A stretch of DNA of 64,000 nucleotides from Gallaecimonas kandeliae (GTDB lineage Bacteria > Pseudomonadota > Gammaproteobacteria > Enterobacterales > Gallaecimonadaceae). The notes beneath the pieces were generated by a model that saw only the letters and a list, made by a program, of their open reading frames with translations, was not told the DNA's origin and searched no databases. The position numbers and the translations under genes are program-made. Shown in pieces: positions 1 through 64,000 of the stretch. The stretch's first letter is position 1; each line of letters begins with the position of its first letter. The DNA lies in NCBI RefSeq assembly GCF_030450055.1, contig NZ_CP118480.1, positions 2,941,415 to 3,005,414 of the forward strand, written 5' to 3'.

Positions 1-409
1 GGCCCAGGCCAGCCGCGGCGGCGAGCCGGCGATGTTGCTGATGATCGACATGGACGGCCTCAAGCAGATCAACGATAGCCTGGGCCACCGCATCGGCGAC
101 GCCGTCATCCTCGAATTCGCCAAGCGCCTGCAGCAGGCCAGCCGTCATTCCGACACGGCGGCCCGGCTGGGCGGCGACGAGTTCGCCGTCCTCTTGACCT
201 CGATCGACGAGAAAGGCGGCATAGTGCCCGCCATCCGGCGCTTCGAATCTGCCATGGCCCCGCCCTTTGCCTTCGAGGGCAGGGAATACCGGCTGCAGGC
301 CAGCATGGGCTATGCCCTGCTCCCCGAAGACGGTGTCGATCCCGAGCAGCTGATGGATCTCGCCGACCAGCGGATGTATGCGGTCAAGCTGGCGCGTAAG
401 AAGGCTTGA
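1..409 (+). CDS. Diguanylate cyclase, C-terminal GGDEF domain (5' end outside window)
   Basis: This is the end of a GGDEF protein, the enzyme class that makes c-di-GMP from two GTP. The reading frame is open from base 2, so the true start lies upstream of the window. The fragment shows the substrate-binding MIDMDGLKQIND stretch, an intact GGDEF signature and, five residues before it, an RHSD inhibitory I-site of the RxxD type, so it should be active and product-inhibited. The sensory N-terminus is not visible. It ends in LARKKA, a normal length for the domain. No downstream partner is evident; the next intact gene on this strand is 530 bp away. Confidence 0.9.
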   Translation, partial: AQASRGGEPAMLLMIDMDGLKQINDSLGHRIGDAVILEFAKRLQQASRHSDTAARLGGDEFAVLLTSIDEKGGIVPAIRRFESAMAPPFAFEGREYRLQASMGYALLPEDGVDPEQLMDLADQRMYAVKLARKKA

Positions 410-451
410 GGGGCGGCGGCCCCTCCCCCCTTTTCCCCCTACACGGGCTTC

Positions 452-473
452 AAGGCCGGTCGCAGGCCGGCTT
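452..473 (+). terminator. Possible terminator after the GGDEF gene
   Basis: A GC-rich hairpin (arms 452-459 and 467-473, one bulged G) lies about 40 bp after the stop codon. The run of T after it is short, so termination is plausible but weakly supported. Confidence 0.3.
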
Positions 474-507
474 CCTGTTGTTATGCCTGCAAAAGCATGC
501 TTATATT

Positions 508-711
508 TCAGCCAGTTAGCTGGCGAGTAAAGGGACTTTGGATAACCTGATTCCAAGGGCGGTAGCGTGCCTCGGGCAAGCCTTGCAACAAGGCTTTGAC
601 TTGCAGGATGCGGTCCAGGGAGCGCCGCTGTCCCAGGTCTGACAGGATGCGGCGAGCAAGAGTGCTGCCAGGCTGACGCCAATGACTCGACTTCCCAAGC
701 CCTTCCAGACA
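508..711 (-). pseudogene. Remnant of an unidentified small gene, apparently frameshifted
   Basis: The minus-strand frame ending at 508 is open for 67 codons and has protein-like composition (segments such as LARRILSDLGQRRSLDRI and PEARYRPWNQVIQSPF), but it contains no usable start codon. A neighbouring frame begins with ATG (MAVIQRGDVWKGLG, start near 734) and would join it by one frame shift around 690-700, giving a product of about 75 residues. I do not recognise the family. It could be a decayed gene, a sequencing error in a real small gene, or chance; similarity to a complete homologue would settle it. Confidence 0.3.
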
Positions 712-938
712 TCACCTCGTTGTATAACGGCCATTTTCACGACGTCCCTGACGGCTAAAGGAAGATTGACTCATCCAGCCCAACCATTGCAGTAACGGGG
801 CGTCCCTGAAAGTGGGAAGCCGCGTCTTCACGCAGATTGGGGTCTAGGCCATGTGGATAGACATTCGCACTGCACCGCCAAGCTGAGCTCATCAACAAAA
901 GCGAGAGCCCTCGCGAAGATAACTTAGGAACCACGACA

Positions 939-1412
939 ATGAATAACCGGTATTTCTCCGCAGTATTCCTCGGTGGCTTGGTTGCAGGAGCCCTCGATAT
1001 CACCTTTGCCATCTCGTTTGCCGCCTACAACGGCCATCCCCCTGTCCGCCTGCTTCAAATCGTCGCCAGCGGCTTGTTCGGCAACGCGGCACTTACCGGG
1101 GGGCTTGGCATGGCAGCATGGGGCCTGGCCCTGCATTTCTTCATGTCCTTGCTGTGGGCCGGGATCTTTCTCGCTCTAGCCCTGCGCTTGCCGGCGCTGG
1201 TGCGCTCCCCCTTGGCAAGTGGTATCGCCTTTGGCGCTATCGTCTTTCTGGCCATGCGGCTCATCGTATTGCCGCTTTCCGCATTCCCTTTCCCTGTGGC
1301 CTTCAAGCTCGTCGCGACGATCCTTGACCTCTTGTCACACACGCTGCTGTTCGGCATCCCTATCGCTTTTGCCTCCCGCTGGGCCTTGGCACCGGCGCCC
1401 CAACCGGCCTGA
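939..1412 (+). CDS. Small integral membrane protein, four predicted helices
   Basis: The 157-residue product is almost entirely hydrophobic, with about four membrane segments (roughly residues 5-30, 45-85, 95-115 and 120-148). The repeated GGLVAGALD and ASGLFGNAALTGG patterns recall a widespread family of uncharacterised proteobacterial inner-membrane proteins. No catalytic or binding motif is visible, so no function is assigned. The ATG at 939 is preceded by a weak purine-rich site. The gene stands alone between decayed sequence and a long gene-poor region. Its GC content matches the surrounding chromosome, unlike the AT-rich cassettes downstream. Confidence 0.75.
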   Translation: MNNRYFSAVFLGGLVAGALDITFAISFAAYNGHPPVRLLQIVASGLFGNAALTGGLGMAAWGLALHFFMSLLWAGIFLALALRLPALVRSPLASGIAFGAIVFLAMRLIVLPLSAFPFPVAFKLVATILDLLSHTLLFGIPIAFASRWALAPAPQPA

Positions 1413-1610
1413 CGTGCAGCTGCCTTCCTTTGTGTAGGAGTTGCGTGAAGGACAGGGCCAGTGAACCGTCTCGAGCTGATGACGTGGGCGGCTTGACCCG
1501 GAGTGGAAGACCACCTACGAGGGCAAAAGTCGGGACCTGTGGAGGGGGGATTGTCTTAGAAACGAAAACAGTGAGGCCCGTCAACTCAGGGGGGTAGCGT
1601 GTCTTGATGG

Positions 1611-1790
1611 TGCCTGCGGCACGGCTTTTTGTTTGCAGGGGGCGCCCTGCATGCGCGGCACTTTTGCGGCAAAAGTCAGTGGGACTGCCCAGCCAAAACC
1701 TGGCCCCACGCTTCGCTTGTTCTTCGCCTCTGGTCGCTTGCCGCTGACCGCTGCATACGCGGGTCCAACCACGTATTCCGCTCGCTCGGC
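1611..1790 (+). repeat. Unnamed dispersed repeat, copy A (inverted pair with 2137-2313)
   Basis: Read on the plus strand this segment aligns along its length with the reverse complement of 2137-2313. Shared blocks in the same order are TGCCTGCGGCA, GGCTT..TTG.TTGC, AAGTCAG.GGG.CTGCCCA, CCTCTGGTCGCT, CATACGCG and CACGTATTC. The copies have diverged clearly, with many substitutions and small indels. Conceptual translations also align (KVSGTAQPKP against KVSGAAHPKA). I read the repeat as non-coding. Confidence 0.65.
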
Positions 1791-1855
1791 GTCCCTGGTT
1801 ACTCGGACCTTCCTGGTCCTCGCCCTAACGGGCCATCGTCGCAGGTTCCGATGTT

Positions 1856-1878
1856 CAAATTTGCTCCCGGCAAATTTG
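1856..1878. repeat. Perfect 9-bp hairpin between the repeat copies
   Basis: CAAATTTGC (1856-1864) and GCAAATTTG (1870-1878) form a perfect inverted repeat around a TCCCG loop. It has no adjacent T-run and no nearby gene end, so its role is unknown. Confidence 0.5.
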
Positions 1879-2136
1879 TCGCGCCAGCTCACGCTCCCGG
1901 CGCCTCAGCGCTGCGCTTAACGGGGCGAAAGCGCCATCACCATTGGCTTAAGCTTCTGGCCTGAGGTCCCGCAACTCCGTTCGTGCTTCTGCACAACGCA
2001 AGGAAGAAACAAGAGCCCAGTACAGCTAACCGAGCTGGCAGGTGAGACCCCGGAGCCCCTTTTAAGTGGAGCGCCTTACCGCCGGGAGTGAAAGGCCAGC
2101 CGAGACAGGACGGCAGGGGGCCGCCCAGGTGCAGGC

Positions 2137-2313
2137 GAATACGTGCCGGGAGCGCGTATGAGCCGGTGGCCTCCGAGCGACCAGAGGTAAGGACATCGCG
2201 TAACGCCAGGGGCGGTGCCTTTGGATGGGCAGCCCCGCTGACTTTGTGCGAAAACAAAGTATCCCGCCCGCCGGGGCGGGACCCGGCAAGCAACAAGCCA
2301 TGCCGCAGGCATA
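2137..2313 (-). repeat. Unnamed dispersed repeat, copy B (inverted pair with 1611-1790)
   Basis: This is the minus-strand partner of copy A. It begins (reading leftwards) with TATGCCTGCGGCA and ends with CACGTATTC. About 350 bp separate the two copies. No transposase, terminal repeat or target duplication is evident. It is either a dispersed intergenic element or an old inverted duplication. Confidence 0.65.
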
Positions 2314-2680
2314 CCACCCGCCCTTTTGGCTAAATCAAGACGGTTTGACACGGTTGGCCGTTGGACAGCGGCCAGCTCCCTTCAATTTTTTTGGATGGGC
2401 ATACAGTATGAACGGCATTGTAGGCAGGCGGATGCGTACTATCCTTCCCGACCAATGCGCGTTTTCACACCTCCAACCAGTAGCAAGTGGTTCATGCGGC
2501 GGGTTTTATCGTGATCCGATGAGTAGATAGTCGAGCCGGGGCTGGAATGATAACGCGCATGCTCGTTTTCATCCTTGGACATATTATGACACTGGTGAAA
2601 TACATAGGGGGATCAGCGCCTTGTACAACCTTATAGGCACTGGTCTAATGAGACAAAGCGCGTATGCGCACTATTACGCT

Positions 2681-2687
2681 GTTATGC
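2681..2687 (+). other. Left recombination boundary of integron cassette 1
   Basis: GTTATGC fits the integron core site in which the integrase cuts after the first G. It is the exact reverse complement of GCATAAC at 3387-3393, the first box of the attC at the other end of the same cassette. That match is expected because these two boxes come together when a cassette is circular, so it independently supports a cassette spanning 2682-3493. Confidence 0.7.
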
Positions 2688-2744
2688 GCGGTCCATGTCT
2701 TCATGGCTTGGCGCACAAAGAATTGAAATATAGCGAAGGAACAT

Positions 2745-3392
2745 ATGGATAATATTTTGAATAGATTGTTATGTTACTTGGCAGGAATAGACTTAAACAA
2801 TCTAATATCCACAAGCGCTACGGTAATTACCGCATTCATTGCCTGGAGTGCATTAAGCACATGGAAAAGTCAAAAGCGCGCAGATATATTTGTTGAATAT
2901 TTAGATGATTTTATGGATGAACTTCATGAGCTCATATATGCAGTCTATCCTGCTTTGGAGTTTTTAAACTATATTCAAATTGCCATTAAAAGCAGACAAG
3001 AGTTTTCAGATATCGAACAGGGTGCAATAGAATACTTTGAGAAAGAAGGAACTCGTGATTCGGAGGAGTTTCAAAAATACCTTGCTCCTTGTACAGATAG
3101 AGTCGCACGTGTTCGGTCATTGGCGGCAAAAGGGCAGGTGTTAGGTTTAGATGATTTTGATGCAATAATGACATCAAGTTTAAATATTTGTGCGCAATAC
3201 GATAGGCTGATGTCTCTCCGTGTGTTTATGGCTATGAGGAATATAGTTTGGCAAAATCCAACGGTTAATAAGACGCTTCGTTCAATATTGACTATAGATA
3301 ACGTGAAGATAAAAAGTGAAATTGCAGATAGCAATATGGCTTTCTTAAAAGCGGTTAAACGTAATTATGATCGAAACCTGCGTGACGCATAA
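2745..3392 (+). CDS. Integron cassette protein of unknown function, N-terminal membrane anchor
   Basis: The 215-residue product has one hydrophobic segment (about residues 18-38) followed by a charged, mostly helical soluble region, so it is probably an inner-membrane anchored protein with its bulk in the cytoplasm. No recognised motif is present. The AAGGAA before the ATG at 2745 is a good ribosome-binding site. The stop codon lies inside the first box of the attC site, the usual position for a cassette gene. Base composition is strikingly AT-rich compared with the flanking chromosome, which indicates acquisition by transfer. It may be a stress or phage-defence protein, as many cassette genes are, but nothing in the sequence proves that. 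Confidence 0.75.
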   Translation: MDNILNRLLCYLAGIDLNNLISTSATVITAFIAWSALSTWKSQKRADIFVEYLDDFMDELHELIYAVYPALEFLNYIQIAIKSRQEFSDIEQGAIEYFEKEGTRDSEEFQKYLAPCTDRVARVRSLAAKGQVLGLDDFDAIMTSSLNICAQYDRLMSLRVFMAMRNIVWQNPTVNKTLRSILTIDNVKIKSEIADSNMAFLKAVKRNYDRNLRDA

Positions 3393-3499
3393 CAATCAGC
3401 AGCAAGGGACCCCGCTACGTTCCGGCAACTTGTGGTTTGCTGCGCAAACTTACCACAAGTTGCCTCCACTCCACGGGGCCCCTGTGCTGGGCGTTAGGC
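3387..3499 (+). repeat. Integron attC recombination site (59-base element)
   Basis: The 113-bp site starts with GCATAAC (3387-3393) and ends with the core GTTAGGC (3493-3499), and the sequence between them is a long imperfect palindrome. The central arms GGCAACTTGTGGT and ACCACAAGTTGCC are perfectly complementary, with a smaller TTTGC/GCAAA hairpin inside. The outer arms CAGCAAGGGACCCCG and CGGGGCCCCTGTGCTG pair with one bulge. This is the folded single-strand substrate known for integron integrases. Confidence 0.85.
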
Positions 3500-3525
3500 T
3501 ACACAATCAGAGGATCTATAATACT

Positions 3526-4008
3526 GTGGCGAGATGCTTTCAAGATTGTGCTTGTCAATGCGGTCAGACTGACAATGAGTTTGATCTAATCGCAGCAAGT
3601 GAACTTGCAAATCCTATTTCCTTGCAAAGTATTGCCCGGATGAACATTGGTTGGTTTAGTGACCGGAATATCTGCGATCATCACATCAACGAATGGGGCC
3701 TGGATCATAAAGAGGGTGTGTACATCCTTTGGCATAAAAGTGACTATTGTGCTGAGCATGAACGTTTTCACATGAGAGCGCTGTATGTTGGTAAGGGCAA
3801 CATTGGTATACGTTTACGAACTCATTGGGAAAACAAAGATTTTTCGGACCAGTTGCTTATATATTTCACATATGTAGAAATGCAAAATAGGCTTTCAAAA
3901 TATGTCGAGCAGCTATTGCTTGACGTGTACGATTTTCCACTAAATAAATCGGAAAACACTGGGCAAAAAATTTTATGTGAGCACTTTACTCAAAACGAGG
4001 TGGATTGA
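3526..4008 (+). CDS. Integron cassette protein with a GIY-YIG-like nuclease domain
   Basis: The protein carries a GVYIL strand, then ALYVGKGN and RLRTHW, the order seen in the GIY-YIG endonuclease fold (GIY, then YIG, then a basic residue). The conserved glutamate may be within YVEQLLLD further on. I chose the GTG at 3526 (160 aa) because the frame further upstream runs through the attC site and AGAGGA lies at 3509-3514; an ATG at 3640 is the alternative. AT-rich like cassette 1. GIY-YIG enzymes cut DNA in repair, homing and restriction, but the biological target is unknown here and catalysis is not certain. Confidence 0.65.
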   Translation: MARCFQDCACQCGQTDNEFDLIAASELANPISLQSIARMNIGWFSDRNICDHHINEWGLDHKEGVYILWHKSDYCAEHERFHMRALYVGKGNIGIRLRTHWENKDFSDQLLIYFTYVEMQNRLSKYVEQLLLDVYDFPLNKSENTGQKILCEHFTQNEVD

Positions 4009-4013
4009 ATGGC

Positions 4014-4046
4014 ACCTAACAAGGTGAAAGTACCGTTTTGTTATCC
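4014..4046 (+). other. Truncated attC at the end of cassette 2
   Basis: ACCTAAC (4014-4020) directly after the stop codon fits the first attC box and matches six of seven bases of the complement of this cassette's own left core (GTTAGGC, 3493-3499). A possible core, GTTATCC, follows at 4040-4046, but 33 bp is too short for a working attC and the long palindrome is missing. The site appears deleted, marking the right edge of the array. Confidence 0.5.
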
Positions 4047-4214
4047 GATTTAGCCCTATGGCCACTTGCTTTTGTGGGTAACCGCCAGGCTAATCCTGTC
4101 TCCATATAGCCGGGCTCCAGCCTCCATGGAGATAAAAGAAGCAATCGGCGGCCTTGACCCTGACGCGACGTGAGGGCCTAGCCTTGTCGGCGAGCTTGAA
4201 GAAGGAGTGATGCC

Positions 4215-5258
4215 ATGTTGTTCAAAGTAGGGGAGCTGGCCCAGCGTTGTGGCCTGACGGTTCGCACCCTCCACCACTATGACGCCGTTGGGTTGCTTAG
4301 TCCTTCAGCTCGTTCCGATAGCGGCTACAGGCTGTATGACCGTGGCGACGTTGCCCGGTTGCACGAGATCCAGGCGCTAAAGCGCTTTGGCTTGCCGTTG
4401 GCCGACATCGGGGCAGTTCTGGCGGACCCCGGCAGGAACCTCGCAGCCATTGTCGAGCAACAGATGGCGTCGTTGGCGCGGCAGCTCGAAGAGGGCAGGA
4501 GGCTGCATGGCCGCTTGTCCGAGCTCCATCAGCAGCTGCAGCGAGGGGAAGAACCGGCGTTGGCCGATTGGTTAACGACTCTGGAGATGATGGCAATGTA
4601 CGACAAGTATTTTTCGGCTGACGAGATTGAAAGACTGCCGCTGTTAGATGCGAAGGATACGGCGGTAAGGGCCGAGTGGGCGTCCCTCGTGGACGAGGTT
4701 CATCAGGCAATGGGCGCCGAGGTGCCTGCTGAGGGCCTTGAGGCGCAGGCCCTGGCCAGGCGCTGGATGGCCATGCTGGTGCGTGACACAGATGGCGATC
4801 CCAGGTTGCTGGCGAAGTTGAACACCATGCAGTACCAGGAGCCGGACGCGCAGGAACAGAGTGGTGTGACGCCCGAGATGATGGCCTATATCCAAGGCGC
4901 TTTTACCCAGAGCAAGTTGGCGATTTACGAGAAGTACCTCTCGCCAGAAGAATTCCAGTTCATGCGCGCCAACTACGGCAAGCAGGGGGCCCTATGGCCA
5001 CCCTTGATCGGCGCCGTCCGCCAGCAACTGGAAGAAGGCACAGCCCCCGACGCCCCCCAGATGCAGCGCCTGGCAGCCCAGTGGATGGCGCTGTTCCGCT
5101 CCTATGCCGGTGACGATCCACAGACCCACGCGAAGATTAGGGCGGCACACCAGGCAGAGCCCCAGCTGCTGGAAGGGACCTTCATCGACAAGGCGCTGCT
5201 GGGGTATATCGCCCAGGCGCTGTCAGGGGTGCAAGGCGCTGAGGTGACGGCGCAATAA
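4215..5258 (+). CDS. MerR-family regulator with two TipAS-like ligand domains
   Basis: Residues 1-70 form a MerR-type winged helix-turn-helix (VGELAQRCGLTVRTLHHYD, then GYRLYD). Residues 75-115 look like the dimerising coiled coil. The rest is two tandem repeats (about 125-230 and 232-335), each starting YxKY(F/S)L/S..E and containing RRWMAM/AQWMAL and a D(G)DP segment, as in the TipAS antibiotic-binding domain. Most TipAL-type regulators have one such domain, so the duplication is unusual. It likely binds hydrophobic compounds and activates promoters with long spacers. GAAGGAG precedes the ATG. A strong hairpin follows the gene. Its targets are unknown; no transporter lies next to it. Confidence 0.85.
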   Translation: MLFKVGELAQRCGLTVRTLHHYDAVGLLSPSARSDSGYRLYDRGDVARLHEIQALKRFGLPLADIGAVLADPGRNLAAIVEQQMASLARQLEEGRRLHGRLSELHQQLQRGEEPALADWLTTLEMMAMYDKYFSADEIERLPLLDAKDTAVRAEWASLVDEVHQAMGAEVPAEGLEAQALARRWMAMLVRDTDGDPRLLAKLNTMQYQEPDAQEQSGVTPEMMAYIQGAFTQSKLAIYEKYLSPEEFQFMRANYGKQGALWPPLIGAVRQQLEEGTAPDAPQMQRLAAQWMALFRSYAGDDPQTHAKIRAAHQAEPQLLEGTFIDKALLGYIAQALSGVQGAEVTAQ

Positions 5259-5267
5259 GACAGTCCC

Positions 5268-5299
5268 AGCCGACCTCAAGTCCACTTTTGAGGTCGGCT
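5268..5299 (+). terminator. Terminator after the MerR/TipAS gene
   Basis: Perfect 12-bp stem (5268-5279 with 5288-5299) and 8-nt loop, ten bases after the stop codon. The T-run is short. Confidence 0.65.
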
Positions 5300-5427
5300 T
5301 AACCCAAGCGCTCCAGAGCTGATGAACTGCGCAGAGGCAGTAGGACAATGCACACCCACAGCCTTCCATCGAAACATCAGGCCATGAGCCACCACCGAAC
5401 ACGGAAGGATATCGACCAGGCCCCTTC

Positions 5428-6498
5428 ATGCGCATATTAAGCAGCATCATCTTTGCCCTCTCGCTGATCCCAGCCTCTTCCCAGGCCGTTTCAGAAAAAC
5501 CGCTCCCGGCGTTGCACCAGGAATTACAGAGTATCCAGGAGGACTATCAGATCCCGGCCATCGCCATGGCCGTGATAGCGGATGGGAAGGTGGTGTTCGC
5601 CGATGGCGCCGGCTTTCTCGACCAAGGACACCAGCAGCCGGTTTCCAGCGGTACGCTGTTCCGGCTGGCGTCGATCTCCAAGCTCTTTACCGCCCAGGCC
5701 GTGATGCAGCTTGTCGAGGCGGGCAAGCTGCAGTTGGACGACCGGGTCTCGACCTACCTGCCTGAACTGGGCCCTTCCGACATCACCATCAGGGAGCTGC
5801 TGAGCCATGTGTCGGGACTTCGGGATCAGGTGCGGCCGGTGCCGCACGAGGCCCACCGGCGGCAGGCACAATACCTGAAAGCCGTTGGCGACAGCCTGGC
5901 AACCAGCCAGGGCCAAAAGGTCTTCAATTACAGCGACACGGGGTTCAACCTCTTGGGCGCCGTGGTCGGCAAAGTCTCGGGCATGCCCTTCGACCAGTAC
6001 ATCAAGCGCCACATACTGGTGCCGGCGGGGATGTCGAGCAGCGGCTATTACGACGGCGTCTCGGGCGTCATGTCCGAAGCGCTGCCGACCTATGAAGGCA
6101 AACCGCTTCCTCGCGCCCAGCAGCGGCCTTACGATCCGGCGTTCTTTCCCTGTGAGGGCCTGGTCTCCAACGTCTCTGACTTGGCCAACTGGCTGGTGCT
6201 CACCCTGGCCATGGACAAGCGCCTTCTCACCCAGCGCAGCTACCAGGAGATGCTCAAGCCCAGGGCCAAGACGCCTTGGGGCGATATCGACGTGGGCCTC
6301 GGCTGGCAGCTCTACCAAAAAGACGGCCAGCTCGTGGCGCGGCATCCCGGCAGCATCCGGGGCTACAAGTCCCTGGTCCTTGCCTACCCGGGGAAACGCA
6401 ATGCCCTGGTGCTGCTGACCAATGCCAGCAAAGCCCCCCGCTTCAAGATCGCGGAACGCTTCACCAACAAACTGGTCGCCTTGGGCATTTGGCAATAA
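5428..6498 (+). CDS. Secreted serine hydrolase of the beta-lactamase/penicillin-binding family
   Basis: The 356-residue protein starts with a typical Sec signal peptide (cleavage near residue 20, SSQA). It has the three class C-type motifs: S82-I-S-K85 (nucleophile and base), Y168-S-D and H306-P-G. The family includes class C beta-lactamases, D-aminopeptidases and esterases, and the HPG third motif rather than KTG is usual for the esterase/peptidase members. It should act in the periplasm. It stands alone, 170 bp after the MerR gene on the same strand, separated by a terminator. I would not call it an antibiotic resistance gene without biochemical data. Confidence 0.88.
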   Translation: MRILSSIIFALSLIPASSQAVSEKPLPALHQELQSIQEDYQIPAIAMAVIADGKVVFADGAGFLDQGHQQPVSSGTLFRLASISKLFTAQAVMQLVEAGKLQLDDRVSTYLPELGPSDITIRELLSHVSGLRDQVRPVPHEAHRRQAQYLKAVGDSLATSQGQKVFNYSDTGFNLLGAVVGKVSGMPFDQYIKRHILVPAGMSSSGYYDGVSGVMSEALPTYEGKPLPRAQQRPYDPAFFPCEGLVSNVSDLANWLVLTLAMDKRLLTQRSYQEMLKPRAKTPWGDIDVGLGWQLYQKDGQLVARHPGSIRGYKSLVLAYPGKRNALVLLTNASKAPRFKIAERFTNKLVALGIWQ

Positions 6499-6715
6499 CA
6501 GGCCCAGCCCCTCGCCGCAGCGCAGCTGCCATCGGCACAGGCGCGCCCCCGGTGAGGGCTGCCTGGGCCAGGCCAGGGCCCCTTAGCGCTGCCGCCTGGA
6601 TGCTCACAAAAAAGCCAGGCATTCCCGGCATAGAGACACACACATCGGCTTGCTCTTTGCCGCCTCTGCCAGTTAAATGAAGTTATCAGAGCGTTATTGA
6701 AAGCTGTGCCCCGGC

Positions 6716-8017
6716 ATGAAAAACCCCAAGAAGCTGTGGTTGCTGGCGGTCATAGTGTTTGCCGCCGTTTTGGCTCTTGGGGAGTACATAGTGCACCTCC
6801 AGGAGCTGAACGCCAGGAAGGCCGACAGCGCCAAGCAGATGGCCAGCCTGACCGAGCTACGCGCCCGCATCGAGTCCTCCCTCAATGCCAGCCTCTACAC
6901 CAGCAGGGGTCTGGTGTCTTTCCTGCGCACCCAGCCCAAGGCCTCCAAGGCCGAGGTGGACGCCATGCTGGCCGACCTCTTCCATTCCAGCCGCCACCTG
7001 CGGGACCTGGTCACGGCCCCGGATCTGGTGATGCGCCAGGTCTACCCCCTCAAAGGCAACGAGAGCATCATCGGTGTCGACTATCGCAGCCTCCCGGACC
7101 AATGGCCGGCCGTTGAGGCCTGCATCCGCAGCCGCAGCACAGTGCTGGACGGCCCCGTCAAGCTGATCCAGGGCGGCATAGGGGTGGTGGCCCGCAGCCC
7201 CGTCTTCCTGGCGGACGGCAAGCTCTGGGGCGTGGTCGGCATGGTGGTGGATCTCGACGCCGTCTTGCGGGACGCCGGCTTCTTCAGCCTGGTGGACCGC
7301 TTCGAGCTGCGGCTGTCCAACCCTGCCAAGGCGGAGAGCTATATCTACGGCGCCGCCACCATGAGCCATCCCCGTTTCAGCCTGCCGCTCAAGGTGCTGT
7401 CCGACAGCTGGCAGCTGCAGGCCGACACCAAGGAAAGGCCTGCATCCATGCTGCCTTGGCACCTGCTGGCCCTGCTGTCGGCCCTGCTGGTCTCCATCCT
7501 GGTCTACCTGATGCTCAGGGAGCACCTGCGGGCCCAGTTTTGGGCCAACCATGACGTGCTGACTCAACTGCCCAACCGCCGATTCTTCATGCGCAGCCTG
7601 GAGCAGGCCCTGGACCAATGGCAGCAGCGCCGCCGCCCCTTTGCCCTCTTCTACCTGGATCTCAACGGCTTCAAACGCATCAACGACGACTACGGCCACG
7701 AAGTGGGGGACGGGGTGCTGGTGGAGCTGGCCAGGCGGCTGCACCAGTCGGCCCGCAAGGGGGATCTGGTGGCCCGCATCGGCGGCGACGAGTTCGTGCT
7801 GCTGCTTCCGGATCTCGCCTCGGTCAAGGACATCCGCCTGGCCGCCCAGCGCTTTTTGAATGCGGTCCAGGCCCCCATGACGGTGCTGGGCAACACCCTC
7901 AACCTCAAGGTGGCCATGGGCCAGGCCAGGCCGGCCCAGAGCGGCGACAAGGCCGACGACCTCATCCGCCAGGCCGACCTGGCCATGTATCAGCAGAAGA
8001 ACGGCACTACTTCTTGA
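6716..8017 (+). CDS. Membrane-bound diguanylate cyclase with periplasmic CHASE-like sensor
   Basis: A membrane segment at residues 7-25 and a second at 247-266 enclose a periplasmic domain of about 220 residues; its RGLVSFL start and GIGVVARSPVF middle resemble CHASE sensors. The GGDEF domain follows: YLDLNGFKRIND, GGDEF at 356-360, and an RKGD inhibitory site at 347-350, exactly five residues upstream. It therefore should synthesise c-di-GMP in response to an extracytoplasmic signal and be inhibited by product. The 3' end overlaps the converging ydbL gene by 11 bp. The sensed ligand cannot be deduced. Confidence 0.92.
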   Translation: MKNPKKLWLLAVIVFAAVLALGEYIVHLQELNARKADSAKQMASLTELRARIESSLNASLYTSRGLVSFLRTQPKASKAEVDAMLADLFHSSRHLRDLVTAPDLVMRQVYPLKGNESIIGVDYRSLPDQWPAVEACIRSRSTVLDGPVKLIQGGIGVVARSPVFLADGKLWGVVGMVVDLDAVLRDAGFFSLVDRFELRLSNPAKAESYIYGAATMSHPRFSLPLKVLSDSWQLQADTKERPASMLPWHLLALLSALLVSILVYLMLREHLRAQFWANHDVLTQLPNRRFFMRSLEQALDQWQQRRRPFALFYLDLNGFKRINDDYGHEVGDGVLVELARRLHQSARKGDLVARIGGDEFVLLLPDLASVKDIRLAAQRFLNAVQAPMTVLGNTLNLKVAMGQARPAQSGDKADDLIRQADLAMYQQKNGTTS

Positions 8018-8327
8018 GCCACTGGCCTTCAGGGGTCTTGATGTACTGGCCGGCCGGGGTGCGGGCTATGGCCTTCTGCCCCGCCAGCATGGCCACCTGC
8101 TCCAGGCTGATGCCGTTCTTCTTGGCGATCTCCAGGTAGGCGGCGCGGCGCTTGGCGTTGATGTCCTGGGCCAGGGCCACGGCTTCGGGGGTGGCCTTGA
8201 CCACGCCGAGGTAGCCGTCAGGCTGTTCGCCGAGCAGGCCCTGGGCCTTGGCCTCGCCCAGGTTCATGGCAAAAGCGGCCAGGGGCAGCAACAGGGCAGC
8301 GACGGCCGTCCATATCCATTTCTTCAT
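8007..8327 (-). CDS. ydbL: YdbL-family periplasmic protein
   Basis: The 106-residue product has a signal peptide ending near AFA and matches the YdbL (DUF1318) family, with the PDGYLGVV motif and the C-terminal region TPAGQYIKTPEGQWLKK. In Enterobacteria ydbL forms an operon with ynbE and ydbH, and that order is kept here, with only 8 bp between ynbE and ydbL. YdbL is thought to modulate the YdbH-YnbE bridge between the two membranes. Confidence 0.93.
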   Translation of the reverse strand: MKKWIWTAVAALLLPLAAFAMNLGEAKAQGLLGEQPDGYLGVVKATPEAVALAQDINAKRRAAYLEIAKKNGISLEQVAMLAGQKAIARTPAGQYIKTPEGQWLKK

Positions 8328-8335
8328 GCTTCACC

Positions 8336-8527
8336 TCAGAAAAGATCGCTTTCGTCTTTGAAGAGCTGGTCCAGATCCTTGTCCACCTTGATGCGGATCT
8401 CGTGCTCTATCTTGACGTTCAGGTTGATGGTGATGGGCTCCTTGGGAGCCTCCAGGGCCACCCTTGGCGAACAGCCCGCCAAAAACCACAGGGTCAGGGC
8501 CGCCAGCGGCGCCAGTTTGGCTGTCAT
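8336..8527 (-). CDS. ynbE: YnbE-family outer-membrane lipoprotein
   Basis: This 63-residue protein has a lipobox (LAGC) at about residues 16-19 and a short mature part with the PITINLNVKIEHEIRIKVD beta-strand signature of YnbE. It overlaps the ydbH stop codon by four bases (ATGA), which implies translational coupling. The family partner is YdbH: YnbE is proposed to multimerise in the outer membrane and cap the YdbH bridge. Length and context both fit. Confidence 0.93.
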   Translation of the reverse strand: MTAKLAPLAALTLWFLAGCSPRVALEAPKEPITINLNVKIEHEIRIKVDKDLDQLFKDESDLF

Positions 8528-11019
8528 GGTTTCCCTCCTTGTTTCTTCATCTCGGACTGTACCTTTTGTGCCACCTCGTCGCCGATACGCAGGCTGCGCA
8601 GCAACTGCCTGAGGTTCTCTTGATGAGAGTAATGGAGCTTGACCGGCAAGTCATCCTTGCCGGGGTTGCGGCCTTCCAGGGTCACCGCCAACCGGGCTTC
8701 CCCGTCCTTGGCCATGTCAAAGTCCGCCGTCAGCTTGTCCACCGCCAGGTTGCCCAGGGCGTCCAGGGCAACCTTGACGCCGCCGTTGCTGGCCTTGAGG
8801 TTGTTGACCGAGTCCACCGCCAGCACCTGGATGCTGGCAGGCCCGCTGCTGTGCAGCCTGGCACCGACGACGCTGATGCCGTCCTTTTCCAGCTGCAGCG
8901 GCACGGTGCCGTCCAGCTGGCCGCCAAGGGCCACCACCGGCTTGGCCTGCAGGGCGGCGAGATCCGCCAGCGCCAGCCCCTTCACCTCGACCGGCTGGGG
9001 CTCAGCCGAGGGCCAGCTGAGCAGCGGCGCACTCAGGGTCCCGCCCAGGGCCTTGGCCGCCAGGCCAGTCAGCGCCAGGCGATCGTCTTGGTAGTCAATC
9101 CTGGCCTCGAGATCCCTGACCGGGGTGCCAATATCAAGCTCGGCCAGCTTCAATGGCCCTTTGACCTTGAGGCCCCCGTTCCAGCCGAGGGCCAGGTCGC
9201 CGTCCAGGCCGGCAAAGCGGCTGGCCTGCCAGTAACCCTTGGCGCCCTCAAGATGCAGCTTGGCGTCGAGGCGAGGTTCGGGCCAGGACCAGTTGCCGGC
9301 AAGGGCCAGTCTGCCACCGGCGAGATCCAGGGGCAGGGCCTGGCTGAGGCCTGGGCCAAGGGCCAGCTCCCCCTTGAGATCCCCGTGCCAGTGGCCCTTG
9401 GTTTCGGCGAGCTTACCGGCCAGGGCGCCCTGCCAGGCCGGCACCGCCAGCCGCCACTGGCCTTGGCTACCGTCCAAATGCAGCTCGCCCTGCCAGGGCG
9501 GCACCTTGCCGTCGGCCCAGAGGAGGCCCTGGCCCTGGACGGCCAAGGCGCCTTTCAGCTCGGGGAGCAGCAAGGGCTGGCTGAGGGTGGCCTTGACCGG
9601 CAGCAGCAGCCTGTCCTGCCAAAGCCCCTGCTCCAGGGCCAGGGCGCTGCCGGCCAGCAGCATGGGCTCTGGGCTCAAGCGAAAGGCGCTGGTGAGCCGC
9701 AGGTGGCCGCCCTTGTCCAGCAGCGGCGAGCTGGCGCCGTTAAGGCCCCCCACCCAGCCGTCCGCTGCACGGGCCAGGCTGAGCTGGCCTTGGAAGCTGG
9801 CCTTTTGGTACTGCCAGTCCAGCTCCAAGGCCAGGGCCGGCGCCTGGAAGTCGAAGCGCTGGGACGCCTTGTTGCTGAGCTGGCCCTTGCCATAGCTGCC
9901 GGCCAGGGCCAGTTGGAAGGGCGCCAGGGTCAGCCCCTGGTCGTCCAGCATGAAGGGCAGCTCACCGCCCAGCCGCTGGCCCTGCCAAGTGCCCTGGAGC
10001 TGGCCCTTGCCGTCCAGGCCCAGGCTGCCCCCCTGCCAGTGAAGCCTCGCCGCCACCGCCAGCTCCATCTGCTGGTAGCGCCCGACCAGCGCCAGGGGCA
10101 CCTGGCCACCGGCGGCCAGCGGTATCAGGGCCGGTCGGCTCAGGCTGAGGGTAAGGCCGCTGCGCTGCAGTTCGGCGGCTTCCAGCCGCAGCTGGTCCCG
10201 GGTCAGCAGGGCCTGGGCCTTGAGATCCTGACCGCTCAGCTGGAGCTCGGCCTGAGTCAGGTCCCGGGCCTTGGCCTCCAGGAGCAGTGGCCCCAGGGGC
10301 GTGCTGAGCTGGCCTTCCAGGCGGGCCCAGTCCAGGGCCTGGGGGCTGCCCTCGGCCTGCAGCTGCCAGTTGGCGTTGAGCTCCCTGGCCAGCTGCAAGG
10401 GGCCGTCGCTGGCCGCCACCAGTTGCCAGCGCTCACCGTCGAAGTCTCCCTTGGCGTGCAGGGCCAGTTGCTGCCCGGCCAGCAGCAGAGAGGGGCTGCT
10501 GGCCAGCACCTCGAGGCGGCGCAGCCGGCCGTCGAACAGGCCCTGGCCCTCGAGCGTCACTTCACCCTTGCTGGGAGCCAGATCGGTCAACCGGCCATGG
10601 AGGTTCAGCTCGCCGCTGGCCGGCTGCCAGTCCAGCGCCAACTGGCTCTGCTGGTAGCCGAGCCGGGCCTGGACCCGCTCTCCCGTGCTTTGCAGCTCCA
10701 GGGAAAAGGCCGGCCAGTCGCCGTAGCGTACCGAGGGCAATTTGATATGGCCGGCGGGTAGCCTGGGCAGGCTGGCGTTACCTGTGGCGGGGCAGGTATG
10801 GAGGGAAAGCTCGGCGGCGGAGAGGGCCAGGGGGAAGAGGCCTTCCAGGCGCAGTGCCTTGGCTTCGGCCAGGGTGCAATCCCCTTGGCGATAGACAAGG
10901 CGCTGGGCCTGGCCCCAGCCGAGGCCGGCCAGCTGCAGGCCGGCGGGCCAGGCGCCATAGAGCAGGCCGGCGCCCAGCAGCGCCACCCCCAGCAGCAGTC
11001 CCAGCCCCCATTTCCACAT
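8524..11019 (-). CDS. ydbH: YdbH-family AsmA-like intermembrane lipid transport protein
   Basis: The 831-residue protein has one N-terminal membrane helix (residues 4-22) and then a very long, repetitive, beta-rich periplasmic region, matching YdbH of E. coli in architecture and near its length (about 880). YdbH, TamB and YhdP are AsmA-like proteins thought to carry phospholipid to the outer membrane through a hydrophobic groove. It is the first gene of a three-gene operon with ynbE and ydbL. The gene is strongly GC-rich, which creates a long antisense open frame that I do not consider coding. Confidence 0.92.
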   Translation of the reverse strand: MWKWGLGLLLGVALLGAGLLYGAWPAGLQLAGLGWGQAQRLVYRQGDCTLAEAKALRLEGLFPLALSAAELSLHTCPATGNASLPRLPAGHIKLPSVRYGDWPAFSLELQSTGERVQARLGYQQSQLALDWQPASGELNLHGRLTDLAPSKGEVTLEGQGLFDGRLRRLEVLASSPSLLLAGQQLALHAKGDFDGERWQLVAASDGPLQLARELNANWQLQAEGSPQALDWARLEGQLSTPLGPLLLEAKARDLTQAELQLSGQDLKAQALLTRDQLRLEAAELQRSGLTLSLSRPALIPLAAGGQVPLALVGRYQQMELAVAARLHWQGGSLGLDGKGQLQGTWQGQRLGGELPFMLDDQGLTLAPFQLALAGSYGKGQLSNKASQRFDFQAPALALELDWQYQKASFQGQLSLARAADGWVGGLNGASSPLLDKGGHLRLTSAFRLSPEPMLLAGSALALEQGLWQDRLLLPVKATLSQPLLLPELKGALAVQGQGLLWADGKVPPWQGELHLDGSQGQWRLAVPAWQGALAGKLAETKGHWHGDLKGELALGPGLSQALPLDLAGGRLALAGNWSWPEPRLDAKLHLEGAKGYWQASRFAGLDGDLALGWNGGLKVKGPLKLAELDIGTPVRDLEARIDYQDDRLALTGLAAKALGGTLSAPLLSWPSAEPQPVEVKGLALADLAALQAKPVVALGGQLDGTVPLQLEKDGISVVGARLHSSGPASIQVLAVDSVNNLKASNGGVKVALDALGNLAVDKLTADFDMAKDGEARLAVTLEGRNPGKDDLPVKLHYSHQENLRQLLRSLRIGDEVAQKVQSEMKKQGGKP

Positions 11020-11099
11020 AGGCCCCTCGGTTCAATTCCCTGTTTCTCAAGGCTAACTTGGGCATAATGGCGGCACAACGCCTTATCCCAAGGAAGATC

Positions 11100-11750
11100 A
11101 TGCACCGTCAGTTTGCCGTCATCGGCCTTGGCCAGTTCGGCCGCACCATAGCCCTGGAATTGATGCGCCAGGGCCACGAAGTCCTGGGCCTGGACAACGA
11201 CCAGAAGCTGGTCAACCAACTGGCTCCCCAGCTCACCCAGGCCCTGGTGGTGGACGCCACCGACGAAAGCGCCCTGGCCGAACTCAACCTCGGCCACTGC
11301 GACGCCGTGGTGGTGGCCATAGGCGAGGACATCCAGTCCTCCATCCTCTGTACCCTTCACCTCAAGAGCCTGAAAGTGAATCAGATCTGGGTCAAGGCCC
11401 TGACCCCGGCCCACCACAAGATCCTGGCCAAACTGGGCGCCGACCGCATAGTGCATCCGGAGCACGAGATGGGCCTGAGGGTGGCCCAGAGCCTCAACTA
11501 CCCGGCCGTACAGGACTACATCGCCCTCGGCAACGAGCTGTTCCTGGTGGAGATCGCCGCCACCGAGCTGTTGGACGGCAAGGACGTGGCCAGCCTGAAC
11601 CTGGCCAAACGCAACATCAGCCTGGTGGCCCATAAGCGCGGCACCGAACTGCTGCAGTCGCCGCCGCCAGAGCTGAGCCTGGCCAAGGGCGACGCCCTGG
11701 TGCTGCTAGGCAAACTGGGTGCCCTGCAGGAGCTGTCGAGCCTGCTATGA
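11100..11750 (+). CDS. ktrA: K+ uptake regulatory subunit KtrA (TrkA family, RCK domain)
   Basis: The 216-residue cytoplasmic protein opens with a Rossmann nucleotide-binding fold (VIGLGQFGRT, with the acidic LDND end of the second strand) forming the RCK_N domain, followed by a C-terminal RCK_C domain. KtrA rings bind ATP/ADP and gate the KtrB channel. I start it at 11100 rather than at an upstream ATG because AAGGA lies five bases before it and the family begins MxxQFAVIGLG. It overlaps ktrB by four bases, so the two are coupled. Confidence 0.92.
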   Translation: MHRQFAVIGLGQFGRTIALELMRQGHEVLGLDNDQKLVNQLAPQLTQALVVDATDESALAELNLGHCDAVVVAIGEDIQSSILCTLHLKSLKVNQIWVKALTPAHHKILAKLGADRIVHPEHEMGLRVAQSLNYPAVQDYIALGNELFLVEIAATELLDGKDVASLNLAKRNISLVAHKRGTELLQSPPPELSLAKGDALVLLGKLGALQELSSLL

Positions 11751-13108
11751 GGATGTGGCGCAACAAGACCCGCCCCCGCCACTGGCGGGGGCAGCGGACC
11801 CTGGCCGCCAGCCCGCCGGCGGTATTGGCGGCAGGCTTCCTGGCGCTGATCCTCATCGGCGCCCTGCTGCTGTGGTTACCCTTTGCCGGCACTGCCCCCC
11901 TCTCCTTCCTGGATGCCCTCTTCACGGCCACCTCGGCGGTGACGGTAACGGGCCTGGGAGTGGTAGACACCGGCACCCATTTCACCTTGGCAGGCCAGGC
12001 CGTGCTGCTGGTGCTGATCCAGTTCGGGGGCCTGGGCTTCATGACCTTCGGGGTGCTGGTGCTGCTGCTTTTGGCGGGCCGGGTCTCCTTCAGCCACCAG
12101 TTCCTGGTGCGCGAAAGCCTCAACCAGACCCAGCTCAGCGACGTGCTGCGGCTGGTGCGGCACCTGGCCCGTTTCGTGGTGGTGGCCGAAGGGCTGGGGG
12201 TGGCGCTGCTGGCCCTGTGCTGGGTGCCGCAGATGGGCTGGGGCAAGGGGCTCTGGCATGCCCTCTTCTACACCGTCTCGGCCTTCAACAACGCCGGCTT
12301 CGCCCTGGACAGCGACAGCCTCAGCCACTACGTGGACAACGGCGCCGTCAACCTCATCATCACAATACTGTTCATGACCGGCGGCATCGGCTTCGCGGTG
12401 CTCTCCGAGCTGGGCCAGAAGCGCCGCTTCAAGGGCCTGGGCCTGCATACCAGGGTGATGTTGCTGGGCACGGCCGTGCTCAGCCTGGGAGGCATGGCCC
12501 TGTTCCTGCTGGCTGAGTGGGAAAACCCCGCCACCCTCGGCCACCTGAGCCTGGGGGGCAAGCTGTGGGCGGCCTGGTTCCAGTCGGTCACCACCCGCAC
12601 CGCCGGCTTCAATACGGTGGACATGGCCGGCCTGACCCCGGCCTCGGTGATGCTGTTCCTGCTGCTGATGCTGATCGGTGCCGGCCCCGGCTCCACGGCG
12701 TCGGGGATCAAGGTCACCACCTTTGCGGTGCTGATCGCCGCCACCCGCGCCTTCCTGATGCGCCGCCCCCAGACCAAGGTGCTGAACAGGGCAGTGCCGG
12801 CGGTCCTGGTGTTCAAAGCCCTGGCCGTGACCTTGCTGAGCCTGATGCTGATCTTCCTGGCACTGTTCGTGCTCAGCGTCAGCGACGGCGACAAGCCCTT
12901 CATGGATCTCTGCTTCGAGGCGGTGTCGGCCTTCGGCACTGTGGGCCTGAGCCGCGGCATCACCCCTGAGCTCAGCGAGCTGGGCAAGGGGGTGCTGATG
13001 GTGCTGATGTTCCTGGGCCGGGTCGGGCCCCTGACCCTGGGCTTCCTGCTGGCCACGCCACAGACGACACAGATCCGCTACGCCGAGGAGCCCATCGCCA
13101 TCGGCTGA
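11747..13108 (+). CDS. ktrB: K+ transporter membrane subunit KtrB (TrkH family)
   Basis: This 453-residue multi-spanning protein has the four pore-loop regions of the Trk/Ktr/HKT superfamily, for example TATSAVTVTGLG, SAFNNAGF, TRTAGFNT and SAFGTVGLS, each carrying the selectivity glycine. With KtrA it makes a Na+-dependent K+ uptake system important in osmotic stress. Start at the ATG overlapping the ktrA stop. A strong two-way terminator follows. Confidence 0.93.
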   Translation: MRMWRNKTRPRHWRGQRTLAASPPAVLAAGFLALILIGALLLWLPFAGTAPLSFLDALFTATSAVTVTGLGVVDTGTHFTLAGQAVLLVLIQFGGLGFMTFGVLVLLLLAGRVSFSHQFLVRESLNQTQLSDVLRLVRHLARFVVVAEGLGVALLALCWVPQMGWGKGLWHALFYTVSAFNNAGFALDSDSLSHYVDNGAVNLIITILFMTGGIGFAVLSELGQKRRFKGLGLHTRVMLLGTAVLSLGGMALFLLAEWENPATLGHLSLGGKLWAAWFQSVTTRTAGFNTVDMAGLTPASVMLFLLLMLIGAGPGSTASGIKVTTFAVLIAATRAFLMRRPQTKVLNRAVPAVLVFKALAVTLLSLMLIFLALFVLSVSDGDKPFMDLCFEAVSAFGTVGLSRGITPELSELGKGVLMVLMFLGRVGPLTLGFLLATPQTTQIRYAEEPIAIG

Positions 13109-13114
13109 CAAAGA

Positions 13115-13138
13115 AAAGCCCGGCCTGAGCCGGGCTTT
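13115..13138. terminator. Bidirectional terminator between ktrB and yqjG
   Basis: 10-bp stem AAAGCCCGGC/GCCGGGCTTT with CTGA loop, A-run on one side and T-run on the other, placed between convergent genes. Confidence 0.85.
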
Positions 13139-13139
13139 T

Positions 13140-14117
13140 TCATACCCCTTCGCGCTCGTGGGGGCTGTCCAGATCCTGCACCGGCCCCAAGGGCACTATG
13201 GCCGTGGGATTGATGCCGAGGTGGGAGCCGTAGTAGTGGTACTTGATGTGCTCGAAATCCACCGTCTCCCTGATGCCGGGGTACTGGTAGAGCTCCCGCA
13301 CATAATCCATGAGGTTGGGGTAGTCCTTGAGCATCCGCTGGTTGCACTTGAAGTGGCCGTGGTAGACGGGGTCGAAGCGCAGCAGGGTGGTGAAGAGCCG
13401 CCAATCGGCCTCGGTCAGGTGCTTGCCCACCAGGTAGCGCTGCCGGGACAGCCTGTCCTCCAGGGCGTCGAGGGTACTGAACAGCTCATTGAAGGCCTGC
13501 TCGTAGGCCGCCTGGGTGGTGGCGAAACCGGCGCGGTAGACGCCGTTGTTGACCTTGTCGTAGACGAGGGCGTTGATCTCGTCGATCTCCAGGGCCAGGG
13601 GATCGGGGTAGAAGTCCCGCTCGTTGCCGGTCAGGGCGTTGAAGGCCGAGTTGAACATGCGGATGATCTCGCCCGACTCGTTGGAGACGATGCGCTGCTG
13701 CTGCTTGTCCCAGAGCAGGGGCACCGTCACCCGCCCCGTATAGTCGGCCTGGTTGCGGCTGTAAAGCTGGTGCAGGAACTGGCTGCCGTAGAGGGCGTCG
13801 CCGCTGGAGCCGGTGGCCTTGTCGAAGGTCCAGCCGTGCTCGCGCATCAGGTGGCTGACCACGGACACCGAGATGTGCTCTTCCAAGCCCTTGAGCTTAC
13901 GGAAGATAAGGGTCCTGTGGGCCCAGGGACAGGCCAGGGACACGTAGAGGTGGTAACGGCCGCTCTCGGCGGCGAAGCCCCCTTCCCCGCTGGGGCCTGG
14001 GCTGCCGTCCGGCGTCACCCAGTTGCGCAGCTTGGCCGCTTCTCGCTGGAATTCGCCGTTGCTGCTGTCGGTGTCGTACCAGCGGTCCTGCCACTGGCCT
14101 TTGACCAAGAGTCCCAT
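13140..14117 (-). CDS. yqjG: Glutathionyl-hydroquinone reductase (YqjG/EcfG type)
   Basis: The 325-residue protein has the xi-class glutathione transferase layout: thioredoxin-like domain with the catalytic cysteine in LACPWAHR, then an all-helical domain containing DKVNNGVYRAGFA and the LTEADWRLFTTLLRFDPVYHGHFKCN block. The family reduces glutathionyl-hydroquinones, releasing GSH. I choose the ATG at 14117, which follows a GAGGAG site, over an upstream ATG. Its promoter region abuts the MITE-like element beginning at 14169, so insertion may have altered expression. Confidence 0.92.
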   Translation of the reverse strand: MGLLVKGQWQDRWYDTDSSNGEFQREAAKLRNWVTPDGSPGPSGEGGFAAESGRYHLYVSLACPWAHRTLIFRKLKGLEEHISVSVVSHLMREHGWTFDKATGSSGDALYGSQFLHQLYSRNQADYTGRVTVPLLWDKQQQRIVSNESGEIIRMFNSAFNALTGNERDFYPDPLALEIDEINALVYDKVNNGVYRAGFATTQAAYEQAFNELFSTLDALEDRLSRQRYLVGKHLTEADWRLFTTLLRFDPVYHGHFKCNQRMLKDYPNLMDYVRELYQYPGIRETVDFEHIKYHYYGSHLGINPTAIVPLGPVQDLDSPHEREGV

Positions 14118-14168
14118 CTGCAATCTCCTCGCACTGACTGCCCTCAATGGCAACACAGCCCAAGCTTA

Positions 14169-14432
14169 GGCTGTGTTCTTAAACAGGTCATCCCTTACGC
14201 TGGCACCACAGATCGCTGAGACAAGGCAGGGTAAGCGTGATTTGGTGGGCCCAAATAAGCGAGCCCTAACGCCGCATCGGCGACCTGTGGTACCAGCCCG
14301 CAGGGTCTAGCCCAGAAGGACGTCCCCTGCGTTGACGACTTTGCCCATAGGGCCACTATGCCCTGCAGTCGCCGCCTTGGCTACGTCCTTCTGGGACAGC
14401 GACGCAATCATGCACTGTTCAAGAACACAGCC
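14169..14432. mobile_element. 264-bp MITE-like element with terminal inverted repeats and TA flanks
   Basis: The ends are 18-bp inverted repeats (14169-14186, GGCTGTGTTCTTAAACAG, and 14415-14432) differing at one position. Each end is followed outward by TA (14167-14168 and 14433-14434), as expected for a TA target duplication of the IS630/mariner type. The interior has no ORF but two further hairpins: 14199-14216 with 14280-14297 (16 of 18 paired) and 14311-14323 with 14383-14395 (perfect 13 bp). It would be mobilised only by a transposase elsewhere in the genome. Confidence 0.7.
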
Positions 14433-14538
14433 TATATTCCAGCGCAAAATTCGAACAAAAAGCTTCGCTTAGATGAAAGAATGGGGCCGGGAGCTGGGTC
14501 TTTTAGGCGATTGCCCCCACAGAGGAATGAGGAAAGCG

Positions 14539-15300
14539 ATGCCGCTGGTGATGCGCGCCCTGCTGGTGCTGTACCTGGCCTGGCAGGGGTTGTCGACCCT
14601 GATGTCCACGGCCATGAACCTGAGTTTCTGGCTGACCATGGGGCCTTTTCCCATACCGGCCTGGCTGGCCATGGGCTGGGGCGGGGTGCAACTGCTGTTG
14701 GCGCTCTGGCTGCTGAGCCCCCGCTACCGCCAGGCGCTCTGGCCTGTGCTGCTGGTGCTGGCGGCGCCCTTGCTGCTGCTGGCCTGCTACCCGGTGTGGG
14801 TGGATGGCCTGGGTTTCCCGGCCCTGGGCCCGGGCCAGACCCTGCTTAAGCACCTGGCCATGGCCGCCCTGCCCCTCTACCTGCTGGGCCACCGCAAGGC
14901 CGCCGGCTGGCTGGCCATGGCCGGCATCACCCTGGTGTTCGGCTGGATAGGGGCCATGAAATTCACCAGTGTCGAGGCCCAAGGGGTGGCCGGCCTGATG
15001 CAGAGTTCGCCGCTGACGGCCTGGCCCTATCGCTGGCTCGGCCAGCAGGGGGTGTCCAACCTCATCGGCGGTATCGAACTGGGCTTGCTGGGGCTTTTCC
15101 TGCTGCCGGCCAGCCGCCGCTGGGGCTACTACGGCCTGCTGGCCACCTTCGCCATCACCCTGCATTTCCTGGTCTTTTACGACGGCGCCCTGATGTACTG
15201 CTGGCTGACCAGCACCGGCGTCTTCCTGCTCAAGGACGCCCTGCTGGCGGCGGCGGCCTGGATAGCCCTTACTCGCGGGCCAGGAGCCAACGCCTCATAA
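14539..15300 (+). CDS. DUF417/YkgB-like inner membrane protein
   Basis: The product has about seven hydrophobic segments. Its middle (FGWIGAMKFTSVEAQGV, SPLTAWPYRWLG, GGIELGLLGL) matches the YkgB/RclC (DUF417) family, whose E. coli member belongs to the reactive-chlorine resistance regulon. Two starts compete: ATG 14473 (275 aa) and ATG 14539 (253 aa). I prefer 14539, preceded by AGGA at proper spacing, because the extra N-terminus is not hydrophobic. The gene overlaps the converging marR gene by 32 bp. It sits directly after the MITE-like element, which may supply or disrupt its promoter. Confidence 0.75.
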   Translation: MPLVMRALLVLYLAWQGLSTLMSTAMNLSFWLTMGPFPIPAWLAMGWGGVQLLLALWLLSPRYRQALWPVLLVLAAPLLLLACYPVWVDGLGFPALGPGQTLLKHLAMAALPLYLLGHRKAAGWLAMAGITLVFGWIGAMKFTSVEAQGVAGLMQSSPLTAWPYRWLGQQGVSNLIGGIELGLLGLFLLPASRRWGYYGLLATFAITLHFLVFYDGALMYCWLTSTGVFLLKDALLAAAAWIALTRGPGANAS

Positions 15301-15745
15301 GGGCGGCCAGCTGTTGCTGTTCGGCCTCAGTCAGCGGCGCCAGCAGGCGCCGCTCGTTTTCCACATGGATGGCCACGGCCTGGTCGATGAGGGCCGTGCC
15401 CTCCTCGGTCAGGGCCACCTTGAGGCTGCGCCTGTCTTCCTCCGACGGCGCGCGGTGGATAAGGCCCCGCCCTTCCAGCTTGTCGAGCCTGGCGGTCATG
15501 GCTCCCGACGAGAGCATGGCCGACTGGTAGAGCTCGGTGGGGGTCAGGGGTTGGCCGCCCCGCTTCAGGGTGGCCAGCACGTCGAAGTCGGTGTTGGAGA
15601 GCCCCAGTTCCTTGAGGGGCCTTTCTATCTCCCTGCTGGCCATGGCCGCCATCCGTGACATCCGCCCCCAAACCCCCATGGGGCTGCAATCCAGATCAGG
15701 CCGGCGCTCCGCCCACTGGGCCAGCAGTTGGTCAACGTGATCCAT
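15269..15745 (-). CDS. MarR-family transcriptional regulator
   Basis: The 158-residue protein has a winged helix: LSNTDFDVLATLKRGGQPLTPTEL, the recognition helix SSGAMTARLDKLEGRGLI, and the wing RAPSEEDRRSLKVALTEEG with the DRR signature of MarR. MarR proteins are dimers that release DNA on binding phenolics or oxidants. It is divergent from an EamA-type exporter whose start is about 100 bp away, and the shared intergenic region contains repeats, so it probably controls both. Start placed at 15745 over 15763 because of GGAAA spacing. It overlaps the DUF417 gene at the 3' end. Confidence 0.87.
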   Translation of the reverse strand: MDHVDQLLAQWAERRPDLDCSPMGVWGRMSRMAAMASREIERPLKELGLSNTDFDVLATLKRGGQPLTPTELYQSAMLSSGAMTARLDKLEGRGLIHRAPSEEDRRSLKVALTEEGTALIDQAVAIHVENERRLLAPLTEAEQQQLAALMRRWLLARE

Positions 15746-15768
15746 TGTCATTTTTCCGAACATTTATT

Positions 15769-15828
15769 TTGATAAAAAGATACTTGATAAAAAGACATAT
15801 CCCCAGAAGAATGTATCTCGACACGAAG
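15769..15828. promoter_or_regulatory. Divergent promoter region with tandem and inverted repeats, probable MarR operator
   Basis: TTGATAAAAAGA occurs twice, at 15769-15780 and 15784-15795, 15 bp apart, and a GTATCT...AGATAC palindrome follows between about 15813 and 15832. The segment is AT-rich and lies between the marR and EamA starts. Binding by the adjacent MarR protein is inferred from position. Confidence 0.5.
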
Positions 15829-15848
15829 ATACTTTCCATGGAGATAAC

Positions 15849-16709
15849 ATGTCTTACCTTATCGCACTGCTGGCGCCGCTGCTCTGGGGCAGCACCTATG
15901 CGGTGGTCAGCCTCAGCCTGGCCGGCCTGCCTCCCTTCTGGGTCGCCGCCTGGCGAGCCCTGCCGGCAGGCCTGCTGCTGTTGATGCTGGTCCGCCGCCG
16001 GCCCCCCCTGCCTTGGGGCAAGCTGCTGTTGCTGTCTTTTTGCAACATCGGCGCCTTCTTCTGCCTGCTGTTCCTGGCCGCCTACCGCTTGCCGGGGGCC
16101 GTAGCCGGCACCCTGGGCGCCACCCTGCCCCTGGCGTTGATGCTGGTGGCCTGGCTGCGCTATGGCCAAAGGCCGGGGCTGCGCTGGTTGCTGCTGGCCC
16201 TGGTGGGGCTGGCCGGTGTGGCTTTGCTGCTGAACCCCTCGGCGCACCTGGACCCGATCGGAGTGCTCTGCGCCCTGGGCGCCACCTTGCTGATCGCCCA
16301 GGCGACCCTCTGGATGCAGCGCTGGCCGGTGTCGGATCTGCTGGGGCTGACGGCCTGGCAGCTGGCCCTGGGCGGCGCCATGCTGGTGCCCATGGCCTGG
16401 CTGCTGGCCGGCCCCATGCCGCTGCCACCGGCCAGTGCCCTGCCGGGGCTGGCCTGGTTGGTGCTGGCCAACACGGCGCTGGCCTACTGGGCCTGGATCC
16501 GCTCCATCAAGGCAGTGGGGCCCCAGGTGATGGGCATGTTGGCCCTGACCAACCCCCTGGTGGCGGTGGGGCTCGGCACCTCGCTGGTCAACGAGCACCT
16601 GGGCCAAAGCCAGTGGCTGGGCATAGGGCTGATCCTCTCCAGCCTGCTGCTGATGAAGCTGCCGGCGCGCAAGAAGGCGGCGGCCCCGGCCGGGGAAGAG
16701 CCGGCCTGA
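15849..16709 (+). CDS. EamA-family (DMT superfamily) transporter
   Basis: This 286-residue protein has ten predicted membrane helices arranged as two EamA repeats, beginning APLLWGSTYAVVS, with a second-repeat signature in LANTALAYWAWIRSIKAVG. DMT transporters export metabolites, amino acids or drugs, and substrate cannot be read from sequence. Divergent location from a MarR regulator suggests inducible efflux. A clear terminator follows. Confidence 0.9.
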   Translation: MSYLIALLAPLLWGSTYAVVSLSLAGLPPFWVAAWRALPAGLLLLMLVRRRPPLPWGKLLLLSFCNIGAFFCLLFLAAYRLPGAVAGTLGATLPLALMLVAWLRYGQRPGLRWLLLALVGLAGVALLLNPSAHLDPIGVLCALGATLLIAQATLWMQRWPVSDLLGLTAWQLALGGAMLVPMAWLLAGPMPLPPASALPGLAWLVLANTALAYWAWIRSIKAVGPQVMGMLALTNPLVAVGLGTSLVNEHLGQSQWLGIGLILSSLLLMKLPARKKAAAPAGEEPA

Positions 16710-16724
16710 ACCTGAAGCAAGAAA

Positions 16725-16750
16725 AAGGGCAGCCCCTGGCTGCCCTTCTT
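16725..16750. terminator. Bidirectional terminator between the EamA gene and eptA
   Basis: 10-bp stem AAGGGCAGCC/GGCTGCCCTT with a 3-nt loop, A-run before and T-rich run after, between convergent genes. Confidence 0.8.
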
Positions 16751-16764
16751 TGCCTCTGGAAAAC

Positions 16765-18387
16765 TCAGCTGCCCACGGCGTCCTGTTGGCGCTCGGCGGC
16801 CGCCAACTGGCCACCGCAGGGGGCGTACCAGTCCATCTTGGCGTCGTAGAGATGGGTCTTGACGCCCATGATCCCCAACAGGGAGTGGAAGACGTCATCC
16901 TGGGAGGCCGGCTGGGCGGCGCGGGCCTTGAGGCAATCGCCGGTCAGGTCCAGCTGGGCTTCGAGGCCGCTGGACAGCCAGGTGATGCCGGGCACATGGG
17001 TCTGCTGGGACGGGGCCAGCATGCGGGGGGCGCCGTGCAGGTAGAGGTTGTACTCCCCCAGTGACTCGCCGTGGTCCGACACATAGAGCATGCCGGTGTC
17101 ATAGCCGGGCACCGCCTTGAGGAAGTCGATGACCTTGGCCAGCACGTGGTCGGTGTAGAGGATGGTGTTGTCGTAGGCGTTGGTCAGGGCCTGCTGGCTG
17201 CAGTCCTTGGGCTCGTTGGAGCGGCAGACAGGGGTGAAACGTTCGAAGGCCTTGGGGTAACGCTTGTAGTAGGCCGGACCATGACTGCCCTTCTGGTGCA
17301 GCACCACCAGGGTGTTCTGGGGCTTGGCCGGCAGCAGCTTGTTCAGCTGGTAGAGCAGCGCCATGTCGAAGCATTCCTGGTCGCACTGTTCCGGCACGTC
17401 CAGGTCGGCCACCGCCTGGTAGCTGACGCGGGTACAGACGTCCTTGCAGCCGGAGTTGTTGTCACGCCACACCACCTTGACCCCGGCCCTGTCCAGCATG
17501 TCCAGCACGTTGTCGCTGAACTTGGCTTTCTCCACGTCGAAGTCGGCCTGGGTCTCAACGGAGAACATGCAGGGTACGGAAATGGCGGTGGAGGTCCCGC
17601 AGGAGCTGAGCTGGCTGAAGTTGACTACCCCTTCCTTGCTGAGCTCGGGGGTGGTGTCGCGGGCATAGCCGTCCAAGCCGAAGTTCTGGGCCCTGGCCGT
17701 TTCACCCACCACCATGATCACCAGGCGCGGCCTGGCCGGGGGCACCAGTTTGGCGTCCAAGCCCAGTTGCTTGTGCACCAGGGGCGCCTTGGTGAGGCTG
17801 GCCACGTATTTGACCGAACTGTCCATCCAGTTGATGGGGCTGACGTAATGGCGCAGCTCACGGTAGTTGCGCACTGTGCCGGCCAGCAGATCGTATTGCA
17901 TCCAGGGCAGGGCCAGGGTGGCCACCAGGCAGAGGCTGATCCAGCCGCCGCGCACACCCAGGCCGCGCAGGCCCTTGGGATAATTGAGGGGCAGGCGCCA
18001 CCAGGTCACCAGGGCAGCAATCACCAGGGCCAGCACCAGCAGCATGGGGCCGCTCACCAGATCGGCCACTTCGGCCGGGTCCGTCTCGGCCACGTTGCGC
18101 ACCATGGTCTGGTCGATGGCCACCCCGTAGGTCCAACTGAAGTAGGACGCCATGGCGGTCACCAGGAACGCCAGGCCCACCACCGGCTTGAAGGTGTAGC
18201 GGAAGGACAGCAGCATGAACAGCAGGGCGATTACCCCGCTCACCAGCCAGGCCACCACGGCCATGACCTTGACGCGGTCGAGGGCCGGCAGGGGCAGATG
18301 CCAGATCTTGTTGAACAGCACCACATCGCCGACCAGCACGGTCAGCACGGCGGCCAGCACGGCCCAGAACATCACACTACGGAACAT
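16765..18387 (-). CDS. eptA: Phosphoethanolamine transferase, EptA/MCR-like
   Basis: The 540-residue protein has five N-terminal membrane helices (to about residue 165) and a periplasmic sulfatase-like domain. Zinc/catalytic residues are all present: E229 in VVGETARAQNF, the phosphorylated T267 in the disulfide-bounded SCGTSTAISVPC, H369 in GSHGP, and D438-H439 in VSDHGES. It moves phosphoethanolamine from phosphatidylethanolamine to lipid A, lowering binding of cationic peptides including polymyxins. Start 18387 gives the normal length; an upstream ATG at 18471 would add 28 non-family residues. No mobile element or two-component regulator adjoins it, so it looks like a resident chromosomal gene. 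Confidence 0.92.
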   Translation of the reverse strand: MFRSVMFWAVLAAVLTVLVGDVVLFNKIWHLPLPALDRVKVMAVVAWLVSGVIALLFMLLSFRYTFKPVVGLAFLVTAMASYFSWTYGVAIDQTMVRNVAETDPAEVADLVSGPMLLVLALVIAALVTWWRLPLNYPKGLRGLGVRGGWISLCLVATLALPWMQYDLLAGTVRNYRELRHYVSPINWMDSSVKYVASLTKAPLVHKQLGLDAKLVPPARPRLVIMVVGETARAQNFGLDGYARDTTPELSKEGVVNFSQLSSCGTSTAISVPCMFSVETQADFDVEKAKFSDNVLDMLDRAGVKVVWRDNNSGCKDVCTRVSYQAVADLDVPEQCDQECFDMALLYQLNKLLPAKPQNTLVVLHQKGSHGPAYYKRYPKAFERFTPVCRSNEPKDCSQQALTNAYDNTILYTDHVLAKVIDFLKAVPGYDTGMLYVSDHGESLGEYNLYLHGAPRMLAPSQQTHVPGITWLSSGLEAQLDLTGDCLKARAAQPASQDDVFHSLLGIMGVKTHLYDAKMDWYAPCGGQLAAAERQQDAVGS

Positions 18388-18473
18388 CGACACCCCAAAA
18401 ACAAAGGCCCACAAGCAATGTTGGGAGCCTTGCTGAAACCAAAAAGGGCGGCATTTTAACCTTTGGCGCAATT

Positions 18474-19241
18474 TTAAGCGAGTGCCCTTTCCTCTTCCCT
18501 CAGGGTCAGCACTTCAACGCCGCTGTCGGTCACCAGCACAGTGTGTTCCCACTGGGCAGAGAGGCGACGGTCACGGGTGACTACTGTCCACTGGTCCTTC
18601 AGGATACGGACCCCAGCTGAACCGGCGTTGAGCATGGGCTCTATGGTGAAGGTCATGCCGGGTTCCAGGTGCAGGCCCCGGCCCGGCACGCCGAAGTGCA
18701 GCACGTCCGGCAGCTCGTGCATGCGCCGCCCTATGCCATGGCCGCAGAACTCCCGCACCACTGAGAAGCCGTTGGCCTCGGCATGGGACTGGATGGCATG
18801 GCCCAGATCCCCCAGGCGGGCGCCGGGGCGCACCGCTTCGATGGCCCGCCACAGGCACTCGCGGGTGACCGACACCAGCTTGCTGGCCTCGGCAGAGACG
18901 CTACCCACCTGGAACATGCGGCTGGTGTCGCCGATGTAGCCGTCTTTTTCCACCGTCACGTCGATGTTGAGGATGTCGCCCTCTTTGAGGATCTCCTCGG
19001 CCTTGGGAATGCCGTGGCAGACCACCTGGTTGACTGAGGTGTTGATGGCCTCGGGAAAGCCGTATTGGCCCTTGGTGGAGGGCCTGGCCTTGAGCTCCTC
19101 GATAATGAAGCGCTCCGCCTCGCGGCTCAGAGTGAGGGTGTCGACGCCCGGCCGCACCAGGGAAACCAGGTGACTCAGTACCTGGCCGGCCAAGCTACCG
19201 GCCACCCGCATCTTGGCGATTTCGTCAGGAGTTTTGATCAT
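18474..19241 (-). CDS. map: Type I methionine aminopeptidase
   Basis: The 255-residue protein has the five metal ligands in order: NIDVTVEKDGYIGDTSR (two Asp), GHGIGR (His), TIEPML (Glu) and WEHTVLV (Glu, second site), and the SVNQVVCHGIP substrate loop. It removes initiator methionine from new proteins and is normally essential. It overlaps the end of a ParD-like gene by 17 bp, so the two are translated from one message. This is not the usual place beside rpsB, so another map copy may exist elsewhere. Confidence 0.95.
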   Translation of the reverse strand: MIKTPDEIAKMRVAGSLAGQVLSHLVSLVRPGVDTLTLSREAERFIIEELKARPSTKGQYGFPEAINTSVNQVVCHGIPKAEEILKEGDILNIDVTVEKDGYIGDTSRMFQVGSVSAEASKLVSVTRECLWRAIEAVRPGARLGDLGHAIQSHAEANGFSVVREFCGHGIGRRMHELPDVLHFGVPGRGLHLEPGMTFTIEPMLNAGSAGVRILKDQWTVVTRDRRLSAQWEHTVLVTDSGVEVLTLREEERALA

Positions 19242-19431
19242 GGCGGGCCTTGGCCTCCTCTACCAACAGCTTGAGCAGCTCGGCCCCGCTCAGGGTAGGG
19301 TTCAGTTCGCAGGCCCGGCCCAGACGGATCCAGAACTCGGCCTGGGCGTTGATGGAGCGGCAAAGCCCCTGGCTGGCGACGCGGATCTCGTCATGGAGCT
19401 GGTCGCTGATCTTCACTATGCCCATGGGCAC
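19225..19431 (-). CDS. ParD-like antitoxin-family protein co-transcribed with map
   Basis: The 68-residue protein has the ParD-like pattern: short N-terminal strand VKISDQLHDEIRVAS, the LCRSINAQAEFWIRLG helix, then LSGAELLKLLVEEAKA. Such ribbon-helix-helix proteins bind DNA as dimers. No ParE toxin follows; instead map starts inside its last codons. This ParD-like/map pairing without a toxin is seen in other gammaproteobacteria. A perfect 10-bp palindrome lies just upstream and is the probable self-regulatory operator. Confidence 0.8.
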   Translation of the reverse strand: MPMGIVKISDQLHDEIRVASQGLCRSINAQAEFWIRLGRACELNPTLSGAELLKLLVEEAKARHDQNS

Positions 19432-19434
19432 CTC

Positions 19435-19464
19435 AATATACGATTCATATATACATCGTATATT
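19435..19464. promoter_or_regulatory. Perfect palindrome upstream of the ParD-like gene, probable operator
   Basis: AATATACGAT (19435-19444) and ATCGTATATT (19455-19464) are exact complements separated by 10 bp of AT-rich sequence. It lies four bases upstream of the ParD-like start and between it and the divergent yaiI gene, the usual position for an RHH autorepressor site. Confidence 0.6.
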
Positions 19465-19520
19465 TTTAGCGAAGCCATGCCAAGTGCCGTTACAATGGCC
19501 CTTTTCCCCTGGAGCCCGCT

Positions 19521-19970
19521 ATGACCATCTGGGTCGACGCCGACGCCTGCCCCCGCGTCATCAAGGACATCCTCTTCCGCGCCGCCGAGCGCACCCAGAC
19601 GGAGGTGGTGCTGGTGGCCAACCAGTCCCTGCAGGTACCGCCCGGCAAATGGGTGCGCAGCCAGGTGGTGCCCAAGGGTTTTGACGTGGCGGACAACCAC
19701 ATAGTGCAGCAGGCCCTGGCCGGGGATCTGGTGGTGACGGCCGACATACCGCTGGCTGCCGAAGTGATGGAGAAAGGCGCCCAGGCCCTCAATCCCAGGG
19801 GGGAGCTGTACCGGGATGACACCATCCGCCAGCGCCTGCAGATGCGTGACTTCATGGACACCCTGCGCGCCAGCGGCATCCAGACCGGCGGGCCGCCGCC
19901 CATCAGCCAGTCCGAGCGCCAGGCTTTCGGCAACGCCCTGGACCGCTACCTGCAGCAAAAACGCCGCTGA
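19521..19970 (+). CDS. yaiI: YaiI/YqxD family protein (DUF188, PIN-like fold)
   Basis: The 149-residue protein has the family signature [15 protein letters not shown] at the N-terminus, [13 protein letters not shown] in the middle and [15 protein letters not shown] afterwards. Clustered aspartates resemble a PIN-like nuclease active site, but activity is unproven in the family. ATG at 19521 follows CTGGAG. Divergent from the ParD-like/map pair. Confidence 0.93.
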
Positions 19971-20029
19971 TCCTTGCCGAAGCCCTGAAGGGCTGCAAAG
20001 CTGCTAAAAAGGCAGCGCAGGAGAAGCCC

Positions 20030-20794
20030 ATGCCCACAGCACGCACCTTGCCGGTCGGTCGGGGACATCATGCCCTTCTGGAACAGGGCGCCAGCGGGCC
20101 GGCCAACGCCCTCTACCACCTTTATCCGCTGTTGGCCCAGCATTACTGGGCCGCCCTCGGCTGGCTGCTGGAGCACTACCGGCAGGCCTTCCATGATGGG
20201 ACCCCCCATTGGCCGAGGGACTGTATCGACCCCGTGTCCCGCCACTATCAAAAGCTGCTGGCCCTCAGCGAACAGCCCCAGGCCCGGCCCCAGCTCGCCT
20301 TGCAGCACCTGGGCTGCAACTTCTTCCTGGGCCCCAGCCCGCTGCTGCGCCTGGATGACGGCATGCCGGCCCCCAGCTCCTTGTCGGCCTGGCAGCTCGA
20401 TTGCTTCCATGCCTTGGCCCGCCGGTTGGACGCGTTGGTGCAGTTCAGCCCCGTCTTCCAGCCCAGGCGGGAGCTGCTGGTCGACGACCTGGCCCAGTTG
20501 CTAACCATGCTGGCCCCGGTGGCAGCCAGGGCGGCACTGGGCCCCCACCCTTTCCATTCATCCGATTGGCTGGCCGTTGTCCAGCCCGGCCAGACCCTGT
20601 GCTACCGGCAATTGCTGGACAGCAGCCACAGGCAAAAGCTGCGGCGCCTGGAGCGCGACCCGGCCGGGCGCAAGCAGCTCTGCTACTACCGCTTGGATTG
20701 GCGGCCACAGGGTGGCGCCCTGGCCTACTGCCGGCTGCGCAGGGCAAACGAGGCGGTGCCGACGGCCAGTTTCGGCGTCAGCCCCTGCCATTAA
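20030..20794 (+). CDS. Hypothetical protein, unidentified
   Basis: This 254-residue product is soluble, rich in Leu, Ala, Arg, His and Trp, with no signal peptide or membrane segment. It contains repeated QL and RRL patterns suggesting mostly helices, and a cluster of basic residues near the end (RQKLRRLERDPAGRKQL). I cannot assign a family. GGAG sits upstream of the ATG, codon use matches neighbouring genes, and a strong terminator follows, so it is probably real. Confidence 0.6.
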   Translation: MPTARTLPVGRGHHALLEQGASGPANALYHLYPLLAQHYWAALGWLLEHYRQAFHDGTPHWPRDCIDPVSRHYQKLLALSEQPQARPQLALQHLGCNFFLGPSPLLRLDDGMPAPSSLSAWQLDCFHALARRLDALVQFSPVFQPRRELLVDDLAQLLTMLAPVAARAALGPHPFHSSDWLAVVQPGQTLCYRQLLDSSHRQKLRRLERDPAGRKQLCYYRLDWRPQGGALAYCRLRRANEAVPTASFGVSPCH

Positions 20795-20795
20795 A

Positions 20796-20817
20796 AAAGC
20801 CGCCCTGAGGCGGCTTT
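20796..20817. terminator. Bidirectional terminator between the hypothetical gene and ycaO
   Basis: 9-bp stem AAAGCCGCC/GGCGGCTTT with CTGA loop; A-run and T-rich run on either side; convergent genes. Confidence 0.85.
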
Positions 20818-20822
20818 CTTGT

Positions 20823-22547
20823 TTAGCGCAACTGGCCCTTGAGCACCTTGGCGTAGGCCTCCAGCAGGCGGCGGTGGCCCTCTGTGGGGTGTTCTGGATC
20901 CAGAGCATGGAGGTTCGGGAAGCGGTCTTCACCGCTGGCCAGGGCCTTGGCCAGGGCCAGCTTGTCTGCCCCGAAGTAGCTGATCAGGCCGCGTTCGAAC
21001 TGGCTCAGCTCCTTGCCTTCCAGGCTCAGCTCCAGCACCGCGAACAGGGCACGGTACAGGGTTCGCTCGTCGTCGGTGAGGTGGCCTGAGGCCAGTACCG
21101 AGCCCAGCTGTTCGAAGGCTTCTTCCCGGCGGTCCAGGGCCAGCAGCAGCCAGAGGCGTAGCTCACCGATGCGCAGGCGCGCCCAGGGGGTGCCCTTGTC
21201 GCCGACGATGCCGGCCCATTCCAGCACCCGCAGCTGGTCGTTGACGGAGTAGTGGTCCAGGGCTTCCAGCAGCTCCTGCCAGTCGTCTTCGGTGGCGTTC
21301 TTGAGGTCGAACAGCACGGGGCGGAAATCCAGGGCCTGGTTGTTGTTGTGCCAGACCAGTTCATCCGCCGGGTAGATGTCGGAGAAACCCGGCACCAGGA
21401 TACGGCAGGCATAGGCGCCAAGGGCGGTGTGCTCGGCGACGTAGACCTGATGGCCTTCGTCATGGAGGAGGTCGATCAGGGCCTGGCGCTCGAAGACGTT
21501 GTCGTGCTGGTCGTCCCAGTCGGCGAAGTCGAAATCGGGCTTATCGCAGAGGAAGCCCCAGCCCACATAGCCGGAGGAGTCGATGAAGTGCAGCTCCAGG
21601 TTATGGGGATCCGTGACCTGCTCCATGTCGGTGGTGGGGGCCGGGAAGCCTTCGAGCTCATCCAGGGCGCGGCCCTGCAGCAGCTCGGTCAGCGCCCTTT
21701 CCAAGGCCACGCCGAATTTGGGGTGGGCACCGAAGGAGGCGTAGACACCGCCGTCCTTGGGATGCTGCAGTACCACGCACATCACCGGGTAGCGGCCGCC
21801 CAGGGAGGCGTCCAGGGCGCGGATGCCAAAGCCTTCGGCCTGCAGGGCCTTGATGCCGGCGTCGATATGGGGGTAGCGGTCGAGGACGGCTTGGGGCACT
21901 TCCGGCAGGGCGATGTCTTCGACGATGATGCGGTTCTTGATGGCACGTTCGAAGATCTCGGACAGGCCTTGAACCTGGGCTTCTTCGCGGGTGTTGCCGG
22001 CGCTCATGCCGTTGGACACGAAGATGTTGCCGATGAGGTTGACCGGGACATAGACGGTCTTGCCGTCGCTCTGGCGCACATAAGGCAGGGCGCAGACGCC
22101 CTGGCCGGAGTCGCCGCCGTTGTGGTCGATGAGATCGGCCAGCTCCAAGTCACCTTCAGAGTCATAGATGGCACGGCAGTGTTCGTCCAGCAGCTCTTCA
22201 GGCCAGTCGCCGTCTGCGTCGAACCAGCGCTCGTCGGCCTGGTGCACATGGCCGAACTGCTCAAGGGCCGGGGTCAGGCGAAAATCGGCCCAGAGGTAGC
22301 GGGTGGACAACCGCTCGATGAGTTCGCCGTAGGCCGAGGCCAGGCAGGCCTCGCGGCTGGCGCCCTTGCCGTTGGAAAAGACCTGGGGGCAGTCCTTGTC
22401 ACGGATATGCACGGACCAGATGAAGGGAGCCGGGTTCAGCCAGCGGGCCTCTTCGATGTCGAAGCCCAGATCCTGGATGGCGCCGCCGATACGGGCGATG
22501 GAATCTTCCAGGGCCGCATCTTTGCCTGGGATAAAGGTCTTTTCCAT
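20823..22547 (-). CDS. ycaO: YcaO protein (S12 methylthiotransferase accessory factor)
   Basis: The 574-residue protein matches E. coli YcaO in length (586) and layout. The N-terminal YcaO ATP-binding domain includes NGKGASREACLASAYGELIERLS, TREEAQVQGLSEIFERAIKNRI and the LGGRYPVMCV stretch; the C-terminal third is the TPR-like extension of housekeeping YcaO. YcaO enzymes activate amides with ATP; the housekeeping version is linked to RimO-dependent beta-methylthiolation of ribosomal protein S12. No precursor peptide or other bacteriocin gene adjoins it, so I exclude a RiPP cluster. Confidence 0.92.
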   Translation of the reverse strand: MEKTFIPGKDAALEDSIARIGGAIQDLGFDIEEARWLNPAPFIWSVHIRDKDCPQVFSNGKGASREACLASAYGELIERLSTRYLWADFRLTPALEQFGHVHQADERWFDADGDWPEELLDEHCRAIYDSEGDLELADLIDHNGGDSGQGVCALPYVRQSDGKTVYVPVNLIGNIFVSNGMSAGNTREEAQVQGLSEIFERAIKNRIIVEDIALPEVPQAVLDRYPHIDAGIKALQAEGFGIRALDASLGGRYPVMCVVLQHPKDGGVYASFGAHPKFGVALERALTELLQGRALDELEGFPAPTTDMEQVTDPHNLELHFIDSSGYVGWGFLCDKPDFDFADWDDQHDNVFERQALIDLLHDEGHQVYVAEHTALGAYACRILVPGFSDIYPADELVWHNNNQALDFRPVLFDLKNATEDDWQELLEALDHYSVNDQLRVLEWAGIVGDKGTPWARLRIGELRLWLLLALDRREEAFEQLGSVLASGHLTDDERTLYRALFAVLELSLEGKELSQFERGLISYFGADKLALAKALASGEDRFPNLHALDPEHPTEGHRRLLEAYAKVLKGQLR

Positions 22548-22634
22548 GGGAATTCTCTAAGGGTTTACAAAGGGGCGGATTCTAGCAGAAATCGTGGCCA
22601 ATCACCCAGCCACGACGGCAAAGGGTGCAAGAAG

Positions 22635-23690
22635 TCACAGCAACTCGATGTCCAGCCAGACCAGGCGATGATCCGACGCCTCTGGCCCCCTGACCAGCCT
22701 GGCCTGGGGATCCTCCGGCGCAGGCCAGAAGACGCCGCCGCCTTTGACCTCCAGCCCCTGCCTTGAGGGCAGCACATAGTCCACCCTCAGGCCCCAGTCG
22801 GCCGTGCGCCCGGCGTCCCCCAGGGCCAGGCCGCCTGGGCTACTGGGCACAAAACGGCTGTCGATAAGGGGATGGTTAAGCAGCTGGGCGGCGGCACCGG
22901 GCAGGCTCTCACCCTTGGCCGGGTCGGCATTGAGATCGCCGAGCACCAGGAAAGGCAGGCCCGGCTCCAGGCCGCCGCCCCGCCCCTGGTCATCCCTGAT
23001 GTACTGACTGCGCTCCGGGCTGAGATAGTCGGCCCAGAAACGGATCTCGTCAAAATTGCGGGCCGCGTTGCGCCGCTCCGGGCCGTCGAAGACCGGCGGC
23101 GTGGGGTGGCTGGCCAGCAGGCGCAGCCGCTTGCCCTGGATGTCGATAGCCAGATCCCAATGGGACTTGGAAGACAGCCTGAGCTTTTGCCAGAGGATGT
23201 CCTCATGGTAAGGCCGGCCCTCCAGCATGGGCCTGCTCGCTCCCGGCATGGCGGACCAGGGAAACAACCGGAAGCTGCGGCAAGCCGGCAAGTCCAGGGG
23301 GTAACGGGACAAGAGCGCCATGCCGTAATGGCCGGGAAACTGGCCAAAGCCCTGGCAAAGGTCGGACTCCCCCTCCACCGGCACACCGGTATTGCTGGGC
23401 GCCACATGGAGATACTCATAGTGGATAGGCTCGGCGCCGCCTTGGCTGTGGCCAAGGAAATCCCGGTTGAAGGCTGTCAGGCCTTCGATGCCAGGCCAGC
23501 ATTGGTCGAACTCGTTGAGCAGCAACAGATCAGGCCTGACCCTCTGTATCACCTCTGCGGCCTGGCAAAGCCGAGGCTGAGAAGGGACAGTCAAAGCTTT
23601 GGCCAATGCCTGCGGATCAAGAGCTTGATCACTTTTTCCGCAAAAACTGCCCGATTCTAAAGCGGCATTAAAAGTTGCAACCCTTAACAT
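22635..23690 (-). CDS. Endonuclease/exonuclease/phosphatase (EEP) family protein
   Basis: The 351-residue protein begins VATFNAALE, has LLLNEFDQCW with the metal-binding Glu, the LASHPTPPVFDG segment, LGDLNADP with the Asp/Asn pair, and ends with DYVLPS and SDHRLV. These are the ordered motifs of the Mg2+-dependent EEP fold. Substrate may be a nucleic acid, phosphodiester or inositol phosphate. No signal peptide is visible. ATG 23690 is preferred over 23702. The next gene upstream is a divergent TonB receptor. Confidence 0.85.
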   Translation of the reverse strand: MLRVATFNAALESGSFCGKSDQALDPQALAKALTVPSQPRLCQAAEVIQRVRPDLLLLNEFDQCWPGIEGLTAFNRDFLGHSQGGAEPIHYEYLHVAPSNTGVPVEGESDLCQGFGQFPGHYGMALLSRYPLDLPACRSFRLFPWSAMPGASRPMLEGRPYHEDILWQKLRLSSKSHWDLAIDIQGKRLRLLASHPTPPVFDGPERRNAARNFDEIRFWADYLSPERSQYIRDDQGRGGGLEPGLPFLVLGDLNADPAKGESLPGAAAQLLNHPLIDSRFVPSSPGGLALGDAGRTADWGLRVDYVLPSRQGLEVKGGGVFWPAPEDPQARLVRGPEASDHRLVWLDIELL

Positions 23691-23766
23691 AAGACCATCC
23701 ACTTCCTGTCACGAAGACGAATTTAAAAGACAAGTTCAAAGAAGTTCGACGCAAAAGTAGCATCAG

Positions 23767-23797
23767 AAAAGGTTTTCATCAGAACGGAAAACCTTTT
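23767..23797. promoter_or_regulatory. 11-bp palindrome upstream of the Oar-like receptor
   Basis: AAAAGGTTTTC and GAAAACCTTTT are perfect complements with a 9-nt loop. TTGACA, a possible -35 box, follows at 23800-23805. It lies in the 290-bp divergent region between the EEP gene and the receptor gene. It could be an operator; no gene ends close enough for it to be a simple terminator. Confidence 0.45.
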
Positions 23798-23980
23798 CCT
23801 TGACAGCTCCCGAATGATGACAGACCAGTTGCCGTTTTGTTACAGTTGGCCGCGTTTGGCGCATCGGGACATAAAACTGTCAAAAACGCAGTGTAAAACA
23901 ATGCCCTGCTGTAGCTTCACATGCAGCACAAAAACAACAAAGCAAACGTGTTCTAACCTTCGTCTTCACAGGAAATTGAC

Positions 23981-26900
23981 ATGATCAAGGGACTCGTAAA
24001 AAGTCGCCTGGCATTGGCCTTGAGCCTTGCCCTGGGCGCATCTTCCGTGGCTTACGCCGCCGATACCACCTCTGCCGTACGCGGTGTTATCACAGGCCCG
24101 GATGGCCAACCCGCCGCCAACACCAAGATCACCCTGATGCACCAGCCCACCGGCACTGTGACCGAGGTGATGACCAACGCCCAAGGCGCCTTCAGCGCCT
24201 CTGGTCTGCGCGTTGGCGGTCCCTACCTGGTGGTTATCGACTCCGACAAGTACCAGGATATCTCCAAGGACGATGTTTACCTGCAGTTGGGAGAGACTCT
24301 ACGCCTGAACGAGCAGCTGAAAAGCGCCCAGGCAGATGAGACCCTGACCGTTTACGGCTCTGCAGTCGCTTACTCACAAAATGCCGGCGGCTCCAGCGTA
24401 TTCAGCGAAAATGACATCAAAAACGCGCCGTCTTTCAATCGTGACATTAAAGACGTAGTCCGTGCCAACCCGCTGGCCACTACGCTGGGCGGTACTGATG
24501 ACCCGCTGACTGTCGCTGGCCAGAACCCGCGTTACAACAGCATCAGCATCGACGGCGTTGGCCTCAACGATGATTTCGGCCTGAACAGCAACGGTTACCC
24601 CACCCAGCGTTCACCGATTTCCATGGATGCCATCGAGCAGGTCTCCATCGACGTTAATCCCTTTGATGCCAAATACGGTGGTTTCTCCGGCGCCCGCGTC
24701 AACGCTGTAACCAAGTCCGGCACCAACGAATTCCACGGCGGTCTGTTCTATGAGAAGACCTCTGACTCCTGGACTGGCAAGGCCAAAAACCCCTACACCG
24801 GCGAAGAAACTGATGTCACCGGCATCAAGAGCGACACCTACGGCTTCAACGTTGGTGGCCCGATCATCAAGGACAAGCTGTTCTTCTTCGTCAACTACGA
24901 GAACTACAAAAAACCAACCTCCGTTCTCTGGGGCCCCAAAAACTCTGGCGCCGCCAACGAAACTTACTGGACTGAAGATGCTTACAACCAGGTCCGCGAT
25001 ATCACCCAGCAAAAATACGGTGTGGATATCGGCGACTGGAACAGCAGCCCGGAAGAAACCAACAAGACCATGCTGACCAAGCTGGACTGGAACATCACTG
25101 ATGACCAGCGTGCCTCCTTCTCTTACCAGCGGGTACGTGGTAACCAAGTACGTAACCAGACCAACAGCACAAAGCCTCTGAGGCCGTCCAGCAACTGGTA
25201 CAACAACCAGCAGGATCTGGACGCTTACGCTCTGCATTTTTATTCCGACTGGACTAGCGACTTCTCCACCGAGCTGGCCGTGTCTTACAAAGACGTGAAA
25301 ACGGGTGCCATACCGGGGACCAAAGCCATAGGCACCGTTGTTATCGAAAATATGAGTGCCGTTGATGGTGACAAGGCACAAATCCAGTTTGGCCCGGACG
25401 TCTACCGCCACGCCAACGAACTGGAAACCAAGACCTGGAAAGTGGATCTGGACGGTACCTACCTGATCGGCGACCACAAACTGGGCTTTGGTTGGCAATA
25501 CGAGCGCCTGGATATCTACAACCTGTTCGCCCCGACATCCCTGGGTCAATGGACCTTCAAGGACATCGCCGCTTACCAGGCGGGTGACGCCAGCAGCTTG
25601 TCTTACTCCAACGCCTTCACCAACAACGCACAGGACGCTGCAGCCAACTTTGTCATGGGCACCAATGCCTTCTACGTGCAGGACGACTGGACGGTCCGTG
25701 ACGATGTTGAGCTGAACATGGGCCTGCGTTACAAGCGCATCTTCAACAGTGACAAGCCGAGCTTCAACCAGAACTTCGCTGACCGCTACGGTTTCTCCAA
25801 CCAGGAAAACTTGGACGGCAAAGGCATCTTTATGCCGCGTATTGGCGTCAAGTGGTACGCCACCGACGACCTGACCGTCCGTGGCGGTATCGGCCGCTTC
25901 TCCGGTGGTGCGCCGAACGTCTGGATCTCCAACTCCTACAGCAACGATGGTCTTACCTACGTTGACTATAACAAGGGCGCCGTTGTAGGTGACTACCTGA
26001 GCAACGTTGACATCACTCAGGTACCGCAAAACGTCCAGGACACCATGGTTGCCGGTGACGGCAGCGTTGCCGCTGTGGACCCGAGCTTCAAGATCCCGTC
26101 CAGTTGGCGCGCCAACGTAGGTTTCGACTACAAGTTCGACATCCCGACACTGGGCAAGGACTTCACTTGGAGCGCCGAATACCTGCGTATCACCAACAAG
26201 GATGATCTGAACTGGGTTGACCTGAACCGTGTTGACAGCGGTAAGCGCACCAGCGATGGCCGTATCATCTATAACTTCCGTGACCCCTCTGTTAATGGTC
26301 ACACCGACATGTTGCTGACCAACGCCGATGCTGACGGTCATTCCAACATCATCACCACCAGCCTGAGCAAGACTTGGGACAACGGCCTGTACATGACCGC
26401 CTCTTACGCCCACCAGGATGTGAAAGAAGGCAACGCCGGCACCAGTTCCATTGCCTCGTCCAACTACAAGTACAACGTTATGGTTAACCGTAACGAGACC
26501 TTGATGGGCACCGGCAACTACGAGGTTGAGCACAGCTTCAAGCTGAACCTGGGCTATAGCCACGAATTCTTCAAAGGCTACGCCACCAAGTTCAACATGT
26601 TCTTCTCACGCCGCTCCGGTCTCCCCTTCAGCTGGGTCCTGGACTCCTATAAGAACAGTGGTGCGCTGGGGGATAACTCCTACATCGCCAAGTACACCAA
26701 CTACGTGCCCTACATCCCGACAGGTGCTGACGACCCGAACGTCTCTTACGCCGGTGGCATGACCTACGAGAGCTTCATGAAAGACGTAGAAGCGGCTGGT
26801 CTGAGCAAATATGCCGGTGGTTACGCACCGAAGAACGCTTCCCGCACGCCTTGGATCAACACCATGGACATCTCAGTCCAGCAGGAGCTGCCCGGTTTCG

Positions 26901-27139
26901 TAGAAGGCCAAAAAGGCACTGTCTACTTCACCGTACAGAACTTCCTGAACATGCTGAACAAGGATTGGGGCCGCGTTACCGACAGCCAGTACGGTACCAA
27001 GAGCCTGGTTAGCGCCAAGTGGGATAGCAACGGCCAGTTGGTGTATTCACCGCTGTACAATGGCTTCGACACCAAGCAAACCTTCGAGACCAACCGTTCT
27101 ACCTGGTATCTGAAGCTGGGCGTACGCTACAGCTTCTAA
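23981..27139 (+). CDS. Oar-like TonB-dependent outer membrane receptor
   Basis: The 1052-residue protein has a signal peptide (cleavage near VAYA, residue 26), then a carboxypeptidase regulatory-like beta-sandwich (SAVRGVITGPDGQPAANTKI... to about residue 105), a plug domain with YNSISIDGVGLNDDFG and SMDAIEQVSIDVNPFDAKYGGFSGA, and a long barrel ending in a C-terminal aromatic (GVRYSF). Oar-type receptors import large or peptide/glycan substrates using TonB energy. A secreted phosphodiesterase is encoded next to it in convergent orientation, suggesting but not proving a phosphorus or nucleotide link. Confidence 0.92.
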   Translation: MIKGLVKSRLALALSLALGASSVAYAADTTSAVRGVITGPDGQPAANTKITLMHQPTGTVTEVMTNAQGAFSASGLRVGGPYLVVIDSDKYQDISKDDVYLQLGETLRLNEQLKSAQADETLTVYGSAVAYSQNAGGSSVFSENDIKNAPSFNRDIKDVVRANPLATTLGGTDDPLTVAGQNPRYNSISIDGVGLNDDFGLNSNGYPTQRSPISMDAIEQVSIDVNPFDAKYGGFSGARVNAVTKSGTNEFHGGLFYEKTSDSWTGKAKNPYTGEETDVTGIKSDTYGFNVGGPIIKDKLFFFVNYENYKKPTSVLWGPKNSGAANETYWTEDAYNQVRDITQQKYGVDIGDWNSSPEETNKTMLTKLDWNITDDQRASFSYQRVRGNQVRNQTNSTKPLRPSSNWYNNQQDLDAYALHFYSDWTSDFSTELAVSYKDVKTGAIPGTKAIGTVVIENMSAVDGDKAQIQFGPDVYRHANELETKTWKVDLDGTYLIGDHKLGFGWQYERLDIYNLFAPTSLGQWTFKDIAAYQAGDASSLSYSNAFTNNAQDAAANFVMGTNAFYVQDDWTVRDDVELNMGLRYKRIFNSDKPSFNQNFADRYGFSNQENLDGKGIFMPRIGVKWYATDDLTVRGGIGRFSGGAPNVWISNSYSNDGLTYVDYNKGAVVGDYLSNVDITQVPQNVQDTMVAGDGSVAAVDPSFKIPSSWRANVGFDYKFDIPTLGKDFTWSAEYLRITNKDDLNWVDLNRVDSGKRTSDGRIIYNFRDPSVNGHTDMLLTNADADGHSNIITTSLSKTWDNGLYMTASYAHQDVKEGNAGTSSIASSNYKYNVMVNRNETLMGTGNYEVEHSFKLNLGYSHEFFKGYATKFNMFFSRRSGLPFSWVLDSYKNSGALGDNSYIAKYTNYVPYIPTGADDPNVSYAGGMTYESFMKDVEAAGLSKYAGGYAPKNASRTPWINTMDISVQQELPGFVEGQKGTVYFTVQNFLNMLNKDWGRVTDSQYGTKSLVSAKWDSNGQLVYSPLYNGFDTKQTFETNRSTWYLKLGVRYSF

Positions 27140-27160
27140 ACCTGTCGCTTAGCGATATCA

Positions 27161-27186
27161 AAGCCGGCCTTATGGCCGGCTTTTTC
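27161..27186 (+). terminator. Terminator after the Oar-like receptor
   Basis: 9-bp stem AAGCCGGCC/GGCCGGCTT with TTAT loop followed by five T. Confidence 0.85.
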
Positions 27187-27193
27187 ATGCAAA

Positions 27194-27220
27194 AGAAAAG
27201 GCGCCTGAGGCGCCTTTTCT
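27194..27220. terminator. Second hairpin, terminator of the phosphodiesterase gene
   Basis: 12-bp stem AGAAAAGGCGCC/GGCGCCTTTTCT with 3-nt loop, between the convergent receptor and phosphodiesterase genes; works in either direction. Confidence 0.75.
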
Positions 27221-27234
27221 TGTACCGGCATTCC

Positions 27235-28458
27235 CTACTTCAAGGCAGGCAATAGCGGTGCGATATCACCGTCAATCTCGCTCAGCAAGGGAATGCCGAG
27301 GATCCTGGCTACCATGGGGTAGACATCCACGTTATCGAAGGGCTTTATTGTCACCCCTTCCTTGAAGGCGGGGCCTTCTGCCACGAAGAGCGCGCCCATG
27401 TCCTTGGTGTAGCTGTAGCCGTGGTTGCCATGGTCGCTGCGCTTGTCCAGGGGCTTGTCGGTAAAGAAACGCGGCGCCTGGGTTTCCAGGATGATGTCGG
27501 CGATGCGGGGGCTGCCCACATAATGCCGCTCGGCCAGCTCCTGCAGGCTACGGATAACGAAACGCCCTGCTGCTACAGCCTTGAGTTTTTCCTTCTGCTT
27601 GGCAATGGCCAGGGCGTCGGTACCTGGCTTGGCGTAGACCAACAGGCGGGTGGACACATTGACCGCCTTGAAACCCGGGCCCAGGGGCAGCTTGGCGATG
27701 TCGATACCCTGGGCAGGGTCTATAGGCGTCATGCCATGGTCGGCCAGCACTATGAGATCCACGGGCCCTCTGACCTCTGTCTTGAGGCGCTCCCGCAATT
27801 CCCCGATGATGGCGTCCACCCGGTGCACCGCCTCCCGGGTTTGGGGCGCATTTGGGCCATAGCGATGGCCGGCGCTGTCAACTGCAGAGAAGTAGCCGGC
27901 GATGAAGCGGGGTCGCTTATCCTTGGGCAGCTTCAGCCAGTCGATGATCTGGTCCACCCGCTGGTGGTAATCGGCATGTTTGGAATAGTGATAGTAATAG
28001 CTGGGCGTCATGCCGCCGTACTGGGCGTCGGACTCGGGCCAGAAGTAGGTGGCGGCCTTGAGACCGTTGAGCTCCGCCAGGTTCCAAAGGGGAATGCCAC
28101 TCAGCCAGGTGCTGTCCTTGCCGCCGTCCCCCATCTCGTAGCACTCGCCCCTGTCCTTATCGCAGAAGTCGTTGTCCACTATGCCGTGGTGCACTGGGTA
28201 GAGGCCGGTAACGATGCTCAAGTGGTTGGGGAAGGTCTTGGTGGGATAGGCGGGGCGCATCTGCTCAGCCCTGGCGCCGTGGCGAGCCATATCGGCAAGG
28301 TTGGGGGCGCCGTGCTTCTCTATGTAATCCCAGCGAAAACCGTCCAGGGAGATCATCACAACCGTCTGGCCACTGTCGTGGGTGGGGTGATGGCTGGGAG
28401 TAGATTGGCAGCCCGCCAAAACAGCGGCAGCCGTCAGGGATAGCCATAGCTTTTTCAT
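27235..28458 (-). CDS. Lipoprotein ectonucleotide pyrophosphatase/phosphodiesterase (alkaline phosphatase superfamily)
   Basis: The 407-residue protein has a lipobox (LAGC, about residues 14-17). The catalytic core is of the ENPP type: SLDGFRWDY with the first metal Asp, nucleophilic Thr in YPTKTFPNHLSIVTG, SAVDSAGHRYG and LADHGM with further metal ligands. Such enzymes hydrolyse nucleotides, phosphodiesters or phospholipid head groups outside the cytoplasm. It ends against the convergent Oar-like receptor, with paired terminators between them. Confidence 0.92.
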   Translation of the reverse strand: MKKLWLSLTAAAVLAGCQSTPSHHPTHDSGQTVVMISLDGFRWDYIEKHGAPNLADMARHGARAEQMRPAYPTKTFPNHLSIVTGLYPVHHGIVDNDFCDKDRGECYEMGDGGKDSTWLSGIPLWNLAELNGLKAATYFWPESDAQYGGMTPSYYYHYSKHADYHQRVDQIIDWLKLPKDKRPRFIAGYFSAVDSAGHRYGPNAPQTREAVHRVDAIIGELRERLKTEVRGPVDLIVLADHGMTPIDPAQGIDIAKLPLGPGFKAVNVSTRLLVYAKPGTDALAIAKQKEKLKAVAAGRFVIRSLQELAERHYVGSPRIADIILETQAPRFFTDKPLDKRSDHGNHGYSYTKDMGALFVAEGPAFKEGVTIKPFDNVDVYPMVARILGIPLLSEIDGDIAPLLPALK

Positions 28459-28560
28459 CTAAAGTCCTGTGTTTTGCCAAAAACCCTTTTTTATCAGGCT
28501 TCAATGGCAAATACAGGACAAAGCGACGGACGACCTTAGCGCTGGGGTACAGGCACAAAA

Positions 28561-28583
28561 AAAAGCCCGCTTAGCGGGCTTTT
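28561..28583 (-). terminator. Terminator of the nqr operon
   Basis: 10-bp stem AAAAGCCCGC/GCGGGCTTTT with 3-nt loop and flanking A/T runs, 15 bp beyond the nqrM stop codon. Confidence 0.85.
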
Positions 28584-28597
28584 TCCATTGGATGGCA

Positions 28598-28834
28598 TCA
28601 GAGGATGCGGTTCTCGTTCCAGAGGGCTTCCTTGGCCTTGCGTTTGGCCTCTTCTTTGGCCATGCGTTTCTTCCTGTTGTCACAGGGATCAGGGCAGTCA
28701 CAGGCCTTCTTCAGGCCCAACCCGGCAATGCCGCCGCAGGAACCGGAGATGCTCTTCTTCTGGAAGATGTATCCCACCGCCATGGCCAGGATCACCAGCA
28801 GGAAAAGGCCGAATGTGTACACAAAAACCATCAT
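28598..28834 (-). CDS. nqrM: Na+-NQR maturation protein NqrM
   Basis: This 78-residue protein (DUF539) has one N-terminal membrane helix and the conserved cysteine pattern CGGIAGLGLKKACDCPDPCDN. NqrM delivers iron for the membrane Fe centre between NqrD and NqrE. Its start codon overlaps the apbE stop (TGATG), so it is the coupled last gene of the operon, as in Vibrio. Confidence 0.93.
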   Translation of the reverse strand: MMVFVYTFGLFLLVILAMAVGYIFQKKSISGSCGGIAGLGLKKACDCPDPCDNRKKRMAKEEAKRKAKEALWNENRIL

Positions 28835-29856
28835 CAGTGCCTCGATACCAGGTAGGGCTTGAAGTTGTCAGTGTAACGCTCTTCGAAGCCTGAGTCAGTC
28901 TTGACCACCAGGAACACGGCCAGACCCTGATCCTTGGCAAGTTCCAGGCCCTTTTCCGGCCCCAATACGCTGACGGCGGTGGAGAAGCCGTCGGCCACCA
29001 TGCAGGTGGGCGCTACGACGGTAACGGAAACCAGGCGGTTCTGGATAGGCTTGCCGGTGCGGGCATCGATGAGGTGTGAATAGCGGACGCCGTTTTCCTC
29101 GAAATAGTTGCGGTAGTCGCCACTGGTGGCCACCGCCATGTTACCCGGGGTAATGACTTCCTGTACCGCTTCGCCGTTCACGTCGGGCTTCTCTATGGCG
29201 ATACGCCAAGCCTCGCCCTTGGGCTTACTGCCGTGGACCCGGACTTCACCACCGATCTCCACCACATAGTTGGCGATACCCAGGGACTCCAGGTATTCGC
29301 CCACCACGTCCACTCCATAGCCCTTGGCGATGGAGGAGAGGTTGACGTTGATGTCGCCACGGTCTTTCACGAGGGTATTGCCCACCACATGCAGCTTGTC
29401 CTGGCCCACCTCGCTCATGCGCTGGGCCAGCTCGGCGTCGGTCGGCACCCGCTCCGGGCGCTTCTCCGGGCCGAAGCTCCAGAGGTTGACCACGGGGCCT
29501 ATGGTGACGTCGTAGGCCCCTTCGCTGAGCTTACCGATGCGCAGCGCCTCGCCGATCACCTTGGCGGTAGCGGGGCTGACCGGGAAGGGCTGGGTGCTGC
29601 TGGATTTGTTGAAACGGGACAGCTCTGAGTCCGGCTGGTAGTGGGACATCTGGTTGTTCACCTGTACCAACCTGGCGTCGATAGCCGCCTTGACGTCTTG
29701 TGGCGCCGGCAAGCCGCCACCATCGTAGTAGGAGATGTGGTAGCCGGTGCCCATGGTACGGCCGGCCAGTTTCACTTCGGCCGGCTGCTGTGAACAGGCC
29801 ACCAATAAAAAGGCTAGCCCGAAGGCCAGCCATTTAATTACTGCTTTGAATTGCAT
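28834..29856 (-). CDS. apbE: FAD:protein FMN transferase ApbE
   Basis: The 340-residue lipoprotein (lipobox LLVAC) has the ApbE pattern: AGRTMGTGYHI near the start, EIGGEVRVHGSKP, and VADGFSTAVSVLG at the Mg2+/FAD site. ApbE transfers FMN from FAD to a threonine in NqrB and NqrC on the periplasmic side. It starts six bp after nqrF and is coupled to nqrM. Confidence 0.95.
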   Translation of the reverse strand: MQFKAVIKWLAFGLAFLLVACSQQPAEVKLAGRTMGTGYHISYYDGGGLPAPQDVKAAIDARLVQVNNQMSHYQPDSELSRFNKSSSTQPFPVSPATAKVIGEALRIGKLSEGAYDVTIGPVVNLWSFGPEKRPERVPTDAELAQRMSEVGQDKLHVVGNTLVKDRGDINVNLSSIAKGYGVDVVGEYLESLGIANYVVEIGGEVRVHGSKPKGEAWRIAIEKPDVNGEAVQEVITPGNMAVATSGDYRNYFEENGVRYSHLIDARTGKPIQNRLVSVTVVAPTCMVADGFSTAVSVLGPEKGLELAKDQGLAVFLVVKTDSGFEERYTDNFKPYLVSRH

Positions 29857-29862
29857 GGGGTA

Positions 29863-31086
29863 TTAACCACCGAAATCGTCGAGCAGGATGTTCTCGTCTT
29901 CGACGCCCAGATCCTTGAGCATCTTGATGACGGAGGCGTTCATGATCGGCGGACCACACATGTAGTACTCGCAATCTTCCGGCGCATCGTGGTTCTTGAG
30001 ATGGTTCTCGAAGACCACGTTATGGATGAAGCCGGTGTAGCCATCCCAGTTGTCCTCGGGTTGAGGATCGGACAGGGCCACGTGCCAGTTGAAGTTGTCG
30101 TTCTCCGCTTGCAGCATGTCGAAATCTTCCACGTAGAACATTTCGCGCTTGGAGCGGGCGCCGTACCAGAAGGTGATCTTGCGCTTGGACTTCAGGCGGC
30201 GCAGCTGATCGAAGATGTGGCTACGCATGGGGGCCATGCCGGCACCACCGCCGATGAAGACCATCTCGGCTTCGGTTTCCTTGGCGAAGAATTCACCGAA
30301 GGGACCGGAGATGGTGACCTTGTCGCCGGGCTTGAGGGACCAGATGTAGGAAGACATCTTGCCGCAAGGCAGGCTCAGGTTGTTGGGCGGCGGAGTGGCG
30401 ATACGGACGTTGAGCATGATGATGCCCTTCTCGTCCGGGTAGTTGGCCATGGAGTAGGCACGGATGGTGGTGTCATCCACCTTGGACTCCAGGTTGAAGA
30501 AGCCGAAACGCTCCCAGTCGGGGCGGTACTGCTCCGGCACATCGAAGTCTTTGTACTTGATGTGGTGCGGCGGCGCCTCGATCTGGATGTAACCACCGGC
30601 ACGGAAGGGAACGTCTTCGCCTTCGGGGATGCCCAGCTTCAGCTCTTTGATGAAGGTGGCCTTGTTGTCATTGGAGATCACAGTGCATTCCCACTGTTTC
30701 ACGCCAAAGATTTCCTCGGGCACTTCGATCTTCATGTCCTGCTTAACGGCAACCTGGCAGGACAGGCGGCAGCCTTCTTTGGCTTCACGCTTGTTGATGT
30801 GTGACTGTTCGGTGGGCAGGATGTCGCCACCGCCCTCTTCCACGATCACGCGGCACTGGCCACAGGTACCACCGCCACCACAGGCGGAGGAGACGAAGAT
30901 ACCGCTGGAGGCCAGGGCGCCCAGCAGTTTGCCACCGGCAGGCACCTTGATGGCCTTGTCCGGATCGTTGTTAATGGTGATGGTGACGTCACCTTCTGCG
31001 ACCAATTTGGCGCGGGCAGCCAGGATCAAGGCTACCAGCACCATGACGATCAGGGTGAACATACCTACGCCGAGAATGATTTCCAT
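29863..31086 (-). CDS. nqrF: Na+-NQR subunit F (NADH dehydrogenase, FAD and 2Fe-2S)
   Basis: The 407-residue protein has an N-terminal helix, a ferredoxin domain with [10 protein letters not shown] and a fourth cysteine in KEGCRLSC, then an FAD-binding domain ([11 protein letters not shown]) and an NADH-binding domain ([26 protein letters not shown]). It takes electrons from NADH into the sodium pump. Length equals the Vibrio protein. Confidence 0.97.
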
Positions 31087-31125
31087 CGACTTATCCTTTG
31101 CGTTTTGGGCACGGCAGAGCCGCGC

Positions 31126-31722
31126 TTACAACTGAACCCCAGAGAGAGACATAAAGCCAAGCGCCATCAGGCCAGCGGTGATGAACACGCTGCCCAGGCC
31201 ACGCACGCCTTCCGGCATGTCGGCATACTTGAGCTTCTCGCGGATACCCGCCAGCAGCACTATGGCCAGCATCCAGCCGAAGCCGGAGCCGAAGCCGTAG
31301 ACCACGGACTCGCCGAAGGTGTACTCGCGCAGTGCCATGAAGGAAACGGCACCGAAGATGGCGCAGTTAACGGTGATCAGCGGCAGGAAGATACCCAGGG
31401 CGTTGTACAGTGCCGGGAAGTACTTATCCAGGATCATCTCCAGGATCTGCACTATGGCCGCGATGACGCCGATCCAGGTGATGAAGCTCAGGAAGCTGAG
31501 ATCCATGCCTTTGACCAGGGCGTCAGGAGCCAGGATGTAATGGGTAACCAGCTGGTTAACCGGTACAGAGATGGTCAGTACCACGGTAACGGCGATACCC
31601 AGGCCCATGGCGGTGGAGATCTTCTTGGACACGGCCAGGAAGGTACACATGCCAAGGAAGAAGGACAGCGCCATGTTCTCGATGAAGATCGAGCGGACCA
31701 AGAGGCTGATGTAATGTTCCAC
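31126..31722 (-). CDS. nqrE: Na+-NQR subunit E
   Basis: The 198-residue membrane protein has six helices and the [12 protein letters not shown] segment with the cysteine of the membrane Fe centre shared with NqrD. It lies five bp after nqrD and 39 bp before nqrF. Family length is matched exactly. Confidence 0.97.
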
Positions 31723-31727
31723 GGCTA

Positions 31728-32360
31728 TTACTCCTTAGGCTCGACTTGCTCGGGACGCAGGGTCCGCAGCAGCCAGATCAGGCTACCGATGATGAAGAAG
31801 GCGCTGGGGGGCAGCAGCAGCAGGCCGTTGGCCTGGTACCAGCCACCGTCCTTGATCAGGGGCAGCACGTGGATACCGAAGACGGTGCCGGAACCGAACA
31901 GTTCACGGATGAAACCGACGGTCAGCAGCATGGCGCTGTAGCCAAGGCCGTTACCGATGCCGTCCAGGAAGGACATCAACGGCGGGCTCTTCATGGCGTA
32001 GGCTTCGGCGCGGCCCATCACGATGCAGTTGGTGATGATAAGGCCGACGAAGACCGACAGTTCCTTGGACAGCTCATAGGCGTAGGCCCGCAGGATCTGG
32101 TCAACCACGATAACCAGGGAAGCGATGATGGCCATCTGGACGATGATCCGCACGCTGTTGGGGATGTGGTTGCGGATCAGCGAGATGAACAGGTTGGAAA
32201 AACCGGTGACCAGGGTCAGGGCGATACCCATGACGAAGGCCTTGTCCATACGGCCGGTTACCGCCAGCGCCGAACAGATACCCAGCACCTGCAAGGCGAT
32301 GGGGTTGTTGGCGAGCAGCGGCCCAAAGAGGACCTTTTTGACTTCTTTGCTGTTAGCCAT
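31728..32360 (-). CDS. nqrD: Na+-NQR subunit D
   Basis: This 210-residue membrane protein has six helices, begins [31 protein letters not shown], and includes [12 protein letters not shown], with the two cysteines expected for the Fe centre. It overlaps the end of nqrC by eight bp. Confidence 0.97.
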
Positions 32361-33147
32361 TGTTCACTTCTCCATTGCGGACCTTAGCCAGGTAGGGACC
32401 ATAGCCATTGTCGCTCATCCAGAACTGGAAGGTGTGCTGCACGCCATTGCTGGTGAGGGTAGCGCCGGACAGGGCGTCAACCTTGTGCAGATCACCTTTA
32501 GGCGCGCCGCCCTTGACGACCTGAATGGCAGGCTTGCCGTTGTCGTCATAAAGCTTCTTGCCTACCCACTTGGCCAGCCAGATGGGGTTCTGCACTTCGC
32601 CGCCCAGTCCAGGGGTTTCACCCTGCTCGTAATAGGTCAGGCCGGATACGGTGTCACCGTCGGTCTTGACCGCCACGAAGGCGTACATCATGGACCAGAG
32701 GCCGTTGCCGTGGATCGGCAGCACCACAGAGGTCACCTGGCCGGCGTCGTCCTTGGCGAGGTAGACGGAGGCATAGTTGGAACGGCGCTTCAAGGAAGCC
32801 ACGTCGATGGCCGGATCCAGTTCGGTGTTGAACTTGGGATCCTTGGCAGCCTTACGCTGGTCGAAGCTGGCGGCGTCTTTGCCGTCCACTTCCTTGACGT
32901 AGTTGCCGGTCTTGAGCTCAACGATGCGCGGCTCGATGTGCTGCTTGTAGACGGCCAGTACTTCCTTGGCGGACATGCCAGGCTTGAGCAGGCCGGCGGC
33001 GCTCAGGATATTTTGCTGCTTGTCCAGCAGCTTGTTCTGTTGCTGGGCAGGCTTGAGGGCCACGGCGGCACCGGAGACCACCACGGAACAAACCAGGCTG
33101 ATGGCCAGAACAACGCCTATGGTTTTGCCGATGCTTTCGTTAGACAT
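32353..33147 (-). CDS. nqrC: Na+-NQR subunit C (covalent FMN)
   Basis: The 264-residue protein has one N-terminal helix and a periplasmic FMN-binding domain; ALSGATLTS carries the threonine that takes FMN. I place the start at 33147 (MSNESIG), preceded by GGAGG inside the end of nqrB, rather than the longer frame from 33195. Confidence 0.96.
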
Positions 33148-34345
33148 TGCGTGCGAGCCTCCGCTTGATGTTGGCCTGAACGACAAAGTGGTCAAACAAA
33201 GGAGCGAAGAGGTTGGCGAACAGAATGGCCAGCATCATGCCTTCCGGGAATGCCGGGTTAACCACACGAATAAGGACAGCCATGGCGCCGATCAGGATGC
33301 CGTAAGCCCACTTACCCTTGTCGGTAAAGGAGGCGGACACCGGATCGGTAGCCATGAACATCATGCCGAAGGCGAAACCGCCCAGCACCAGGTGCCAGTA
33401 CCAAGGCATGGCGAACATGGCGTTGGTGGTGGAACCTACCAGGTTGAAGAAGTAGGCCATGGCCACCATCCCCAGGAAGGTACCCAGCACGATGCGCCAG
33501 GAGGCGATGCGCAGGAAGATCAGGGCCAGGCCGCCGATCAAGATGGCCAGGGTGGAGGTCTCACCCATGGAGCCCTGGATGTTGCCATAGAAGGCATCCC
33601 ACCAGGCACCGTTGAAGGCGTAGTCCATGTGACCAGCCGCAGCTTGGCTCAGGTAGGTGGCGCCGGAGAAGCCATCGACCGCTGTCCAGGCGCTGTCACC
33701 GGACATGTAGGCCGGGTAAGCGAAGAACAGGAAGGCACGGCCGGCCAGGGCCGGGTTCAGGAAGTTACGGCCAGTACCGCCGAAGATCTCCTTGCCCAGG
33801 ACCACACCGAAGGTGATACCCAGGGCAGCCTGCCACAACGGGATGGTGGGAGGCAGGATCAGGGCGAACAGTATGGAGGTCACGAAGAAGCCTTCGTTCA
33901 CCTCGTGCTTGCGCACGGAGGCGAACAGCACTTCCCAGAAACCACCGACGATGAAGACAGTGGCATAGACCGGCAGGTAGAAGCAGGCGCCGTACCACAT
34001 CATGCTGCCCCAACCGGAGTTGGCGGAGAGCTCACCGCCCAGGGCGTGGAACAGGGCAACCTGCCAGACGTCGGCCAGGTGGTAACCGGCGGCCAGGGCG
34101 TGCTGCGCCTGGTGGCCGATGTTGTACATGCCGTAGAACATGGCCGGGAACACGCTCAGCCACACCAGGATCATGATGCGCTTCAGGTCGATGGCATCAC
34201 GGACATGGGTATGGCCACGGGTGACCTTGCCGGGAGTGTAGAGGATGGTGGCCACAGCTTCGTAAAGCGCATACCACTTCTCGTATTTGCCCCCTTTCTC
34301 GAATTGGGGCTCGAGTTGCTCGATGAAGTTCTTCAGGCCCATCAT
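33140..34345 (-). CDS. nqrB: Na+-NQR subunit B (covalent FMN, sodium channel)
   Basis: The protein of about 400 residues has ten helices, the [11 protein letters not shown] start of the family, [11 protein letters not shown], and the covalent FMN threonine in [10 protein letters not shown]. NqrB couples electron transfer to Na+ translocation. Adjacent ATGs at 34345 and 34342 both follow AAGGAAGG; the nqrA stop overlaps the first. Confidence 0.96.
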
Positions 34346-35679
34346 CAACCTTCCTTCTCGATCTTGGTCAGGCAAGCACGCAGGGCTGAGCCGTAGTCGT
34401 ATTTACCCGGGCAGACAAAGGTGCAGAGCGCCAGATCTTCTTCATCCAGCTCCAGGGCACCCAGTTGCTGGGCACTGTCGGTGTCACCGCTCAGCAGGTC
34501 GCGCAGCAGCAGGGTCGGCAGCACGTCCAGGGGCATCACGCGCTCGTAGTTGCCGATCGGCACCATGGCGCGGGGAGAACCGTTGGTGGTGGTGCTCATG
34601 CCGAACAGCTTGCGACCGAAGTGGCCCAGGTAGGCGCGGGTCACGGAGAACTTGTCGGAGCCCGGCGTCAGCCAGCCCAGGAAGTCCTTGCTGCGGCCTT
34701 CGGGCAGCACGCTCAGTTGCACGTGGTAACGGCCCATGTAGCCATGCACACCGTGGGCTTCGGAACCGCTCAGCACGGAACCGGAGATGATACGGTTCTC
34801 GCCGTCGCTCAGTTCACCGGCGGTCAGCTCGCTGGTGCTGGCACCCACCAGGGTACGCACCAGGCGAGGCTGCTTGACGCTGGGACCGGCCAGGGAGATG
34901 ACGCGGCTGCTGTCCAGCTTGCCTTCCACGAACAGCTTGCCGACGGCGATGACGTCCTGGTAACCCAGGTGCCAGACCACACGGCTCAGGGAAGCGCCGA
35001 ACAACTGGTGGATTTGCGTACCGACCAAGCCAGCGGGGTGCGGACCGGTAACATCTTCAACCTGGACGTTGGCGGCTTTCACCTGGACATCGCTGCCGGC
35101 TGCTTTGCAGACGAACAGTTTGCCACCCAGGCGGGACAGCACGGCCAGGCCGTTGTTGAAGGCGTCGATCTGCTCTTTGATCACCACGGCCGGATCAGCT
35201 GCCAGGGGGTTGGTATCCAGGGCTGAAACGAAGATGGCAGCGGGGGTGCTGTCGATGGCGGGGATCTTGGAGTAGGGACGGGTACGCAGGGCGGTCCAGA
35301 GACCGGACTCGACCAGTTGGTCCACCACGACCTGGCGGTCTAGGCTGGCCAACTGGGCCGCGTCGTATTGCTGGAAGCTGACTTCGTCGTCGCCATCGAG
35401 CTCGATGACAACAGACTGCAGCACACGCTTCTCGCCGCGGTTGATGGCCACCACCTTGCCGGCGGCGGGGGCAGTGAATTTCACGCCCGGGTTTTTCTTA
35501 TCATCGAAAATGATCTGGCCTTTCTTGACGAGATCACCTTCCCGGACGTGCATGGTCGGCCGCATGCCGATGTACTCTTCGCCCAGGACGGCAACTGTCT
35601 TGATGGCTGGACCATCGTGGATCACTTGCTCGGGCGTTCCGCTGATGGGAACGTCAAGTCCTTTCTTGATGGTTATCAT
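34345..35679 (-). CDS. nqrA: Na+-NQR subunit A
   Basis: The 444-residue first subunit of the pump begins [14 protein letters not shown]; the upstream in-frame ATG at 35694 adds residues absent from the family. NqrA is cytoplasmic and contacts the quinone site region near NqrB. It opens the operon nqrABCDEF-apbE-nqrM, whose promoter must lie in the 250 bp before bolA. Confidence 0.96.
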
Positions 35680-35897
35680 ACGCACTTTGCACAACAGTTA
35701 AGGGAATTCTGTAGGCTGACCGCCACCCCGAAATGCTTACCTATCCAGGCGGCGAGAAAAGCGTTTGTCTGCCGGGGCTTAGCCCAGCTTCTTATTACAA
35801 GCCGCGTATTTTAGCACCCCTTCAAGGGCCGTTACCATGGCTATTGCGCCCCCTTTGGCAGATTTCCAGGTGGTGCTGGCAATACCGGACATGAATA

Positions 35898-35916
35898 AGG
35901 CGGCATAATGCCGCCT
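35898..35916 (-). terminator. Terminator of bolA
   Basis: 8-bp stem AGGCGGCA/TGCCGCCT with a 3-nt loop, 20 bp beyond the bolA stop and followed (minus strand) by TTATT. Confidence 0.6.
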
Positions 35917-35936
35917 CTACAACAGGTCTGCCCAGT

Positions 35937-36254
35937 CTAGCCCAACTTTGAGCCGCCGAGGCAAGCCGGGGACGCCGGCACCTGGCCGTAGTATTGCTCC
36001 CACTCGGCTTCGGTGTAGGTGTGGAGCGCCAGGGCATGGACGGGCCCGGCCAGTTCGTCCGCCAACACCTGGTTGACGGCCCTGTGGCGGCTGACCAGCC
36101 GCTGCCCTTCGAACTCAGCAGAGACAATCACCACCTTGAAATGGGTTTCGGCATCCTTGGGCACGGCGTGCATATGGGATTCGTTGGTCACGGCCAGGTG
36201 GGCCGGCTGGAAGCTGACGTGCAGTTTATCCTCGATATGGCGCTGTACGGACAT
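35937..36254 (-). CDS. bolA: BolA family protein
   Basis: The 105-residue protein has the BolA fold signature: NESHMHAVPKDAETHFKVVIVS followed by RHRAVNQVLADELAGPVHALALHTYTEAEW. BolA binds monothiol glutaredoxins and a 2Fe-2S cluster and also affects cell shape and biofilm genes. In E. coli it neighbours yajG and ampG, and both occur within 4 kb here. Confidence 0.95.
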   Translation of the reverse strand: MSVQRHIEDKLHVSFQPAHLAVTNESHMHAVPKDAETHFKVVIVSAEFEGQRLVSRHRAVNQVLADELAGPVHALALHTYTEAEWEQYYGQVPASPACLGGSKLG

Positions 36255-36292
36255 GGCTCTACTCCTGAAATAAGGACGCGCTTTTTACGTCT

Positions 36293-36889
36293 TCAATGAC
36301 CGATGTTCAAGGCCCTGACCTGACGAAAGGTCAGGCTGATGCGCCCGTCGGCCACCTTGGCCCTGCTGGGCAGGCCGTGCTGCCACTGCTGCTGCAGGCC
36401 TGGCCCCATCAGCAACAGGCTGCCGCTCGGCAAGGACACCTTGAAAGAAGGGCCGCCGCCACGGGGCCTGAAGGCCAGCTCCCTTTCCGCTCCCAGGCTC
36501 AGCATGGCGATCACAGGCCCCAATTCCGGCTCGTCATCGCTGTGCCAGCCCATGTGATCCTGCCCGTCCCGGTAATGGTTGGCCAGCACCGAGTTGAATG
36601 GCTGACCGAAAAAGCCGGACAGCTGCACCGCCAGATCCTTGAGCAAAGGGTGCCAGGGGCCAGGGCTGAAGGCCTGGGACGAATAAGTATAGTGGGCCTC
36701 AGGGTCCCCGACCCAGGATTGGCGGCGGGGTATGGGATGGCTCTTGCCGAAGACGGTGAGCTCCGGCTGGGTCCAGCGAAGCTCTAGCAGTAGCTGCTCA
36801 AAGAGGGCCTGGGCTTCACCTGCCGTCATCACCGCCGGCCAGAGCGCCAACTGATCGGGCGGCAAGCGCTGCTGTACCGACAGGCCCAT
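36293..36889 (-). CDS. AlkB-family DNA dealkylating dioxygenase (ALKBH2-like)
   Basis: The 198-residue protein has the 2OG-Fe(II) core: H116-S-D118 in MGWHSDDE, H171 in QQHGLP, and R183/R189 in GRISLTFRQ for 2-oxoglutarate. The preceding NHYRDGQD and QSWVGDPEAHYTYS blocks resemble ALKBH2-type repair enzymes more than E. coli AlkB. It removes methyl groups from damaged bases by oxidation. The longer frame upstream is antisense to rlmG, so I start at ATG 36889, leaving nine bp before the rlmG start. Confidence 0.87.
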   Translation of the reverse strand: MGLSVQQRLPPDQLALWPAVMTAGEAQALFEQLLLELRWTQPELTVFGKSHPIPRRQSWVGDPEAHYTYSSQAFSPGPWHPLLKDLAVQLSGFFGQPFNSVLANHYRDGQDHMGWHSDDEPELGPVIAMLSLGAERELAFRPRGGGPSFKVSLPSGSLLLMGPGLQQQWQHGLPSRAKVADGRISLTFRQVRALNIGH

Positions 36890-36898
36890 TGTGTCAAA

Positions 36899-38047
36899 AT
36901 GGAGCTTTATGCCGTCTGGAAACCGGTCGTGTCCGCCCTTACCCAACATCTTCCCCTCTTGCAGCGCTATCCCCCCCAGCTTGAAGACAACCTCCAGGCC
37001 TGGGACAGCGCCGACGAATACCTGCTGCAGAGCCTGGTGCCGAGCCAGTTGGACAGGTCCCGCCCCGTGCTGGTGCTGGGAGACGGCTTCGGCGCCTTGA
37101 GCTGCGCCCTGTCCAGCTTCAAGCTGACCTCTGTGACCGACTCCTTCGTCAGCCGCAAGGCGATCGAGCAGAACCTCGAACGCCTCGGCCTGCCCGGCGT
37201 GGACATTGTCCCTCCCCAGGCCCCCTGGCCTCAAGAGCCACAGCTGGTGTTGGCCAAAATACCCAAGCAGCTCTCGCTGCTCGAATACTGGCTGGCCAAG
37301 CTCAAGCCTCTGCTCGGCCCCGACACCCAGGTTTGGTTCGCCGGTCGGGACAGGGACATACCGGAGCGGGCCGAAGCCCTGCTCGGCAAATACCTGGGCC
37401 CGACCGAGCGGCTGCTGGGCTGGAAAAAGGCCCGCGCCTTCTTCAGCCATAGTGACGGCAAGGCGCCGCTGCCCATGCCCGCCCCGCTGCGCTGGCCTCT
37501 GGAAGGCACCGCCTTCACGCTCACCAACCATGCCAATGTCTTCTCCCGCCAGAGCCTGGATATCGGCGCCCGGCTGATGCTGGCCAACCTGCCGGAAGGG
37601 CGCTTCGACCGCGTCATAGACCTCGGCTGCGGCAACGGCGTCCTGGCCCTGGCAATGGCCAACCGCTATCCGGAAGCTCATTACAGCCTGGTGGACGAGT
37701 CCTATCTGGCCGTGGCCTCGGCCGAGGAAAACATGGCCCACAACCTGCCCCAGGTCGATGCCCACTGCCTGGCCAACGACTGCCTGAGCGGCTTTCCATC
37801 CGTCAGCGCCGACCTGGTGCTCTGCAATCCCCCCTTTCACCAACAGCAGGCGGTGACCGACCACGTGGCCTGGCAGATGATGAAGGACGCCCAGCGGGTG
37901 CTGCGCCCCGGCGGCGAGCTCTGGCTCGTCGGCAACAGGCACCTTGGTTATCATCTTAAATTGAAAAGACTTTTTGGCGGCTGCCAAGTGGTAGCCTCGG
38001 ATCGCAAGTTCGTGATCCTCAAGGCCGTAAAAAGGAGAAGTAAATGA
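36899..38047 (+). CDS. rlmG: 23S rRNA (guanine1835-N2)-methyltransferase
   Basis: The 382-residue protein has two tandem methyltransferase domains. The N-terminal one is degenerate (SADEYLLQSL, GDGFGALSCAL), and the C-terminal one has NHANVFSRQSLDIGARL, VIDLGCGNGVLALAM and the NPPFHQQ catalytic motif. Length is close to E. coli RlmG (378). It overlaps yajG by four bp. Confidence 0.94.
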   Translation: MELYAVWKPVVSALTQHLPLLQRYPPQLEDNLQAWDSADEYLLQSLVPSQLDRSRPVLVLGDGFGALSCALSSFKLTSVTDSFVSRKAIEQNLERLGLPGVDIVPPQAPWPQEPQLVLAKIPKQLSLLEYWLAKLKPLLGPDTQVWFAGRDRDIPERAEALLGKYLGPTERLLGWKKARAFFSHSDGKAPLPMPAPLRWPLEGTAFTLTNHANVFSRQSLDIGARLMLANLPEGRFDRVIDLGCGNGVLALAMANRYPEAHYSLVDESYLAVASAEENMAHNLPQVDAHCLANDCLSGFPSVSADLVLCNPPFHQQQAVTDHVAWQMMKDAQRVLRPGGELWLVGNRHLGYHLKLKRLFGGCQVVASDRKFVILKAVKRRSK

Positions 38048-38583
38048 GAGCCCTTTGTTTGTCGGCACTGCTGCTGTTGGCCGGCTGTGCCACTACCCCC
38101 ACCACCAGTTGGCTGGACCCCTCGGCCCCGGCCGTCACCCAGGCCAGCAGCCTGGTGCCGGTGCGTTTCGATTTCCAGGACAACAGGAACAGCCAGGCTG
38201 TCATCCAGTTGGCCAAGAGCAGCTTGACCAACGATCCCGGCCTGGACCAACGCCTCAGCCAGTCCCTGCGTGAAGGCCTGACCGCCAAGGGCTACAGCAT
38301 CCAGCCCGCCACGGGTCCCCGCCTGTCGGTGCGGCTACTGACCCTGCAAGCCGTGGTGGAGGAAGGGTTGGTCAGCCACAAGAGCCAGCAGCAGGTGGTG
38401 ATGGAAGTCTATGCCGAACGCGACGGCCAGACCCTGACCAAACGCTTCACCAGTACCGGCAGCTTCGAGGCGCCACTGGGGCCGGACATCGGCCGCCTCG
38501 AGGAAGAACTCAACCGCCTGCTGGAAAAGACCATGACCGCCCTGGTCAACGACCCCGAGATCACCCGCCTGTTCGCGGCCTGA
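38044..38583 (+). CDS. yajG: YajG-family lipoprotein
   Basis: The 179-residue protein has a signal peptide with lipobox LLAGC (Cys at residue 15) and the YajG pattern: LVPVRFDFQDNRNS, LREGLTAKGY and LNRLLEKTMTALVNDPEITRLF. Function unknown. It is coupled to rlmG by ATGA overlap with AAAAGGAG before it. Confidence 0.9.
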   Translation: MRALCLSALLLLAGCATTPTTSWLDPSAPAVTQASSLVPVRFDFQDNRNSQAVIQLAKSSLTNDPGLDQRLSQSLREGLTAKGYSIQPATGPRLSVRLLTLQAVVEEGLVSHKSQQQVVMEVYAERDGQTLTKRFTSTGSFEAPLGPDIGRLEEELNRLLEKTMTALVNDPEITRLFAA

Positions 38584-38608
38584 CCATCACAACAAGAGGA
38601 AGAATCCC

Positions 38609-39202
38609 ATGACCCGTATTCTCGGCGCCCTGCTCCTGCTGGTGACCGGCCTGGCCCAGGCCGCCATCAAGACCGACGATCTGCAACCGGACAACCTCTT
38701 CCCCCATGTCAGCATGGAAACCAATTTCGGCACCATAGTGGTGGAGCTGGATCGCACCCGCGCCCCCATCACGGTGAACAACTTCCTGCGCTACGTGGTG
38801 GACGGTACTTATGACAACACCCTCTTCCACCGCGTCATGAAGGACTTCGTGGTCCAAGGCGGCGGCTTCGACCTCAAGTTCAACCCACGCAAGACCCGCG
38901 AGCCCATCGTCAACGAATCCGGCAACGGCCTGTCCAACGCCCTCGGCACCATCGCCATGGCCAGGGAAGACGATCCCCACAGCGCCACCAGCCAGTTCTA
39001 CTTCAATGTCGCCAACAACGACCGCCTCGATCCCTCACCGCGCCGTTGGGGCTATGCCGTGTTCGGCGAAGTGATCGAAGGCCTGGACGTGCTGGAGAAG
39101 ATCGAGACGGTGCCCACCGAATACAACAGCGCCGTTGGTGACAACAATGTGCCCACGGCACCTGTGATCCTGAAAAAAGCCAAATTGCTGCCCGCACAGT
39201 GA
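38609..39202 (+). CDS. ppiA: Periplasmic peptidyl-prolyl cis-trans isomerase (cyclophilin)
   Basis: The 197-residue protein has a signal peptide (cleavage near AQA) and the cyclophilin core FGTIVVELD, YDNTLFHRVMKDFVVQGGGF, MAREDDPHSATSQFYFNV and YAVFGEVIEGLDVLE. The catalytic Arg (FHRV) and Gln are present. It assists proline isomerisation during periplasmic folding. AAGAGGAAG precedes the ATG, 25 bp after yajG. The signal peptide argues for PpiA rather than cytoplasmic PpiB. Confidence 0.9.
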   Translation: MTRILGALLLLVTGLAQAAIKTDDLQPDNLFPHVSMETNFGTIVVELDRTRAPITVNNFLRYVVDGTYDNTLFHRVMKDFVVQGGGFDLKFNPRKTREPIVNESGNGLSNALGTIAMAREDDPHSATSQFYFNVANNDRLDPSPRRWGYAVFGEVIEGLDVLEKIETVPTEYNSAVGDNNVPTAPVILKKAKLLPAQ

Positions 39203-39265
39203 CGGCGTGCAAAACGCTGCGTTCCAGCCCCGATGGCCGTCGGGGCTGAGCCTATACTCTACTTC

Positions 39266-39619
39266 ATGACCAAGACCTCTTCCCCACAACATCAGGACAG
39301 CGTCAGCGATTTCCTGGAAGCCCAGATCCCGGCCCTGCTGGAGATGGCCGAGTCTGTCCTCGCCTACGGCCTGGACGCAGAGCAGCTGCAGGCCCGGCTT
39401 TGGGATCTGCTCGAAAGCTGGCAGGCCCTGGGCAAAGGCCCTGAAACCCCGCCCAGCCAGGAAGAAAAAGCCTTCTGGAACCTGGTGGGGCTGATGAACC
39501 GCCACCCGCCCTATCACCTGCGGGGCAACTGGGCCATCCGCCACCACCTGGAAACCGCCATCGACTACCTGCGCGGCGACACTGAACTGGAGCCAGACGG
39601 CCTGGCCCTGAGGCCTTGA
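39266..39619 (+). CDS. Small hypothetical protein
   Basis: This 117-residue acidic protein has no signal or membrane segment. It is likely helical (IPALLEMAESVLAYG, LWDLLESWQALG) with a conserved-looking NRHPPYHLRGNWAIRHHLETAIDYLRGD end. No family is recognised. I start at ATG 39266 rather than 39233. Codon use matches neighbours and it lies between ppiA and ampG on the same strand. Confidence 0.65.
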   Translation: MTKTSSPQHQDSVSDFLEAQIPALLEMAESVLAYGLDAEQLQARLWDLLESWQALGKGPETPPSQEEKAFWNLVGLMNRHPPYHLRGNWAIRHHLETAIDYLRGDTELEPDGLALRP

Positions 39620-39689
39620 AAGGTTTGCCTTGGGCGGCAGGGGCGTTTACCTTGCTGACCCATAGGTTTACAAAAAGCCAGGCTATCAC

Positions 39690-40949
39690 TTGACCCAATC
39701 CCCCTGGTGGCGCCCCTTCCTTAGCCGCCGCATGCTGCTCTGTATCCTCACCGGCTTCGCCTCAGGCTTGCCGCTGTTTTTCCTCTTTCAACTGGTGCCC
39801 GGTTGGCTGCGGGACCAGCAGGTGGACCTCGGCACCATAGGCCTCTTATCCCTGGTGCAGTTTCCCTATACCTGGAAGTTCCTCTGGGCCCCCTTGATGG
39901 ACAGGTTCGAGTTGCCGCTGTTGGGCCTGCGCCGAGGCTGGATGCTGCTGACCCAACTGGGCCTGCTGCTGGCCCTGGCGTCCTTTGCCCTCATCGACCC
40001 CAGGCAGGGCCTGGGCCTGGTGGTAGCAGCGGCGGTACTGGTAGCCGTGTTTTCCGCTTCCCAGGACATCGTCATCGACGCCTTTCGCCGGGAGATCCTG
40101 GCCGACAGCGAGCTGGGCCTGGGCAACGCCATTCACATCAACGCCTATCGCCTGGCCGGCCTGGTGCCAGGCTCCCTGTCGCTGATCCTGGCCGACCACC
40201 TGCCCTGGTCCTCGGTGTTCCTGATCACCGCCGCCTTCATGGGGGTCGGACTGCTACTGACCGCCATCGCCGAAGAGCCTGTCCACGCTCACCATCCCCA
40301 CAACCTGCGCCAGGCGGTGCTGGAGCCCTTCGAGGAGTTCTTCAGCCGCCAGGGCGCCAGGCAGGCGTTGCTGGTACTGGCCTTCATGGTGCTCTACAAG
40401 CTGGGGGACAATATGGCGGTGGCCCTGCAGACCCCTTTCTACCTGGACATGGGCTACAGCAAGTCGGAAATAGGGCTGGTGGCAAAACACGCCGCCCTCT
40501 GGCCGGTGCTGATCGGCAGCCTGGTAGGGGGCGCCATCATGCTGCGCATCGGCATCAACAGATCCCTGTGGGTCTTCGGCCTGGTGCAGGCGCTCAGCAT
40601 CTTCGGCTATGCCCTGCTCTCCTCCCTGGCGCCAGAACAGCGCAACCTCTGGTGGCTGGGGGCCGTGGTGGCCTGCGAATACTTCGGGGTGGGCCTAGGG
40701 GCCGCGGCCCTGACGGCCTTTATCGCCCGTGAGGCCAGCCGCACCTACCTCGCCACCCAGTTGGCCCTGCTCACGGCCCTGACCGCCGTGCCCAGGGTGC
40801 TGGCCAACGCCGGTACCGGCTACATGGTGGAGGCCATGGGCTGGCCCCATTTCTTCCTGCTTTGTGCCGTCGTTGCCCTGCCCGGCCTGCTGCTGCTGCC
40901 CTGGGTAGCCCCCTGGGCCAGGCGTGACGATGATACCGTTCACCCTTGA
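39690..40949 (+). CDS. ampG: AmpG muropeptide permease
   Basis: The 419-residue major-facilitator protein has the AmpG pattern LTGFASGLPLFFLF, YTWKFLWAPLMDR, LRRGWMLLTQ and ASQDIVIDAFRRE. It imports GlcNAc-anhydro-MurNAc peptides for cell-wall recycling, which in many gammaproteobacteria controls AmpC induction. Start is TTG at 39690, required to include family residues before the first helix. The gene keeps the classical linkage with bolA and yajG. Confidence 0.93.
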   Translation: MTQSPWWRPFLSRRMLLCILTGFASGLPLFFLFQLVPGWLRDQQVDLGTIGLLSLVQFPYTWKFLWAPLMDRFELPLLGLRRGWMLLTQLGLLLALASFALIDPRQGLGLVVAAAVLVAVFSASQDIVIDAFRREILADSELGLGNAIHINAYRLAGLVPGSLSLILADHLPWSSVFLITAAFMGVGLLLTAIAEEPVHAHHPHNLRQAVLEPFEEFFSRQGARQALLVLAFMVLYKLGDNMAVALQTPFYLDMGYSKSEIGLVAKHAALWPVLIGSLVGGAIMLRIGINRSLWVFGLVQALSIFGYALLSSLAPEQRNLWWLGAVVACEYFGVGLGAAALTAFIAREASRTYLATQLALLTALTAVPRVLANAGTGYMVEAMGWPHFFLLCAVVALPGLLLLPWVAPWARRDDDTVHP

Positions 40950-41004
40950 GCAAGGACGGGGGCTCTAGTTTACAATGACGCGACCCTTTGAACCTGGAGT
41001 GCCG

Positions 41005-41355
41005 ATGCAGGCCGTGCTGAATTCGACCCGAACCTACCAAATACTGTTGGCCCTGGCCGTGCTGGCCACGGCTTTCCTTGCCTTCACCAAGGCCAGCTAC
41101 CCCCAGCCAGGCGGTGACAAGAGCATGCACATCCTGGCCTTCTTTACCCTGAGCCTGCTGACCTACGGCGCCTGGCGCCGGCCGCTCTGGCCCCAGTGGC
41201 TGGCCCTGGCCGGCTACGGCGCCCTCATCGAGCTGGTGCAATGGTTCCTGCCCTACCGGGAGTCCAGCATCCATGACTGGTACGCCGACGTGGTCGGTAT
41301 CACCCTGGCCTACGGCCTGCTGGCCCTGGTTAAATGGCGACGATCGGCGTCCTAG
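41005..41355 (+). CDS. VanZ-like family membrane protein
   Basis: The 116-residue protein has four membrane helices with the VanZ-like features KSMHILAFFTLSLL, GALIELVQWFLP and SSIHDWYADVVG. The family is widespread and of unknown function; it does not imply glycopeptide resistance. ATG 41005 follows CTGGAG; an ATG at 40975 would add ten residues. It overlaps panE by 22 bp. Confidence 0.85.
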   Translation: MQAVLNSTRTYQILLALAVLATAFLAFTKASYPQPGGDKSMHILAFFTLSLLTYGAWRRPLWPQWLALAGYGALIELVQWFLPYRESSIHDWYADVVGITLAYGLLALVKWRRSAS

Positions 41356-42134
41356 GTGACGGCGCCATAGGGCGGCTGGTAGCCGGCCGCCTGCGCCGCC
41401 AGGACCAGCAGGTCATCCTCAAAGGCCGCAGCGGCCTGGCACCGAGCGCCGACCTCTGGCTCATCTGCACCAAGAGCCATCAGGCATTGGCGGCCGTCCA
41501 GGCCCTGGCACCGGCCCCAGAGCTGCCCCTGGTGCTGCTTTGCAACGGCCTTGGCCCCCACGAGCAGCTGGCAGAGGCTTTTCCCAACCCCCTCTTTCTT
41601 GCCACCACCACTTATGGCGCCCGCCGCCAGGGCGAGCAGGTGGTGATGACGGGCCACGGCCAATGCTGGTATGGCCATTTCAAGGGCAGCAAAGCCGCAC
41701 TGCCGCTGGTGCATAGCGTCTTGAACCTCGCCATGCCCCCCGCAACCTGCTTTGCCGATGTCCTCAAGCCCCTCTGGCGCAAGCTCGCCATCAACGCCGT
41801 CATCAACCCCCTCACAGCCCGTGACCAGGTGACCAACGGCGCCCTGCTGGAGGAGGACTACAGGGTCGAGATCCATACCCTGGTCCACGAGATGCAGCCG
41901 GTGCTGGCCGCCGAAGGAGTGGTGCTTGGCAAAGAGGAACTGCTGGCCGCCGTGCTGGCGGTAGCCAAAGCCACCGCCGCCAACCACTCCTCCATGTTGG
42001 AGGACCGGCGCCTCGGCAGAAAAACCGAGATCGACGCCATCAGCGGCTATCTTTGTGAAAAAGCAGAAGAACATGGCCTGTTGGTGCCCTCCCACCGGCA
42101 GCTTTGGCAGGAAATAAGGGAACTGAACCAATGA
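41334..42134 (+). CDS. panE: Ketopantoate reductase family
   Basis: The 266-residue protein has an N-terminal NADPH Rossmann motif (IGVLGDGAIGRLVAGRL), LICTKSHQ, VLLCNGLGPHEQL and TTTYGARR, and the catalytic lysine region WRKLAINAVINPLTAR. It makes pantoate for coenzyme A. Somewhat shorter than E. coli PanE (303), with the loss between domains. It overlaps both neighbours, so the vanZ-like, panE and DJ-1-like genes probably share a message. Confidence 0.9.
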   Translation: MATIGVLGDGAIGRLVAGRLRRQDQQVILKGRSGLAPSADLWLICTKSHQALAAVQALAPAPELPLVLLCNGLGPHEQLAEAFPNPLFLATTTYGARRQGEQVVMTGHGQCWYGHFKGSKAALPLVHSVLNLAMPPATCFADVLKPLWRKLAINAVINPLTARDQVTNGALLEEDYRVEIHTLVHEMQPVLAAEGVVLGKEELLAAVLAVAKATAANHSSMLEDRRLGRKTEIDAISGYLCEKAEEHGLLVPSHRQLWQEIRELNQ

Positions 42135-42691
42135 AGAGTGCCTGGATCCTTTGCGCCCAGGGCTCGGAAGAGCTGGAAGTGGTCGGGGTGGCCAACGTGC
42201 TGCGCCGGGCCGGGATCCACACCCAATTGGTCAGCCTGGAGCCGGGGTTGGAAGTGCAGTGCGCCCGCAAGGTCCATCTGCTGGCCGACCGCCACTGGCA
42301 GGACGGCCTGCCGACGCCGGATGTGATGGTGTTGCCCGGCGGCCTTGAAGGCACTGAGCGCCAGGCCAACCACCAGGGGCTACGCGACGCTTTGCGGCTG
42401 CACCAGGCCGAAGGAAAATGGCTGGCCGCCATGGACACGGCGCCGGTGCTCACCCTGCAAGCCCAAGATCTCTTGCCCGAAGGGGCCCAGTTGACGGCAC
42501 ATCCCGGCTTCCACGACCGCCTGCCGGCGAATGGCCGCCAGCCCGACGCCCTGGTGGTCATGGATCACCAGCATAAGCTCATCACCAGCCAGGGCCCAGG
42601 CACGGCCCTGCTGTTCGCCCTGGCCATAGTGGAAGTGCTGGTGGGGGAAGAGGCGGCCCAGCGGATCGCCGCTCCCCTGGTGATCCCTTAA
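42131..42691 (+). CDS. DJ-1/PfpI family protein lacking the nucleophilic cysteine
   Basis: The 186-residue protein follows the YajL/DJ-1 pattern: GSEELEVVGVANVLRRAGI, VMVLPGGLEG, and a nucleophile elbow where YajL has Ala-x-Cys-Ala-x-Pro. Here the elbow reads AAM-D102-TAP, so the cysteine is aspartate. The motif glutamate near the N-terminus (E13/E14) is present. Without the thiol it cannot act by the usual mechanism; it may be structural, regulatory or use another chemistry. It overlaps panE by four bp and ends at a strong terminator. Confidence 0.85.
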   Translation: MKSAWILCAQGSEELEVVGVANVLRRAGIHTQLVSLEPGLEVQCARKVHLLADRHWQDGLPTPDVMVLPGGLEGTERQANHQGLRDALRLHQAEGKWLAAMDTAPVLTLQAQDLLPEGAQLTAHPGFHDRLPANGRQPDALVVMDHQHKLITSQGPGTALLFALAIVEVLVGEEAAQRIAAPLVIP

Positions 42692-42707
42692 AGAGGCCGA
42701 CGCTGGC

Positions 42708-42736
42708 AAAAAAGGCGCCCATGGGCGCCTTTTTTC
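42708..42736. terminator. Bidirectional terminator between the DJ-1-like gene and thiI
   Basis: The 16-bp palindrome GGCGCCCATGGGCGCC is flanked by A6 and T6, between convergent genes. Confidence 0.88.
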
Positions 42737-44186
42737 AATGGGGCCTGTAGACCCGCACGTTGCTGAACCCCTGCTCCTGCAGGTACAGGGCCTGGAGCTT
42801 GCTCATCACCCCTTTGGCGCAATAGAGGAAGTAGAGCCTGTCCTTGGGCAGGTCGCCGAACTGGGTGGCCAGCTTGTAGAAAGGCAGCGCCTTCACTTCG
42901 ATGCCGTCCACCTCCAGGGGCGATTCTTCCTCCTCGTCGGGGGCGCGGATATCCAGGATCACCCCGTCGCTGGGCACCTCGGCCACCGCCTCCACTTCCA
43001 CCACCTTTTCCTGGGCTTCGGTGGCGATGTCGCGGATGTCCATGACCTTGGCGTTCTCCAGGGCCAGGTCCAGCACCGCCATGTCGAAATCCAGCTCTGT
43101 GGCTTCCACCTTGCGGATGTCGGCCCTGACGTTGGGGCTCTTGGAGATGACGCCGCAGAACTCTGGCATGGTCTCGGCGATCTCGAAGGTGCCGATGTCA
43201 CGGGCACAGTCGACGATCTCCTGTTTGTCCATGAAGATCAGCGGCCGCAGGATCAAGGTGTCGACGCTGCGGTCGATGATGGTGAGGTTGGTGAGGGTCT
43301 GGCTGGACACCTGGCCAACGGCTTCCCCCGTCACCAGGGCCTGGATGTTCATGCGCTCGGCCACCTTGGCGGCAGCACGCATCATCATGCGCTTGAGCAC
43401 CACCCCCATGAGGCCGTCTTCCACCTTTTCGAGGATCTCCGCCACCACCGCTTCGAAAGGCACTGTGACGAACTTGACCCTGTGGGAGGCGCCGAAGCGG
43501 TCCCAGAGATGGTAGGCCATCTGCTTGGTGCCGATCTCGTGGGCACTGCCGCCCAGGTTGAAGAAGCAGTAGTGGGTGCGGGAGCCACGGCGTATGGCCT
43601 GGTAGCTGGCCACACCCGAATCGAAGCCGCCGGAGATGAGGGTCAGCAGATCTTCCTGGGTCTTGATGGGGAAGCCCCCCAGGCCCTTGTGGCGGCCAGC
43701 CACCAGATAGAACCTGTCGCCTTCGATCTCGATGTTGAGGGTCAGGTCCGGGTTCTTGAGGCGCACCCCGCCGGTGGGGTTGTTCTGGTTGAGGCCACCG
43801 CCGACATAGCGCTCCACTTCGATGGAGCTGAACTCATGCTTGCCGCTGCGCTTGACCCGCACGCAGAAGGTCTTGCAGGCCAGGCTGGCGCCCCAGGCCT
43901 GCTGGGCCACTTCATAGATGTCGTGAAGGGTCTGGAAGGGATACTCGGCCACTTCCAGCACATGGGAGACGCCAGGGGTGCAACAGAGTTTGTCGATGAC
44001 GGCGGCCTTGTCGGCGCCGTCCGGGACCCGCACTTCCAGCTTGTCCCAGAAGCGGTCGACCTTGGCTTCCTCTTCCACCCGGCGCAGCGCCACCCTGATG
44101 TTGGACTCGAGCAGCTTGATGAAGCGCAGCCTGACCGACTTGCTCTTGATGGTGATTTCCGGATGGAGCTTGATGATGAACTTCAC
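42735..44186 (-). CDS. thiI: tRNA 4-thiouridine synthase / thiamine sulfur transferase
   Basis: The 483-residue protein has ferredoxin-like and THUMP domains, a PP-loop ATPase signature ([14 protein letters not shown]) and a C-terminal rhodanese domain with the persulfide cysteine in [10 protein letters not shown]. It makes s4U in tRNA and transfers sulfur for thiamine thiazole. The start is GTG at 44186, which aligns with the family beginning (M)[14 protein letters not shown]; a longer frame from 44252 has no family support. Confidence 0.94.
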
Positions 44187-44274
44187 GACATAACCCTGAG
44201 TGGCGCCAAAAGCGTGCGGATTATACCCGCCAGCGGCGGTACTTTCACCCAAAGCGAAAGTACCGCCTCGGCCG

Positions 44275-45198
44275 TCAGGGCCGGCCGGCCGGGATCTCGT
44301 CCGTTATCTTGGGCTTACCCTGGTTGATGGCGATCTCGACGCGGCGGTTCATGCGCCTGTGGGCCTCGGTGTCGTTGGGCACCAACGGCTGGGAGTCGGC
44401 AAAGCCGCGCACCACCAGGCGCTTGGGATCCAGGCCCTGTACCATCAGCAGCTCGTGGGTCACGGCCAGGGCCCGCTGCACCGACAGGTCCCAGTTGGAA
44501 CTGTAGAGCTCGGAATGGACCTTGAGGTCGTCGGTATGGCCTGAAACGGTGATCTCCCCCGGCACGTCCTTGAGCAGTTCCCCCACCTGCTGGATGATGG
44601 GCTTGAACTTGGGCTGCAGGAAGGCCGAGCCCGAGGGGAAGGAGCCCTTCTCACGGATGCGGATGACGATCTGCTGGCCGAGGGACTCCAGCTCTATGGC
44701 CCCGTCTTGGATCTGGGCATTGAGCGCCTGGGCCATGTTGCGGGCCAGCTCGTTCATCTGGTCCTGCTGTTCCTGGGGATTCTCGGCGCTATGTTTGGAG
44801 CCCTTGGTGGACGACTCGCCGCCAACCCTTTTATCCCGCTGCTTGCTCTCGCCGCCGACGTACTGGCTTTCCCCTTTCTGGAACTCCAGGCTCTGCTCCG
44901 TCATCTCCATGGTCTGCTGCTGGACAGTCTCTATGGGGGTCGGCTCGGGACGGCCAGGGCTGAACTCCTGGGCGATGACGGAAGTCCCCTTGGGGATGTC
45001 CTTGACCTCGACGCGGTTCTGGACGCCGAAGGCGTTTTTCATGGAGCCGGCTATCTGCTTGAACTTAAGCACATCCATCTCGGAGAAGGACAGCAGCAGC
45101 ACGAAGAAACACATCAGCAGCGACATCAGGTCGGCAAAGGTGCCCATCCAGGGCGGCAGGCCGGGCGGCGGGCACTTGCACTTGGGTGCGTCACTCAT
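44275..45198 (-). CDS. pomB: Na+-driven flagellar stator subunit PomB (MotB family)
   Basis: The 307-residue protein has one membrane helix with the ion-binding Asp (D23 in [18 protein letters not shown]) and a C-terminal OmpA-like peptidoglycan-binding domain ([19 protein letters not shown]). The N-terminus [20 protein letters not shown] matches PomB, the sodium type. It follows pomA by three bp. Confidence 0.94.
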
Positions 45199-45201
45199 CC
45201 C

Positions 45202-45966
45202 TTATTCGTCCGTGGTCTTGACCTGGCGCTTGGACTCGGCCAGGTAGTTCTTGAGCATGTTCTCGATGACCCTGGGATTGAGGCCGGCCTGGATACCCAG
45301 CACGGCATCCAGGATCAGGCGGCGGTTGAGCATTTCCTCGTTCATGCGCAGCCCCAGCTTGTCGGCGATGGGGATGGCCACCATGTTGGCGATGACGGCG
45401 CCGTAGAGGGTGGTCAGCAAGGCCACGGCCATGGCCGGGCCTATGGCCTTGGGATCGTCCATGTTCTTGAGCATGGCCACCAGGCCGACCAGGGTGCCTA
45501 TCATGCCCATGGCGGGGGCCACGTCGGCGATGGCCTTGAAGATGCTGATGCCGCGCTCGTGGCGCTCCGTGGTTTCGTTGATGTCCTTATTGAGGTTTTC
45601 ACGCACCACGTCCACGTCATGGCCGTCCACCAGCAGGTCTATCCCCTTACGGAAGAAGGCGTTCTTGACCTCGGCTTCTTCCAGGGCCAGGAAGCCACCC
45701 TTACGGGCTGCGTCGGCCATTTCCACGGCCTTGTCGATCAGCTCTTCCGGCTTGTCCAGTTTGAACATGAAGGCCTTGACGGCGATCTTGGCGGCGCCGA
45801 AGAACTGGCCCATGTTGAACTTCATCAACACCACGCACAGCGAGCCTGCCACGACGATGAGCACTGAGGGAGTGTCATAGAAGGCGTTGAGGTCGCCCCC
45901 CAACATCATGGCCATGAGGACGAAGGCGAAGGCGCCGATAATTCCGATGAGTGTCGCCAGATCCAA
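45202..45966 (-). CDS. pomA: Na+-driven flagellar stator subunit PomA (MotA family)
   Basis: The 254-residue protein has four membrane helices and a cytoplasmic loop with the charged residues that contact the rotor. It starts MDLATLIGIIGAFAFVLMAMMLGG and has VAPAMGMIGTLVGLVAML and ALLTTLYGAVIANM. With PomB it forms the motor stator driven by the Na+ gradient that Nqr maintains. Confidence 0.95.
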   Translation of the reverse strand: MDLATLIGIIGAFAFVLMAMMLGGDLNAFYDTPSVLIVVAGSLCVVLMKFNMGQFFGAAKIAVKAFMFKLDKPEELIDKAVEMADAARKGGFLALEEAEVKNAFFRKGIDLLVDGHDVDVVRENLNKDINETTERHERGISIFKAIADVAPAMGMIGTLVGLVAMLKNMDDPKAIGPAMAVALLTTLYGAVIANMVAIPIADKLGLRMNEEMLNRRLILDAVLGIQAGLNPRVIENMLKNYLAESKRQVKTTDE

Positions 45967-46141
45967 AAGACTTCTCCCAAAACTTTACGCTTACAGCAAT
46001 ACGTTATAGCGTGACGGCAGCTATTTTTGCGTGCCAGCTTGTGCAGGACAAGGGCTGATGTTTGCGTTCAAGCCAGCATGACAGTAATTTGTGCGCCCAC
46101 ACCTTCATCGACCGCAAGCGGCCAGGACTTAAGGGTAGAAG

Positions 46142-46378
46142 ATGGCAAAAAAGCAGCCTGACAATATGAGCTTCGAAGAGAGCCTCCAGGAATTGGAAGC
46201 CGTAGTGCTGCAACTGGAGCAAGGCGAACTGAGCCTGGACGAGGCCCTCAAGCAGTTCGAGCGGGGCGTGGCCCTGAGCCGGGCCAGCGAGCAGAAGCTC
46301 AAGGCCGCAGAGCAAAAAGTGCAGATGCTGCTGGAAGACGGCAAGACCCTGGCCCCTTTCAACGAGCCCGAACAATGA
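46142..46378 (+). CDS. xseB: Exodeoxyribonuclease VII small subunit
   Basis: The 78-residue protein has the XseB signature SFEESLQELEAVVLQLEQGELSLDEALKQFERGVAL. It joins XseA to form the single-strand DNA exonuclease. It begins the standard xseB-ispA-dxs operon and overlaps ispA by four bp. Confidence 0.96.
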   Translation: MAKKQPDNMSFEESLQELEAVVLQLEQGELSLDEALKQFERGVALSRASEQKLKAAEQKVQMLLEDGKTLAPFNEPEQ

Positions 46379-47256
46379 GCCTGGCCCAGTTCCAGGCAGC
46401 CTGCCGCCAGCGTATCGACGCTTACCTGAAAACCTTGCTGGACACCCAGCCGGATCTGGAGCCCAGGCTCAAGGCGGCCATGAACCATGGCCTGCTGCTG
46501 GGCGGCAAGCGCATGCGTCCCTTCCTGGTCTACGGTGCCGGTCAGATGCTGGGCCTGCCCCTGGAAAAGCTCGATCCATTGGCAGGGGCCGTGGAGTGCA
46601 TCCACGCCTACTCGCTTATCCACGACGACCTGCCGGCCATGGACGACGACGCCCTGCGCCGCGGCCAACCGACAGTGCACGTGGCCTTTGACGAAGCCAC
46701 CGCCATCCTCGCCGGCGACGCCCTGCAGGCCCTGGCCTTCGGCGAGCTGGCCAAGGCCGAGGTCGCGACTGTGGCCGGCTTCAAGGCCCTGCTGGCGCTG
46801 CTGGCCCAGGCCGCCGGCTATCCCGGTATGGTAGGGGGCCAAGCCATGGACATGGCCGCCACTGACCAGCCAACCAGCCTCGAGCAACTGGAGCGGATCC
46901 ACGCCCACAAGACAGGGGCCCTGATCCGCGCCAGCCTGCTAATGCCGGCGCTGATGGCCGACATCCCCCAGCAGCAGTACCAGTTGCTGAGCGATTTTGC
47001 CGACAAGTTGGGGCTGGCCTTCCAAGTCCAGGACGATATCCTCGACGTCACCGCCGACACCGCCACCCTCGGCAAGACCCAGGGCAAGGACCAGCGGGAC
47101 AACAAAGCCACCTATCCTGCCCTGATGGGGCTCGCCGCCGCCCAGGAGTTCGCCCAGTCCCTTGTGGACGAAGCGCTGTCCTGCCTGGCGTCCTTGCCCT
47201 ACAATAGCGATCATTTGGCCGCCCTCGCCCGCTTTGTTATCAGCCGAGAGCGCTAA
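46375..47256 (+). CDS. ispA: Farnesyl diphosphate synthase
   Basis: The 293-residue trans-prenyltransferase has both aspartate-rich motifs, [10 protein letters not shown] (residues 83-92) and QDDILD, plus GGKRMRPF for isopentenyl diphosphate. It makes farnesyl diphosphate from DMAPP and two IPP, feeding quinone and undecaprenol synthesis. It starts within the end of xseB and is followed 14 bp later by dxs. Confidence 0.96.
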
Positions 47257-47270
47257 CGACGCCAGCACAG

Positions 47271-49136
47271 ATGATGAGCACCGATAAGAACTCCTATCCC
47301 CTTTTGAGCGGCATCTCCTCCCCCGAGGCCTTGCGCAAACTTCCCCAGGACCAGCTGCCACAGGTGGCTGACGAGCTGCGCCGCTACCTGCTGGAATCCG
47401 TCAGCCAGTCTTCAGGCCATTTGGCCTCCGGCCTCGGTGCCGTGGAGCTGACGGTGGCCTTGCATTACATCTACCAGACCCCTTTCGACCGCTTGATCTG
47501 GGACGTGGGCCACCAGGCCTACCCCCACAAGATCCTCACCGGCCGCCGGGACCAGATGGGCAGCATCCGCCAGAAGAACGGCCTGCATCCCTTCCCCTGG
47601 CGTGAAGAAAGCGAGTACGACGTGCTGTCGGTCGGCCATTCCTCCACCTCCATCTCCGCCGGCCTCGCCATGGCCATAGCGGCGGAGCGTGAAGGCGAAG
47701 GCCGCAAGGTGGTGTCCGTCATAGGTGACGGCGCCATGACCGCCGGCATGGTGTTCGAGGCCATGAACCACGCAGGGGATCTCGGCACCGACATGGTGGT
47801 GGTGCTCAACGACAACGAGATGTCCATCTCCGAGAACGTCGGCGCCCTGAACAAGCACCTGGCCAGGCTGCTCTCCGGCAGCCTCTACACCTCCATCCGC
47901 GAAGGCGGCAAGAAGGTGCTGTCCGGCCTGCCGCCCATCAAGGAGCTGGCCAAGCGCGCCGAGGAACACCTCAAGGGCATGGTGGTGCCCGGTACCCTCT
48001 TCGAAGAGCTGGGCTTCAACTACATAGGCCCCATCGATGGCCATGACGTCAACGCCCTGGTGGACTGCCTGCGCAACATGCGCAACCTCAAGGGTCCCCA
48101 GCTGCTGCACGTGATGACCAAGAAGGGCAAGGGCTACGAGCCGGCCGAGAAGGACCCCATCGGCTACCATGGTGTGCCCAAGTTCGACCCGGCCCAGACC
48201 AGCCTGCCCAAGTCCAAGGGCGGCAGCCCCAGCTTCTCGCAGATCTTCGGCGACTGGCTCTGCGACATGGCCGCCCGAGATCCCAAGCTGATGGCCATCA
48301 CCCCGGCCATGCGCGAAGGCTCCGGCATGGTGCGCTTCAGCCAGGAATACCCCAAACAGTACTTCGACGTGGCCATCGCCGAACAACATGCGGTGACCTT
48401 CGCCGCCGGTTTCGCCATCGAAGGCTACAAGCCGGTGGTGGCCATCTATTCGAGCTTCCTGCAGCGGGCCTACGACCAGCTGATCCACGATGTGGCGCTG
48501 ATGAAGCTGCCGGTGCTGTTCGCCATCGACCGCGCCGGCATCGTCGGTGCCGACGGCCCCACCCACCAGGGTGCCTTCGACTTGAGCTTCCTGCGCTGTA
48601 TCCCCAACATGGTGGTGATGACCCCCTCAGACGAGGATCAATGCCGGCAGATGCTCTACACCGGCTACCAGTGGGACGGTCCAGCCGCCGTCCGTTACCC
48701 CCGCGGCAGCGGTACCGGCATAGCGCCCCAGGCCGAGATGCGGGCCCTGCCCATCGGCAAGGGCGAACAGGTCAGGAAAGGCAACAAGGTCGCCATTTTG
48801 GCCTTCGGCACCCTGCTTGCCGAGGCACGCCAGGCCGCAGAAGCCCTGGACGCCAGCCTCTGCGACATGCGTTTCGTCAAGCCTTTGGACGAGGACTTGA
48901 TCCAAGACATGGCCGCCCAGCATGAGCTGTTGGTAACCTTGGAAGAAAATGCCGTCATGGGCGGCGCCGGTTCGGCTGTCGCCGAATTCCTCAACAGCCA
49001 GGGCATCAACAAGCCGCTGTTGCAGTTGGGGCTGCCGGACGAATTCATCAAACATGGCACCCAGGCGGAGATCCTGGCTGAGCTGAGGCTGGATGCCGCC
49101 GGTATCACAGGCCGCATCAAAGCACGGCTTGAATGA
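47271..49136 (+). CDS. dxs: 1-deoxy-D-xylulose-5-phosphate synthase
   Basis: The 621-residue transketolase-like enzyme has TPP-binding [18 protein letters not shown]...NDNEMSIS, the GVAEQHAV-like [14 protein letters not shown] segment and [18 protein letters not shown]. It condenses pyruvate and glyceraldehyde 3-phosphate in the first MEP-pathway step. Two adjacent ATGs are possible. A terminator follows immediately. Confidence 0.97.
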
Positions 49137-49139
49137 CGG

Positions 49140-49168
49140 AAGGGCTCGAAAGAGCCCTTTCTTTTTAC
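49140..49168 (+). terminator. Terminator of the xseB-ispA-dxs operon
   Basis: 8-bp stem AAGGGCTC/GAGCCCTT with GAAA tetraloop and a long T-run. Confidence 0.88.
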
Positions 49169-49190
49169 CTTCGCCAAGGCCAATAAGAAA

Positions 49191-50552
49191 ATGCGAAGCC
49201 GTTACCCTCTGATCCGTTTAGCACTCAAGCTTTCTCCCATCCTTGCCACCACGGCCTTGATAGGCGCAGCCCTGGTACTGTTGGCCTACCCCCTAGGGTT
49301 GCACTTGCTGATCCGCCCCTTGTTGACAGGGCCTGGGACTCACCCCCTAACGGCAGCGGCGACCCTGGCCCTGGCCCTGGCCACCTTGCTGCGGAACAAC
49401 CGGCTGGGCACGGCGCTGGCCGCCATGGTGCTGGCCCTGATGCTGCTGAGGCTGTTCCTGGCCGAGCCGAGCGGCCCCTGGCTGGCGGCACTGACTCCCT
49501 TTCCACAAGCCCTGGCCAAACTCAACGCCCTGGGCCACAGCGTCGCCCTTGGCGAGTTAACGGCCCTGAGCCTGGCCGCCAGCGCCGCCGCCCTGCTGTG
49601 CTACCAGGCCTTTCGCCTGACATTGTCACAGCTGCTGGCGGCCTTTAGCCTGGCCGTTCCCCAAGTCGCCATCGTCGGCTATGCCCTGGGACTCAACCGC
49701 TTTCACGGCGAGACCTCCCTGACCACAGTGTCCATGGTCATCCCTCTGGCCATGGCCATACTGCTGTGCAGCGCCCACAGAGGTGGTCTGCGGGCCCTGC
49801 TCAGCCCCAGGGTGGGCGGCAGGGTGGCCAGGCTGCAACTGCTGCTGGGCTTTTCCATTCCCTTCCTGACCGGGTTCCTGCTGGTCAATACCGTCCAACA
49901 TTCCCCGGACCTTTCACTCGGCATACTGATAGTGACCGTCAGCCAGGCGACAGTGGTGCTGATCACCGTTTCGGCCATCCTCTATGATCAGGTGGACCTC
50001 GGCCGCCGCCGCTACCAGCGGCAATTGGAACTGCTGGCCACCAAGGACGCCCTGACCCTGACCTACAACCGCTACGCCCTGGAACGCCGCGCCGATCAGG
50101 AGCTGGCCCGTTTCCATCGCCACGGCCCTCCCTTGTCGGCCCTGCTGGTGGATATCGATCATTTCAAGGTCATCAACGACACCTATGGCCACGGGGTCGG
50201 CGACTTGGTGCTGCAGCGACTGGCCGCCCTGATGCGCAGCCACTGCCGCTGTCAGGACATGGTGGCCCGCTGGGGAGGCGAGGAATTCGTGCTGCTGCTG
50301 CCCGATACCGCTCTCGAGGCCGCCGCCCAGGCCGCGGAAAAGCTGCGGCGCCTGATCGCCGAAACCGACTTCTCGGAGCAAGGCGTAGGCCTGCCCGTCC
50401 ATATCTCCATAGGCTGCGCCCAGTTGATGGCCAACGAGAGCTTCTCGGACCAACTGCGCCGCGCCGACGCCGCCCTCTACAGCGCCAAGCGCCAGGGACG
50501 CAACCAGGTGGTATGCGCCGAGCCGTCCCGCCCTTCCTTGAGGCAGGCTTGA
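49191..50552 (+). CDS. Membrane diguanylate cyclase (GGEEF)
   Basis: The 453-residue protein has seven or eight N-terminal hydrophobic segments (to about residue 265) forming a MASE-like membrane sensor, then a GGDEF domain: VDIDHFKVINDTYGH, active site GGEEF at 362-366, and RCQD I-site at 353-356. It should make c-di-GMP and be product-inhibited. The sensor family is not identified. It is followed by a strong terminator and then the IS3 element. Confidence 0.93.
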   Translation: MRSRYPLIRLALKLSPILATTALIGAALVLLAYPLGLHLLIRPLLTGPGTHPLTAAATLALALATLLRNNRLGTALAAMVLALMLLRLFLAEPSGPWLAALTPFPQALAKLNALGHSVALGELTALSLAASAAALLCYQAFRLTLSQLLAAFSLAVPQVAIVGYALGLNRFHGETSLTTVSMVIPLAMAILLCSAHRGGLRALLSPRVGGRVARLQLLLGFSIPFLTGFLLVNTVQHSPDLSLGILIVTVSQATVVLITVSAILYDQVDLGRRRYQRQLELLATKDALTLTYNRYALERRADQELARFHRHGPPLSALLVDIDHFKVINDTYGHGVGDLVLQRLAALMRSHCRCQDMVARWGGEEFVLLLPDTALEAAAQAAEKLRRLIAETDFSEQGVGLPVHISIGCAQLMANESFSDQLRRADAALYSAKRQGRNQVVCAEPSRPSLRQA

Positions 50553-50573
50553 AACGGAAAAGCCTATCTTTCC

Positions 50574-50612
50574 AATAATGAAAAGGGGCCTTCAAGGCCC
50601 CTTTTCATTATT
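50574..50612 (+). terminator. Terminator of the GGEEF gene
   Basis: A 17-bp perfect stem (50574-50590 with 50596-50612) around TTCAA; the outer arms contain AATAATGAAAA/TTTTCATTATT. Strong and possibly bidirectional. Confidence 0.85.
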
Positions 50613-50707
50613 GATTGCGACTCATCATTCTCAGTCGCTTTGTAGTGGTCTACTAATCCCGGACACCGATTTAGGTGGTAGAGTCACCACCGCAAAAGAG
50701 GTGTTCC

Positions 50708-51870
<1,163 letters not shown>

Positions 51871-51882
51871 CCACTACAGATC

Positions 51883-51903
51883 ACCACCTCCATAGGAGGT
51901 GGT
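51883..51903 (+). terminator. Hairpin beside the IS right end
   Basis: 9-bp stem ACCACCTCC/GGAGGTGGT, 3-nt loop, followed by TT. It could stop IS readthrough into the receptor genes. Confidence 0.5.
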
Positions 51904-51921
51904 TTAAGGCTGAAAACAAAA

Positions 51922-51943
51922 AAGCGGCGCCGAAGCGCCGCTT
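51922..51943 (-). terminator. Terminator of TonB receptor 1
   Basis: 9-bp stem AAGCGGCGC/GCGCCGCTT with 4-nt loop, then T-run on the minus strand, 23 bp after the receptor stop codon. Confidence 0.85.
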
Positions 51944-51965
51944 GAAATAGCCATTCCAACTTGCC

Positions 51966-54809
51966 TTAGAAGGCGTAGTTGGCGCCCAAGAAGTAGGCTC
52001 GGCCCAGGGTATCGTAGTAACCGGCACCGTCGTAGGTGTAGGGGTTACGCGGCGGCGCCTTGTCAAAGGCATTCTTCACGCCGAAACGCAATTCCAAATG
52101 CTCATCGAAAGCATAACGACCGGTGAAATCCCACACGGTGCTGGAGGGGATGTCGTTATAGTTGTTGCTTTCAATAGTGCTCTTCCGATTACCAACAGCG
52201 TGGTGACGGTAATCAGCCACGGCGTTGACGGTCCATTTGTCGTAGGTCCAGATGGCGCTGAAACGTCCCTTCAAACGGGGATTTGTGTATTCGCCCACAT
52301 CGACTTCCAGATCGGACGCGAAGCCGGTGGGGTTGGTACGCCAATCGTCCACATAGGTGGCAAGCAGGTTGATGCGGAAGTTGCCAGCAGATTCTGTGGA
52401 GAAACCGTAGTCGCCCTCAATGTCCACCCCCTTGGTCTTGAAGGTCGCGACGTTGATGGGGCTCTGCACGAAGCTGGTGATGTCACCTGTATTAGGATCA
52501 CGGGTGAAGCGTGAACAATAGGGGTTGTCCAGGCTAGCGGAATCGTAGCAGTACTTAACAGCAGTGCCGACATCAATGTAGTTGATGGCGTTCTTGATGT
52601 CGAAGCTCCAGTAGTCCGCAGTCAGGGTCAAGCCTTCGACGAAGCTGGGGGTATAGACGAAGCCCACTGTGTAGTCGTCGGAGGTCTCTTCCTTCAGATC
52701 AGCATTACCAGCGTTGAAGCCAGGATGGTTGGCGTGATACCAGTCATCGGTGGCTTTCCAGCCGTCGGGCAGGCCGGCTGCATGACAGTTAGATGCGCGA
52801 TACTGACTGGCCTCAGGTGCATTGATGTTGTCCACGTCACAGACATCGGTAATAGACTCAAAGGTCTGGCCCGGCGGGTCATACAGTTCAGAGATGTTGG
52901 GAGCACGTACGGACTTGGACTTGGTGGCACGCAGCTTCAGATCATTGGTCACAGACCAATTCAAGCCCAGCTTCCAGGCATCGTTGTTGCCAACAGAGGT
53001 GTAGTCCATGTAACGGTAGGCCAGATCCAGGTTCACTTCCTTGGCAAGGAAGACATCGGCAAGAACCGGTACGGAGAACTCGACCGCAGCCTCGCTGACT
53101 TCATAGGCACCGTAGGACTTGGCGGAAGTGTTGCCGAAGATGAGGCCATTGATCATGTTGTCATCGGGAGTAGTCCTGGACTGCTCTCGGCGCCACTCAC
53201 CAGAGATGGCGGTACTCAAAGCGCCCGCAGGCAGTTCGAAGAGATCACCGCTGACCACGAAACCGGCATTCTTCTGCTCAGTCTTGGCGACGCGGTGGGC
53301 GTCGGTGCTGACCCAGTCGATAGCCTCCTGGCTGGCCTGGCCTTGACCCAGCAGGTTCAAAGGCACACAGCCGTTAGACTGGTCGCGACAGACGATATTA
53401 CCGTTGGCATCCTTGATGGAATCAAAGGCCTGGTAATAACGATCGGCAAAGATCTCACCTGTCCAATGGGTCTTCTCTTTCAGATGACCTTCTTGATAGA
53501 AAACGGAGTAGCTCCAGTCACCGATGTAACCTTCCAGACCCACCAAGGCACGGAAGGTATCACGGTTCTGGTTGTACTTACGATTACCAAACTCGGTATC
53601 GATACGGTACATGCCCACAACACCGCCATCGGCGTCGATGATGTTACGGGCATCATCACTCAGGAAAGCGTTATCGGACCAGATCGGTACCCCTTGATGG
53701 AATACGGGAGAGCTTTCACCGTAGGACTTGTAGTTAGAGTAGGTCAGCTCGGTAAAGAGCTTCATATCGTCATTGATCTGGTAATCGGCGTTCAGGTTGT
53801 ATACCTGGCGCTTCAGAGGCGTACGGATAACGTTGTAATTGACCGGATCATAACCTTCACAAGCACCAGTACAATAGTTTCCGTTAGTACCTGGGCCGGG
53901 GATAAGGCCATCACCGTAGTCGAAAGGCTTGAGATTACCGTTGGTATCCCAAGTGTACTGGTTATCCGAGGTGAAGAAGGTACCGGCCTCGTTAATCCAG
54001 CTCAGGGGCTTACGTCCTGTGTAGCTGATCTTGGTAGGTTCGCCATCATTGGGGCCAGTATTGGCGGAGTTGTAGATACTGCCTACAGGATTACGAGTAA
54101 AGTCGCGATCGGCGTATTTGATCTGTTTGGCTTCGGCATAGACGGCACTCATCATGACACTGCCTTTGCCCTGCAGGAAATCGGTGCCATAGGCCAGGGA
54201 GTACTGGGACTCAGCACCACCTTTCTGCTCAGGCTGGGTGTAGGAGGCGTCCAACTCCAAGCCGTCAGTCTTCTTACGGGTGATGATGTTGACCACACCG
54301 GCAACAGCGTCAGAACCGTAAACGGCAGAGGCACCACCTGTGATGATCTCGACGCGCTCAATCATGGTGGTGGGAAGGTTATTGAGGTCGACGGCGGTAT
54401 CACCGGCAGAACCAGCAACGTAACGGCGTCCGTTAACCAGTACCAGGGTACGGGCAGTGCCCAGGCCGCGCAGGTCAGTCTGGTTCAGGCCGTTGGCGAA
54501 GATAGTGTTGTTGGAAGTCTCGGGAGAAATACCAACAGTAGATTGAGGCAGCTTGTTCAGCAGATCAGCGACGTTGGTGATCCCCATGTCCTGGATCACG
54601 TCACCGCTGATCACAGTGAGAGGAGTCGGGGATAACGCACCTTGGCGTTTGATCCTGGAACCTGTCACTTCAATTCGTTCGGTCTTAGTGTCGTCCTGCT
54701 TGGCAGCAGCATTGTCAGCAGCATGGGCTACAACAGGCATCGCATAGGCAGCCATGACCCCAAGGGCCATAGCCGTTCGGACGGCAAGATTCAGCTTATT
54801 GGCTTTCAC
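51966..54809 (-). CDS. TonB-dependent outer membrane receptor, copy 1 of a tandem pair
   Basis: The 947-residue protein has a signal peptide ending near AHA, then a TonB-box-like ERIEVTGSRIKR, a plug (DVIQDMGITNVADLLNKLP, TLVLVNGRRYVAG, IERVEIITGGASAVYGSDAVAGVVNIITRK) and a barrel ending LGRAYFLGANYAF. The start is GTG at 54809 after GGGAGATGAGAC. The family imports peptides, glycans or siderophores; substrate unknown. It is 55-70% alike by eye to copy 2 in exposed parts and almost identical in plug and C-terminus. Confidence 0.93.
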   Translation of the reverse strand: MKANKLNLAVRTAMALGVMAAYAMPVVAHAADNAAAKQDDTKTERIEVTGSRIKRQGALSPTPLTVISGDVIQDMGITNVADLLNKLPQSTVGISPETSNNTIFANGLNQTDLRGLGTARTLVLVNGRRYVAGSAGDTAVDLNNLPTTMIERVEIITGGASAVYGSDAVAGVVNIITRKKTDGLELDASYTQPEQKGGAESQYSLAYGTDFLQGKGSVMMSAVYAEAKQIKYADRDFTRNPVGSIYNSANTGPNDGEPTKISYTGRKPLSWINEAGTFFTSDNQYTWDTNGNLKPFDYGDGLIPGPGTNGNYCTGACEGYDPVNYNVIRTPLKRQVYNLNADYQINDDMKLFTELTYSNYKSYGESSPVFHQGVPIWSDNAFLSDDARNIIDADGGVVGMYRIDTEFGNRKYNQNRDTFRALVGLEGYIGDWSYSVFYQEGHLKEKTHWTGEIFADRYYQAFDSIKDANGNIVCRDQSNGCVPLNLLGQGQASQEAIDWVSTDAHRVAKTEQKNAGFVVSGDLFELPAGALSTAISGEWRREQSRTTPDDNMINGLIFGNTSAKSYGAYEVSEAAVEFSVPVLADVFLAKEVNLDLAYRYMDYTSVGNNDAWKLGLNWSVTNDLKLRATKSKSVRAPNISELYDPPGQTFESITDVCDVDNINAPEASQYRASNCHAAGLPDGWKATDDWYHANHPGFNAGNADLKEETSDDYTVGFVYTPSFVEGLTLTADYWSFDIKNAINYIDVGTAVKYCYDSASLDNPYCSRFTRDPNTGDITSFVQSPINVATFKTKGVDIEGDYGFSTESAGNFRINLLATYVDDWRTNPTGFASDLEVDVGEYTNPRLKGRFSAIWTYDKWTVNAVADYRHHAVGNRKSTIESNNYNDIPSSTVWDFTGRYAFDEHLELRFGVKNAFDKAPPRNPYTYDGAGYYDTLGRAYFLGANYAF

Positions 54810-55403
54810 GTCTCATCTCCCTGAAAGAAGTTTTTATTTTTTCTCCGCTACATTAGCGAGGAGGATTGGCACCCCGCGCATACGTTACAAAAATGAAACG
54901 GCAATGTGAAGAAGAGAAAAAAGATGCCTCACCGATAGCTTCATGAAGCGTCCACCAACTGACGCACAATCAACATAAAAATCCCAAACAAACAACGCGT
55001 TACAAAAATCAGGCACATCTGTAACAAATTGTATCAAAAGGATGAAGTGAAAAGGATACGCTTAACTTCGTCGACAGATATGGTCTCTTCATCTCAGATT
55101 AAATTTAGCCAGCACTAATATCAAAAGACCTAAACAAATGCTCCATAGCAACTTATCAACCAGAATGCTCCCACTAGTGCCGACCACAACTCTCTGGCTT
55201 CTCTTTTAAAAGGTACTCATGCTGGCATAAGCGACGGTTGGCTCTGTTTACCATGGGTGTCCAACTACCCCTGCTTAATGGTCTACACAGCATGAAGGGG
55301 TTCCCCCCAACCGACTGTGCAAGACTGTCAGCAACAGCGTGACCATGACTGACTGTGGTTCATTGTATTCCTGAAGTTAGAACGACTGAGGCTAGAAACG
55401 AAA
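54810..55403. other. Intergenic region between the tandem receptors
   Basis: About 590 bp with no credible gene. The left part holds the receptor 1 promoter and shared motif; the middle is AT-rich. The right end precedes the receptor 2 terminator. I see no transposon ends. Confidence 0.6.
54886..54899 (-). promoter_or_regulatory. Shared upstream motif of TonB receptor 1
   Basis: TACAAAAATGAAAC lies 77 bp before the GTG start. The same motif with one change occurs 82 bp before receptor 2. Conserved sequence and spacing outside coding DNA imply a common promoter or operator element. Confidence 0.5.
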
Positions 55404-55425
55404 AAGCGGCGCAGGTGCGCCGCTT
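55404..55425 (-). terminator. Terminator of TonB receptor 2
   Basis: 9-bp stem AAGCGGCGC/GCGCCGCTT with AGGT loop. It has the same stem as the receptor 1 terminator, so it was duplicated together with the gene. Confidence 0.85.
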
Positions 55426-55447
55426 GAAATAGCCGTTTCCAACGGCC

Positions 55448-58300
55448 TTAGAAGGCGTAGTTGGCGCCCAAGAAGTAGGCTCGGCCCAGGGTATCGTAGT
55501 AACCAGCGCCGTCGTAGGTATAGGGATTACGCGGCGGCGCTTTGTCGAAGGCATTCTTCACGCCAAAACGCAGCTGAAGCTTGTTGCTCAGATCATAACG
55601 ACCGGTGAAGTCCCAAACGGTTTGCGATGGGATGTGGTTGTAGTCAATATTCTCTACCGTATAGTTGTTATCACCGACAGCGTGGTGACGATAGCTGGCA
55701 ACGGCGTTGAGAGTCAGCTTGTCGTAGCTCCAAGTAGTAGTGAAGCGCCCTTTCCAACGGGGGTTGGTGTACTCGCCCACATCGATTTGGATATCGGATG
55801 CAAAACCAGTGGGGTTGTAGCGCCAGTCATCCAGGTAGGTGGCCAGCAGATTGAAGCGCAGGTCACCCATGCCTTTCAGGCTGATGCTGTAGTCTCCCTC
55901 GAGATCCACACCCTTGGCCTTGTAGGTCGCGACGTTGATCGGGCTTTGCACGAAGCTGATGATATCGCCAGTACTGGGATCACGGGTGAAACGCGAGCAG
56001 TATTGGTTATCCAGACTCTCAGAGTCGTAGCAGTACTTCACAGCGGTTTTGACATCGATGTAGTTGATGGCGTTCTTAATATCGAAGCTCCAGAAGTCCG
56101 CCGTCAGAGTAAGGCCCTGTACATAGCTGGGGGTATAGACAAAGCCCAGGGTGTAGTCGTTGGAGGTTTCTTCCTTCAGGTCAGGGTTACCGGCGTTGAA
56201 ACCGGGCCTGTTGCCCTGGAACCACTCGGGCGTGGGCTTCCAACCTTCGGGCAAACCAGCAGCATGGCAGTTGGTCGCACGATTAGGGCTGGCTCCGCTT
56301 TCGTTGATGAAATCGGCATCGCAGACATCCTTGAAAGATACGAAGGTTTGCCCCTGGGGATCAAAAAGTTCGCCGATGTTGGGAGCACGGACCGACTTGG
56401 ACTTGGTGGCACGAAGCTTCAGGTCGTCATTGACGGCCCAGTTCAGGCCCAACTTCCAGGCATTGTTGCTACCAACGGTAGTGTAATCCATGTAGCGATA
56501 GGCCATGTCCAGGTTCAGCTCTTTAACCAGGAAGGCATCGGCCAGCAGCGGGACACTGAATTCAGCGGCCAGTTCACTTACTTCGTAAGCACCATAGGAC
56601 TTGGAAGAAGTGTTGCCGAATATCAGCCCATTGATCATGTTGTTATCGGGAGTGGTACGGGACTGCTCGCGGCGCCATTCGCCGGAAATGGCGGTGCTCA
56701 GGTAACCGGCGGGCAGTTCATAGAGGTCCCCGCTGACCACAAAGCCGGCATTCTTCTGCTCAGTCTTTGCAACACGATGCGCATCGGTACTGACCCAATC
56801 GATGGCTTCCTGGCTGGCTTGGCCCTGGCCCAGCAGGTCCAGAGGCACACAGCCGTCAGACTGGTCGCGACAAACGATGTTGCCGTTGGCGTCCTTGATG
56901 GCATCGAAGGCTTGGTAGTAACGATCGGCGAAGATCTCACCGGTCCAATGGGTCTTCTCTTCCAGATGCCCTTCCTGATAGAAGGCAGAGTAGCTCCAAT
57001 CACCGATATAACCTTCAACGCCGATCAGCGCACGGAGAGTGTCACGGTTCTGGTTGTATTTGCGGTTACCAAACTCGGTGTCCATGCGGGCCATGGAAAC
57101 CTTGCCGCCTGCCGCAGAGATAATGTCGCTGGCTTCCTGGCTTAGGAAGGCGTTATCCGCCAGCAGCGACACACCGCGGTGAAAAACAGGTGAGCTTTCG
57201 CCGTATGACTTGTAGTGGGAGTAAGTCAACTCGGTAAAGACTTTCAAATCGTCGTTGATTTGATAGTCGGCGTTGACGTTATAGACCTGACGCTTGAGAG
57301 GGGTGCGGATCACACCGTAGTTAACCGGGTCATAGCCATCACAGGCACCGCTACAATAGTTGTGGTTTGTGCCGGCATCACCGATAACCTTGTCCAGAGA
57401 GCCATTGCCATAATCGAACAGTTTCAGGTTACCGCTCTTGTCCCAAGTATAACGGTTACCGCCAGCATTGATAACGCCAGCCTCATTGAGCCAATTAAGC
57501 GGTTTGCGGCCTTCATACCGGATCTGCTTGGAGATACCGTCTGAGTTGTTAGTATTGGCAGGGTTATATACGTAGCCAACAGGGTCACGCGTAAAGTCGC
57601 GATCGGTATATTTTATCTGCTTGGCTTCGGCGAGAACGGCACTCATCATGACGTTGCCTTTGCCCTGCAGGAAATCTGTACCGTAAGCAAATGAATACTG
57701 GGACTCGGCACCACCACTTTGCTCGGGCTGGGTGTAAGAGGCGTCAAACTCCAGACCATCGGTCCGCTTGCGGGTGATGATGTTCACGACACCAGCAACA
57801 GCGTCAGAGCCATAGACGGCTGAAGCACCACCGGTAATGATTTCCACCCGCTCAATCATGGTGGTCGGGATGTTGTTCAAGTCGACGGCGGTATCGCCTG
57901 CCGAGCCTGCCACATAACGGCGGCCGTTAACCAACACCAGAGTACGGGAAGTGCCCAAACCACGCAGATCGGTCTGGTTCAGGCCGTTGGCGAAAATGGT
58001 GTTGTTGGAAGTTTCAGGCGAGATCCCTACGGTGGACTGGGGCAGCTTATTGAGCAGGTCGGCAGCGTTGGTGACCCCCATGTCTTGAATGACATCACCA
58101 GTGATGACGGTCAGCGGGGTTGGGGAGAGCGCCCCCATACGCTTGATCCTGGAGCCCGTGACTTCAATACGCTCTGTTTTTTCATCATCTTTGGCTACTT
58201 TGCCATCGGCTGCGCTGGCCATGCTGGGCACGGAATAAGCAGCCATCACTCCCAAAGTCATGGCTGTACGAATAGCCATATTCAACTTACTCGCTTTCAC
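55448..58300 (-). CDS. TonB-dependent outer membrane receptor, copy 2 of a tandem pair
   Basis: The 950-residue paralogue has the same layout as copy 1: signal peptide ending near ASA, ERIEVTGSRIKR, near-identical plug with LVNGRRYVAGSAGDTAVDLNN, and the same C-terminal LGRAYFLGANYAF. It too starts with GTG (58300) after the same GGGAGATGAGAC leader. Divergence concentrates in barrel regions, which fits selection for different ligands after duplication. It is transcribed towards receptor 1, with a terminator between. Confidence 0.93.
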   Translation of the reverse strand: MKASKLNMAIRTAMTLGVMAAYSVPSMASAADGKVAKDDEKTERIEVTGSRIKRMGALSPTPLTVITGDVIQDMGVTNAADLLNKLPQSTVGISPETSNNTIFANGLNQTDLRGLGTSRTLVLVNGRRYVAGSAGDTAVDLNNIPTTMIERVEIITGGASAVYGSDAVAGVVNIITRKRTDGLEFDASYTQPEQSGGAESQYSFAYGTDFLQGKGNVMMSAVLAEAKQIKYTDRDFTRDPVGYVYNPANTNNSDGISKQIRYEGRKPLNWLNEAGVINAGGNRYTWDKSGNLKLFDYGNGSLDKVIGDAGTNHNYCSGACDGYDPVNYGVIRTPLKRQVYNVNADYQINDDLKVFTELTYSHYKSYGESSPVFHRGVSLLADNAFLSQEASDIISAAGGKVSMARMDTEFGNRKYNQNRDTLRALIGVEGYIGDWSYSAFYQEGHLEEKTHWTGEIFADRYYQAFDAIKDANGNIVCRDQSDGCVPLDLLGQGQASQEAIDWVSTDAHRVAKTEQKNAGFVVSGDLYELPAGYLSTAISGEWRREQSRTTPDNNMINGLIFGNTSSKSYGAYEVSELAAEFSVPLLADAFLVKELNLDMAYRYMDYTTVGSNNAWKLGLNWAVNDDLKLRATKSKSVRAPNIGELFDPQGQTFVSFKDVCDADFINESGASPNRATNCHAAGLPEGWKPTPEWFQGNRPGFNAGNPDLKEETSNDYTLGFVYTPSYVQGLTLTADFWSFDIKNAINYIDVKTAVKYCYDSESLDNQYCSRFTRDPSTGDIISFVQSPINVATYKAKGVDLEGDYSISLKGMGDLRFNLLATYLDDWRYNPTGFASDIQIDVGEYTNPRWKGRFTTTWSYDKLTLNAVASYRHHAVGDNNYTVENIDYNHIPSQTVWDFTGRYDLSNKLQLRFGVKNAFDKAPPRNPYTYDGAGYYDTLGRAYFLGANYAF

Positions 58301-58696
58301 GTCTCATCTCCCTGATGAATTTTATATTTTTATTTACATTTAATACACAAACACCCGAGGGCATAGTGCAATGAAAGAAACTACAAAAATGAGACAGGGC
58401 TGTAAATAACCTTGAAAATAAAATGATAAAAAAGAGGAAACTAAAAAATACAAATAATAAGCACTCACTCACACCATGAAGGCCATTTTCAAGAGAAAGC
58501 CATTCATTAATTGGCCAACACCATTGCGACGAACAGCTGAAAATATGGCATGAGAAAATTTTAACAACACAATTCCAACAAGAATAAATAACAAAAAATT
58601 AAAATTTAGACAAAGGTAATTTTTTGTGATGAGTAAATCCTCACTCACGCATTTAAAATAGCTGAGCAAAAAACATTCTCTGACTTTGAATGAGGA
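58301..58696. other. Very AT-rich intergenic region
   Basis: About 400 bp of AT-rich sequence upstream of receptor 2 with only short, low-complexity frames. It includes the receptor 2 promoter. No RNA gene or mobile-element end recognised. Confidence 0.55.
58382..58395 (-). promoter_or_regulatory. Shared upstream motif of TonB receptor 2
   Basis: TACAAAAATGAGAC, 82 bp before the GTG start, matches the receptor 1 motif at 13 of 14 bases. Confidence 0.5.
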
Positions 58697-59173
58697 TTAA
58701 AGAAGAGCCAGCAGCCCCTGCAGGCAGGCGAAGGCGAGGAGGCCGGCCAGGACGTCGTCCATCATGATGCCGAAACCGCCGTGTAGTTTGCGGTCAGCCC
58801 AGCCGATGGGCCAGGGCTTGAGGATGTCGAAGAAGCGGAACAGGGCAAAGCCCGCCAGCACCCAGTACCACTGGGTCGGGGCCAGGAAGAGGGTGATCAG
58901 CATGCCGGCCACTTCGTCCCAGACGATGGCGCCGTGATCATGGACTCCCATGTCGTGGCTGGCCCTGGCGCAGATGGCGATGCCGCCCAGGACGGCGGCC
59001 AGGGTCAGGGCTAGGTAGGCCGGCCAAGGCAGCAGGGCAAGCAGGTAGAAGAGCGGTATGGCGGCCAGGCTGCCGAAGGTGCCGGGGGCCTTGGGGGCAA
59101 GGCCTGAGCCGAACCCCAGGGCCAGGAAATGCCAGGGATTCTTCAGGGACAGTTTCTTAAGGGGATCCGTCAT
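58697..59173 (-). CDS. pgpA: Phosphatidylglycerophosphatase A
   Basis: The 158-residue inner-membrane protein has GFGSGLAPKAPGTFGSLAAIPL at the start, HDHGAIVWDEVAGML and FRFFDILKPWPIGWADRKLHGGFGIMMDDVLAG, the PgpA signatures with acidic metal ligands. It dephosphorylates phosphatidylglycerophosphate. Start taken at the ATG overlapping the thiL stop; the longer open frame is thiL antiphase. It is last in the rib-nusB-thiL operon. Confidence 0.95.
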   Translation of the reverse strand: MTDPLKKLSLKNPWHFLALGFGSGLAPKAPGTFGSLAAIPLFYLLALLPWPAYLALTLAAVLGGIAICARASHDMGVHDHGAIVWDEVAGMLITLFLAPTQWYWVLAGFALFRFFDILKPWPIGWADRKLHGGFGIMMDDVLAGLLAFACLQGLLALL

Positions 59174-60144
59174 CAACTGGCCCAGCTGTGCTCGTAGCCC
59201 TGGGCTTCGAGGACCACGGGCTGGCCGTGGTTGAGGTAGCTTATCCCTTCGCCACCTCTCAGCTGGCCGATACAGCTGTGCTTGACGCCACTGTGGGCCA
59301 GGGCCGTATCCAGGCCGCCCTTCTGGGCTTCGGGTACGGTAAAGAGCAACTCGTAATCGTCTCCTGCTTCCAGGGCATAGCGCCAGGCCGACTCCAGGGA
59401 AACTGTCCCCAGCAGCGCCTGGCTCATGGGCAGCTTGTCCAGGAAGAGGTTGGCGCCACAATGGGAGGCCTTGAGCACATGGCCCAGATCCGAGGCCAGG
59501 CCGTCGGAAAGGTCTATGGCGCTGGAAGCGATACCGCGCAGCGCCTGGCCTGCGAGCAGCCTGGGGGTGGGATAGCAGTGACGGTTGATGAGGTATTCGC
59601 GGTGATCGGCGCTGGCCTGCTCGCGCCCTTCCAGCAAGGCAAGGCCAAGGCCGGCATCCCCGAGGGTACCTGTCACATAAAGCCAGTCACCGGGTTTGGC
59701 GCCGCCGCGGGTCAGCTGTTTTCCCACAGGCACCTTGCCCTGGGCTGTGATGGTAATGGAGAGGGGGCCACGGGTGGTGTCGCCCCCTACCAAGGTCACG
59801 CCGTAATATTCGCAGACTTCGATGACGGCTCCGGCAAACTCCTTGAGCCAGGCATCATCGGCCTTGGGCAAGGTCAGGGCCAGGGACAACCAGGCCGGCT
59901 CGGCGCCCATGGCAGCCAGGTCGGAGAGGTTCACTGCCACCGCCTTGTGGCCTATGGCCCGTGGGGCCATGTCCGGCAGGAAATGGACGCCGCTGACCAG
60001 GGTGTCGGTGGTCACCGCCAGCAGGGTGTTCTCGGGCACGCTCAAGAGGGCACAGTCGTCCCCTATGCCCAGTACCACGTCCTTGCGCTGGTGGCCCTTT
60101 CCCTTGAAGTAGTTGTCGATTAGCGAAAATTCACGGCTTGCCAT
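59173..60144 (-). CDS. thiL: Thiamine-monophosphate kinase
   Basis: The 323-residue enzyme has EFSLIDNYF, VLGIGDDCALL, TTDTLVSGVHF, NLSDLAAMGA and LVGGDTTRG, the metal and nucleotide motifs of ThiL. It phosphorylates thiamine monophosphate to thiamine diphosphate. Start 60144 gives E. coli length (325); a longer frame adds residues with no family match. It lies about 50 bp after nusB. Confidence 0.95.
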   Translation of the reverse strand: MASREFSLIDNYFKGKGHQRKDVVLGIGDDCALLSVPENTLLAVTTDTLVSGVHFLPDMAPRAIGHKAVAVNLSDLAAMGAEPAWLSLALTLPKADDAWLKEFAGAVIEVCEYYGVTLVGGDTTRGPLSITITAQGKVPVGKQLTRGGAKPGDWLYVTGTLGDAGLGLALLEGREQASADHREYLINRHCYPTPRLLAGQALRGIASSAIDLSDGLASDLGHVLKASHCGANLFLDKLPMSQALLGTVSLESAWRYALEAGDDYELLFTVPEAQKGGLDTALAHSGVKHSCIGQLRGGEGISYLNHGQPVVLEAQGYEHSWAS

Positions 60145-60193
60145 CAATAAAAAGCCAGCATTGCTGCTGGCCCTCCTCTGGGTTCCGTTCGGG

Positions 60194-60607
60194 CTATTTG
60201 CCGTGCTGGTCCCGGATAAACTTGTCCAGTACGCCGTTGACGAACTTGTGGCTGTCTTCGGCAGCAAAGGTCTTGGCCAATTCGATGGCCTCGTTCAGCG
60301 CCACCTTGTAAGGGACATCCTTACGGCGGGTGAGTTCATAGAGGCCAAGACGAAGTGCGGCTTTTTCCACCAGATCAACGTCATCCAGGGGGCGACTGAC
60401 GTAGTTGGTGAGAATGGTGTCCAGCTCGTCGGTGTGGGTAGCCACGCCGACGATGAGGTCGCGGAAGTAGTCCACGTCCACTTCGTTCATGTCCTGCTCG
60501 GTCAGGAACTGATGCTCCACCTCGGCGATGGGATCCTTGGTCATCTGCCACTGGTACAGGGCTTGCAGCGCCAGGCGGCGCGCCTTACGACGGAATGCGG
60601 GTTTCAT
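60194..60607 (-). CDS. nusB: Transcription antitermination factor NusB
   Basis: This 137-residue all-helical protein has [26 protein letters not shown] and [30 protein letters not shown]. It works with NusE at boxA of rRNA operons. It overlaps ribH by one base (TGATG). Confidence 0.96.
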
Positions 60608-61077
60608 CAGCCCTCCAGCTCATCAAGGACGTTGACCATCTCCAGGGCGGATAGGGCCGCTTCGGCGCCCTTGTTGCCAGCCTTGGTGCCGGCCCGCTCT
60701 ATGGCCTGCTCGATGGTGTCGGTGGTCAGCACACCGAAGGCCACGGGAATGTCGAAATCCATGGCCACGGACGCCAGGCCCTTGTTGCACTCGGCGCAGA
60801 CGTACTCGAAATGGGGAGTACCGCCACGGATCACGGCGCCAAGGGAGATGATGGCGTCGTACTTCTTGCTGGCCGCCACCTTCTTGGCCGCCAGGGGCAG
60901 CTCAACGGCGCCCGGCACCCGCACTATGGTGATGTGCTCTTCCGGCACCTGGCCGTGGCGTTTCAGTGCATCGATGGCGCCGTCCACCAGGGAATCGACG
61001 ATAAAGCTGTTAAAACGGGATACCACCAGCGCAAACTTGTGCTTGGGGGCCGCAAAACCGCCTTCAATGATCTTCAT
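60607..61077 (-). CDS. ribH: 6,7-dimethyl-8-ribityllumazine synthase
   Basis: The 156-residue enzyme has [33 protein letters not shown] and [16 protein letters not shown], with the catalytic His in the last. It builds lumazine from the products of RibA/D and RibB. It overlaps nusB and follows ribBA by 108 bp. Confidence 0.96.
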
Positions 61078-61185
61078 AGCTGACTCTTGACCCGAGAAAA
61101 ACGGCGCTATGGTAGCACAGCGCCTGACATTGGCCTACAGATTCGACCAGGGCACGCGACCTGGGCCGTCCCCACTCGAAGCACC

Positions 61186-62298
61186 TTATTCGGCGACGTA
61201 TTCCACCACTTCCAGCCCGAAACCGCCGAGGGCGTGGTAGCGCTTGTCGCTGCTGGACAGCAGTCGCATCTTGCCCACCCCCAGATCGGCCAGGATCTGT
61301 GACCCCACACCCACCCGGCGGCTGGTGCCGGACCATTGGGCCGGCGCCGGTTCCTGGCCACAGTCCTGGGCGGCGAAATGCAGCAGTTTGCGGACCAGGT
61401 CGCTGTCGCTCTCCTCCGAGCCCAGCAGCACCAGCACCCCGCCTTCGCGGCCGATGCGCTCCATGGCCTTGTACAAAGGCCAGCTGCGGCTGACGCTGCG
61501 ATCGGAGAGCAACAGGTCGGTGAGGCGGTTGTGCAGATGCACCCGCACCAGGGTCGGGTTCTCGACGCTGACCTCGCCTTTTCTCAGGGCAAAATGCAGG
61601 CGGCCGTCGATGGTGTCGCGGTAGGTGAAGAGGTCGAAGTCGCCATAGAGGGTCGGCAGTTTGCACTGGGTGATGCGCTCTATGGTGGTCTCGTGCAGGG
61701 AGCGGTACTCGATGAGGTCGGCGATGGTGCCGACCTTGATGCCGTGCTTCTCGCCGAACACTTCCAGCTGCGGGCGGCGGGCCATGGTGCCGTCCTCGTT
61801 GAGGATCTCCACTATGACGCCGGAAGGCTCGAAGCCCGCCAGCCGGGCCAGGTCACAGCCGGCTTCGGTGTGGCCGGCGCGGGTCAGGACGCCACCGTCC
61901 TGGGCCATGATCGGGAATATATGCCCCGGCTGCACCACGTCGGCGGCCACGGCGTTTTTGGCCACGGCGGCCTGCACCGTACGGGCCCGGTCGGCGGCAC
62001 TGATGCCGGTGGTGACCCCTTCGGCCGCCTCTATGGAGACGGTGAAGGCCGTGCCGAACTGGGCGTTGTTGTCCTTGGCCATCAGCGGCAGGTTGAGGCG
62101 CTGGCAGCGGTCACGGGTCATGGTCAGGCAGATAAGGCCGCGGCCATGGGTGGCCATGAAGTTGATGATCTCGGGGGTGACCTTTTCGGCGGCGACGATG
62201 AGATCCCCTTCGTTCTCTCTGTCCTCATCGTCCATGAGGATGACCATCTTACCGGCGCGGATGTCTTCGATGATGTCTTTGATGGGTGACAGGGCCAT
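61186..62298 (-). CDS. ribB: 3,4-dihydroxy-2-butanone 4-phosphate synthase with degenerate GTP cyclohydrolase II domain
   Basis: The 370-residue protein has an intact RibB domain (residues 1-205: [34 protein letters not shown]). The second domain aligns with RibA, but all the zinc cysteines are gone: where RibA has a Cys-rich CxxGD...RCDCG loop this reads [21 protein letters not shown]. It should make only dihydroxybutanone phosphate; a separate RibA is needed. This type is known in several gammaproteobacteria. Confidence 0.92.
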
Positions 62299-62307
62299 GC
62301 TCAGTCC

Positions 62308-62961
62308 TTATTTCATAAAGCCGCTTCGGGCCAACAGATCCAGTGTAACGGCTCCCTGGGAAGCCTCGCTCGGCGCCAGCAGGCGCTCGACGTAACGGGC
62401 CAGCAGATCCACCTCCAGGTTGACCAGGCTACCGGCCCGCCAATCCTTGATCGTGGTCTCGCCCTGGGTGTGGGGCACTATGGTGAGCTTGAAACGGGCC
62501 CCTTCGACGTCGTTGACGGTGAGGCTGATGCCGTCCAACGTCACGGAGCCTTTCTCGGCGATGTAACGGGCCAGTTCCGAAGGGGCCTTGAGCCAGAACT
62601 CGATGGCCCGGCCGGCCTCAACCCGGCTCTCCACTGTCGCCACACCGTCCACATGGCCAGACACCAGATGACCGCCAAGGCGGGTGCTGGGCAGCAGCGC
62701 CTTTTCCAGGTTCACAGGGCTACCGGCCTTGAGTTTGGCAAAGCCGGTACGCTTCAAAGTCTCTCCGGAGACGTCGGCACTGTAGCCGTCGCCATGCAAC
62801 TGGGTGACGGTCAAGCAGACGCCGTTGGTGGCGATGGAATCCCCCAGCTTGACGTCCGAGAGATCCAGCTTGCCGCCGTGGATGCGCACTGTGACGTCGC
62901 CCCCCACGGGCTTGATGGCCAGCACCTTGCCCACGGCTTCGATAATACCGGTAAACATCAC
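62308..62961 (-). CDS. ribC: Riboflavin synthase, alpha chain
   Basis: The 217-residue protein has the two lumazine-binding repeats, each starting MFTGI / [12 protein letters not shown] and containing VCLTV / GISLTV. It dismutates two lumazines to riboflavin. It overlaps ribD by four bases (ATGA). A second ATG follows the first. Confidence 0.95.
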
Positions 62962-64000
62962 ACCTCCAGGGTCAGGCGCAGGTCTTCACCCACCATGCGG
63001 CAATCTTTGATTTTAAACCTCGGCGCCTGGCCCATCTCGGTAAAGAGCGGCAGGTCCACCAGGCCGCGGCTGAGGCTGCCCATCAAGGTCGGCGCCAGGT
63101 AGAGCACCAGTTCGTCTACCAGCCCTTCGGCCAGGAAGGCGCCGGCCAGCTCGGCCCCTGCCTCCACCAGCACTGAATTGACGGGCAAGGCCTTCAGCAA
63201 GGCTTTGAGGAAGCCCTCTTCCGGCAGCTTGTGCTTTTCCACGTGGTCGGGGAAATCCCTGTGGTCGTTGTGATGGCTGACCACCCAGGTAGGGCCAGGC
63301 ACCTGGAAGAAGCCGTTGTCGGAGCCCAGGCGCTGGCGCCTGTCCAGCACCACCCGCAGCGGCTGGCGTATCTCGTCCAGAGGATAGGGATCGGGAAACT
63401 GCGCAGGGCGCACGTTCAGGGACGGCTCGTCGCTGAGCACTGTGCCGGCACCGGTGATGATGGCGCCGCTCAGAGCCCGTAGTCGCTGCACGTCGGCCCG
63501 GGCATCCACGCCCGTTATCCACTTGGACTGGCCGTTTTTCAGGGCGGTGCGGCCGTCGAGGCTGGCCGCCAACTTCAAACGCACGAAGGGCAGGCCCGAC
63601 TCCATCTTCTTGATAAAACCGGGGTTGAGGGCGCGGGCGTCGCTCTCCAGCAGGCCCTGCTCCGTCTCGATACCGGCCGCCTCGAGAATGGCCAGCCCCT
63701 TGCCGGCCACCCTGGGATTGGGGTCGACCATGGCCGCTATCACCTTGGCGACGCCAGCCTTGACCAGGGCCTCGGCACAGGGCGGAGTCCGGCCGTGGTG
63801 GGCGCAGGGCTCCAGAGTCACGTAGGCGGTGGCGCCACTGGCCTTTTCCCCGGCCATGGCCAGGGCATGGACCTCGGCATGGGGGCTGCCGGCCTGCCGG
63901 TGCCAGCCCTCTCCCACCAGCTCACCGTCCTTGACCAGGACGCAGCCGACGGCGGGGTTGGGTTCTGTGCTATAACGGCCCTTGGCCGCCAGCGCGATGG
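62958..64000 (-). CDS. ribD: Riboflavin biosynthesis protein RibD (5' end outside window)
   Basis: The frame runs off the right edge: before the GTG at 63917 it continues with RYSTEPNPAVGCVLVKDG, part of the deaminase start, so the true start is beyond 64000. The deaminase domain has HAEVHA and PCAHHGRTPPC zinc motifs; the reductase domain has SLDGRTALKNGQSKWITG and VEAGAELAGAFL. It does steps two and three of the riboflavin pathway. Confidence 0.95.
   Translation of the reverse strand, partial: IALAAKGRYSTEPNPAVGCVLVKDGELVGEGWHRQAGSPHAEVHALAMAGEKASGATAYVTLEPCAHHGRTPPCAEALVKAGVAKVIAAMVDPNPRVAGKGLAILEAAGIETEQGLLESDARALNPGFIKKMESGLPFVRLKLAASLDGRTALKNGQSKWITGVDARADVQRLRALSGAIITGAGTVLSDEPSLNVRPAQFPDPYPLDEIRQPLRVVLDRRQRLGSDNGFFQVPGPTWVVSHHNDHRDFPDHVEKHKLPEEGFLKALLKALPVNSVLVEAGAELAGAFLAEGLVDELVLYLAPTLMGSLSRGLVDLPLFTEMGQAPRFKIKDCRMVGEDLRLTLEV

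Follow-up and report, generated by a model that had tools for sequence, protein, structure and literature searches.

Sedentary chromosomal integrons, as found in Vibrio and other bacteria, consist of an integrase gene (intI), an attI site and cassettes with attC sites. Arrays, or single attC sites, without an integrase are known as CALIN or SALIN (PMC9024848, PMC9229058, PMC12444791), and IntegronFinder 2.0 requires by default two attC for a CALIN (PMC9024848). Their cassettes are remote from intI, and many of the genomes also have a complete integron at another place, as far as the accessible text of these papers goes. Scattered CALINs have been described in Shewanella and Xanthomonas (PMC9229058, PMC12444791), with attI heads unmentioned in the text accessible. 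The closest precedent found is the Shewanella prophage M16-3, in which a CALIN with its own attI is described (PMC9892861). Copying of attI sequence to a new place is also seen in the Delta-attI cassettes of class 1 and class 2 integrons, where pieces of attI are parts of cassettes (PMC12901181).

The window, that is the whole 64-kb stretch of DNA analysed here (G000:C1:2941415-3005414), belongs to a one-contig genome of 3.84 Mb, called G000. It almost certainly holds an attI-led, integrase-less cassette platform that is a member of a dispersed family. As in sedentary chromosomal integrons, an intI with a LexA-like box, an attI and cassettes with attC are found in this genome. However, those integrons have one attI beside intI, whereas here there are 14 in one chromosome, 13 of which are far from intI. 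Chromosomal CALINs have no attI at their head mentioned in the accessible text, whereas every platform has one here. Similarly, the M16-3 account, as far as accessible, has one extra site in a prophage, in contrast to 13 in a chromosome, genus-wide, and in the Delta-attI cassettes described, pieces of attI take the place of attC within an array, whereas here separate arrays are each headed by a whole attI region. No description of many dispersed attI in one chromosome, genus-wide, was found in the literature searched, from which most subscription journals were excluded.

Cassette 1 of the window (2682..3493, + strand) runs from the attI crossover to the crossover of its attC, at 3387..3499 (+ strand). 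The initial annotation had called a complete attC at this place, and both covariance and folding analyses recovered a strong site there. R2, a covariance model made from 28 attC of the genus, all of them located behind attI and the window's own excluded, had 3387-3499 as its sole match in the 64-kb window up to E 10 (37.8 bits, E 1.4e-6). Folded as single-stranded DNA, this sequence was far better than its shuffles (z -5.5 for the + strand and -5.0 for the - strand, 0 of 200 shuffles being as good). Rfam, at its gathering threshold, had no match in the window. In cassette 1, the left core GTTATGC (2681) and the first attC box GCATAAC (3387) are exact complements (7 of 7), and in cassette 2 the left core GTTAGGC (3493) is complementary at 6 of 7 positions to the first box ACCTAAC (4014), as had been read before. 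The second attC of the initial annotation did not hold. The sequence at 4014..4046 (+ strand), from the first box ACCTAAC to GTTATCC, is a stub of 33 nt without R2 match, for which 43 and 56 of 200 shuffles folded as well, and it is at best the truncated attC of cassette 2, at the right end of the array. A common right end of platforms was sought for this truncated attC and none was found.

The gene of cassette 1 (2745..3392, + strand) encodes 215 aa of no known family: DUF416 alone came up, under cut-off (E 0.012), and neither NCBIfam nor PADLOC gave a family. That of cassette 2 (3526..4008, + strand), with a putative GTG start, encodes 160 aa, which might be GIY-YIG nuclease-like given weak matches to Pfam GIY_YIG_2 (E 0.0055, under cut-off) and to the PADLOC candidate PDC-S14 (E 3.5e-4). 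Both genes are AT-rich, as first noticed, with a GC content of 0.367 and 0.404 versus 0.61 for the window. Neither protein had a match in the plasmid collection. For the collections searched, a plasmid home for the cassettes was rejected (matches to 29 records, distant, and the 20 of 29 listed all fall within query positions 1836-2123, the MerR part), and so was a viral home, the viral contigs searched with the cassette 1 protein containing no relative. Fixation of both genes at this position across the genus, which would have spoken against cassettes, was not seen as far as compared; in tblastn, neither cassette protein was matched in the stretches compared between species. The right neighbour of the array is a MerR gene with a TipAS domain (4215-5258), for which the genus's four other species gave no match at E 1e-30, and gene order common with relatives starts at 6716 in the stretches compared. 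Since the last attC is truncated and the right neighbour gene was not found in those four relatives, the window copy of the platform may be past its prime.

Alignment of the window with the native attI region of G000, that adjoining intI, revealed a site akin to it immediately to the left of cassette 1. This orphan attI copy (2571..2684, + strand) is matched at genome positions 2943985-2944098 by R1 (77.1 bits, E 2.8e-21, the copy being in the training set), a sequence-only model of 20 attI, namely 14 from G000, four from G003 and one each, the native one, from G002 and G004. It ends in the crossover core G/TTATGC (2681..2687, + strand), where the last base of attI meets the left core of cassette 1, and all copies diverge after GTTA. 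A search of G000 with window positions 2560-2745 gave six further copies of 77-98% identity, each match ending at most 4 nt from the core, and some weaker matches. This attI is the main point that the initial annotation missed, along with the distant intI. As to a cassette promoter (Pc), a conserved TCTAAT-like motif was seen by eye in attI, and a promoter consensus scan gave 5 sites in the region, versus 4.7 expected, and no site in 2571-2684.

The left part of the platform is repeat R (1573..2409, + strand), with inverted internal similarity and pieces at dozens of other places in the genome. With 1450-2690 of the window as a query, and with 40 of 84 candidates scored, at least 135 matches were obtained in G000; nearly complete copies of R adjoin attI at 746996-748096 and 2254074-2254879. 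At 2391..2408 (+ strand) lies a half box, TTGGATGGGCATACAGTA; the native site shows CTGTATGGATACACAGTA at this distance, ahead of intI, and the box preceding the G000 intI is CTGTATGGATACACAG. All three we take to be LexA-like. The half box would mark the spot where intI is missing.

Counted with R1 at E ≤ 0.1, the five genomes of the genus contain 14 (G000), 15 (G001), 14 (G002), 6 (G003) and 8 (G004) attI; the training set had no G001 site and one of the 14 G002 sites. In G000, 13 of the 14 are without intI. A degenerate attI pattern brought in further, more divergent sites of G000; allowing up to 3 mismatches, it had 26 matches versus 20 for its reversed control, so that only the sites with sequence support, 14 in all, were kept. 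By eye, the attI of the genus are of four sequence types, three of which occur in G000, and several platforms at corresponding places in different species carry different types (for example G000_1096904, G001_2684360, G002_C9_160543 and G004_C27_2200). Some attI have damaged cores (G000 3628073, G001 2366338). Five attI pairs have a spacing of 0.7-1.8 kb and enclose a gene, in many cases at a place where the first attC appears cut off: four are in G001 (2367310/2366338, 727543/726598, 2325488/2324495 and 1159819/1159078) and one in G002 (C2, 100420/102289). The first cassette-like gene behind attI 100420 of this last pair (L142) resembles, by eye, a reverse transcriptase.

Three genomes of other genera had 1 (E 0.08), 0 and 0 matches with R1. 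When the survey was extended to the order under stricter filters (197 genomes, E ≤ 0.001), 179 were without match, 13 others had 1 to 3, and the five of the genus had 14, 14, 14, 8 and 6, this genus being the only one with more than 3. R1 knows the attI of this genus only, so that absence of matches elsewhere does not amount to absence of dispersed attI, as illustrated by G033, a genome of another genus that R1 does not match despite its seven attI. These were revealed by a joined-query test based on each genome's own attI, which gave one copy in G028, G014 and G034, two in G010 and seven in G033, and which undercounts, since it recovers 4 of the 14 attI in the G000 positive control. Six attI of G033 are extra ones away from intI, five of these with chained attC; the seven (L155-L161) are on C1 at 2616840, 4112279, 1356074, 1025526, 1002934, 993266 and 1280622.

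Are these attI followed by cassettes? In a chain test, we looked behind each attI for a foldable attC whose first box is complementary, exactly or else with one mismatch, to the left core. At least one such attC was found behind 40 of the 57 attI and none behind 17, for a total of 83 attC, 68 exact; as a mismatch is tolerated, some of the 83 are doubtful. An exactly complementary and foldable attC was met with its own core in 33 of the 53 attI-led arrays having enough sequence in the five genomes, versus 31 successes in 596 trials when cores were swapped between arrays, which gives weight to the core-complement test. Scans for attC by fold alone, either too strict or too loose, were superseded by this chain and by R2. 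The presence of an ORF directly behind attI is uninformative (51 of 55 cases, 65% in a random control).

Genome-wide, R2 detected (E ≤ 0.01, best 150 first-look candidates scored per genome) 19, 15, 22, 11 and 10 attC in G000 to G004, and 6 in G033. Among these 83 R2 sites, 73 lie downstream of a same-strand attI at a distance of at most 6 kb (19/19, 13/15, 22/22, 6/11 and 7/10 in G000 to G004, and 6/6 in G033). The other 10, in G001, G003 and G004, are not near any attI found, and are perhaps CALINs proper, or follow diverged attI. Sites of this kind were noted at 1176856-1178562 and 1965306-1966142 of G003:C1, at 1797024 and 1865164 of G001, and on C1 and C40 of G004.

The initial annotation had the window array without integrase. 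None was found within 5 kb of it in a whole-genome search, but a full-length integrase gene is present elsewhere in G000. NCBIfam TIGR02249 had six matches in this genome, one of them over cut-off, at 2036304-2037239 (396.9 bits), so the sole integron integrase by this measure is some 0.9 Mb from the window array. Residues 1-317 of its 318 align with the solved IntI4 (2a3v), and a cassette array follows the native attI. G002 and G003 each have a full-length intI match. The intI of G004 (G004:C9:141716-142764) is interrupted: it contains a TGA and its match is split. G001 has no intI over cut-off (best 77.5 bits). Altogether, four of the 57 attI of the five genomes adjoin an intI, including the interrupted form, and 53 do not. 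With the G000 IntI as tblastn query (E 0.01), no remnant was detected in the stretches around these 53 orphans; before one G001 attI, some nine codons from the beginning of an intI can be made out by eye.

In terms of known classes, the window locus has an attI at the array head and a cassette with attC, as a complete integron does, without the adjacent intI. It has no nearby integrase, as a CALIN, and with R2 fewer than the two attC of the IntegronFinder 2.0 default. The cluster of attC lacking an integrase that had first been proposed is thus right in its cassette DNA and its want of an adjacent integrase, but has one complete attC and is headed by attI.

Orphan platforms resemble the native one minus about 1 kb, which is the intI gene. 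For instance, the part of repeat R found beyond intI at -1732 to -1322 from the native core is found at -740 to -330 at the orphan 1096904. Of the 57 platforms, 14 have a half box with an identical 22-nt junction, and these belong to G000, G002 and G004; other orphan platforms keep the whole LexA-like box. We infer from these comparisons that intI was lost from platforms and that platforms without intI spread within the genus. Two candidates for what moves them are repeat R and an element that carries a transposase gene of Y1 type (REP-associated). The latter element, with ends like GGACAYCCATCTTCT, follows numerous arrays in G001, G002 and G004 (loci L145, L143, L121 and L127, the transposase family being named by eye from a HYHLV motif). 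Another element, insertion-sequence-like and 1.26 kb long, was seen behind several arrays (L021 and L023, G000 747 kb and 1097 kb, and G001 platforms), its copies being 98-100% identical within a genome.

What would such platforms do? The one IntI would cut cassettes from any array, in trans, and insert them at any attI, so that a reservoir of cassettes and of first positions would be spread across many loci. In this view, intI would also have been lost from platforms, and those without it would have multiplied within the genus, perhaps together with surrounding repeats and transposase elements. Taken as a whole, this explanation, in which the window holds one of 14 platforms, devoid of an integrase of its own, is very probable in our judgement. 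That the single IntI serves the window platform in trans is probable; against such service, G001 has its 15 attI and no intI. The kin set of attI, the attC behind attI and the cassette common to native and orphan arrays argue for placing the window locus, as a platform devoid of integrase, in a "distributed" integron. The broader form of this proposal, that one LexA-boxed intI serves around fourteen attI, letting cassettes be shuffled and put in first place at many loci, and that non-autonomous, spreading platforms are one source of integrase-less arrays, has roughly even chances. Standing against the main explanation are some damaged cores, the truncated last attC of the window with no common right end of platforms found for it, the 17 attI without a chained attC, the 10 R2 sites away from any attI found, and the promoter scan without a site in the window attI.

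A different history is that an ancestor had several complete integrons, most of which lost intI, so that their attI and cassettes would now be only decaying relics. Gene neighbourhoods fit this, as genes beside the native intI of G000, G002, G003 and G004 recur near intI-less platforms in other species: an intI-less G001 platform has upstream of it a match to the gene that precedes the native intI in G002 and G004, an intI-less G002 platform has there a match to that of G000, and two genes beside the G003 native intI have matches upstream of the window platform. The interrupted intI of G004, its lack in G001, the truncated last attC of the window and the damaged cores elsewhere go in the same direction. 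However, nearly identical cassettes recur between native and orphan arrays. The native array of G000 and the orphan 2254765 of this genome have one cassette in common (99.87% over 751 nt; 744 of 746 aligned columns agree between slices, one difference being a slicing offset), with flanks that diverge at the attC cores on both sides. Native and orphan arrays of G003 have 1514 nt in common at 99.9%, with an attC core as the left limit and no core seen at the right end. Across species, a cassette of the G000 orphan 1585098 is 94.5% identical over 488 nt to one in the native array of G004, with cores at both ends. Ordinary recombination or transfer could also lead to such sharing. Decay is likewise hard to reconcile with the exact tandem copy of the first cassette behind the orphan 1096904 (448/448 identical), for which slippage could be the source, with the G002 orphan attI that is identical to the native attI over the 93 nt compared, and with the lack of intI remnants by tblastn near the 53 orphans. 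We regard mere relics as improbable.

It is very doubtful that the attI-like stretch is just part of an ordinary intergenic repeat before these genes: repeat R is abundant and pieces of it precede 36 of the 57 attI, but R is also found without attI (for example at 1752649, 2652906 and 612789), the attI part stops at the core, where attC-tailed cassettes follow, and four attI adjoin intI. Least credible of all is a CALIN born from cassette insertion at generic attG sites, without attI, a type of event known for integrases in E. coli as far as the accessible text describes it (PMC12444791, PMC12901181; an entry on attG sites also stands in the reference list of PMC11023631), because more than 100 nt before each cassette junction fit the attI model, at the window locus too, and generic targets would not have attI sequence in common.

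Within this genus, then, integrase-less arrays carry their own attI and have cassettes in common with the integrase-bearing array. Since G033, which belongs to a second genus of the order, holds its own attI in seven copies, this layout may be more widespread than assumed. If IntI works in trans, one genome would offer many first positions for cassettes, and the origin and persistence of integrase-less arrays would become testable in a single genus. Some fourteen attI scattered round a chromosome with a single intI suggest that one enzyme may be able to serve many gene-capture platforms.
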